From contig JAFGIV010000004.1 of the NCBI GenBank assembly GCA_016929435.1, positions 1 through 41,258 of the forward strand: a DNA stretch of 41,258 nucleotides, read 5' to 3'. The notes under the pieces are model-generated. The model made no database searches. It was given only the letters and a program-made list of their open reading frames with translations, and was not told where the DNA came from. The translations under genes and the position numbers were made by a program. The stretch is from Candidatus Uhrbacteria bacterium (GTDB lineage Bacteria; Patescibacteriota; Patescibacteriia; SG8-24). The number at the start of each line of letters is the position of its first letter. Within the stretch, counting starts at the first letter, position 1. Of the stretch, positions 1-41,258 are shown piece by piece.

Positions 1-135
1 GATGGATAATCCGTTTGCTGGGTAAAATTCGCCCCGTGTCCCATTCGTCCCATTTCCGCCCTAAACCCCCCTGACCGAATCCCGTCACAGAATCCCAAAC
101 GGGACACTTAGAAAGCCCCTTAAAGATACAACAAA

Positions 136-159
136 GCCCAGTACTAGGCCGAACTGGGC
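136..159. other. Inverted repeat GCCCAGT-N10-ACTGGGC upstream of the M16 gene
   Basis: GCCCAGT 136-142 pairs with ACTGGGC 153-159; function unknown. Confidence 0.5.
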
Positions 160-226
160 AGCCACGAGAACTCGACCGTTATGGTCGTGTTTTGGTATAC
201 TTATTACACCAAACAAGCTTTAATCA

Positions 227-1417
227 ATGCCACACATGAAAATAAACAAGATCATATTCGAGAATGGCTTTACCTTAATTCACCTTCCGTTTAAGGGATA
301 CAGAACCGCCTATTTCAACCTCATGCTTAGAGTGGGTTCTTTCGCTGACCCTAAAGATAAAGAAGGCCTGTCGCATCTTGTGGAGCATGTTCAGGCTGAG
401 AAAGTCTTGGGTTATTTGAGGAAAACGAAAGACGGCCGGCATATAGCTGATGATTTTTCGGCCGTTAGTTATGATAGGAGAATTGAGCTCTCTTCCACTT
501 TTCATAGGCGTTCCGCTAAAACCGCCTTTTTTGCCCTTAAAGAGGGGATTAACGGTTTGGTGGATGAAGGTCTGTTGGAGACCGAAAGGAAGCGGGTGAT
601 CAGTGAGCTTGGGGCCGAAATGGATTCGCCCGATAGTCGGCACTGGCATCAGGCAAAGAGTGCGGCTTTTGGCTTATCCGATGATAGGCATCTGGTTTTG
701 GGAAACGAGAAGACCGTCTCGTTGATGACGACTAATGATGTCAGGAGACACGTTGACCGCACTTATGTCGGACAGAACATGGTTCTGGTGGTGGCGGGTG
801 ATTTTGAATTTGCCCTAGCCAATAGTTTGGCCAAACAATGTTTTGGCGATTTGCGGAAAGGTCGTGTTGCCAAGACAAAAAAATGCCGTCATTTTGCTGG
901 AAAACTCAGGAAACCGGGTCGGGATATCAGGCGTACAACCTTTTCGTGGTTGGCCCCGTTTCATGACGTGAAGCAAAACCTGAAACTCTCTGCCGTGCTT
1001 AACGGACTTCAGGAGCGACTCAAAGAAAGCGTGGCTGATCCTTTGGGGATTTATTACCTGTCGGTCGACATGATAGTCTATGATCGTTTTGTTTGGGTGA
1101 CGATTCATGCGGAGGTTTCTTCGGATGTTCTTAAGAAGTACTTGTCTTTATGCAAGAAGAAGATTGAAGGTTATGCCGATGGTTTAACGGCTGAAGATTA
1201 CATGGTTCAGTCCGAAGCTTTGGCAACGGATTTGGACATGATTCAGGATTTTCCGAAAGATGCGGGAAGGGAGGTTCTTTGGAATTACCTCATGTTTGGA
1301 GACTTGTTTGATCCTGGTAAATTGTCCGAGTTATGCAAAGAAACAAATGATTTCAATGAATCAAAACGAATGTTTAGACGAATTGTCTGCAGGGAGCCAT
1401 TCATAGTTATTACGTAG
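227..1417 (+). CDS. M16 (insulinase/pitrilysin-like) zinc peptidase family protein
   Basis: HLVEH inverse zinc motif (HxxEH) near the N-terminus, followed by ERKRVISELGAEMDSPDS-like region; M16-like length and organisation. Confidence 0.75.
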   Translation: MPHMKINKIIFENGFTLIHLPFKGYRTAYFNLMLRVGSFADPKDKEGLSHLVEHVQAEKVLGYLRKTKDGRHIADDFSAVSYDRRIELSSTFHRRSAKTAFFALKEGINGLVDEGLLETERKRVISELGAEMDSPDSRHWHQAKSAAFGLSDDRHLVLGNEKTVSLMTTNDVRRHVDRTYVGQNMVLVVAGDFEFALANSLAKQCFGDLRKGRVAKTKKCRHFAGKLRKPGRDIRRTTFSWLAPFHDVKQNLKLSAVLNGLQERLKESVADPLGIYYLSVDMIVYDRFVWVTIHAEVSSDVLKKYLSLCKKKIEGYADGLTAEDYMVQSEALATDLDMIQDFPKDAGREVLWNYLMFGDLFDPGKLSELCKETNDFNESKRMFRRIVCREPFIVIT

Positions 1418-1449
1418 AAAAGTTCTAAACGCGTCCAAGACGGGCAGCC

Positions 1450-1487
1450 AACCCCCGTCGCCATCCGCAGGATGGCTATGGGGGTTT
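1450..1487 (+). terminator. Putative intrinsic terminator after the M16 gene
   Basis: AACCCCC-gtc-GCCATCC-gca-GGATGGC-tat-GGGGGTTT: two 7-bp stems around a symmetric 3x3 internal loop. Confidence 0.6.
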
Positions 1488-1829
1488 CTTGTATGGGAAA
1501 ACTAACCCCTCGTAGCTCCGTCAGGAGCGGAGTGGGATAGTTCTGTAGCCACAAGAACCAGGCCTAGATGGGGCTGGTCTTTGTAATGAAAGCGCATGCT
1601 TGCGGTTGGGGATACCTTTTGATGCGTAGCAAACTTGCAAATTACATAAAACGGCAAAAAGGAGAGGGTTTCATACCCCTCATTTTTTTGTAGTTTAGCC
1701 AACTTTATTTTTGAAAACAATTTTCTTCATAAAATCTTTAGATTTGAAAATATAGTATTGACATGGATTATGCGGTATGATAGATTACACGCCGTAATGG
1801 ATCCTGAAAAGCCCTTCGGTCTAACGAAC

Positions 1830-2978
1830 ATGTCTATGAGAAAAGCAAAAACAATCGCACTTGTTGTCGTTTTGGTGGCCCTTGCCGGATTGGGGGTTTG
1901 GCTGTGGGGTTATGATTCCAAGATCGGCAACCTGAATATTTCCTTAAGCCAATCAAAAAATTTGATCCCCAACACAAACGATAATGGACCCAGGAAAGAT
2001 GTCCGAGATTGCCATGACGGCTCTGCCCTCACGGTCAGTGAGATTCCCGAAGGCTGGAGCGTCTCCTATCTAGACGACCTTTGCTTGGCTTTTGCTCACC
2101 CTTCCGGCTGGAGGATGGAAAGGGACGGCGAAAGTCACTGGCTGATCGGTGGTGGCGATAAGGGCGATTGGTCCGGAATCACAGCCAGGGAGATCAGCGA
2201 TTCGGCCGTGGAGTCCATGCTTAAGCAGGCTGACGTGACAGGTGTCCGAGAGAACGTCGACGGGACCCTGACGGTGACGGGCTTGGCCAGCGAGCGCGAC
2301 GGAAGGGCCAGCTACCTGGCGGAGAACGCTTGGACCGGCGTGAGGTACCTGATCGGCACGATAGGGGATGACGTCGAGAGTATGGAGAAACTGGTCGACA
2401 GCTTGGTTTCTTTCCGGGGAGATTTGGGACGTGAGCCTAGGGACCCAAACGAAACCTATACTAGATTGGGTGTTGTGGTTAAGTGCAGTGGCAATGATCA
2501 GCTAACGGTGAGCGACATTCCGATAAATTGGTCGGTTTCCTATATGGATTCCTTGTGTCTGGCCGTGCCGCATCCGTCGGAATGGGCGCCTGAACGAAAT
2601 GATCCGCATGGTTACCCCTCTGTGTGGCGGTTGAGAGAAAAAGGTAATACCTTGTTGAGCGTTAGCGGTAGCAGATTCCATCCATACGAAAGTAATGAGG
2701 AATGGTGCGAGTCTCTTTACGAAGGGAATGTTCGTGCACGGGTCGATAAATGGAGCCTTGCTGCAACACACCAAAAGGAAAGGCTGTGGGCATGTAACGG
2801 TGGTGTTACAGAACATGTGTCTTTCGGCGATACCAATGATGTTTTTTACTGGCAGTCGATTGTTTTATCAGACATAGATTCAAAAAACCAATACTGGTTT
2901 ACAGGTAGGTTTTCGGAAAACGATAATGAACGCAACAAGGTTATTGAAGATGCGGTTTTAGGGGCGAGCGTTCTATAG
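1830..2978 (+). CDS. Membrane-anchored hypothetical protein with two tandem related domains (ORF track start 1758; ATG 1830 preferred)
   Basis: N-terminal TM segment (IALVVVLVALAGLGVWLW); duplicated motif LTVSEIPEGWSVSYLDDLCLAFAHPSGWRMER / LTVSDIPINWSVSYMDSLCLAVPHPSEWAPER. Confidence 0.65.
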   Translation: MSMRKAKTIALVVVLVALAGLGVWLWGYDSKIGNLNISLSQSKNLIPNTNDNGPRKDVRDCHDGSALTVSEIPEGWSVSYLDDLCLAFAHPSGWRMERDGESHWLIGGGDKGDWSGITAREISDSAVESMLKQADVTGVRENVDGTLTVTGLASERDGRASYLAENAWTGVRYLIGTIGDDVESMEKLVDSLVSFRGDLGREPRDPNETYTRLGVVVKCSGNDQLTVSDIPINWSVSYMDSLCLAVPHPSEWAPERNDPHGYPSVWRLREKGNTLLSVSGSRFHPYESNEEWCESLYEGNVRARVDKWSLAATHQKERLWACNGGVTEHVSFGDTNDVFYWQSIVLSDIDSKNQYWFTGRFSENDNERNKVIEDAVLGASVL

Positions 2979-3086
2979 CCCTCTTAAGACTTGCACGATT
3001 TTCGTCATCGGCTCAATGGGGTTGACCATTGGGCTATGAGGGCAATTGTGCCCCAAGGTCATTGACAACACACAAGGAGGTTAGTC

Positions 3087-3761
3087 ATGGCAGAGAGAAG
3101 ATTGGTTCTGTTGGTTTTGGTTATGTTATTTGTTTTGGGTGTGCCTATATCGGCGTTCGCTCAGCAGACAGCCGGAGAGATTGGTATGGATTTGCGGTTG
3201 CCTTTCCGGTCAGATAACGCATATCTTGTGACCCAGACCTATTGCCCCAATGATTTGGATCCAGATGGGAACGCTTGTTTCTCCCATAAGAATTACTATC
3301 ATGTGGCTGGTTTGGATAATGATAACTATGCCATAGACTTTGCCGGCGGTAGTCCTTATGACGTATTGGCAACTGCGGATGGAACCGTTATAGAGAAGGG
3401 TCCTTACGGCGGGTGGGGAAATCAGATAAGGATAGAACATCCGAATGGATGCATATCTCGGTACGGTCATATGTCATCTTTTGCTTCAGGCGTCAATATA
3501 GGCACGTCAGTATCACAGGGGCAAAAAATAGGTGTGGAGGGGAATACGGGAAGTTCGACAGGTATACATATACACTTTTCCCTACATTGTCCTGTCCCCG
3601 GCAGTAATCCGACCTATTATGATCCAGTAATACCAGAGCCTATTTCTGGATACACTGATTTCATTAGGGTAATCAGTAACTCTTGCCACCAACTTGATCC
3701 TCAAAAAGCACCTCGAGAAGGTGCTTTTCTGTTTCTTTCATGGTCAGGTTTCGGTGATTGA
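3087..3761 (+). CDS. M23-family peptidase (secreted), 3' end altered by IS insertion
   Basis: Signal peptide; NYAIDFAGGSPYDVLATADGTVIEKGPYGGWGNQIRIEHPNGCISRYGHMSS...GIHIHFSL (LytM/M23 HxxxD and HxH motifs); SD aaggagg; last ~31 codons lie inside the IS. Confidence 0.85.
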   Translation: MAERRLVLLVLVMLFVLGVPISAFAQQTAGEIGMDLRLPFRSDNAYLVTQTYCPNDLDPDGNACFSHKNYYHVAGLDNDNYAIDFAGGSPYDVLATADGTVIEKGPYGGWGNQIRIEHPNGCISRYGHMSSFASGVNIGTSVSQGQKIGVEGNTGSSTGIHIHFSLHCPVPGSNPTYYDPVIPEPISGYTDFIRVISNSCHQLDPQKAPREGAFLFLSWSGFGD

Positions 3762-4487
3762 ACCTCCATGCGATCTCTCCGACGAACAGGTGGAGCCTGT
3801 CCCTCCTCATCCCGCCGATGCATCCCATACGGCGCTTCATCAGGCCCCAGAACCCCTCGATGTTGTTGGTGTGGACGTCGCCCCCCACCAACTCGCCGCC
3901 GGCATGGTCCACCCAGCGGTGCGTGTACCCGGAGCCCCACAGCCCGCGGTACATCCTGAAGCCGTCGGTGCATACGGTCGACCCCATCGCGACGTGCCTG
4001 CGCACGAAGCCGGCCACGAAGGGCATGTCCAGCTTCCGCGGATCGACCTCGACCCACACACGGCCGGTCTTGCGCGAGAAAAGGCCCACGATGGGGAGCT
4101 TGTCGGTCCCGTGGCCCCTCTTGGCCGGACCCAGCCTCCTGATGTGCAGCCCCTTGTTCTTCCTCTGCCCGCCGATGTACGCCTCGTCCATCTCGACCGT
4201 GCCGGAAACGGGGGGCGGGACGTCCCGGAACATCGCTTCCCTGATCCTGTGGGTTGCGAGTTGGGCGGTCTTGGCGGACAGACCCGACTCCTCAGCCACG
4301 CGCAGCGACGACCTCTCCCGAAGGAACGTCCGCGCTATCGAGCCCCACGCCTCGCGGTCGATGCGGAACCCCTAAGGGGATACGTCCTGGCAGAGTATCC
4401 GGTTCGGCATCTCTTGCATCTTGTCTTGTCTCGGCGCAGCTTCCACGCCCTCGTGTGCCCGCAGCTCGGGCATGTCGTCTTCCCCAT
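3673..4487 (-). pseudogene. IS1595-family transposase, N-terminal zinc ribbon separated by a -1 frameshift (catalytic ORF 3673..4299)
   Basis: VEMDEAYIGGQRKNKG, VCTDGF, HTNNIEGFWGLMKRR match the DDE_Tnp_IS1595 (ISXO2-like) pattern; upstream frame encodes MGKTTCPSCGHTRAWKLRRDKTRCKRCRTGYSARTYPLRG; frames rejoin if one G is added at the G4 run (4369-4372). Confidence 0.8.
3704..3727. terminator. Hairpin AAAAGCACCT/AGGTGCTTTT near the IS left end
   Basis: Complementary arms with A- and T-rich flanks, inside the transposase C-terminal codons; could terminate on either strand. Confidence 0.45.
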
Positions 4488-4757
4488 ATTTGGTGGCAGA
4501 GTTACTGATTCATGGGGATATCTTCGTTTATCTGCTGGGTTAATACAAAAAGCGCCACATAGCTGGTGGCACTTCTACTGATTACCCTTTGTTTAAGGTT
4601 GGTCAAGTTTTTTTGAACGGCTGTTGAGCGTCCTATATGGGTCAGGGCCGTGCGTAGCATTTTTGAGCTTATTTCTGGTTCGAATCATAGACCCATCCGT
4701 AGCGTTTGTTTTTGTCGGTTGTATTAGTTTAATTTTGTTAGTAAGATATCAATAATT

Positions 4758-5768
4758 ATGAATGAGCGTTTCGACACGAGTAAAATCGAAATAGAGCCGG
4801 AGACCGCTTCGTTTTCAGAAAACGAAAAGCGCGTAATGGCTGACGCCAACCTGACGCCGGAAACGTTGAAGGAGCTTGTTTCGGGTCAGCCTTTCGCTGA
4901 AGGGAGCTATGCCATGCTTTTCGATCTTAAACCCCATGGGAGGGATTGGGTTGCAAAAGTCGGTCGAGGCGGCAAGGCCGAGACCATCAGGGGCGCTAGG
5001 GAGAACGTCACATTGCGCCTGCTGCGGATAAAGGGCTTCAAGGATGCACCTGATGTACACGGATATTTGGCGCAGCCAAACGTCCTTTTTGAGGAAAAGA
5101 TCGAGGGCAGGCCCATCGACAGCTTCGATGAACGCACCATCGCGGATTTGGCCGATGTTCTCGCCAGTCTGCACTCGATAAAGCTGGATGCGTTCGGTAA
5201 GCCTCTTGAAAACCGCAAGCGCGGCAGCCGTTTGGATTGCCTGCGGAGAGGGGAGGCAATTCTCCGCAACTTGGCTGCAGCCCAAGAGGGTAATGTTGAA
5301 ATCGTGACGTTGGCTAAGTCCATGCTGGAGAAAATCGCGCTTGAGGCCGAACAGGTTACCGATGCCTTCTCCAGCAGCGACTTCACGCTCGTCCATTTTG
5401 ACCTGAATCCCGGCAACATCCTCCGTTCGGAAAAGGACGGCTCCTTGGTCATCATCGATTGGGAACAGGCCTTGGTCGGTGATAACGCAATGGACATCGC
5501 CAAGCTTTTCCTTAAATGCGGTTTCGACGCCAGGCGGCGAGAAATATTCCTGCAAGAGTATGAGTTGCGACTGCCGGGGGCAGATCCGGGGTTCGAACAT
5601 CGCCTCCGTATCTACGAGCCGTTGGTGCTCATCAATTCTGTCCTGTGGCGGCTGCGGACGCTTGCCGACCCCCGGAAACAAGGGGCGGAAAACGAGGAAT
5701 TCATTCGTTGCGTCAAATCCGGTTTGGAGGTTGAGGCGGCGAAGCTTAAAGAATTAGCCACGGCATGA
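4758..5768 (+). CDS. APH/choline kinase-fold phosphotransferase
   Basis: LVHFDLNPGNILRSEKDGSLVIIDWEQALVGDNAMDIAKL: Brenner-like HxDxxxxN and DxE motifs. Confidence 0.85.
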   Translation: MNERFDTSKIEIEPETASFSENEKRVMADANLTPETLKELVSGQPFAEGSYAMLFDLKPHGRDWVAKVGRGGKAETIRGARENVTLRLLRIKGFKDAPDVHGYLAQPNVLFEEKIEGRPIDSFDERTIADLADVLASLHSIKLDAFGKPLENRKRGSRLDCLRRGEAILRNLAAAQEGNVEIVTLAKSMLEKIALEAEQVTDAFSSSDFTLVHFDLNPGNILRSEKDGSLVIIDWEQALVGDNAMDIAKLFLKCGFDARRREIFLQEYELRLPGADPGFEHRLRIYEPLVLINSVLWRLRTLADPRKQGAENEEFIRCVKSGLEVEAAKLKELATA

Positions 5769-5774
5769 GATCTT

Positions 5775-6641
5775 ATGTTTGACCTGCATTTTCACTCGAA
5801 CTGTTCCGACGGTAAGCTTTCGATCGCCGACCTCGCTGTTCTTGTCCGGGAGCTCAAGCTGAAATTTTGCGCCCTCACCGACCATGACACCGTGGCGGGG
5901 ATCGGGGAGATGCAAGAGCTTCTCGGCGGTTCCGGCACGACGCTCATCACCGGCGCGGAACTGACGGCGCTCTACCGTGGCAACGAGGTTCATGTGCTTG
6001 CTTACGATCTCGATGTCGAAGCGGCGGCGGCAGTTCTTAAGGAGCGCAACGACCTCGTCTGGCAACAGAAGGGCCGGGAGATGGCGGAGGTCGTGAGCCT
6101 GTTCCGGTCGGCCGGGTTCGAGGTGTCGGAAGGTCTGGAACCGTCGCCCAAGAAGCCCGTCGGCCTGACCGTGGCGCTTGACGTCTACAATAACCCCGTC
6201 AACCAGGCCCGGTTCGTCGAGCGGCACGGCCGTCTGCTCGACCACCAGGAATTCTTTGACGCCTACCAGGCGGAAGGCAAGGGCTGCGCCACCAAGCGGA
6301 GCGGCGTCGAGTTCGGGTGGCTCGTCGGCAAGTTCAAGGGCATTGCCAAGGACCTGATCATCGCCCACCCGTTCGTACCCGTCAGTTTCTTCGTAAAGCC
6401 GCTCAACGAGCGGGATATTCTCGATCTGATTGATCAGGGCGCGACAGGCGTCGAGGTTTACCACGATAAGACCTCGCCAGGGCAGGTCGAGTTGTTGAAG
6501 CGTTTCGTCGGCGAGCGTCACCTTCATTTCACCGGCGGCTCCGACTTCCATGGCAAGAAGACCGACGTTCCGCTGGGCCACTGCGGTCCCGACACGGCCA
6601 TCCCCGAATTCAGCCTCGCAGGGCATTCCTATAGGTTATGA
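5775..6641 (+). CDS. PHP-domain phosphoesterase
   Basis: FDLHFHSNCSDGKLSIADLAVLVRELKLKFCALTDHDTVAGI: PHP HxH and TDHDT motifs; GGSDFHG near the C-terminus. Confidence 0.88.
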   Translation: MFDLHFHSNCSDGKLSIADLAVLVRELKLKFCALTDHDTVAGIGEMQELLGGSGTTLITGAELTALYRGNEVHVLAYDLDVEAAAAVLKERNDLVWQQKGREMAEVVSLFRSAGFEVSEGLEPSPKKPVGLTVALDVYNNPVNQARFVERHGRLLDHQEFFDAYQAEGKGCATKRSGVEFGWLVGKFKGIAKDLIIAHPFVPVSFFVKPLNERDILDLIDQGATGVEVYHDKTSPGQVELLKRFVGERHLHFTGGSDFHGKKTDVPLGHCGPDTAIPEFSLAGHSYRL

Positions 6642-7447
6642 GCCAAGCGAAAGTCATCAAGACCGTCCGCGGCACGATTAAGAAGGGGATTTACTACCTT
6701 GGCGCACGGATACCGTACGAGCTGACGCAACGGCTGATCAGCCCATTATCGCAGCCGATCGGGGAAATCGTCAAGGAATACCCGGTCGTCGGCGAGCTTT
6801 ACGACGACGATCTCAAGATCCGCGAGACCGATGACCTGCTCGACGAGGTACTGGCGAAGCGCAATCCGTTTCCGGCCGAGGAGATGAAGCGGGTGATTGC
6901 CGGATTTGCGGCGTCGTCGTCGAAGTTTCGCGATGTCGTGCGGCTCTTCTCGCTCGAACTTGACCTGCGCGGCCAGGAGCGGGACACTCCAGAACTGCGG
7001 GCGCAGATCAAGGAGCTGATCGACCTGCGGCCCTGCGACTACTTCCTGCTCGCCGACGACCTCATCGCCCGGCAGGGATCGGCGCTCGACCGGAGCGACC
7101 TCGAACGTTCCGTCAGGTTCTTCCGCGAGTTCCAGCGGCTGCGCGACCTCTTGGATGACATGATGTCCATCGAGGAGGATGCGCTAAAGAACTCGTACAA
7201 CAGTATCGTGACGGCGAAAACCTGCGGCGTCCCTTGGGATTTCTTCGATGGCATCGTCCAAGGCAAGCTCGCCGAGATGAAGGGGCTGGTCGGCTTGATC
7301 AGGCGGCACCCGTATCTTGATTTGCTTGAGAAGACCGTCGATTTTTGGATGGCAGAATACGAGCTGCTGTTCAAGCCTCTCCTGACCGGCTATTATGCCG
7401 ACCCCAAGGAGTTTGAGAAGAACTACTTCATGTTCAAACAGACATGA
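6638..7447 (+). CDS. Hypothetical alpha-helical protein (269 aa)
   Basis: Complete ORF with 4-nt ATGA overlaps to both neighbours; no family recognised with confidence. Confidence 0.8.
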   Translation: MSQAKVIKTVRGTIKKGIYYLGARIPYELTQRLISPLSQPIGEIVKEYPVVGELYDDDLKIRETDDLLDEVLAKRNPFPAEEMKRVIAGFAASSSKFRDVVRLFSLELDLRGQERDTPELRAQIKELIDLRPCDYFLLADDLIARQGSALDRSDLERSVRFFREFQRLRDLLDDMMSIEEDALKNSYNSIVTAKTCGVPWDFFDGIVQGKLAEMKGLVGLIRRHPYLDLLEKTVDFWMAEYELLFKPLLTGYYADPKEFEKNYFMFKQT

Positions 7448-8130
7448 GCGGACAGCATATGGAACGGATTGAGCAGATCGCCGGAACGATCAAGGGCGCC
7501 TTCGGCGGCTTCAAGGAAATTCGGGCGGCGTACCTGTACGGCAGCATGCTGACCGATCGGTTTTCGGAACAGAGTGACATCGACGTTCTGTTCATCGTTG
7601 ATGACGTCGACGACAGGCCGAGTTTATTGAGGACAGTCAAAGCGGCTATTTCCGGCGTTCGGGGGTTGAAGCTGGACGTTAATGTGGTCTTTCTCAACGA
7701 GTTCGCGCGGCGTTGGCACGTCTACCGGCCGCCGACGTATTTCCTCGGCATCAAGTTCAGGTCGAAGCTACTTTGGGGAGATGACCTGCTTAAGGGGGTC
7801 AAGGAAGGGGAAATAACGGCCGACGACATCTATAAACGCTTGGTCGACCTGGCCCAGAGCAGCCGTGCCATATACCTCAACGGTAAGGACCCGGCCTTCT
7901 GGGAAACAAAATACGTCAAGTGGCTCCGCATTTCCGCCCTCGAAGCACTCTACCTTTTGGGTGCGTTCGAATTGGACTTCAAGGCCGGGGAGCCGCTCCT
8001 TTGCGTCAAAGCGCCAGAGTTAGCGTTGATCAAGTCGCTTCATGAGCTGAAGTTGCCGATGAGCCGCATCTCCGAAATAGCCGAGACCCTGGCCGGATTC
8101 GTTTATAAGAAATTCATCGTTAAGCAATGA
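7444..8130 (+). CDS. Nucleotidyltransferase-domain protein (pol beta/MNT superfamily)
   Basis: AAYLYGSMLTDRFSEQSDIDVLFIV: GSx(n)DxD motif. Confidence 0.82.
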   Translation: MSGQHMERIEQIAGTIKGAFGGFKEIRAAYLYGSMLTDRFSEQSDIDVLFIVDDVDDRPSLLRTVKAAISGVRGLKLDVNVVFLNEFARRWHVYRPPTYFLGIKFRSKLLWGDDLLKGVKEGEITADDIYKRLVDLAQSSRAIYLNGKDPAFWETKYVKWLRISALEALYLLGAFELDFKAGEPLLCVKAPELALIKSLHELKLPMSRISEIAETLAGFVYKKFIVKQ

Positions 8131-9299
8131 AGATCCTGATGCTAACGTCTAGGTTCGGCTCCGGGTACGGCATGGGCTATTCGGCGCATAAGGAGGCCCA
8201 GACCATGGCGGACGCCGGTCATGCCGTGACGGTCGTGCACAGCAATGCCGACATCGCCGGATACGATGACGTGCGGATCGAATTCGTGCATTTGCCGGTA
8301 CGCCGGTCGCCTTTCATCGATTTCATCATTTTTCGGCGCGACCTCAAAAAACTTTTCGACGGACGCATCCAAGCCAACGGATACGACGTGGTTTATGTCC
8401 AGTCGCTCGAATTCGGCGTCATGGATTTTTCCAGGATCAGGAAGCCGGTCTGGTATTTCGCCCGGAGCACGATGTTGGGCATCGGTGCCGCATTGAAGCG
8501 CGAAGGGGTACGTCTGTCGCCCGTCAAAGTGCTGATCCGTTCTTGCCTCATTGCCTTTGAACGCCGGTGTTTGCGTTTCAGCAGCGGTATTTTCGCAAAG
8601 TCAAATATGATGGCTCGGGAGCTTCAGGACCTTTACTCCGTTGACGATAGAAAAATTTACGTGGTTTCGGGCGGAATCGACCCCTCGGATTTCGATGCTG
8701 GCGCCGGTTTACAGCGTGAGGATTTCCGAAAAAATCACCAATTGCCGTCTACGAAGCCGGTGGTGCTTTTTGCCGGCAGACTCATCCCGCAAAAAGGCCT
8801 TACCCATCTGGTGAAGGCGGCATTGGGCCTGCTCGGTGATTATGCGTTTACTGTGGTCATCGCCGGAACGGGCGAGGCCGCCTATGCGGCGAAAGTCCAA
8901 AGGCTCATTGAATCCGCAAAACGTCAGCGGGACTTCGTGTTCCTCGGTCACATTGATCAGAAGGAAATGCCGTCGTTGTTGGCCGCCGCCGATTGTGTGG
9001 TGACGCCGTCGCTTTATGAGCCGTTTGGTATGATTAACCTACAGGCGGCCTGCATGGGCAAGGCGGTCATAACCACCAGCATCACGGGGTCAGCAGAAGC
9101 GTTGGCGGGATATGCACCGCTGAAAGTCGTCGAGCCGGGCTCGGTCGAAGCGCTTCAGCGAGCGCTGAAAGAATGGCTGACCAATCACGAAATGCCGACA
9201 TTGGCGTTGGATTTAGCAGACCTATCTTGGAAGCACGTGGCGCAGGAGATGATGCGAAATTTCAACGCCTCTAGGGAGACCGAGACGGTTCGAATATAG
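8127..9299 (+). CDS. Glycosyltransferase family 4 (GT-B)
   Basis: FAGRLIPQKGLTHLVKAA and VTPSLYEPFGMINLQAACMGKAVITTSITGSAE. Confidence 0.9.
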   Translation: MKILMLTSRFGSGYGMGYSAHKEAQTMADAGHAVTVVHSNADIAGYDDVRIEFVHLPVRRSPFIDFIIFRRDLKKLFDGRIQANGYDVVYVQSLEFGVMDFSRIRKPVWYFARSTMLGIGAALKREGVRLSPVKVLIRSCLIAFERRCLRFSSGIFAKSNMMARELQDLYSVDDRKIYVVSGGIDPSDFDAGAGLQREDFRKNHQLPSTKPVVLFAGRLIPQKGLTHLVKAALGLLGDYAFTVVIAGTGEAAYAAKVQRLIESAKRQRDFVFLGHIDQKEMPSLLAAADCVVTPSLYEPFGMINLQAACMGKAVITTSITGSAEALAGYAPLKVVEPGSVEALQRALKEWLTNHEMPTLALDLADLSWKHVAQEMMRNFNASRETETVRI

Positions 9300-9552
9300 G
9301 TCCCGCAGCCATGAACATAAGACCGGGAGGGGTAGGGGAGCTGGACGAGTAGGGAACAGACTATTAATCTGAATAGATTTCCCAGTCACTTATCGATTAC
9401 GGCCAGTGGTTGGCTGCAATGAAAGACTTTTGTGTTGCGTATGGTTGCCATGGTCGATTGGACTGTACCCCATAGACTAGACACATCTTCCATGGAGGGC
9501 CATCATTCCAACATATGGCCAAACACGTCAATCCGGCCCTCCGGGGTCAGAT

Positions 9553-9693
9553 ACTCGGGGAGATGAAGGAGTGGTCCTGCATGAGTTCCTGCACCTGATC
9601 GAGAGAAAGCACGATGACCGATACATGGTCATGATGGAGCAGCACATGCCGGATTGGCGGAGTCGGCGTGATGAGCTGAATAGGTTGATTTGA
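9553..9693 (+). pseudogene. C-terminal remnant of a YgjP-like/DUF45 metallopeptidase
   Basis: Frame ending at TGA 9691-9693 reads EGVVLHEFLHLIERKHDDRYMVMMEQHMPDWRSRRDELNRLI with HExxH and the MPDWRxRRxxL tail typical of YgjP; no credible start or N-terminal domain. Confidence 0.6.
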
Positions 9694-9700
9694 TAAAATA

Positions 9701-10702
9701 ATGCTCGATATGAAAAACATCACTATTCCAAAGAAGTTAGACGCTAAAGGCGTGAATGTCAGGGTCATCGCCCCGGTCAGGAGCTTAGGCCTGATCTCCG
9801 AGGAGGGAAGGGCAGAGGCCGAAAAGAGGCTTGCCGGATACGGTATGGAATTAAGTTTCGGCAAGCATGTCGAGGAGATGGACGAGTTCAACTCGTCATC
9901 AATAGATTCTCGTATTGAGGACTTGCATGAGGCTTTTTCCGACGATGGCGTGGATGCGATACTGACAGTTATCGGCGGATACAATTCTAATCAGCTCCTC
10001 AGCCGCATTGATTACAGCCTTATCGAGAGGAATCCAAAGATCATCTGTGGCTTTTCGGACGTTACCGCTTTGGCCAACGCCATAAATGCCAAGACCGGCA
10101 TGGTTACTTATGTCGGTCCGCATTACTCCACGTGGGGAATGAGACACGGACTCGAGCACACCATAGAGTATTTCCTGAGATGCTGCCGAGAATCTTCCGC
10201 CTATAACATAGAGCCTTCCGAAGAATGGAGCGATGATCCTTGGTTCATGGACCAGGAGAACCGTGAATTCATAAAGAACGACGGATATTGGATGCTGAAT
10301 GAGGGTCATGGGTTAGGTCGGGTTGTCGGCGGCCATTTGCGTTGCCTGAGCTCGTTGCAGGGTACTGAGTACTGGCCGGGTTTGGACGATTCGATACTGT
10401 TCCTGGAGGACGATGCGGAAGTCAATCCGGCGCTATTTGACCGCGGTCTGCAGTCCCTCATTCACCAGCCTGATTTCTCGGGCGTTCGAGGAATCTTGAT
10501 CGGCAGGTTTCAGAAAGAGACCGGAATGACCAGGGAACTGCTGGAGAAGATGGTGGCCACCAAGCCAGAGCTTAAGAACATCCCGACAGTCGCTAACATG
10601 GATTTCGGGCACACCACCCCCATGGTAACGTTGCCCATCGGTGGCACTATCGAAATCGATGCGGATAACGGTTCCGCAAAAATTAGGGTTATTGAACATT
10701 AA
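9701..10702 (+). CDS. S66-family peptidase (LD-carboxypeptidase / MccF-like)
   Basis: VIAPVRSLGLIS, AILTVIGGYNSNQLLSRIDYSLI, KIICGFSDVTALANAI, FLEDD, PTVANMDFGHTTPMVTLPIG. Confidence 0.88.
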   Translation: MLDMKNITIPKKLDAKGVNVRVIAPVRSLGLISEEGRAEAEKRLAGYGMELSFGKHVEEMDEFNSSSIDSRIEDLHEAFSDDGVDAILTVIGGYNSNQLLSRIDYSLIERNPKIICGFSDVTALANAINAKTGMVTYVGPHYSTWGMRHGLEHTIEYFLRCCRESSAYNIEPSEEWSDDPWFMDQENREFIKNDGYWMLNEGHGLGRVVGGHLRCLSSLQGTEYWPGLDDSILFLEDDAEVNPALFDRGLQSLIHQPDFSGVRGILIGRFQKETGMTRELLEKMVATKPELKNIPTVANMDFGHTTPMVTLPIGGTIEIDADNGSAKIRVIEH

Positions 10703-11068
10703 TCGGTGCAAAGAATGTCGACTTGTTCATGCTGACGCCTAGCGTATCTTCCCCCATGGGTCCCGGTTCTGACTCTGAGCCTCTGCCGGTAAAATGCGGA
10801 AATTGCGGGTTTGAAAGGGTTTACCGACGGTCCGGCGATGACGCCGCATAGCCTCGGTGCATTCAGGACAGGCAGCCGAAAAAATCATCCCCAAACGAGG
10901 TGCGTTTTTTGTTGCGGCTTAGGCACCCGATCGTAATTGAGACAATTGATGGGGAATTACCCTTTTTTTGGCAGATGTTCATATCCGGAGGGAACCCGGG
11001 CGGTCCGTGCCCCTCATGGTCACGTGACGGACGTCAGTCGGTACGGTTACTTGCCCCATTTGCCGCAT

Positions 11069-11503
11069 TTAACGAGTTTTGGATTGAAGGTCGTTAATTG
11101 CTTGGCCAACTGTTTCATAAACCGAGGTAAAATATTCCTTGATGTTGTCGTAGCTTAGGCGGACCGTGACCTCATTTGAATCGACCCAGACAATCTTGTC
11201 ACCCTCAAATTCTGGTTTTATCTGGGAGTCGTCCTCGGACTGCATGAGGAACATGTGAACAATGATATGGTCGCCTTTCGGATGGTCGTATTCAATCGGT
11301 GGCAGTTCGCCGCCGGCATCACTGACCGGGAGTCCCGTCTCCTCGGCGATTTCGCGCATCGTCGCGTTCATCAACGATTCGCCTTCCTTGACGTGGCCTT
11401 TGGGGAGGGTCCAGTCGTCCTGCCTTGACCGGTAGATTAGGGCGATCTTTGACGGATCTTGCTTGGACATGATGATGGCCCCGGTCTTGTGTATGTCTGC
11501 CAT
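11069..11503 (-). CDS. Nudix hydrolase
   Basis: Nudix box GHVKEGESLMNATMREIAEETGL. Confidence 0.9.
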   Translation of the reverse strand: MADIHKTGAIIMSKQDPSKIALIYRSRQDDWTLPKGHVKEGESLMNATMREIAEETGLPVSDAGGELPPIEYDHPKGDHIIVHMFLMQSEDDSQIKPEFEGDKIVWVDSNEVTVRLSYDNIKEYFTSVYETVGQAINDLQSKTR

Positions 11504-11684
11504 GTCAGTCTGATAGATAGTTTTTCAGTAAAAATCCCTCTAAGTCTATAGCATAAACCCTGGGGGTGCAATTCAGCCAACCCCCACCGAGGGGCGCAGC
11601 TCAGGATGTGTTTGGCCGTTCGGTTGTGGTAAGATTGGGGGAGGGGAAAATCCCCAAACTCAAGTCAAAATCGGCTCTCTTCCT

Positions 11685-13352
11685 ATGGATTCCATTTTCA
11701 TCCAAATCAGCACCCTGTTGGCGGTTACCGTGGGCGCGGCTTTCCTGATCAGGCTTTTGCGGCAGCCCCTGATAGTTGCCTATATCGTTGCCGGCATCAT
11801 CTGCGGACCGTACCTGCTGAACCTGTTGCGCGGAGACCAGCACCTGTATGAGGCCTTTGCCCAGTTCGGGGTGGTTCTCCTGCTTTTCGTCATCGGGCTG
11901 AACCTTAACCTTAACCACCTCAGGTCCATCGGGCGCATTTCGTTGGTGACCGGTCTGGGTCAGGTGATCTTTACCTTCAGCATCGGTCTTTTGATTCTTT
12001 TGGGCCTCGGCATGCAGTGGAAATCCGCCGCCTACCTGGCCGTAGCCATAACCTTTTCCAGCACCATCATCATAATGAAGCTCCTGTCCGACAAGAACGA
12101 CGTCGATACCGTATACGGCCGCCACACGATCGGACTGATGCTGGCCCAGGACATGATCGCCGTCCTTTTGATCATAGGTTTGGGGATCGTGGGCAGCGGG
12201 GGGGAGGGGCCGGTCGCTTTCCTGCGCCTGGGGCTGGAAACCGCCGCGGCCATTGTCGTGTTGGCCCTGCTCAGCAGGCATGTCCTGCCCCGTGTCCTTT
12301 CCTCGATTGCCGGTTCCAGCGAACTGCTCTTCCTGTTTTCCCTGGCTTGGTGTTTCGGGGTAGCCAGCCTGCTGCACTGGTTCGGGCTTTCGCTTGAGGT
12401 GGGGGCGGTCATCTCCGGAATCGCCATCAGCTCCTCACCCTTTCAGCTGGAGATTGCCAGTCGCATCAGGCCGCTCCGCGACTTTTTTCTGGTGCTTTTC
12501 TTCGTGGTTTTGGGAAGCGAAATGGGGTTCGGTAACCTTAGTCACGTATTGGTGCCGTCGGTCGTCCTGTCGCTTTTCATCCTGATCGGCAACCCGCTGA
12601 TACTGTTCATGCTGTTTCGGCGCCTGCGGTTTACCCGCCGCAATTCCCTCCTGGCCGGACTGACTGCCGCCCAGGTCAGCGAGTTCGGGTTCATCCTGCT
12701 GTTCGCCGGCCGCAACGCCGGCCACATTCACGGCGATGAGGTCGGCATCTTTACGGTCGTGGCCATCGTCACCATATTCTCGTCATCCTACCTGATTACC
12801 CACAACGAGCGGATCTACCGCCTGTTGCTGCCGGTTTTCGCGCTGTTCGGCCCGGATCGCCATCGCCAGGACGAGAGTCCGCACGCCTGTTACGATGCCT
12901 GGGTGGTCGGTTGCCACCGAATCGGCCGACGGGTGGTCGATGGGCTGCGCCTGATGGGCCGCAGCCATGCCGTGATCGATTTTGACCCGAATGTCGTCAA
13001 GAAACTTCAGGAAGACGGCACTACCTGCCTTTTCGGCGATATCGCCGATGTCGAGTTCCTGGAGGGCCTGCCGCTCGACGGTGCCAGGCTGGTCGTCATG
13101 ACCATCCCGTCCGTCGATGACCAGCTGAACATGATTCGCCATGTCCGCGGCAAGGTCAGCCAGGAGATGCCGATCGTTGCCAACGCCTACCATGACCACG
13201 AATCCGATGCCCTTTACGCCGCCGGAGCCAGCCTGGTGATGCGCCCCCACCTGCTTGGAGGCCACTGGATAGCCGATGCCCTGGTGCGGGAACCCTGGGA
13301 CACCGGTTCCTTCGTCCGGATGCGGCAGCGGCTGAAGGAGGAGCTTTCCTGA
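11685..13352 (+). CDS. Kef-type cation/proton antiporter with C-terminal TrkA-N domain
   Basis: Multi-TM CPA2 exchanger region (PLIVAYIVAGIICGP, AITFSSTIIIMKLL) followed by DAWVVGCHRIGRRVVDGLR...VIDFDPNVVKKLQEDG. Confidence 0.9.
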   Translation: MDSIFIQISTLLAVTVGAAFLIRLLRQPLIVAYIVAGIICGPYLLNLLRGDQHLYEAFAQFGVVLLLFVIGLNLNLNHLRSIGRISLVTGLGQVIFTFSIGLLILLGLGMQWKSAAYLAVAITFSSTIIIMKLLSDKNDVDTVYGRHTIGLMLAQDMIAVLLIIGLGIVGSGGEGPVAFLRLGLETAAAIVVLALLSRHVLPRVLSSIAGSSELLFLFSLAWCFGVASLLHWFGLSLEVGAVISGIAISSSPFQLEIASRIRPLRDFFLVLFFVVLGSEMGFGNLSHVLVPSVVLSLFILIGNPLILFMLFRRLRFTRRNSLLAGLTAAQVSEFGFILLFAGRNAGHIHGDEVGIFTVVAIVTIFSSSYLITHNERIYRLLLPVFALFGPDRHRQDESPHACYDAWVVGCHRIGRRVVDGLRLMGRSHAVIDFDPNVVKKLQEDGTTCLFGDIADVEFLEGLPLDGARLVVMTIPSVDDQLNMIRHVRGKVSQEMPIVANAYHDHESDALYAAGASLVMRPHLLGGHWIADALVREPWDTGSFVRMRQRLKEELS

Positions 13353-13374
13353 CCGGGACGGACGGGCCGGCGGC

Positions 13375-13394
13375 GTTACGGACGCTTCCGTAAC
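13375..13394. other. Hairpin GTTACGG-ACGCTT-CCGTAAC between antiporter and ars operon
   Basis: 7-bp perfect arms; no T-tract. Confidence 0.45.
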
Positions 13395-13422
13395 TCGTAT
13401 TCCGCACTACGGATGCCGTGGT

Positions 13423-13474
13423 TTGACAACCCCACCGTCTCATTTTAGACTATATCAGTAATCATTGATATAGT
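13423..13474 (+). promoter_or_regulatory. ars operon promoter with palindromic ArsR/SmtB-type operator
   Basis: TTGACA (13423-13428), 17-nt spacer, TAGACT (13446-13451); perfect inverted repeat ACTATATCA-N8-TGATATAGT at 13449-13474 overlapping the -10 and start region. Confidence 0.75.
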
Positions 13475-13481
13475 TATTGCC

Positions 13482-13820
13482 ATGTCAAGCAAACCGCCAT
13501 GCTGTTGCGGCCGTGTATTTGATTCGGCCATGGGGCGGCTGGCCGAGATTGGATTTGCCCTGTCCGACGGCAACCGCCTGCGGATACTTTGCGTCCTGCG
13601 GGAGGGGGAGCGGTGCGTCTGTGACGTCTGGCGGTTCTTGGGCCTGTCCCAAAACCTGGTTTCCCACCACCTCAAGACCCTAAGGGATGCCGGATTGATC
13701 GTGTCCCGTAAGGACGGCCTCAAGGTGCTGTATTCGCTTAACCGGGAGGCGCTTGACGGATACGTCAGGGAGTTGGGGGGGTATGTCCGGAAAGACGGGC
13801 GGACGACTCGGAAAAAATAA
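13482..13820 (+). CDS. arsR: ArsR/SmtB-family metalloregulator
   Basis: RLRILCVLREGERCVCDVWRFLGLSQNLVSHHLKTLRDAGLIVSRKDG: CVC metal motif and winged HTH. Confidence 0.9.
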   Translation: MSSKPPCCCGRVFDSAMGRLAEIGFALSDGNRLRILCVLREGERCVCDVWRFLGLSQNLVSHHLKTLRDAGLIVSRKDGLKVLYSLNREALDGYVRELGGYVRKDGRTTRKK

Positions 13821-13865
13821 CCGATAACCGTCTTATCCAATAACCACTTGTCTAATCTAGGCGAT

Positions 13866-14192
13866 ATGGAAACATCAGAACATCAGATTCAGGTCCTGGG
13901 CTCGGGCTGTCCGGGATGCAGGAAGCTTCACGGCTTGGCGGTCGAGGCCGCCGAAAAGCTCTGTCTTAAGGGTGAGGTGGAATACGAGACCGATGTCACT
14001 AGGCTGATTGAATTGGGAATCATGCAGAGCCCGGCCCTGATCGTGGACGGGAGGGTGGTGCTCGCCGGGTTCGTTCCGGATGCCGATCAGGTCCACGGGG
14101 CGATTCTGGGGGCCCTGGAGGAGGCGGGGGACAGCACGGCTTCGGATAATTGCGGGTCGCCGGGTTGCGGCTGCCGAAGTGACTGCTGCTGA
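13866..14192 (+). CDS. arsE: Small thioredoxin-like protein, ArsE-like, with Cys-rich C-terminal tail
   Basis: IQVLGSGCPGCRKLHGLAVEAAEKL...ALIVDGRVVLAG; tail DNCGSPGCGCRSDCC; ATG 13866 preferred over TTG 13848. Confidence 0.75.
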   Translation: METSEHQIQVLGSGCPGCRKLHGLAVEAAEKLCLKGEVEYETDVTRLIELGIMQSPALIVDGRVVLAGFVPDADQVHGAILGALEEAGDSTASDNCGSPGCGCRSDCC

Positions 14193-14200
14193 TAGGCATT

Positions 14201-15190
14201 ATGGACGTGTTCTATCCGATACGGCTTTTTGCCGATTGGGTGACGGTCGGTCTGCTGGGAATCACGGACCCGTACTGGGGTTCAGTTGTCAATTTTTTTA
14301 TCTATGACACCGTTAAGATCGGCCTGCTGCTCGTCCTCATCAATTATGTGATGGCCGTCGTTCGGTACTACCTGCCCACCGAGCGGGCCAGGGACATCAT
14401 CGGCGGTCGGAAATGGTATGGCTTTGAATACATCCTGGCCGCCCTGCTTGGAGTGATCACCCCATTCTGCTCCTGCTCGTCGATTCCGCTTTTTGTCGGA
14501 TTCGTCGGGGCAGGCATACCGCTCGGGGTCACCTTCACTTTCCTGGTGGCCTCGCCGCTCATTAACGAGGCCTCGCTGTTCATCTTTCCGGCGGTTTTCG
14601 GATTTAAGATGACAGCTGTGTATATCGCCTTGGGGGTGGCTGTCAGCGTCGCAGTCGGCCTGATCATCCAACGCCTCAAGCCGGAAGGAAACGTCAACCC
14701 GGCCTTCCTTAAATTCCAGACGGCCAAGGCTGACATCAAGAAGAACGGCGGAAAGCCGGTGCCGTTCGGGAAAAGGGCGGTCACTTGGTGGCGCGACGGC
14801 ATGACCGTTACGAAAGAGGTCTTCCCGTATGCCCTCCTTGGCGTCGGCCTCGGGGCGCTGATCCATGGGTTCGTGCCGCGCCAGTTCGTCGAATCGGTCC
14901 TGAACGGCGGGCGCTGGTGGGCCGTTCCGACGGCGGTCATCCTGGGCACGCCGCTTTACGCCAATTCGGTCAGCGTGGTTCCGGTCATGGAGGCGTTGGT
15001 CGGCAAGGGGGTGGATCTCGGCACGGCCCTGGCTTTCATGACAGCAACGGTCACCTTATCCGTGCCGGGCCTCCTGATACTTAAGAAAGCGATCAGCTGG
15101 AAACTGCTTCTGGCCTTCGTTGTCTCCACGGCCGTCGGTATCGTCGGCATGGGATATTTCTTTAACTACTTATGGCCGATTTTTGCCTGA
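14201..15190 (+). CDS. arsP: DUF318/UPF0718-type permease, ArsP-like
   Basis: GVITPFCSCSSIPLFVGFVGAGIPLGVTFTFLVASPLINEASL signature; multi-TM; ars context. Confidence 0.78.
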   Translation: MDVFYPIRLFADWVTVGLLGITDPYWGSVVNFFIYDTVKIGLLLVLINYVMAVVRYYLPTERARDIIGGRKWYGFEYILAALLGVITPFCSCSSIPLFVGFVGAGIPLGVTFTFLVASPLINEASLFIFPAVFGFKMTAVYIALGVAVSVAVGLIIQRLKPEGNVNPAFLKFQTAKADIKKNGGKPVPFGKRAVTWWRDGMTVTKEVFPYALLGVGLGALIHGFVPRQFVESVLNGGRWWAVPTAVILGTPLYANSVSVVPVMEALVGKGVDLGTALAFMTATVTLSVPGLLILKKAISWKLLLAFVVSTAVGIVGMGYFFNYLWPIFA

Positions 15191-15678
15191 TGACGCCTAT
15201 GAGAGGGATTGAAACAAGAAAACATTTGGTTGCCGTGGTGATCGGGCTGTCTTCCCTGATCATGGCCGGCGCCGGCTGTACTGCCACCACGGAAGGTGAC
15301 GCTTCAGTGACCGTCCCCGATGCGACCCCGCTCGCCTCGGTCCGGGCCGACCGGGTGGAGGTGGTCCACTTCCACGGCACTACCCAGTGCTACAGCTGCA
15401 GGAAGGTCGGTGAGCTTGCCTTTCGGACCGTCAAGGAGCGTTTCCCGGCGGAGTGGAAGGACGGAACCGTCCGGTTCGTTGAGGTGGACGGGGAATTGCC
15501 GGAGAACCGGGAAGTCGTGATGAGGTATCAGGCGACCGGATCCTCGCTTTTCCTGAACGCCATCGCTGGCGACAGGGAGCACATCTCGGAAGACGCTACG
15601 GTCTGGCGCCTGACCGGCAACGAGAGCAGGTTCCTCGATTATCTTGAAGGGCAGATACGGACCCTGTTGGGGAGGTAA
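15190..15678 (+). CDS. arsF: ArsF-like thioredoxin-fold lipoprotein (track start 15172; ATG 15190 overlaps upstream stop)
   Basis: VEVVHFHGTTQCYSCRKVGELAFRTVKERF...VRFVEVDGELPENREVVMRYQATGSSLF; N-terminal lipobox-like LIMAGAGC. Confidence 0.72.
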   Translation: MTPMRGIETRKHLVAVVIGLSSLIMAGAGCTATTEGDASVTVPDATPLASVRADRVEVVHFHGTTQCYSCRKVGELAFRTVKERFPAEWKDGTVRFVEVDGELPENREVVMRYQATGSSLFLNAIAGDREHISEDATVWRLTGNESRFLDYLEGQIRTLLGR

Positions 15679-15679
15679 T

Positions 15680-16378
15680 ATGGAATGGATCAACGCACTG
15701 TTGGACGGCAGTGAAATCGCTGCCCTGACTGCCTTCCTGTTGGGCGTCATTGTGGCTGTCGCCCCATGCCCCTTGGCGGCCAATGTCGCCGCTGTCGGGT
15801 TCCTTAGCCGAAGCCGTTCCGGGCGCACGGTCTGGCGGGATGCTGCCCTATTCACTCTGGGGAGGGGCGTGAGCTATACCCTGGTCGCGGCTCTCATATA
15901 TTTTGGCCTCTCCAAGTTTGAGGTCGCCCAACTGTTTCAGGGTTGGGGCGACAAGGCTCTTGGACCGTTTCTCATTCTTTTGGGGCTGGTAGTGGCCGGG
16001 GCAATCAAGGTTGATTTTCCTTCCGGCGGGCGCCGCTGGGCGGCGTTTAAGGAAGGGTTGGCCAAGAGGGGAGGCTTGGGTGCTTTCCTGCTTGGGGCGA
16101 TTTTGGCCTTGGCCATCTGTCCCTATTCCGGGGCGATTTTCTTCGGGGCGCTGATGCCCTTGGTGCTGGCCTCGCCGGGCGGTTTGGCCCTGCCTCTCCT
16201 GTTCGGGGTCGGTACCTCCCTGCCGGTGGCGATATTCGCCGGGCTTATTGTTTTCGGTTCAGGACGGCTGGGGAGCACCTTGGGGGCCACCAAGAAAATG
16301 GACAGGGTCATGCGTATTTTTGCCGGTGGGGCAATGGTCGCGGCGGGGGTTTATTGTGTCGTAAATATTTTCCGGTAA
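15680..16378 (+). CDS. arsG: ArsG-like transporter (CcdA/DsbD-TM family) (track start 15644; ATG 15680 preferred)
   Basis: AFLLGVIVAVAPCPLAANVAAVGFLSRS, GAILALAICPYSGAIFFGALMPL; SD ggggagg just before ATG 15680. Confidence 0.75.
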   Translation: MEWINALLDGSEIAALTAFLLGVIVAVAPCPLAANVAAVGFLSRSRSGRTVWRDAALFTLGRGVSYTLVAALIYFGLSKFEVAQLFQGWGDKALGPFLILLGLVVAGAIKVDFPSGGRRWAAFKEGLAKRGGLGAFLLGAILALAICPYSGAIFFGALMPLVLASPGGLALPLLFGVGTSLPVAIFAGLIVFGSGRLGSTLGATKKMDRVMRIFAGGAMVAAGVYCVVNIFR

Positions 16379-16451
16379 TTTCTCGAGGGGGTCCAAAGAA
16401 GACGCATTTTATGGTAAGATGGTTACCGTTAACGCTTAAGCTTCATGCGCC

Positions 16452-17528
16452 ATGACTGAGATTTGGGACGGCCTTTTGCGTGTCGTTGCGGTCGAGGGGC
16501 CTTTGCGCGGATGGTTGGCGGCCATTTTTGCGTTTTTTGCCGCATTGATCCTGTTGAAGCTGTCGAAAGGGCGGCTGTTGGCCATGGTCCGCCGTTTGGC
16601 GGACAGGACGGAAAACGACCTGGATGACGTGCTTACCGCCATTTTGGAGGGGATTCGCCAGCCTTTTTTCTACCTTTCAGCCCTCTACCTGGGCGGATTT
16701 TGGGCACCCCTGCCGGCGTGGGGCAGTCGGGCGCTGACGGTCGCCTTTATGGCGGTCGTTGCCTTTGAGGTCGTGATTGCCCTACACCGCCTGACCGATT
16801 ACGCCATCAGCAGGTACATGGACGGGCGGACCAAAACCGGGGAGATGAGCGGGCACCAGGCGGCGGTGATGAAGGCGGCAGGCGGCGGCATCAAGGGCAT
16901 CCTGTGGGTTCTGGCCGTCGTTCTCCTGCTGTCCAACATGGGGATCAACGTCAGTTCGCTTCTGGCCGGCGTGGGCATCGGCGGGATCGCCATCGCCTTG
17001 GCGGCCCAAAGCGTCCTTAGCGACGTTTTCAGCTCGTTCTCCATCTATGCCGACAAGCCGTTTGAGGTGGGGGATTTCATAGTCATCGGAAACGACGGGG
17101 GGACGGTGGAATACATCGGTCTGAAAAGCACCCGGATCATGACCCTGCAGGGTGAACAGATGGTTGTCCCCAACCGGGAGCTGACCCAGGTTCGGATACA
17201 GAATTTCCGCAAGATGAGGAGACGGCGGGTCGTGATGAATTTCGGCGTGGTTTACGGGTTGCCGGCGGACAAGCTCCAGGCAATTCCGGAAATGGTCAGG
17301 CAGGCCGTGGAAAAAAACAAGGAAGCCGAAATGGAGCGGTGTCACCTATCCGGATTCGGGAACAGCGGCCTTGAGTATGAGGTCGTGTTTTTCGTCAATT
17401 CGCCGGATTACATCGTCTACATGGACATCCGCCAGCGGATCAACCTGGACCTTTACGTGGCTTTCGAGGGGGAGGGGATAGGTTTCGCGTATCCGACCCA
17501 GACGATCCACCTGTCCCGGGCGGAATAG
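16452..17528 (+). CDS. MscS-family mechanosensitive ion channel
   Basis: GVGIGGIAIALAAQSVLSDVFSSFSIYADKPFEVGDFIVIGNDGGTVEYIGLKSTRIMTLQGEQMVVPNREL. Confidence 0.92.
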   Translation: MTEIWDGLLRVVAVEGPLRGWLAAIFAFFAALILLKLSKGRLLAMVRRLADRTENDLDDVLTAILEGIRQPFFYLSALYLGGFWAPLPAWGSRALTVAFMAVVAFEVVIALHRLTDYAISRYMDGRTKTGEMSGHQAAVMKAAGGGIKGILWVLAVVLLLSNMGINVSSLLAGVGIGGIAIALAAQSVLSDVFSSFSIYADKPFEVGDFIVIGNDGGTVEYIGLKSTRIMTLQGEQMVVPNRELTQVRIQNFRKMRRRRVVMNFGVVYGLPADKLQAIPEMVRQAVEKNKEAEMERCHLSGFGNSGLEYEVVFFVNSPDYIVYMDIRQRINLDLYVAFEGEGIGFAYPTQTIHLSRAE

Positions 17529-17553
17529 CCTCGGTGTTTTCCGGCACGCAATA

Positions 17554-17572
17554 CCCCGGGCGCAACCCGGGG
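17554..17572. terminator. Hairpin CCCCGGG-CGCAA-CCCGGGG between convergent genes
   Basis: 7-bp perfect GC stem followed by CATTTT. Confidence 0.6.
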
Positions 17573-17581
17573 CATTTTCGG

Positions 17582-18157
17582 CTACTTTTGGGATTTTTTT
17601 CTCCTGACGGCCTTTCCCGGGGATTTTTCCAGCATTTCCAGCCGCGCCTCCAGTTTCCTGGTCCTTTCGATGACGCGTTCCTCAAGCTCCTGTGAGTAGG
17701 CCGCCAGCCTTTCCTCAAGCAGCCTCTGTTTCGTAACGTCCTCCATGGCCAGGATGATCATTTTGGGGGATGCCCTGTTTTTTCGTATGGGTTCGAAGAC
17801 CTCACGGGCGTTCATGAGCATGATTTTTTTACCCACAGTCGGATATTCGTGCTCCACCTCGAAATCCTTGAAGAACGATTCCCGCGGCAATACCTCCTCA
17901 AGCAGCCTCTTCAGAGCCGGGATGTTCCATTGGCCCTTTCCCAATTTGTATACGAGCTGGCCCTCGGTATCCTTGGCCAGGGTCTGGAACGTCCTGTAAA
18001 AAGACTCGTTGGCCGACATGATGCGCAACTTTCCGTCAAGGATCAAAAACGGCTCCCGGGCAGTGTCAACGACGTGGCGGATGTAAGTCCAGCCGGTTGA
18101 CTAGACCAGGTCGGCGCTAACCGGCTTGCTGCCGGCGGTTTTTCCGGATTTTCTCAT
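17582..18157 (-). pseudogene. PAS-domain protein with an in-frame TAG (ORF-track segment 17582..18046)
   Basis: From ATG 18157: MRKSGKTAGSKPVSADLV*STGWTYIRHVVDTAREPFLILDGKLRIMSANESFYRTF...; PAS homology starts upstream of the track's Met, in the same frame. Confidence 0.65.
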
Positions 18158-18253
18158 CGTGTTGGGGGTTAGGGTTAATCCTACCACCAGTCTACAGCAA
18201 TTAGCCGGAATTGGGTAGTGAATAGACTTGAAATATTTGTTTTAAGCTTAAAA

Positions 18254-18283
18254 TTTACAAGTGTGGCGTAAGGGTGCTATAAT
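18254..18283 (+). promoter_or_regulatory. Promoter of PAS histidine kinase
   Basis: TTTACA (18254-18259), 18-nt spacer, extended -10 TGC-TATAAT (18278-18283). Confidence 0.6.
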
Positions 18284-18311
18284 ACCTTTAGTTTCAATGA
18301 CGCTAACGAGC

Positions 18312-19886
18312 ATGTCTGTGAACAGAAAATTCAAGTCAGAGAAACGGGGTGTCCTTGGCGGTCCGCATGAAAAAAAGGTGAATTTGGCCTCCTTCGAAAA
18401 TACGTGCAGGCACGTTTTCAGGGTTGTCAGGGACGGCATCCTGCTTGTTGACGCCAAAACCGGTTCCGTTGAGGAGAGTAACCCGAGCCTGTTGAGGATG
18501 TTGGGGCTTGCCAAAAAGGACCTGATGAAAATCAAAATCTGGAAGATCGGGTTTTTGGACGGTCCGCTGTCCAGCCAGGCGGCTTTCGGCAGGCTGAAGC
18601 GGGGATCCCAGTCCTGCTACGAGCACCTGCGGATCCTGTCCAAACGGGGACGCCGCCTGGACGTGGACCTGGAATGCGCCTTCTTCAGGGCCGGTGACGT
18701 CGATGTCGTCCAGTTCAACATCCGCGACGTCACCGAGCGCCTGCGCCTGGAAACCGCCCTGCGGGAACGGGAGGAGCGGTACGGAAAGATATTCAACAAC
18801 AGTTTTTTGGGGATCGCGATCATTTCCTTGGACCTGCGCATCTCCCAAATTAACCGTACCTTCAGCCGCATAACCGGTTACGGGGAGGATGACATGAAAC
18901 GGCTGACGCTTACGGATATCGCTCACCCGAGTCACCTGTCGGCCATTGGGAAAATCCTGCGGGCCGCAAAAAGCCGCGCCAACGGCGACTATCACCTGGA
19001 GAGTCGCTATGTCGGAAAACGGGGCAACGTCATCTGGACCAACACCCACGTCAGTGCCGTGTGCGGCACGGACGGGAAGCCGGCGTACCTGCAGGTGATC
19101 ATCGAGGACATCTCCGAGCGCAAGGAGATGGAGGCCAGGCTGACCGAGCGAAACCTCCGGAACATCGAAAGGGAAAAGACGATCCAGAAGCTGAAGGACG
19201 AGTTCATCTTCATTGCGGCGCACGAACTGCGCACTCCCGTCACGGCCATCGGCTGGGCCATGGACCTTTTGGACGATTGCCGGGCAAAACGCGGCATTCA
19301 GGAGCCGGACGTGATGGAGGCCATGGACATCCTTAGGGAGAACACCAAGAGGCTCAGCAATCTCGTCACCGAGCTGTTGGAGGTGTCGCGCATCGAATAC
19401 GGCACCTTCAGGGTCGTTCCGGTAAGGACCAGCATTGCCGCCGTCATTGATCGGGCCCTGGAATCCGTCGGGTCAATGGTCGGCGAAAAGTCGGTTACCG
19501 TCAGGGATACGGTGTTGCCGAAGGCCGTATCGGACGTTTTTGCCGATCCGATGCGGGTTTACGAGGTTTTGACCAACCTCCTGACGAACGCAATCAAATT
19601 CAACCACGTCGGCGGTAGCGTCACCGTTCGCGTCAGGGAGGGGAGGAACGAGCTGCACGTCAGCGTCGAAGACACCGGTTGCGGCATCGGCACCGAGGAA
19701 ATCCCGAAGCTCTTCCACAGGTTCTACCGCATCGAAAACGACGCCGTCAAGGACGTTCCCGGAACGGGGTTGGGCCTGTTCATCGCCAAGCAGGTCATCG
19801 AGCGGATGGGCGGCAGGATTTGGGCCGATAGCGAAGGCCGGGGGAAGGGATCGACATTCACCTTCAGTCTCCCCAAGGCCAAGTGA
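18312..19886 (+). CDS. PAS-PAS sensor histidine kinase (track start 18261; ATG 18312 preferred)
   Basis: PAS repeats with DITERL/DISERKEME; H-box FIFIAAHELRTPVTAIGW; N/G boxes LTNLLTNAIKFN, VEDTGCGIG, GTGLGLFIAKQVIERMGG. Confidence 0.9.
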   Translation: MSVNRKFKSEKRGVLGGPHEKKVNLASFENTCRHVFRVVRDGILLVDAKTGSVEESNPSLLRMLGLAKKDLMKIKIWKIGFLDGPLSSQAAFGRLKRGSQSCYEHLRILSKRGRRLDVDLECAFFRAGDVDVVQFNIRDVTERLRLETALREREERYGKIFNNSFLGIAIISLDLRISQINRTFSRITGYGEDDMKRLTLTDIAHPSHLSAIGKILRAAKSRANGDYHLESRYVGKRGNVIWTNTHVSAVCGTDGKPAYLQVIIEDISERKEMEARLTERNLRNIEREKTIQKLKDEFIFIAAHELRTPVTAIGWAMDLLDDCRAKRGIQEPDVMEAMDILRENTKRLSNLVTELLEVSRIEYGTFRVVPVRTSIAAVIDRALESVGSMVGEKSVTVRDTVLPKAVSDVFADPMRVYEVLTNLLTNAIKFNHVGGSVTVRVREGRNELHVSVEDTGCGIGTEEIPKLFHRFYRIENDAVKDVPGTGLGLFIAKQVIERMGGRIWADSEGRGKGSTFTFSLPKAK

Positions 19887-20004
19887 GGGGATTTTTCCCC
19901 TGTCGGAGAGGTCTTTCCCGGGAGGTATCGATGGGGATCACCTGCGGCACCAGAAAGGAGATCGGATCACTTCCGGAAACGATCCGCCGGTCTTGCGGTA
20001 ACGG

Positions 20005-21732
20005 TCAGCTCGACCTGGAATCGGCTATTTTTTTGGTAGGTGTCCTTTCTGACTTTTGGTAACTGGTGTGGAGCAGGCGGTGCCTTTCGGCGGCGTCAGA
20101 GAGACCGTTTTCGTACAGGGCCATGACCGCCGGGTTTCTGTGCGCCTGGCGGTTTTCCGACCCCCGGTCTATCTCGTAGAGCGAAGCCGCCCGCCTTTCG
20201 ATCGTCTCGGCATCGGACGGAACCGGCTGTCCGCCCCCGCCGACGCATCCCCCCGGACAGGCCATGACCTCCAGGGCATCGAACGCCTTTGGGTCGGCCT
20301 TGAGTTCCTCCAGCGCGTCTTTGGCGTTTCGGAGACCGCTCACCACGCGTATCCTGACCGTCCTGTCCCCAATCCTCATTTCCGTGTTCTTTACGCCTTC
20401 CTGGCCCCGCAGTTCCCTGACCGCATCCGGAGGCATCTCCGAACCGAGGGCCTTGAAATAGGCCGTCCTTAGCGCGGATTCGAACACCCCGCCGCTCGAT
20501 CCGTATATGACACCGGCCCCGGACGGGATTCCGAACGGGTCGTCCGGTTCCATGGGGTCGATTTTCGTCAGGTCCAGCTTTCTCTTCTTCATCAGCCGCG
20601 CCAGTTCACGGACCGTGATCACTCGATCGACCGGATACCAGCCGTCGATCGCCAGTTCCGGACGGGTTACCTCGTGCTTCTTGGCCGTGCACGGCATTAC
20701 CGAGACCATGTTTATCCGGTGGGGGTCGATTCCCCTGCTTTTTCCCCAGACGGACTTGATTACGCCACCGAGCATGATTTGGGGCGATCGGGCGGTGCAG
20801 AGGTTGGGGACGAATTCCGGGTAGTTGAATTCCACGAATTTTACCCAGGCCGGGCAGCACGACGTCATCCCCGGAAGCCTTTGTCCGGATGACAGGCGTC
20901 CCAGAAGCTCTTCGGCCTCCTCGATCGTGGTGATGTCGGCGGCGGCCGCCGTGTCGAAAACGTGGGAAAATCCGATGGCCTTCAGGGCGGCGGTGACCTG
21001 TCCGGTCATGACGGAACCGGGCGGAAGACCGAATTCCTCTCCGATGGCGCTTCGGACGGCCGGGGCGAACTGCACGACATTGACCTTCCCACTGTCGTCA
21101 AGGATCCCGTCGATGTCCTCGAATTCCCCGACCGATTCGATCGCCCCCACCGGACAGTGCATTATGCACTGTCCGCAGCCGGTGCAGTCCCTGGTCGGGT
21201 CATCGGTCGGCTTGACCCGTCCGTCCGCGCCGATCTCCAGGAAACCGGTTGGGCAGGCGGCCACGCAGTTTCCGCAGCCGATGCATTTCGTCTGGTCAAA
21301 GACGATCGGGCCGCAGCGGATCACCTCGGTTCCCGGTTCGGGCACTGTCGTCGGTTTCCCCTGGAGCTTGCCGGAAAGCCTCAGCAGTTCGCATTTCTGG
21401 AAAAATACGCAGTCCGGACACTCTAGGGCGTGCCGATCGAGTATTTTCTGGATGGCGATTCGGCGCCGGTTCGTCAGATCCTCCGACTCGGTCGTCACCG
21501 ACATCCCCTCGCTGACGGCGGTCAGGCAGGAACGTTGCGGCTCGTCTTGCCCCCCTATCTCCACTATGCACAGGCCGCACGTTCCGGAAGGCGGCAGGTC
21601 CGGGTGGTTGCACAGGGCCGGGATCTCAATGCCGTTTCGTTTGGCGGCCTGGAGCACGGTTTCCCCGGGGGAGGCGGACAGTTCCCTGCCGTTGATCGTG
21701 AATCTGATCGGTGCATCGGTATTTTGGGTCAT
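20005..21732 (-). CDS. hydA: [FeFe]-hydrogenase catalytic subunit (2Fe-2S + 4Fe-4S N-terminal domains)
   Basis: H-cluster motifs L1 TSCCPAWVKFVE, L2 MPCTAKKHE, L3 EVMACPGGCVGGGGQP; CIGCGNCVAACP and CTGCGQCIMHCP; N-terminal plant-type 2Fe-2S ligands. Confidence 0.93.
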   Translation of the reverse strand: MTQNTDAPIRFTINGRELSASPGETVLQAAKRNGIEIPALCNHPDLPPSGTCGLCIVEIGGQDEPQRSCLTAVSEGMSVTTESEDLTNRRRIAIQKILDRHALECPDCVFFQKCELLRLSGKLQGKPTTVPEPGTEVIRCGPIVFDQTKCIGCGNCVAACPTGFLEIGADGRVKPTDDPTRDCTGCGQCIMHCPVGAIESVGEFEDIDGILDDSGKVNVVQFAPAVRSAIGEEFGLPPGSVMTGQVTAALKAIGFSHVFDTAAAADITTIEEAEELLGRLSSGQRLPGMTSCCPAWVKFVEFNYPEFVPNLCTARSPQIMLGGVIKSVWGKSRGIDPHRINMVSVMPCTAKKHEVTRPELAIDGWYPVDRVITVRELARLMKKRKLDLTKIDPMEPDDPFGIPSGAGVIYGSSGGVFESALRTAYFKALGSEMPPDAVRELRGQEGVKNTEMRIGDRTVRIRVVSGLRNAKDALEELKADPKAFDALEVMACPGGCVGGGGQPVPSDAETIERRAASLYEIDRGSENRQAHRNPAVMALYENGLSDAAERHRLLHTSYQKSERTPTKKIADSRSS

Positions 21733-21845
21733 AGGTCTTTTTGGCCCCGTCGTTGCCTTTATGAGTCATGGGTCAATGGTATCATTTTTTGCGTTTTTCA
21801 GGTATGCGCTTTCGGGCCTTTTTCCACAACCCGCCCGTTTTGGGG

Positions 21846-21851
21846 TATAAT
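21846..21851 (+). promoter_or_regulatory. -10 element of malic enzyme gene
   Basis: TATAAT with TCCACA 17 nt upstream. Confidence 0.45.
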
Positions 21852-21885
21852 TTCCTCACGCTAAACGTTAACCGTCCCAACCGAC

Positions 21886-23022
21886 ATGACCGACATATAC
21901 GAACAGTCCCTGGGGCTGCACCGCGAGAGGCGCGGCAAGCTGGAGGTGCGAAGCAAGGTTGACCTGAAGACCAGGCTGGACCTGTCTTTGGCCTATACGC
22001 CGGGGGTGGCGGCGGTCAGTACGGCCATCGGGAAGGACAGGGATTTGGCATACGAATACACGCTCAAGGGGAACTCCGTGGCGGTAGTCTCCGACGGATC
22101 GGCCATTCTCGGGTTGGGAAATCTCGGTCCCGAGGCGGCGATTCCGGTGATGGAGGGCAAGGCGATCCTGTTCCGGGAATTCGCCGGCATTGACGCCTTT
22201 CCCATCTGCCTGGATACGCAGGAGACCGAGGAGATCATCCATACCGTCAAGCTGCTGGCCCCGGTCTTCGGCGGCATCAACCTGGAGGACATATCCGCCC
22301 CGCGCTGTTTCGAGATCGAGGAGCGGCTGGTTCGGGAACTGGACATTCCGGTGATGCATGACGACCAGCGCGGGACGGCCACGGTCGTCCTGGCCGGACT
22401 GACCAATGCCCTGAAGGTCAAGGGGCGGACGCCGGATGGCGTTCGGGTGGTCGTCAACGGGGCCGGGGCCGCCGGTACGGCGATAGTCAGGATGCTTTCG
22501 GAATGCGGTTTCGGCGACATCGTCGTCTGTGACCGGCAGGGCATCATCAGCCGGGAAAGGGTTGACCTCAATCCCTACAAGCGGATGCTGTCCGACGCGA
22601 CCAATCCCCGCGGCCTGTCGGGGGATTTGGCCAGGGCCCTGGTGGGAGCGGACATATTCATTGGAGTAAGCGCCGGAGGCGTCCTGAAACCGGACATGGT
22701 GCGGGCCATGGCTCCGGAGCCGGTGATTTTCGCCATGGCCAATCCGACGCCGGAAATAATGCCGGAGGAGGCCAAGGCCGCCGGGGCCCTGATCGTCGCC
22801 ACCGGCCGGTCGGATTTCCCGAACCAAGTGAACAACGTCCTGGCCTTTCCGGGGATCTTCAGGGGCGCACTGGATAACGGTGTCCGCAGGATAGGGAACG
22901 CAATGCTGGTCAGGGCCGCTCAAAACCTGGCCTTCTGCGTCCCGGAACCCGGTCCGGAGCGGATACTGCCCGATCCCCTTGACAGGGAAGTGGCGGGTTG
23001 GGTCGCATCGGCCATCCGATAG
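21886..23022 (+). CDS. NAD(P)-dependent malic enzyme
   Basis: LSLAYTPGVA, NLGPEAAIPVMEGKAILFREFAGIDAFPICLD, HDDQRGTATVVLAGLTNAL, FAMANPTPEI, RSDFPNQVNNVLAFPGIFRGALD. Confidence 0.95.
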   Translation: MTDIYEQSLGLHRERRGKLEVRSKVDLKTRLDLSLAYTPGVAAVSTAIGKDRDLAYEYTLKGNSVAVVSDGSAILGLGNLGPEAAIPVMEGKAILFREFAGIDAFPICLDTQETEEIIHTVKLLAPVFGGINLEDISAPRCFEIEERLVRELDIPVMHDDQRGTATVVLAGLTNALKVKGRTPDGVRVVVNGAGAAGTAIVRMLSECGFGDIVVCDRQGIISRERVDLNPYKRMLSDATNPRGLSGDLARALVGADIFIGVSAGGVLKPDMVRAMAPEPVIFAMANPTPEIMPEEAKAAGALIVATGRSDFPNQVNNVLAFPGIFRGALDNGVRRIGNAMLVRAAQNLAFCVPEPGPERILPDPLDREVAGWVASAIR

Positions 23023-23142
23023 CGGTCGGTTTTCTTCGTCGGGGAGGCGGGTTTTTGGCCCGTCTTTTTCGTTTTCTTTTTAACGGATCAGATGATAAGA
23101 TGTCTGTGAACGACACAAAAACAAAAAACAAGGAGGTCAGTC

Positions 23143-23967
23143 GTGAAAAAAATTAAGTCGTGGCTGAAATCGGCCTGGTATTTCACTGTCCTGGCGGTCA
23201 CAACGGTCTTTTTCGCCGTTTTCGGCGGTCTGCACCTTTACGCCCTAATCGCCTGGAACCGGCTGACCGGGGCCAGGGAATCGGTCCGGGTCAGGCGGAT
23301 TTCCGGATGGCAGATGGTTTGGAGCGGGTTTTTCCTGGGGGTCGTGTTTTTTCTGATGCGGGTCAGGGTGGAATACCGCACCAAAAAGCCGGTCGGTAAA
23401 CCGAATCCGGCCATCGTCATCGGGAACCACAGGCACGACATCGATGCCCTGCTGTTTTCCGTCATCATGCGCCGCCTTGGCTACCGCTCGTTTTCCGGCG
23501 TCGCCAAAAGGGAGCTGCGGTCCGTACCGATAATCGGGCGGGCCTTCCGGGAAACGGGGTTCGCCATGGTGGCCAGAAACCGTGACCGAAGGGACCTGGA
23601 AAGGGTCCGGAGATGCGCTGAATCGGTTTTGAGGAACGGGGCCAGCCTGCTGATATTTCCGGAAGGCACGACGTTTTTCGACTCGAATCGGAGGGGTGAC
23701 CTAAGGCATCTCCTTCTCCCGAAATCAGGCGGTCTTAAGGTCATTCGGGAAACGCTGCCGAATTATCCGGTGCTTTCGGTGACAGTCCACTGGGGGAAGG
23801 ATCCCGTGCTTTCCACCATTCCCGCCGGAACGGACCTGATTGGCCGTAGGCTGATCGTGTATGCAGAGATGAAGGAGATCGGGGAAGGGGAAGGCATTGA
23901 GTCCTGGCTAAAGCGGGAGTGGAGGCGAAAGGACGTAATAATGGAGGTTCTTAAAGTCTCGAAATAG
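23143..23967 (+). CDS. plsC: 1-acyl-sn-glycerol-3-phosphate acyltransferase (PlsC-like), GTG start
   Basis: NHRHDID (HX4D), FPEGTTF; strong SD aaggaggtcagtcGTG. Confidence 0.85.
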   Translation: MKKIKSWLKSAWYFTVLAVTTVFFAVFGGLHLYALIAWNRLTGARESVRVRRISGWQMVWSGFFLGVVFFLMRVRVEYRTKKPVGKPNPAIVIGNHRHDIDALLFSVIMRRLGYRSFSGVAKRELRSVPIIGRAFRETGFAMVARNRDRRDLERVRRCAESVLRNGASLLIFPEGTTFFDSNRRGDLRHLLLPKSGGLKVIRETLPNYPVLSVTVHWGKDPVLSTIPAGTDLIGRRLIVYAEMKEIGEGEGIESWLKREWRRKDVIMEVLKVSK

Positions 23968-23985
23968 GATTCGGAATGGATCCCT

Positions 23986-24015
23986 AAACCCTGCCGCAAC
24001 GGCAGGGTTTTTTTT
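23986..24015. terminator. Intrinsic terminator after plsC
   Basis: AAACCCTGCC-GCAAC-GGCAGGGTTTTTTTT. Confidence 0.85.
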
Positions 24016-24061
24016 GCCCTTATTTAAGGACGGTCTGTCTGGCCGGATCGGCACCGGCCCC

Positions 24062-25978
24062 CTATTCTATTGCGGCGACTGCTGGTTCGGCGTCCGCGCA
24101 AACCCTGGCGCCGGTGAAGCTGTCCCGTCCGCAGAGTTTCAGGTCCCGCATCAGGACGGCGGGGAAGATGGTCGTTTCTGTTGGGGTCAGGGCAATCTCG
24201 AAGCTGGCCCCGATTCCGGCCTGGAGATCGTCGGCGGGCAGGTCCCCGATGTTCCATATTAGCCGCCGTTCGGCGGGAAGGAATGCCGGGGGTTTGCCGA
24301 TGGTGACGCTGTAGTTTCCGGTCCATTCCGCCCCGGTCGGCAGGAAGGCCGTGAATTCCGTTTCCTCGGTTCGGTTGAGGTCGTTTCCGATGCGGATGAA
24401 GACGCGGTATTTGGTTGCCCGGCCGATTTCCGGCGGGAACGGTCCGGAACCGATCTGGTCGCCATCCCGGGTCCAATAGAGGGCCGCCGCCTTAAGGGAC
24501 AGGGTAGTGCTGATCGGCAGGCTGACGGACGAGGTTTCCGCCACGGCCGGCCTGGTCCGGTCGTCCGAAAGGAAATATTCGGCCTCGGTCCGAAGTTCCA
24601 GGGTCGGCTTTTCCGGCCTGGTTCGCGTCTTTGGGGCGATGTCCGCCTTTAGCCTCCCCTCGAACGACAGGGAACCGGAGGTTCCGGGATCGAGAATGCG
24701 CAGTTCCGGATTCGTGTCAGCCGTCCAGACGAGCGTCGGATCACCCTCCAGGAACTCGGCGTCCGTCTTCAGTCGGACGGTTACGTTCCCGAGCGGTTCC
24801 TGGCCCGTGTTGCCATAGCGGATCGTCAGGCGGATCGGGTTTCCCGGGCTGACGGCTGACGCACCGGACGGTTCGGTCAGGGACTGTTCGATCTCGAACC
24901 CTCCGGATAGGGTTTCGATGTCGCGGCGGATTTCCTCCGCCAGGCGACGTTCGCCCCCCTCCATTATGTAGGCACTGGCCACGAAGTGGGGGACAGCCGG
25001 CCTTGCCGATCCGGAACGGAAGTGCCCATAGATCTCAATGTTGCCCTTCTGTCCGGGATCCAGCCGTCCCAGGTCCCACTCGTTCGTTGCGGTGCGGGCC
25101 GGAAACGATCCGGTAACAACGAAATCGTCCGGGGGAGTCAGGCGTATCAGGGCCAGGACACCCCTTTCGTCCAGGTTGGCGTACGGCAGGCTGATGGTTA
25201 CCCGGCGGCCGCGGACGATCCCTTCCTCGGGTCGGATCGCCAGGCGAAACAGGGAATCCGACGTGCTCCAGGTCATGTTTTGGGCGGTTCGTTTGGGGGC
25301 AGTGTCTCCTGCCCGCCAGAAGCTGGCGGAAACGGTTACCGTGTTTCGGCTTCCGGTCGGGGAATAAAACCGTCCGGAGATGACCGTTTCGCCCTGGCCG
25401 TTGGCGGGAATGGTCCCTATCCGGACCGTCCTTACGGTTTCCCCGTTGAACCCGGCTGCGGGCCTGTCGGTTTCGGGTTCCGATTCGTCCGGCACGAAAG
25501 AGGGGGGCATCCTTATCTCCAGTACCGAATCGGCCAGCGGCTGTTCCCCCTCGTTGCGGTAAGAGACCACGAGTTCGGTAGCCTTGCCGCTGATCGGTTC
25601 GGTCCGGAACTGGGCGTTGAGGGTAACGATTGCCGGAGGGGAAAACACCGGCAACAGGAACTTCAGGAAGATGGCCGTAACCGCCAACCCGCCCAACATG
25701 AACATCAGGACGATGTCCAGGATCAGGACCTTCCCGTGGTGTTCGGGGAACCGTTGCCGGTACTTGCGGTCGTAGTGGGTTCGGATCGGTTCGTAGCAGA
25801 TCCGGTGGATCGGATCGACCAGTCCCCTAACCGGTCCGGCAAACAGGTTCAGGGTATTGATGAAAACGTTGCCTTTTTTGCCTATCGGCAGTTTGGCCGC
25901 AACCTCATCGATGCGAACCTCCTTCAGGACGTCCTCGGAGACTATTTCCGGGTTTTTGGGGTCGTTTTTTCTGGTCAT
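24062..25978 (-). CDS. Membrane-anchored extracytoplasmic protein with Ig/CARDB-like repeats (638 aa)
   Basis: Cytoplasmic N-terminus, TM ILDIVLMFMLGGLAVTAIFLKFLLPVF, then beta-rich repeats (VVSYRNEGEQPLADSVLEIRMPP..., LTIRYGNTGQEPLGNVTVRLK..., VFIRIGNDLNRTEETEFTAFLP). Confidence 0.75.
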   Translation of the reverse strand: MTRKNDPKNPEIVSEDVLKEVRIDEVAAKLPIGKKGNVFINTLNLFAGPVRGLVDPIHRICYEPIRTHYDRKYRQRFPEHHGKVLILDIVLMFMLGGLAVTAIFLKFLLPVFSPPAIVTLNAQFRTEPISGKATELVVSYRNEGEQPLADSVLEIRMPPSFVPDESEPETDRPAAGFNGETVRTVRIGTIPANGQGETVISGRFYSPTGSRNTVTVSASFWRAGDTAPKRTAQNMTWSTSDSLFRLAIRPEEGIVRGRRVTISLPYANLDERGVLALIRLTPPDDFVVTGSFPARTATNEWDLGRLDPGQKGNIEIYGHFRSGSARPAVPHFVASAYIMEGGERRLAEEIRRDIETLSGGFEIEQSLTEPSGASAVSPGNPIRLTIRYGNTGQEPLGNVTVRLKTDAEFLEGDPTLVWTADTNPELRILDPGTSGSLSFEGRLKADIAPKTRTRPEKPTLELRTEAEYFLSDDRTRPAVAETSSVSLPISTTLSLKAAALYWTRDGDQIGSGPFPPEIGRATKYRVFIRIGNDLNRTEETEFTAFLPTGAEWTGNYSVTIGKPPAFLPAERRLIWNIGDLPADDLQAGIGASFEIALTPTETTIFPAVLMRDLKLCGRDSFTGARVCADAEPAVAAIE

Positions 25979-25997
25979 ACCTATTCATTATATACCA

Positions 25998-28058
25998 TCA
26001 TCGGGAAGAGATGCTGAACACGTCGGTGGAGAGGGCGATTATCTCGTCCGTGCCGTCGCGGTTAGTGTCCGAGGCCGCCACCACCACCCCATTGCGGCTG
26101 TTGGGGTCAGCGGCCATGAATCCGGGGTTCAGGAGCCGTCCGTAGCGGCTGAAGACCCGGACATGGGGGCCGCCGCCCGGACCGGAACCCGTGGCAATCT
26201 CCCTGGTGCCGTCGCCGTCAAAGTCACCGATGGCCACGTTGACCCCGCCGCGGAAGGCCGGATCGTAGGCCATGAACCCGTATAGCGGCTTTCCGTAAAG
26301 GTTGAAGACCCGGACATGGGGGCCGCCGCCCGGACCGGCACCGGCGATTATCACCGGCCAGCCGTTGCCGTAAAGGTCTCCGGCGGTGACGTTTATCCCG
26401 CCCCGAAAGTCCTGGCTGTAGGCGTGGAAACCGTTTCCGACGGGGGATCCGTCCAACCGGAAGACCCTGACCAGCGGGGCGTTTCCCGGACCGGTTCCGG
26501 TCACCACCTCCATCTTTCCGTCACGGTCCATGTCGGCTGCGGCCAGGCTGATTCCGGAACGGTAGGCATCGCCGTACGGACGGAACCGCGTCTCCCCGCC
26601 GTTGCCCATGACTATCCGGATCTCACCGCCGTTCCCGACAACCGTATCCTCCCGGCCGTCTCCGTCCAGGTCATCTATGAGGATTTGGGCACCGCCGGCC
26701 TGGGGGCGGACATAGGAGAAGAACCCGTTCCTGACCCGGTTTCCCAGACGGTCGAATATTCGGGCGTAGGACCCGTTGGGGAATCCGGTGCCGATCAGCC
26801 GATCGATGGGCTTCAGCAGGATCAGCCCGTCTTGGGGATGCACCGTAACCGAACTGACGATTCGCCCGTCGTTCGTCTGCGGATCCTGGGTTCCCCGTAT
26901 CCGCTCCATCTCCACGCCCAGGTCCACGTTACGGGAGACGCCGGTGGAGTTGACCAGGCTGATGCCGTTCTCGAAATCCCGCCGCCAGACTCCAGGGTAG
27001 GCGGTATCGTTGTTTCCGGTCAGGTTTACGGCCGGTCCGATCGGACGGCCCAGATCCGCACCCATCTCGTCATAGCGCCACATCTGCCCGTGGTCTGATT
27101 CGCCGAAGTCAAAGGAGAAGAACCCGTCTCCCAGGAGGGTGGAGCAGAGCGTAAAGCGAACCCGACGCCAGTCGGCATTCTGTCCGCTGTTGCCCGTGTT
27201 GCCGTTGATGATCATGGCGTTCGGATACCCGACCATGCGCTCCAGGCGGAAATAGTTGGCCATGGAATCCCTCCAGGTACCGGAACCCTCCCAAGGGGTG
27301 GGAAACGACTCGAACATCCGTCCGTTAACGTACGGCTGCAGCTCGGCGGACGAATCGCCGTTGATGACGATGACGGCTTCGGCCCCAAGGTATTCCCGGG
27401 TCGATTTCAGGATGTTGACCATGCCGCGACTCCAGGCCGTGTCCATCAGGTGTCGGTCGTCGGCCCGTCCGTCGCGGTGGAGGTCGATGTTGCCGCCGTT
27501 GGCCCAGGAGATGGTGGCCGAAAACTCGTCGTAGAATATCCCGTCCCAAAGTCCGGTGGACCATATCCGGTCACGGACGAACTGCGGCAGGTATTGGTTC
27601 CAGCCGCTTGCGCCGGAGAGCACCGCGGTTCCCGGCCAGACCGATATCCGGTTGCCCTGCGGATCAAGGAGCCACCAGTCGTCGCGGATGCCGGCCTCAA
27701 GTTGCCTGTGGAGGGAATCGACCCAGGAGTAGTTCCAGGACTTGGACGGGACGTAGGCCAGGAAAATGACGTTGGGGTTGATCTTCCGAACCTCCCCGAA
27801 CATTTCCCGGTTATAGACCTGCGCCTCGGCCGGCAGGATGATCAGGTCGTATTCTGCCAGTTGCGGGTAATGCTCCGGACGGATGTCGGTCCCGGCCTTC
27901 AGGTAATAGTTGGCCGTGCGAACGAACCTGTCCGCCGGGGTCTTCAGGGCCGCTTCGGCCGGGTCGGGAAAGGCGAAAGCCGCTGACCAGAAAATCAGGA
28001 TTAGCAACAGGACGGGAAGGGTGACTTTTCCGAACGGAACCGTATTGGGCAATTCCAT
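25998..28058 (-). CDS. Secreted glycoside hydrolase-like protein with C-terminal FG-GAP/VCBS-type repeats
   Basis: Signal peptide; TIM-barrel-like region (YDLIILPAEAQVYNREMFGEVRKINPNVIFLAYVPSKSW... WDGIFYDEFSA); repeats GDFDGDGTREIATGSGPGGGPHVRVF. Confidence 0.75.
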   Translation of the reverse strand: MELPNTVPFGKVTLPVLLLILIFWSAAFAFPDPAEAALKTPADRFVRTANYYLKAGTDIRPEHYPQLAEYDLIILPAEAQVYNREMFGEVRKINPNVIFLAYVPSKSWNYSWVDSLHRQLEAGIRDDWWLLDPQGNRISVWPGTAVLSGASGWNQYLPQFVRDRIWSTGLWDGIFYDEFSATISWANGGNIDLHRDGRADDRHLMDTAWSRGMVNILKSTREYLGAEAVIVINGDSSAELQPYVNGRMFESFPTPWEGSGTWRDSMANYFRLERMVGYPNAMIINGNTGNSGQNADWRRVRFTLCSTLLGDGFFSFDFGESDHGQMWRYDEMGADLGRPIGPAVNLTGNNDTAYPGVWRRDFENGISLVNSTGVSRNVDLGVEMERIRGTQDPQTNDGRIVSSVTVHPQDGLILLKPIDRLIGTGFPNGSYARIFDRLGNRVRNGFFSYVRPQAGGAQILIDDLDGDGREDTVVGNGGEIRIVMGNGGETRFRPYGDAYRSGISLAAADMDRDGKMEVVTGTGPGNAPLVRVFRLDGSPVGNGFHAYSQDFRGGINVTAGDLYGNGWPVIIAGAGPGGGPHVRVFNLYGKPLYGFMAYDPAFRGGVNVAIGDFDGDGTREIATGSGPGGGPHVRVFSRYGRLLNPGFMAADPNSRNGVVVAASDTNRDGTDEIIALSTDVFSISSR

Positions 28059-28067
28059 AGGCGATGT

Positions 28068-28358
28068 CTAAACCTTATCCCCTTGTTCCCCTTTTTCCAA
28101 TAGCTTGGGGTTGGGGGAGTAGAGGCGGTTCCGTATTTTCCACATGCTGACGAATTGGCCGATGCCCTCACTGGCCAGCTTGTTCCTGACCGTCGGCCGT
28201 TTTTGGGACCAGCGAACCAGGCTCTCAAAGGATATCTTGTATCTCCCGCGAACCACCACATAGGTCAGTTCCCCCACGGTAATGGCCCGTCTGACCGTCC
28301 GGCCGGAAACGCCGAAAAGCCTGGCTGCCTCGGATATTGAAACTCGGATGATGTTCAT
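28068..28358 (-). CDS. Small excisionase/MerR-like HTH DNA-binding protein (track start 28553; ATG 28358 preferred)
   Basis: VSISEAARLFGVSGRTVRRAITVGELTYVVVRGRYKISFESLVRW. Confidence 0.75.
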   Translation of the reverse strand: MNIIRVSISEAARLFGVSGRTVRRAITVGELTYVVVRGRYKISFESLVRWSQKRPTVRNKLASEGIGQFVSMWKIRNRLYSPNPKLLEKGEQGDKV

Positions 28359-28361
28359 ATG

Positions 28362-28402
28362 TTTGTCTACAATATTGTAGACAAATACAGCAATCTTGTC
28401 AA
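28362..28402 (-). promoter_or_regulatory. Promoter and perfect 24-bp palindromic operator of the HTH operon
   Basis: Minus strand TTGACA (28397-28402), 17-nt spacer, TACAAT (28374-28379); palindrome TTTGTCTACAATATTGTAGACAAA (28362-28385) covers the -10 and start region, 3 nt from the ATG. Confidence 0.85.
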
Positions 28403-28664
28403 ATTTTAGAGTAACCAAACCAATGTCATGGGGCGATTTCCCGTTGTTTCCCGTGGTGTTGGATACGGCATCGGAACGTCCAATCCGGTCTGTTTCCGGC
28501 CGTTTTCCCACCGTTCGGACCAGTAAAAATAAGGCCAAATAAGGTCGTTTCATGCCGCATGACCTTGATTGTTAGGCCGGTCGGTGCTATCATCATGAAC
28601 AGCGAAAACCCGACCGAAAACCGGATGTGGGTGTAACAAACTTCGATTTTTTCCGTCTAATGGC

Positions 28665-29264
28665 ATGTCGAACATTTTGAAGGAAAAATTCCTGCTTTAC
28701 CGCATTAGGGCCAAGAACGATCCCGATGCCTTCGGACTGGTCTATGACACCTATGTCCGGCGCATCTACCGCTTCATCTTCTTTAAGGTCCGATCTGCGG
28801 AACAGGCCGAGGACATAACATCCGATACCTTCCTGAAAGCCTGGCAGTACCTGAAGGAGAAGCGGGAGGTTACGCACCTTCAGGCCCTCCTGTACAACAT
28901 CGCCAGGAATGCCGTCATCGATTGGTATCGGCACAACTCCTGCGTTCAGGGAACCGTTTCCCTTGATGACAGCCGCCTGACAGGCGAGGCCATCGTTGAC
29001 GGGGAGAAGCTGCTTAGGGACATTGACCGCCGAACCGAGGCCGAACGGGTCATAGAGAAGATCCACGGGCTGAAGGACGAATGGCGGGAGGTGATGGTGA
29101 TGAGGTACCTGGACGGATTGAGCAGCGGGGAGATCGCCGAGGCACTGGGAAAGACGACATCCAACGTTCGAATCATATTGCATCGGGCCACTAAGGTCCT
29201 GACCCAATCCATAAGGAATGAGCAACCGGAACCTACAACTGATACTGGCGGAGACGGCGAATGA
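28665..29264 (+). CDS. ECF-type sigma-70 family RNA polymerase sigma factor
   Basis: FGLVYDTYVRRIYRFIFFKVRSAEQAEDITSDTFLKAWQ (region 2), LKDEWREVMVMRYLDGLSSGEIAEALGKTTSNVRIILHRATKVL (region 4). Confidence 0.92.
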   Translation: MSNILKEKFLLYRIRAKNDPDAFGLVYDTYVRRIYRFIFFKVRSAEQAEDITSDTFLKAWQYLKEKREVTHLQALLYNIARNAVIDWYRHNSCVQGTVSLDDSRLTGEAIVDGEKLLRDIDRRTEAERVIEKIHGLKDEWREVMVMRYLDGLSSGEIAEALGKTTSNVRIILHRATKVLTQSIRNEQPEPTTDTGGDGE

Positions 29265-30297
29265 ACGGCTGGGCGGTGCCCCGCACGGGGATTGGGTTGC
29301 CAAAAACCGAGACATCCTGATGATGCAGGTCAGGAACACCACTGACCGGAACGCCTGTGTCTCCAAACTGGAAAGCGTCCGGAATTTCCTTTCTGTGTTT
29401 TTCCCGGCCGAACGGGTCATGGTAACGGTGCGGGCCTTTGCCGTTTTGGTGCTGATGGTCGGAACGGTCTTCGGCGGCGGTTTGGTTTCGGTCATGGCCT
29501 GCCGGAACGCCGTTCCCGGGGAATCGGCCTATCGGGTGAAGCTGGCGGTGGAGAGGGCCCAGGTGGTCATGGCCCCGAATAACGTCTACCGCATCCGTCT
29601 CCATGCCGAGTTTGCCGACCGGCGGATGGATGAGGCCGCGAAGCTGGCCGAGGGTCCGGAGGACGGACGGCGGTTGGTGGTCGGGGTCCTTGGGGAATTC
29701 AATGACGAGCTGGCGGATTTGAGGGGCGGACTGATGAGGATGAAGGCGGTCGATCCCGAGGGGGTGGCTGCGGCAGCCAAGCTGCTGGAGAGGAAGATGG
29801 TCTCATACCGGCAGGTGCTGAAGGACATCACCGGGGCGCTCCCGTCCGATGTCCGGCCGCAGGCATTGGCCATGGCCGGTCGGGTGGAGGGTTTGGGGCT
29901 GCAGGCCATGGCCGTGCTGGTTGACCAGCACCTGTCCGGTGACGTCAATGCCTCCAAGGACATGGTGGCCGGCAAGATCAATGACCGCATCCGTCAGGCA
30001 GAGGCCAAGCTGACCGTGGCCCCTGACCGCGAACCGACCGAAAGGACTGTCCGGGCCAAGGCCGCCATTGCCCAGGCCAGGGAGATGATGGAGGCGGAGA
30101 ATTACCAGGCGGCCTTCTCGAAGATAGTGGAGGTGACGGAGATTACGGACAACATCGATTCCGGCGATTTGGTCATAGACGGGATCGATCCTGAAGGTGG
30201 GGATGAGACGGAAAACGAAGAAACAGAGACAGCGGACGAGGAACCGGTCGACAGTGAGGGTAACGAAGACGAAAAAGAAAACGAACCAGGCAGTTGA
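29218..30297 (+). CDS. DUF5667-like single-pass membrane protein, candidate anti-sigma partner
   Basis: Overlaps sigma gene by 47 nt; TM VTVRAFAVLVLMVGTVFGGGLVSVMA; PGESAYRVKLAVERAQVVMAPNNVYRIRLHAEFADRRMDEAAKLAE; acidic C-terminus. Confidence 0.72.
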   Translation: MSNRNLQLILAETANERLGGAPHGDWVAKNRDILMMQVRNTTDRNACVSKLESVRNFLSVFFPAERVMVTVRAFAVLVLMVGTVFGGGLVSVMACRNAVPGESAYRVKLAVERAQVVMAPNNVYRIRLHAEFADRRMDEAAKLAEGPEDGRRLVVGVLGEFNDELADLRGGLMRMKAVDPEGVAAAAKLLERKMVSYRQVLKDITGALPSDVRPQALAMAGRVEGLGLQAMAVLVDQHLSGDVNASKDMVAGKINDRIRQAEAKLTVAPDREPTERTVRAKAAIAQAREMMEAENYQAAFSKIVEVTEITDNIDSGDLVIDGIDPEGGDETENEETETADEEPVDSEGNEDEKENEPGS

Positions 30298-30428
30298 AGA
30301 GGGTTAAAGAAAAAACAAAAACAAAAAAAAACAAACAGACCCCCTTGCCAATCCAGTAGTGGGTTTTGTCCGGCCTGAATCGGACCGACAGAACAAACCG
30401 CTGGGTCTGGCAATCGCTAGTCGGATTG

Positions 30429-30448
30429 TACCGGGACAAATCCCGGTA
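30429..30448. other. Perfect hairpin/dyad TACCGGGA-CAAA-TCCCGGTA in the S-layer gene leader region
   Basis: 8-bp perfect arms. Confidence 0.65.
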
Positions 30449-30686
30449 TGACGATCCCGCTGGACGGTCGCTCAACAGGAAGGTCTGATTCGGCAACGTC
30501 CGGGAAACCGGCGTTGGGAGGATGGGATCTTTGGGAGAGGGACAATTTCGGGGAAACAACCCGAAAATCTCGAGCGTTCCGCTCCCTGTCTCTGTCGAAA
30601 CCGCTTCTTGGGACCTGAATATCCTTATTAACGCGTTCTGGCCGAAAAGGTCGAGTCCGAAGGGACGCCGGGCGCCTACTCATAAC

Positions 30687-30714
30687 GGAACCAGCCATTC
30701 TCCATGGCGGTTCC
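30687..30714 (+). promoter_or_regulatory. Leader hairpin immediately upstream of the S-layer gene SD
   Basis: GGAACC-a-GCCAT-tctcc-ATGGC-GGTTCC followed by AAGAAAGGTTG...ATG. Confidence 0.65.
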
Positions 30715-30735
30715 AAGAAAGGTTGTAAATCAATT

Positions 30736-33700
30736 ATGCAAAACGCAATCAAGAAAGCGTTTACCGGTGCGATCGTCGCTTCGACCATCGTCTGGTCCAT
30801 TGGCCTGTCTGCCATCCCGTTTGCCGCCAAGGCAACTCCGGCTTCCGGCACCCTGGTCAAGGCTTCCCTTCCGGCCGTCTATTATGTCGGTGCGGATCAG
30901 AAACGCTATGTCTTCCCCAACGAGAAGACCTATAAGACCTGGTATGCCGATTTCTCCGGTGTCCAGATCATCACCGATGCCGAGCTTGCCGCTCTGCCGA
31001 TCGGTGGCAACGTGACCTACAAACCGGGTGTCCGGATGGTCAAGATCACGACCGATCCTAAGGTCTACGCTGTCGATGCCAATGGCACCCTGCGCTGGGT
31101 CACTTCCGAGGCCGCCGCTACCGCCATCTACGGCTCCAGCTGGAACCAGATGATCGACGACGTCTCTGACGCGTTCTTCACCAACTACAGGATCGGTTCC
31201 GATGTCCATGCGGCCTCGGACTTCGTCCCGGCCACGGCTTCCGCCGCTGCCACCTCCATCAATGTCGATAAGGGCCTGTCCGGTTTTGCCGACGGTTCCC
31301 TTACCGCCATGCTTTCCTCCGGTCAGCCGGTTGGGGGGACGATTCCGGGCAAGGCCACTGGCGTGGCCATGGTCAAGGTTGATGTCAAGAACAACAGCAC
31401 CAGCGCCATTACCCTGGACTCCATGACCGTCCGTCGCACGGGCGTCGGTTCCTATGCCGATTTCAGCTATGTGTATGCCTATGAGGGCAGCAACAGGCTG
31501 ACCACCGGCCGGACCATCAATTCCTCCAGCAATGAGGCCACCTTCGGCGGCCTGAACGTCACCCTGGCGGCTGGAGAGACCAAGACCCTGTGGGTCTCCG
31601 CTGACATGGGTACCGGCACTGCCGGCAACCAGAACAGCATCCAGGTCGTGTCCATCACGGCCGGTGCGGTCGCGGTTTCCGGTCTGCCGGTTTCCGGTCC
31701 GGTGTTTACGCTGGCCGGAGCCACTGTCGGTGCGATCACCATTGCGGCCAACGGTTCCTTCGTGAACGCCGAGGCCGGTTCCAATGCCAAGGTTGCCGAG
31801 TTCCAGCTGTCCGCCTCCTCTTCCGAGGATGTCATGCTGAACAAGGTCGCCCTGTACTACACCGGCACCACGGCCCGGGAGAACCTGTCCAACCTGACCC
31901 TGAAGCAGGCCGGAGTTACGGTGGCCACTGCCACCGGGATTTCCGTCAAGGACCTGGCCACCTTCCCCCTGAACGCTCCGTTCAAGCTGGAGAAGGGTTC
32001 CAGCCGCGTCTTCCAGGTGTATGCCGACATTTCCGGCAATGCCCGGGCTGACGAGACCGTTGCCTTCTACCTGGACAACGCCTCTGACCTGTATGCCATC
32101 GGTTCCACCTATGGCTATGGCGTCGAAGTCGTGCGCGCCGATTACGACGGCAGCTCCGCTGCCAAGAAGTCTTCCGTGACCATTGAGGCCGGCCAGCTGA
32201 ACATCACCTTCAACGGCCCGTCCTCCAAGGATGTTGGCATTGACGGCAAGGATGTTGAGATCTTCAACTTCACGATGACCGCCCAGAGCAACATCGAGGT
32301 CCGGAACGTCCGGATGAACCTGACTGCGGCCAATGTTGCCGGTGCGGGTGATGGTTTGGTTGATAGTTCCTCTTCCCCCTCCATCGCCAACTACAGCGAC
32401 ATCAAGCTGGTCGATACGGCCACCGGCGCGATTGTCGGCGGTCCGAAGGACCTGTCCATCGCTACCCATACGGCTGGTGCCGGTATTGATCTCGCCCAAG
32501 ATGTGACTTTCGACAGCGTGTTCAACATGTCTGCCGGTCAGAGCCGCACCTTCAAGCTGACTGTCGATGTCGCCAACAACTCGGCACTTGCCGCGTCCAC
32601 GGCCGATACCCTGACAGCCAAGCTGCTGCAGTTCGTTACGGGTGATGTCCGCAACCTGGACAACAACACCAATGTCGCTGACATCGTCCCGAATTCCGCT
32701 TCCGGAATCACCGGTAACGCCGCCACGCTGACCTCCTCGTCCCTGACCGCGTCCAGGGCCTCCACTCCGGTGGCCCAGACCTACATCAAGGGTGCCCAGG
32801 GCGTGTCCTTCGGCGGCCTGATCCTGAAGGCCAATGACGTCGGGGACATGATCGTCTCCAGCGTCACCATGACCCCGATCGACAACGGTACGAATGTCGG
32901 TGACTACGACGAGAGCATCCAGACCGCCAGCCTGTGGGACGGTGCCACCCAGATCGGCACTGTCCAGTCTCCGGACGGCACGTACGGCACGCTGGTCTTC
33001 TCCAACCTGAACCTGACGGTCCCGTCCGGCCAGTCGAAGACCCTGACCCTGAAGGTCAACCTGTCCGCTGTCGCCACGCCCAGCAACTACCAGTACAGCG
33101 TCAATGCGGCCGGTGACCTGTCGGTTACCGACGTCAACGGCGCCTCCAAGACCGCTGCCGGGACCTATCCGGTCCAGTTCAGCGTCATGACCATTGCCAA
33201 CGCCGGCAGCGTTACGGTTACCAAGGCTTCCGATGATTCCGAGTCCGAGACCGGCATCGTGATCGGCGGCGCCTCCAATGTCGTCCTGGCCAAGTACAAG
33301 CTGGATGCCATTGACGAGGAACTCCGCCTGGTCAAGGCCGCGTTCGACGTCAACGCCTCCGCTGCCACTGCCATCCAGAGCCTGTCTCTCTATGACGGTG
33401 CCACCATGGTCGGCGGTCCGATGTCGGTTGACGGCGCCGGTACCGCGGCTTTCACGGGCATGAACATGATCATCCCGAAGGATGGCTCCAAGATCCTGAC
33501 CGTCAAGGCCAACCTGAACTCCGTCGGTTCCTCCGGCGCGACCACTGGTTATGACCTGAAGGTTCAGCTGCTGACCACGGGCTTCCGGGTTGAGGGAACC
33601 TCCGGTTCCACGACCATTGAGACCCTTTCCAGCGCTGTTGACGGGAACAGCAAGGTCATCCGCAAGAGCAAGCCGACGATCGCCCTGGCCACGTTGAGCA

Positions 33701-34194
33701 ACGTTCTGGGGGCCGGTGCCCAATCGGTCATCCGCTTCTCCGTTACGGCTGATGCGGCCGGTGACATCTCCTTCAAGAAGATCACTGCCTATGTCGTCGA
33801 GAGCGGAACGGTTACCGTGACCGCTCCGTCCGACATTGACACGATCCTCAAGGACATCACCGGCGGCAACTACCTGAACGCCTCCACGGCGACCTATGCC
33901 ACCAGCGTCCTGACGATTGACCTGTACGAGGAGTTCACTGTCGGTGCCGGAACCACCAAGAACTTCGACATCTTCATGAACATATCCGGTGCGGTTTCCT
34001 CTGACAGCGTCACTTCCAGACTGCTGACGGATGACACCACGTTCACTACCGGTGACTATGCCGCAGCTGCGGCTGTCGGTGAGTTCGTCTGGTCTGACAA
34101 GTCGAAGACCAGCCACAGCACCTCTACCGAGGATTGGGCTACCGGCTACAAGGTGAAGACCTTGCCGTCCGACAGCCACACTCTCTCGAAATAG
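30736..34194 (+). CDS. S-layer-like secreted repeat protein (1152 aa) with N-terminal ~110-aa module
   Basis: Signal peptide; N-terminal module YYVGADQKRYVFPN...; multiple Ig-like repeats; Ala/Ser/Thr/Val rich; strong bias to GCC/ACC/AAG/CTG codons, consistent with high expression. Confidence 0.85.
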   Translation: MQNAIKKAFTGAIVASTIVWSIGLSAIPFAAKATPASGTLVKASLPAVYYVGADQKRYVFPNEKTYKTWYADFSGVQIITDAELAALPIGGNVTYKPGVRMVKITTDPKVYAVDANGTLRWVTSEAAATAIYGSSWNQMIDDVSDAFFTNYRIGSDVHAASDFVPATASAAATSINVDKGLSGFADGSLTAMLSSGQPVGGTIPGKATGVAMVKVDVKNNSTSAITLDSMTVRRTGVGSYADFSYVYAYEGSNRLTTGRTINSSSNEATFGGLNVTLAAGETKTLWVSADMGTGTAGNQNSIQVVSITAGAVAVSGLPVSGPVFTLAGATVGAITIAANGSFVNAEAGSNAKVAEFQLSASSSEDVMLNKVALYYTGTTARENLSNLTLKQAGVTVATATGISVKDLATFPLNAPFKLEKGSSRVFQVYADISGNARADETVAFYLDNASDLYAIGSTYGYGVEVVRADYDGSSAAKKSSVTIEAGQLNITFNGPSSKDVGIDGKDVEIFNFTMTAQSNIEVRNVRMNLTAANVAGAGDGLVDSSSSPSIANYSDIKLVDTATGAIVGGPKDLSIATHTAGAGIDLAQDVTFDSVFNMSAGQSRTFKLTVDVANNSALAASTADTLTAKLLQFVTGDVRNLDNNTNVADIVPNSASGITGNAATLTSSSLTASRASTPVAQTYIKGAQGVSFGGLILKANDVGDMIVSSVTMTPIDNGTNVGDYDESIQTASLWDGATQIGTVQSPDGTYGTLVFSNLNLTVPSGQSKTLTLKVNLSAVATPSNYQYSVNAAGDLSVTDVNGASKTAAGTYPVQFSVMTIANAGSVTVTKASDDSESETGIVIGGASNVVLAKYKLDAIDEELRLVKAAFDVNASAATAIQSLSLYDGATMVGGPMSVDGAGTAAFTGMNMIIPKDGSKILTVKANLNSVGSSGATTGYDLKVQLLTTGFRVEGTSGSTTIETLSSAVDGNSKVIRKSKPTIALATLSNVLGAGAQSVIRFSVTADAAGDISFKKITAYVVESGTVTVTAPSDIDTILKDITGGNYLNASTATYATSVLTIDLYEEFTVGAGTTKNFDIFMNISGAVSSDSVTSRLLTDDTTFTTGDYAAAAAVGEFVWSDKSKTSHSTSTEDWATGYKVKTLPSDSHTLSK

Positions 34195-34236
34195 AGCTGC
34201 GTGACAGGGTTTGACGGCACCTTGGAAAAAGCCGTC

Positions 34237-34271
34237 ACAAAAACCGGCCCCCGAAAGGGGGTCGGTTTTGT
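34237..34271 (+). terminator. Terminator of S-layer gene
   Basis: ACAAAAACCGGCCCCC-GAAA-GGGGGTCGGTTTTGT. Confidence 0.8.
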
Positions 34272-34567
34272 AGTCTCCAGCGCCCCCAACCCCCAAACCC
34301 AACGCCCCCCTAAATCCCCCAATACTGGGGGACTTGTGTGGAGGGGTTTGTTGTCTTGGCCCCCAAACCCCCTCCCTGCGGGAGACTTACGCCTTCAGGG
34401 GCTTAAGCGGAAGAATTTATTTATGGAAGCCTGATACGGTAGCTTTATGCTTGACCCTTTTTCGTTATTGTCAGGTTCCGGGGGGTCTGTTAACCTTATT
34501 TTAATCCGCAATGGGGCGGGATCAGGCACATTGACAACCTAATCATGCGAAAGGGATTGGTGAAGGC

Positions 34568-35560
34568 ATGAAACACGAACGAAAGCGAAATTCCGTTATC
34601 GTCAGCATCTTCAGGAAAACCGTTCAGGCGGTTGGAAAAATAGGGAGAATCATCAGGTCGCACCTGCGGCGGTCGGCGTTGGAGGTAATGTCGTTCCTGC
34701 TGGACAGGGATGCCCTGTTTCGAGTTATTGGGTTCTTCAACCGCAGGTTCGGGTTTTTGAAGACGGTATTTCTCCTTTACCCGGCCAATTTAAGGTATGC
34801 CCATGCCTATGTCTACGAAAGACGCAGGAAACGGATGTTTTGGGGACCGGAGTTTGTCGGTCTATTTAGGCAGAAGAACTGTAAAATTGGTTTGGTTTTC
34901 GGTATTTCCTCGGACGAGAAGATGATTAAGGATCCCAAAAATACAGAAAATCTGCTAAGGGTATTTGACCGGATGGAAGACATAAGGGTGATGTTGGGGG
35001 CGGAACGGAAGTCTTTTGCCGGTATCCTGCCCAGCATATTCCGTTCCCGCGGCTTTCCCCATGATTTCTGCGAGGCAGAGGTGACTGTCTTGGCCGTTAA
35101 AAAGGCGATTGAGGCCGTCAGGAAAACGGAAGGAATGGGAACGGGGGTACCGACTGTCGTTTTGGGCGGTCGGGGACTGATTGGCAGCCAGGTTGTCAAA
35201 AGCCTGTCCGATACCCCGGTTTTTGTCCTGGATTCGGCCGGATCGGAAGACGAAAGGAGATGGCCGGACGGATTAGGTCAAGACAGGGTTCTTTTGGTCA
35301 ATATCGCTTCGGTTAGGGCCCTGGAAAGTCAGGTAAAAATGCTGCATCCGGCGGCGGTCATACTGAATGAGGCTTATCCGGAGCCGCCGAAGGCGCTTAT
35401 CGAAAAGATCAGGGAAATTGGCTGCCCGATATATCACATTGCCGGTGTTTTGGCAGATTGGGTTTTACCGAATTTTTCAGGCGCCTATCGTGAAGCAATT
35501 CCGTGTTGTGCTGCTTGGCTTAATGAGGACATGGAGGTTTCGGTGATTCGTTTGGTTTAG
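34568..35560 (+). CDS. Hypothetical protein with Rossmann-like NAD(P)-binding segment
   Basis: TVVLGGRGLIGSQVVKSLSDTPVFVLDSAG (GxGxxG-like); complete 330-aa ORF. Confidence 0.65.
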   Translation: MKHERKRNSVIVSIFRKTVQAVGKIGRIIRSHLRRSALEVMSFLLDRDALFRVIGFFNRRFGFLKTVFLLYPANLRYAHAYVYERRRKRMFWGPEFVGLFRQKNCKIGLVFGISSDEKMIKDPKNTENLLRVFDRMEDIRVMLGAERKSFAGILPSIFRSRGFPHDFCEAEVTVLAVKKAIEAVRKTEGMGTGVPTVVLGGRGLIGSQVVKSLSDTPVFVLDSAGSEDERRWPDGLGQDRVLLVNIASVRALESQVKMLHPAAVILNEAYPEPPKALIEKIREIGCPIYHIAGVLADWVLPNFSGAYREAIPCCAAWLNEDMEVSVIRLV

Positions 35561-35569
35561 CTTGTATCC

Positions 35570-35597
35570 GCTACGGGTTCCCACCCGTAGCGTTTTT
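35570..35597 (+). terminator. Intrinsic terminator
   Basis: GCTACGGGT-TCCC-ACCCGTAGC-GTTTTT. Confidence 0.85.
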
Positions 35598-35599
35598 AA

Positions 35600-35608
35600 T
35601 GGTATAAT
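35600..35608 (+). promoter_or_regulatory. Extended -10 promoter (TGG-TATAAT) of the 7TM histidine kinase
   Basis: TGGTATAAT ends 10 nt before ATG 35619. Confidence 0.6.
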
Positions 35609-35618
35609 TTGGAAATAT

Positions 35619-37844
35619 ATGATCCCTATTTTCGACGACATAAACACCATACTGATCCTGGTCGCCCTGTTTAATCTCGTGTTGGGAATTTTGGTAATAG
35701 GGGGCGGAATCAGAAAATTGGCAAACGTCATTTACGGACTGAACATTTTTTCGGCAATCGGGTGGATTATTGCCATGGTTATGTACCGGGCGGCACCGCA
35801 GGAAACTGCCCTTTTTTGGACCGTGGTCCTCTATATAGCCCCAACCTTCATTGCCAGCAGTTTTTTGATTTTTTCATACGTGTTTCCGTCAAGATCACCC
35901 GGAATTTTTTTACGACAGTCGGTTACGATAATTCTTGTCAATCTGGCGGTGGTTGTCCTGACGGCTTGGCCGGAAATGGTGATAAAACAGGTCAACGTTC
36001 GACCGGGTCTTGAGAAAGAAATCATTTTCGGTAGGTTGTACTGGATTTACGTCATTTATACGTTGGCGTTTTTCTCCTACGGTTTTTACCGGATCTATCG
36101 GAAATTCAGTCAAAGTTCCGGTGTCGAGCGGTTACAGATAATTTACCTTCTTTTCGGCTACGCCCTGTCAACGAATTTGGCTTTCGTTACCAATTTAATC
36201 ATGCCGTGGTTGGGGTATTTTTTCCTTAATTGGCTCGGGCAGGTGTTCAGCATTTTCATGGTCGGTTTCATAACCTATGCCATTCTTCGCTATCGCCTGA
36301 TGGATGTTCGGTTGGCGGCAAGGAGAATGACGATTTGGTTGGCGTTGTCCGTCTTCACCTATGTCGTTTTTTTCGGACTGGTTTGGATGTTCAACAGCCA
36401 TCTGGGCGGGGTGGATACGGTCGGGGCCTATGCGTCGGCCGTGGTCATCGCTCCGGCTTTCGTGATCGTGTTTTTTGGGGTGGACCGACTGTTGAGGAGG
36501 TTTTTCAGCCGCTACGTTTTCGGCGACCTCTACACCTTCCAGGAGGCCATCGGCCGGCTGGCCGGGCGGCTGAACCACCTGGTCGGACTGGATAAGATCG
36601 TTCGGGAGATAGTCTCGACCATCCGCAGGACCATGGACCTGGACAGGGCCGCCCTCCTGCTGTGCGATTGGGGCGATCGGGACACTGCCTGCAGGGTGGC
36701 CTCGGTGGCCGGTTTTGCCAACGCCGATGACCTGGCCCGGGTGATGTCCGACAAGTTCATGCTGAATTACCTTCAGGATAGCCAAAATCCGTTGGTAAGG
36801 GATGAGGCCCGGATACTGGCCCGGAACGTTTCCGACCGGAAGGCCCGGGAGGGGTTTGAGACCCTCCGTTCCCTGATGGAACGGGCCGGGGCGGCCGTTT
36901 GCCTGCCGCTCGTCAACAACGACCGGATGATCGGGATCATCATCCTGGGGGACAAGGTTTCGGGCAACGCCTTCACCAAGGAGGACCTGGAGCTGCTTGA
37001 CACCCTGGCCAAGCAGGCCGGCATTGCCGTGGACAACGCCATCGTCTACCAGGAGATGGATGACCTTAACGTCCACCTGGAGGAGCGTGTGGCCGAACAG
37101 ACCGAGGACATCCGGAAGAAGAACGAGCACCTGCGGGAGCTTTTGAAGATGAAGTCGGAGTTCATGGACATCACTTCCCACCAGATGAAGACCCCGATCG
37201 CCATTGTCGGCGGTTACGTTTCCCTCCTGAACAGCGGAAAGATAAGGGGCACCAAAAAAAGGCAGGAGATCACCAGGAAGGCCGTGGAGGGGATAGAAAG
37301 GCTCAATGACGTCATTCATCGGTTTCTGGCGTCTTCCCGGGCCGAGGGGATGGATTTGGCGATCGACCGGGGGGAGGCGGATATGGTGGGCCTGGTCCGG
37401 TCCGTCTGTGAAGGCAAGAGGGAAATGGCCGAAGAAAAGGGGATCGGGCTGGAATTCAGGAACGAGGTCGAGGAACTGGCGGCGGATTTGGATGCGGGCC
37501 GCTTTTCCGAGGCTGTCGGAAACCTGATCGATAACGCCGTTTTTTACACCCAAAACGGCAAGGTGACGGTCAGGATGGCCGTCATGGACGGGCAGGCCGT
37601 CCTGGAGGTGGCGGATACCGGGATCGGCATTCCGGAAGGGGACCGGGTCAGGATATTCGATCGGTTCTCCCGCAGCCGAAACGCCGTCAAGGTCAAGCCG
37701 AACGGTTCGGGGTTGGGGCTGTTCATAGCCCGGAAAATCATTCGGGCCCACGGCGGGGACATCACCCTGGAGAGCGAGGAAGGCAAGGGAAGCACTTTCA
37801 CGATCCGGATCCCCCTGGCGAAATTGGCCAAGACAGCCCAATGA
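35619..37844 (+). CDS. Sensor histidine kinase with N-terminal multi-TM (7TM-type) and GAF domains (track start 35562; ATG 35619 preferred)
   Basis: 8-10 hydrophobic segments; GAF-like VCLPLVNNDRMIGIIILGDKVSG; H-box FMDITSHQMKTPIAIVGGY; VADTGIGIPEGDR, GSGLGLFIARKIIRAHGG. Confidence 0.9.
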   Translation: MIPIFDDINTILILVALFNLVLGILVIGGGIRKLANVIYGLNIFSAIGWIIAMVMYRAAPQETALFWTVVLYIAPTFIASSFLIFSYVFPSRSPGIFLRQSVTIILVNLAVVVLTAWPEMVIKQVNVRPGLEKEIIFGRLYWIYVIYTLAFFSYGFYRIYRKFSQSSGVERLQIIYLLFGYALSTNLAFVTNLIMPWLGYFFLNWLGQVFSIFMVGFITYAILRYRLMDVRLAARRMTIWLALSVFTYVVFFGLVWMFNSHLGGVDTVGAYASAVVIAPAFVIVFFGVDRLLRRFFSRYVFGDLYTFQEAIGRLAGRLNHLVGLDKIVREIVSTIRRTMDLDRAALLLCDWGDRDTACRVASVAGFANADDLARVMSDKFMLNYLQDSQNPLVRDEARILARNVSDRKAREGFETLRSLMERAGAAVCLPLVNNDRMIGIIILGDKVSGNAFTKEDLELLDTLAKQAGIAVDNAIVYQEMDDLNVHLEERVAEQTEDIRKKNEHLRELLKMKSEFMDITSHQMKTPIAIVGGYVSLLNSGKIRGTKKRQEITRKAVEGIERLNDVIHRFLASSRAEGMDLAIDRGEADMVGLVRSVCEGKREMAEEKGIGLEFRNEVEELAADLDAGRFSEAVGNLIDNAVFYTQNGKVTVRMAVMDGQAVLEVADTGIGIPEGDRVRIFDRFSRSRNAVKVKPNGSGLGLFIARKIIRAHGGDITLESEEGKGSTFTIRIPLAKLAKTAQ

Positions 37845-37891
37845 CCCGATTTTCGTGATACAATTCAAAGGATACATAACCGATTTCAATT

Positions 37892-39118
37892 ATGAACATG
37901 CGTTTTAAGGGAATGGTCAGCGGTCTTGTTGCCCTATGCGCCGTTGCGGCCGGAATGCCCACGGCCGCCCTGCCTGCGGAGGCCGGGGAAGCCTTCACGT
38001 ATGCTGCCGACGAGGATATCCAGGTGGCCGGTGTCCGGCTGCGCATCATGGCCGGATCGGTCCAGGACGGGCTGGTCGTTGACGGGGATTCGGTGACCGT
38101 TTCCGTTCCGAACGGGGAATCGTTCGAGATTCGGACCGTTGAACATCCGCCGCGGGCCCTGGACAACGATTCCGGGTTGGAGGCCTGCAACATCATGCGG
38201 AACCTCCAGAACCAGATGTTCATCAGCGGTCCCCAGGTGGTGGACATCCTGCCGTCCGCCCAATCCTGCTCAACGGCCGGTTACGGCACTGACCAGACCC
38301 CGACCGTCGAGATGACCGATCCGATGGAGGGACAGGAGCTGTTGACCGGACAGCCGGTCATGCTGTTCTGGAGAACCGGGGGCCTGGGGGTGGCTGCGGT
38401 CCGGATCCGGCTTTCCGTTGACGGCGGGTCGAGCTTTACCGTTCCGGTTGTCGATGACCTGATGGACGGCGGCTTTTACCAATGGACGGTTCCGGATATG
38501 GATTCGACCGATTCGGCCGTCCTGAAGATCGAGGGAACGGACGGATCGGGCAACGCGAAAGCGGTCGGCCTTTCCCCGACGTTCCGGATCAGGGGGACGG
38601 AACCGTCACCGACACCGCCGCCTGCCCCGTTGGCCTGGAATTTCGATGTCCAGGCCGCCAGGGACTCCTCCCCGACCGGCAGCATCGGCGACATGTTTTC
38701 CGGCGACGGTACGGGATCTGCCGAACTGGCCTGTGCCTCGGGATTGAGGATCAAGTCCAGGACCAGCCCGTCCGTCTATCTTTGCGGGGCGGACGGCAGG
38801 CGCCACGCCTTCCCCAACTCCAACATCTACAATTCCTGGTTCCTGGGGGATTTCGCCGGGGTGGTGGAGGTGAGCGACGATTTCCTGGCCAGCCTTCCGC
38901 TCGGCGCCAACGTGACGTATCGGGCCGGGATCAGGATGGTGAAGGTGGACACTGACCCGAAAACCTATGTGGTGGCACCGGGAAACGTCCTGCGTTGGGT
39001 GCCTTCGGAAGATGCTGCCGTGGCCCTGTACGGCGCTGACTGGAACCGGGAGATCGACGACCTGCCGGACTCCTTTTTCGCCGACTATTCCGTCGGCGAG
39101 CCGCTGGAACTGGAGTAG
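37892..39118 (+). CDS. Secreted protein with Ig-like domain and C-terminal copy of the ~110-aa surface module
   Basis: Signal peptide; PMEGQELLTGQPVMLFWRTGG...VRIRLSVDGGSSF; module VYLCGADGRRHAFPN...LRWVPSEDAAVALYGADWNREIDDLPDSFFADYSVG. Confidence 0.85.
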   Translation: MNMRFKGMVSGLVALCAVAAGMPTAALPAEAGEAFTYAADEDIQVAGVRLRIMAGSVQDGLVVDGDSVTVSVPNGESFEIRTVEHPPRALDNDSGLEACNIMRNLQNQMFISGPQVVDILPSAQSCSTAGYGTDQTPTVEMTDPMEGQELLTGQPVMLFWRTGGLGVAAVRIRLSVDGGSSFTVPVVDDLMDGGFYQWTVPDMDSTDSAVLKIEGTDGSGNAKAVGLSPTFRIRGTEPSPTPPPAPLAWNFDVQAARDSSPTGSIGDMFSGDGTGSAELACASGLRIKSRTSPSVYLCGADGRRHAFPNSNIYNSWFLGDFAGVVEVSDDFLASLPLGANVTYRAGIRMVKVDTDPKTYVVAPGNVLRWVPSEDAAVALYGADWNREIDDLPDSFFADYSVGEPLELE

Positions 39119-39138
39119 GGCGGCAGGACCTGAAGGCT

Positions 39139-41258
39139 ATGATGAAGACAAGAGCCATCCTGCTGGCCTTAGCCGTTTTGGCCTGGCCGGTTTCGGTTTT
39201 TGGCCAGCCGGTCAGCGACGCGGAATGCCGGGTTCCGGAGGGGACAATCCCCTCAGTGTCCCTCTTTTCCCCAAATGGCGGACAGCGGCTTGATCCGGGA
39301 ACCGTTTATGACATCGTCTGGTCGGCATCCGGAACCGATACGGTCCGAATTTCCCTGTCCCTGGACGGGGGGGAAACGTTTCCCCTGTCCGTAGCCGATT
39401 CGGCCGGCGGTTTCATGCATGCCTGGACGGTCGATGACTATGCGACAGACCGGGCCCGGATTCGGATTGAGGCCATTGATTCCTGCGGTGCGGTGGCGGC
39501 CGCGGCGGTCAGTGCCGGAGATTTTTCCATCAGGGGCCAGGGGAGGCTCCTTCCGGCCATACGGGAGACGGAAGTTTCGGTCTCAACCCCGGTTTCCGGT
39601 TCAGGGGTTTCCGGAATGGTCCTGATCCAGGCCAAGACCGAGATCGGGGCATCGTCCGTGGAATTCAAGATCACCGATTCCTCCGGAAACGCATCTTGGG
39701 AGGGGGATGCGGTAGGCAGCGACGACAACCGGTCATGGACCGGGTTTTGGGACAGTGCCGGATCGGAAAACGGGAATTACGAACTGACGGTTCGGGCCCG
39801 CGATGCGGACGGGCGGCTGGTCGGGGAAGCCGGACCTTTGGAATTTTCCGTAAGCAACCTCACCCTGCCGTCCATCAATACCGGTGTCCTGGACCCTTCA
39901 CACGGGGAGACCGTGCGCGGAACCATCATATTGAATGCCCTGACCGACCTGGAGGCCGAGGCCCTGGATTTCGTCATTCGACCGGATTTTTCGGCGGTTT
40001 CCGCCGAACCGGCCGTGGTTTACGGGCTGACCGGGGAAAGCCGGTTCCTGTGGACCGCATCTTTCGATACGCGCCGGTACCCGAACGGCCGGTACCTGGT
40101 GAGGGCCAAGGCCTATGTATCCGGGACGGTGGTCGGGGAGGGCCGGGAGGTGGAGGTGACTTTCGACAATCCGGAGGCTAGGAAAATCGCCGTTTCCGTC
40201 TCCTCCCCGTCCCCAGGCGCTGCCGTGGAGGGTGAGGTCGCCCTGGTGGCCAGAACGCTGACCGCCGGGGAAGCGGTGGATTTCGTCATTACGGAAGACA
40301 CATCGGCCGGCGGTGAGGCGGAGCCGATCGTGGTCAGGGCCACTCCTGACCTGGAAAAAAAGAAATGGACTGCCCTGTGGAAAAGTTACGGGATGGCGAA
40401 CGGCAGCTACGGACTGAAGGCCAAGTCCTATAGGGACGGGATTTTGGCCGGGGAAAGCGCAATGCAGGCCGTAAGGGTCGCAAACAGCCTGTCCCTGGTT
40501 GGGGTCGGCCTGGTATCTCCCGTGCCCGGACAAACCGTGAACGGGCCGGTGGGGTTGGAGGCCGAAGTCGGGGAAGCGGTGGAAAGGGTGGATTTCCTGA
40601 TTTGGGCCGGTGATGCCCCGGCCGGATCCGGACCGACCGTCCTTCCGGCCGAAGCCGTTCCCGGAAACCTCCGTTGGCTGTCCGTTTGGGACACGTCGGC
40701 AGAGTTGGACGGGCGCTACCGGATACAGGTCAGGGCCTGGCACGGGGATCGGAGCGTCGGCGAATCGCCGAAGGCCGAGATGCATGTCCGCAACGGCCTG
40801 ACCGGCGGTTTTTCCTCCGGCGGGTTGAGTTTGGCGGAGCGTTTGGCCCCGGAAACCGACCCGAACAGGGAAGGGGAATACGACCGGGAATCAGCCATGG
40901 GTTCCACCCCGACCGTTAACGTCAGCCTGGGCCTGATTGATCCCTCCGGCCGGGAATACCTGCTTCCCCCGGGCTCGCTCTTCAAGGCAGAGGGATCGCC
41001 GGCCGTATACTATTACGGCAGGGACGGCCGCCGTTACGGTTTTCCCGATTCCCGGACCTTTTTCACCTGGTACGGAAACTTCGACAATGTCCGGACCGTC
41101 GGCGCTTCGGTCGTGGCCGCCATTCCGCTCGGCGGCAGCGTCACCTACCGGCCCGGAACCCGCCTGGTGAAGATAACCTCCGATCCCAAGGTCTATGCCG
41201 TGGCCCGGGGAGGGGTTCTTCGGTGGGTCAGGAGCGAGGTTGTCGCCAGGCGCCTTTA
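39139..41258 (+). CDS. Large secreted multi-Ig-repeat protein with the same surface module; open at window end (partial, not in ORF track)
   Basis: Continuous frame from ATG 39139 (MMKTRAILLALAVLAWPVSVFGQPV...) with no stop to 41258; four Ig-like repeats; module VYYYGRDGRRYGFPD...LRWVRSEVVA. Confidence 0.88.
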   Translation, partial: MMKTRAILLALAVLAWPVSVFGQPVSDAECRVPEGTIPSVSLFSPNGGQRLDPGTVYDIVWSASGTDTVRISLSLDGGETFPLSVADSAGGFMHAWTVDDYATDRARIRIEAIDSCGAVAAAAVSAGDFSIRGQGRLLPAIRETEVSVSTPVSGSGVSGMVLIQAKTEIGASSVEFKITDSSGNASWEGDAVGSDDNRSWTGFWDSAGSENGNYELTVRARDADGRLVGEAGPLEFSVSNLTLPSINTGVLDPSHGETVRGTIILNALTDLEAEALDFVIRPDFSAVSAEPAVVYGLTGESRFLWTASFDTRRYPNGRYLVRAKAYVSGTVVGEGREVEVTFDNPEARKIAVSVSSPSPGAAVEGEVALVARTLTAGEAVDFVITEDTSAGGEAEPIVVRATPDLEKKKWTALWKSYGMANGSYGLKAKSYRDGILAGESAMQAVRVANSLSLVGVGLVSPVPGQTVNGPVGLEAEVGEAVERVDFLIWAGDAPAGSGPTVLPAEAVPGNLRWLSVWDTSAELDGRYRIQVRAWHGDRSVGESPKAEMHVRNGLTGGFSSGGLSLAERLAPETDPNREGEYDRESAMGSTPTVNVSLGLIDPSGREYLLPPGSLFKAEGSPAVYYYGRDGRRYGFPDSRTFFTWYGNFDNVRTVGASVVAAIPLGGSVTYRPGTRLVKITSDPKVYAVARGGVLRWVRSEVVARRL

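Follow-up and report, generated by a model that had tools for sequence, protein, structure and literature searches.

Three genes near one end of a Candidatus Uhrbacteria contig encode proteins that share a homologous module (Table 1). The window, that is, the whole stretch of DNA analyzed here, comprises 41,258 nt and corresponds to the entire contig C23, so that the third copy of the module is cut short.

Table 1. Genes, module copies and linker motif located in the window
Feature	Position	Strand	Basis or remark
P0001, 1152-aa S-layer-like secreted protein, N-terminal module	30736..34194	+	translation; class-wide counterparts ~1,120-1,365 aa
Module copy 1, unit 1 (GTLVK..VYYVGADQKRYVFPNEKTYKTWY..GVQIITDAELAALPIGGNVTYKP)	30844..31026	+	profile alignment between the two units, AlphaFold2 secondary structure
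Module copy 1, unit 2 (GVRMVKITTDPKVYAVDANGTLRWVTSEAAATAIYG..IDDVSDAFFTNYRIGSDV)	31027..31206	+	profile alignment between the two units, AlphaFold2 model
SINVDKGL linker motif	31255..31278	+	~17 residues past module copy 1
P0002, 408-aa secreted protein, C-terminal module	37892..39118	+	translation
Module copy 2	38738..39106	+	units ~38738-38926 and ~38927-39106
P0003, 706 aa or more, module preceded by three Big_7 Ig-like stretches	39139..41256	+	open at 3' end (contig end)
Module copy 3	40969..41256	+	unit 1 complete (~40969-41154), about half of unit 2, cut at contig end

Module copies and unit structure

The initial annotation had outlined the module as a ~110-aa domain (aa 45-154 of P0001, aa 292-402 of P0002 and from aa 620 of P0003), placed N-terminally in the S-layer-like protein and C-terminally in the other two. 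The translations bear out this placement, all three copies being in frame, and in P0002 only 4 residues separate the module from the end of the protein. A genome search with copy 1 retrieves copy 2 (53% identity, E = 6.7e-38), copy 3 (56% identity, E = 5.0e-30) and two more copies on contig C10 (E = 1.9e-37 and 6.3e-23), which gives five in the genome, three on C23 and two on C10; these values are far beyond chance. Ig-like repeats had also been described ahead of both C-terminal copies. They are evident in P0003, in which Big_7 matches three stretches (Pfam, E = 7.3e-15), but the Ig-like match of P0002 falls below threshold (E = 0.1).

P0001 has a signal-like N-terminus, a pI of 4.68, 22% serine plus threonine and no cysteine after the signal region; its sole Pfam match, the Fn3-like family fn3_5, stays under the cut-off of that family. 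In a codon-bias comparison covering the genes of contig C23 and the ribosomal operon, its ENC of 34.1 is lower than that of any other window gene among the 31 tested and close to that of EF-Tu (33.4). Codon bias, lack of cysteine and acidic pI are all traits to be expected in an abundant surface protein. Fourteen genomes picked from module carriers were examined in detail, and each encodes at least one protein of ~1,120-1,365 aa with an N-terminal module (exactly one in 13 genomes and four in the remaining one); most of them encode accessory module proteins as well. Of 162 N-terminal copies, 62 are followed by a loose form of the SINVDKGL linker, a form seen in 2% of 50-aa windows of the same proteins.

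When 8-10 upstream residues are added, the module resolves into two consecutive ~60-aa units, each following x-L-V-K-x(5-8)-VYxV-x(2)-dGkR-xxF-x-(helix)-x-V-xxisD-xxL-xxxxxG. The profiles of unit 1 and unit 2 align in register over 55 columns with P = 1.7e-5, a value that, like all profile P-values given here, stems from a single pairwise comparison and depends on alignments built in this analysis; for a shorter cut of the units the value was 0.0012, the best of 20 shuffles reaching 0.011. The homologous region first outlined is thus retained, but its true start lies ~8 residues earlier and it consists of two tandem units instead of one domain. The fold prediction suggested with the initial annotation was run with AlphaFold2 and returned a confident two-unit globular module (mean pLDDT 97.3 and pTM 0.86 for the extended pair), in which each unit follows the order strand-strand-strand-helix-strand-helix-strand. 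A likeness to propeller-type repeats, considered at first, was given up in view of this model. Y15, W35, W102 and Y117 of the 125-aa model are conserved aromatic residues. The predicted units have the features of the EccB-repeat/PlyCB-like fold: ~55 aa, a beta sheet with two helices, and the EccB order of elements.

Remote relatives of the unit

The module has no credible match among Pfam, NCBIfam or PHROGs families, a PDB sequence search with it gave chance matches only, and no earlier description of it was found in the open-access literature searched. Pattern scans of viral contigs found no module, tblastn against plasmids returned weak Rhizobium matches only, and a tblastn match in a Tsukamurella phage (E = 2) was dropped as it is out of frame with the annotated gene. 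The Pfam family NdhS matched 24 of 120 modules (best value 9.5e-5), copy 1 scoring 14.5 bits against a cut-off of 27; we take these matches to be chance or, at most, to reflect a shared small-beta-barrel pattern. The statement that the module belongs to no named family accordingly holds for these three collections, but it needs to be qualified, as remote relatives exist among the EccB repeats of type VII (ESX) secretion systems and among phage proteins.

A Foldseek search of the PDB with the extended model placed EccB structures at all ten top ranks (best E = 4.1e-3, probability 0.95), followed by a MACPF protein at rank 11, the endolysin LysIME-EF1 at rank 12 and EccB3 at rank 13; with the shorter model, EccB again came first and LysIME-EF1 ranked 11th. 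Each of these fold matches of the predicted structure is individually weak (best E = 4.1e-3). A relation is also found between sequence profiles. EccB repeat profiles were built from the EccB proteins of 14 actinobacterial plasmids, and the merged module unit matches R1 (P = 4.3e-6), R4 (P = 9.4e-7) and R2 (P = 1.6e-3), with no significant match to R3 (P = 0.097). Against the merged EccB repeats the value is 2.7e-5, which none of 300 column shuffles attained (best 0.015), the reversed profile giving 0.047. The units are therefore related to the EccB repeats at the profile level through R1, R4 and the merged repeats, and a unit profile made from outgroup sequences only recovers the same relatives (R4, 4.8e-7; R1, 2.1e-5; phage unit, 2.7e-10). 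The EccB family PF05108 itself has no match in the module proteins; a search of this genome with it was silent, and the control genomes were equally silent. The four repeats in the EccB1 structure were likened to PlyCB, the ring with which a phage lysin binds the wall, the likeness between PlyCB and R1 coming from a Dali comparison, and according to the same authors wall binding by EccB is unproven (PMC4769845).

In a library of viral structures, the best match over the full length of the module is a 115-aa protein of the Rhodococcus phage Weasels2 (E = 4.9e-7, TM 0.70/0.75), which we took as gene 88 by its length and unit pattern, without an accession match. A Streptomyces phage protein is among the next matches; further down the list come an amidase-domain protein and one with a CHAP domain (E = 0.018, probability 0.98). 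The family of the Weasels2 protein is present in 134 phage records, and wherever minor tail genes are annotated, the gene of the family member follows immediately after them. Its profile matches that of the module with P = 2.4e-6 across 88 columns that span both units (200 shuffles gave 0.01 at best), and the merged unit matches the second phage unit with P = 1.2e-8.

Distribution, placement and partner domains

Profile searches detected the module in 108 of the 144 class genomes sampled and in 64 of 380 genomes sampled across the phylum. In the first class-wide set, collected with an HMM made from the copies, all 268 proteins carry a single module. Placement was scored in 202 complete, non-identical proteins, some of them from other classes: the module is N-terminal after a signal peptide in 130 (starting at aa 33-99), C-terminal in 63 (module end no more than 75 residues from the C-terminus) and internal in 9. 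It is common to S-layer-like and accessory proteins and sits at protein ends, as initially proposed. Outside the class, the same unit forms arrays of 2-7, with three N-terminal units on S-layer-like proteins of ~1,140-1,370 aa (L251, L254 and L256) and at least seven units detected at the end of an Amidase_2 + SpoIID + PA14 protein (L240). Four 100-base stretches (L270 and L277-L279) were placeholders and were left out of the analysis.

The mobility ascribed to the module is likewise upheld. On the module tree, in which many forks lack resolution, 14 changes between N- and C-terminal placement are needed, and well-supported branches force at least four changes of C-terminal placement; judged from these sequences, the module has moved between proteins. 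Accessory modules are more similar within a genome than between genomes (mean identity 0.469 vs 0.406; 0 of 1000 shuffles as large, and 7 of 1000 once the most extreme genome, G331, is removed), and they resemble the S-layer-like module of their own genome more than a foreign one (0.508 vs 0.444). Such resemblance is as expected if the modules of a cell share one cell-specific partner, and recent gene duplication could give the same pattern.

Among the partner domains recognized by Pfam are Peptidase_M23 (L134, a cluster of five proteins), Peptidase_S8, a subtilase (L057), and Trypsin_2 (L175 and L249). Others are Glyco_hydro_114 (L122), NAGPA (L183), CBM96 (L186) and Lectin_C (L196), CE2_N together with a sub-threshold GDSL lipase match (L182), SH3_3 (L160 and L183), and Big_1, Big_5, Big_7 and fn3. 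Cupredoxin_1 was found in the two members scanned of a cluster of 58 proteins of ~263 aa. An enzyme joined to a wall-binding domain is the established architecture of endolysins and autolysins, and the endopeptidases and amidases with a terminal module would, by analogy, have this very layout.

The genome encodes three penicillin-binding-type transpeptidases and a sortase; a peptidoglycan wall is therefore expected and, given the sortase, other anchoring routes exist. SLH (PF00395) matches none of the 144 class genomes in a search whose control was positive in 4 genomes, nor does Pfam detect it in the module proteins. SLH proteins have been reported in another patescibacterial family, the Absconditicoccaceae (PMC13059738), and envelope formation and structure were described as unclear for all CPR bacteria studied (PMC5220378).

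Proposed envelope attachment and its alternatives

Based on the above data, we propose that the module is a non-covalent envelope anchor, SLH-like but unrelated to SLH, which displays an S-layer-like coat and its associated enzymes; we give this reading a probability of about two in three. Among the grounds for a wall anchor are the fold and profile relatives and the peptidoglycan hydrolase partners, together with the placement of the module, the N-terminal copy on a large protein in each genome examined, the absence of SLH from the sampled class genomes and the resemblance of modules within a genome. After Sec export, the module would most likely bind a glycan of the producer's own wall, with peptidoglycan or an attached wall glycopolymer as the candidate ligand. 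A beta-domain protein of ~1,200 aa, abundant and anchored by its N-terminal module, would then build an S-layer-like coat, presumably as a lattice, and the module would tether accessory enzymes, cupredoxins and Ig-like proteins to that wall as well. The module may thereby do for this class what SLH does elsewhere. The docking or envelope-attachment role first suggested is in this way partly sustained, since the module is mobile, terminal and shared and both its fold and the domains it accompanies suggest the cell wall, but the single 110-aa domain on which it was framed has become a repeat pair.

The same observations could be accounted for by docking between proteins, the module binding a second surface protein such as the S-layer-like one, so that accessory proteins join the lattice with no glycan involved. 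A terminal module common to the putative lattice protein and to accessory proteins would suit such docking, the resemblance within genomes fits a protein partner equally well, and EccB repeats are known to pack against each other (PMC4769845). The phage relatives, being standalone proteins without known function, could also bind protein. However, in 14 of 14 genomes examined the presumed lattice protein itself carries the module as its N-terminal domain, and the tandem arrays on an amidase of another class and the units in phages of other bacteria fit a wall ligand better, so that we regard protein docking as unlikely. Somewhat less likely again is an adhesin or lectin, which would bind the surface of a host or neighboring cell and aid both episymbiont attachment and hydrolase delivery. 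Peptidoglycan-binding proteins have been proposed to act in host attachment in Paceibacteria (PMC10936435), the partner hydrolases could act on another cell, and the genes of the phage relatives come right after those of minor tail proteins. Against this, the dominant proteins consist of a signal peptide, the module and a long region beyond it, an arrangement that suits an anchor and leaves the remainder exposed, and the module is conserved across most of a class whose hosts presumably differ.

A sorting or secretion signal, cleaved or recognized at export like the T9SS C-terminal domain or PEP-CTERM, would agree with the terminal placement and with one module per protein. Yet the module occurs at either end, is confidently predicted as a two-unit globular fold and is repeated 2-7 times in other classes, all of which is unusual for sorting signals, and we consider this explanation very improbable. 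The envelope anchor could also be part of something more general: an ancient glycan-binding unit, until now known only from EccB repeats and PlyCB-type domains, that serves as the wall anchor of much of Patescibacteria, replacing SLH for S-layer and surface enzymes, with two units in this class and 2-7 in others, and that also serves ESX systems and, at the tail, actinophages. We advance this extension tentatively, at a little under even odds. A small and confidently modeled domain makes the question of patescibacterial coat attachment testable, and the EccB repeats and the phage protein family gain one common hypothesis.

Compared with known systems, the module resembles SLH in being built from ~55-aa repeats, in its terminal position, in being common to S-layer and associated proteins, and, with regard to the proposed role, in the non-covalent binding of SLH; it differs in that no sequence relation was found and in that SLH works as three units, the module of this class as two. 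The EccB repeats R1-R4 are likewise ~50-60-aa units of a beta sheet and two helices, but the four surround a core domain within a membrane-bound machinery, whereas the module is a pair of adjacent units at one end of secreted proteins. The two-unit, ~115-aa proteins of phrog_9616 in Streptomyces and Rhodococcus phages match the fold over its full length; unlike the module, they stand alone, lack an obvious signal peptide and have genes that immediately follow minor tail genes. For PlyCB and LysIME-EF1, wall binding is the published role of the domains in question, which form rings of eight and four, respectively; the LysIME-EF1 structure (6ist) is among the best PDB matches of the module, although the match is weak and confined to the level of the fold.

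Surface gene cluster and possible S-layer variants

Proteins that combine the module with a cupredoxin domain are about 263 aa long, and 58 of them fall into a single cluster, the Cupredoxin_1 assignment coming from the two members scanned. Their genes often adjoin one for a module + Ig-like protein of about 470 aa (loci L028, L036, L041, L047, L055, L065 and others) and sometimes, within the same set of loci, one for a module-only protein of about 183 aa. These genes form a recurring surface gene cluster that may serve a copper or redox function. In genome G438 (L149, L151, L152), four proteins of about 1,120-1,270 aa carry N-terminal modules, identical in two of them; these are possibly alternative S-layer variants.

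A motif beyond the module and neighbouring genes

The short motif S/N-I-N-x-D-K-G-L, counted in a loose form, lies about 16-17 residues past the module in 62 of 162 N-terminal copies, against a background of 2% of 50-aa windows, and sometimes occurs near C-terminal copies as well. The histidine kinase gene separates the S-layer-like gene from the two accessory module genes. Codon adaptation within the window is highest for the glycoside hydrolase gene, and the GC3 of the Peptidase_M23 gene (0.40) is far below most of the window.

Coordinates of features in the window and in phage loci
Feature	Position	Strand	Remark
S/N-I-N-x-D-K-G-L motif	31255-31278 and equivalents		after module
GHL15-type glycoside hydrolase with FG-GAP repeats	25998-28058	-	secreted; without module
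7TM-GAF histidine kinase gene	35562-37844	same as S-layer-like and accessory module genes	
Peptidase_M23 protein	3087-3761		without module
phrog_9616 two-unit proteins, Streptomyces and Rhodococcus phages	L284:4195-4542; L286; L287		tail-adjacent

Phage relatives

The phrog_9616 proteins of Streptomyces and Rhodococcus phages are related to the module and are candidate wall-binding tail proteins.
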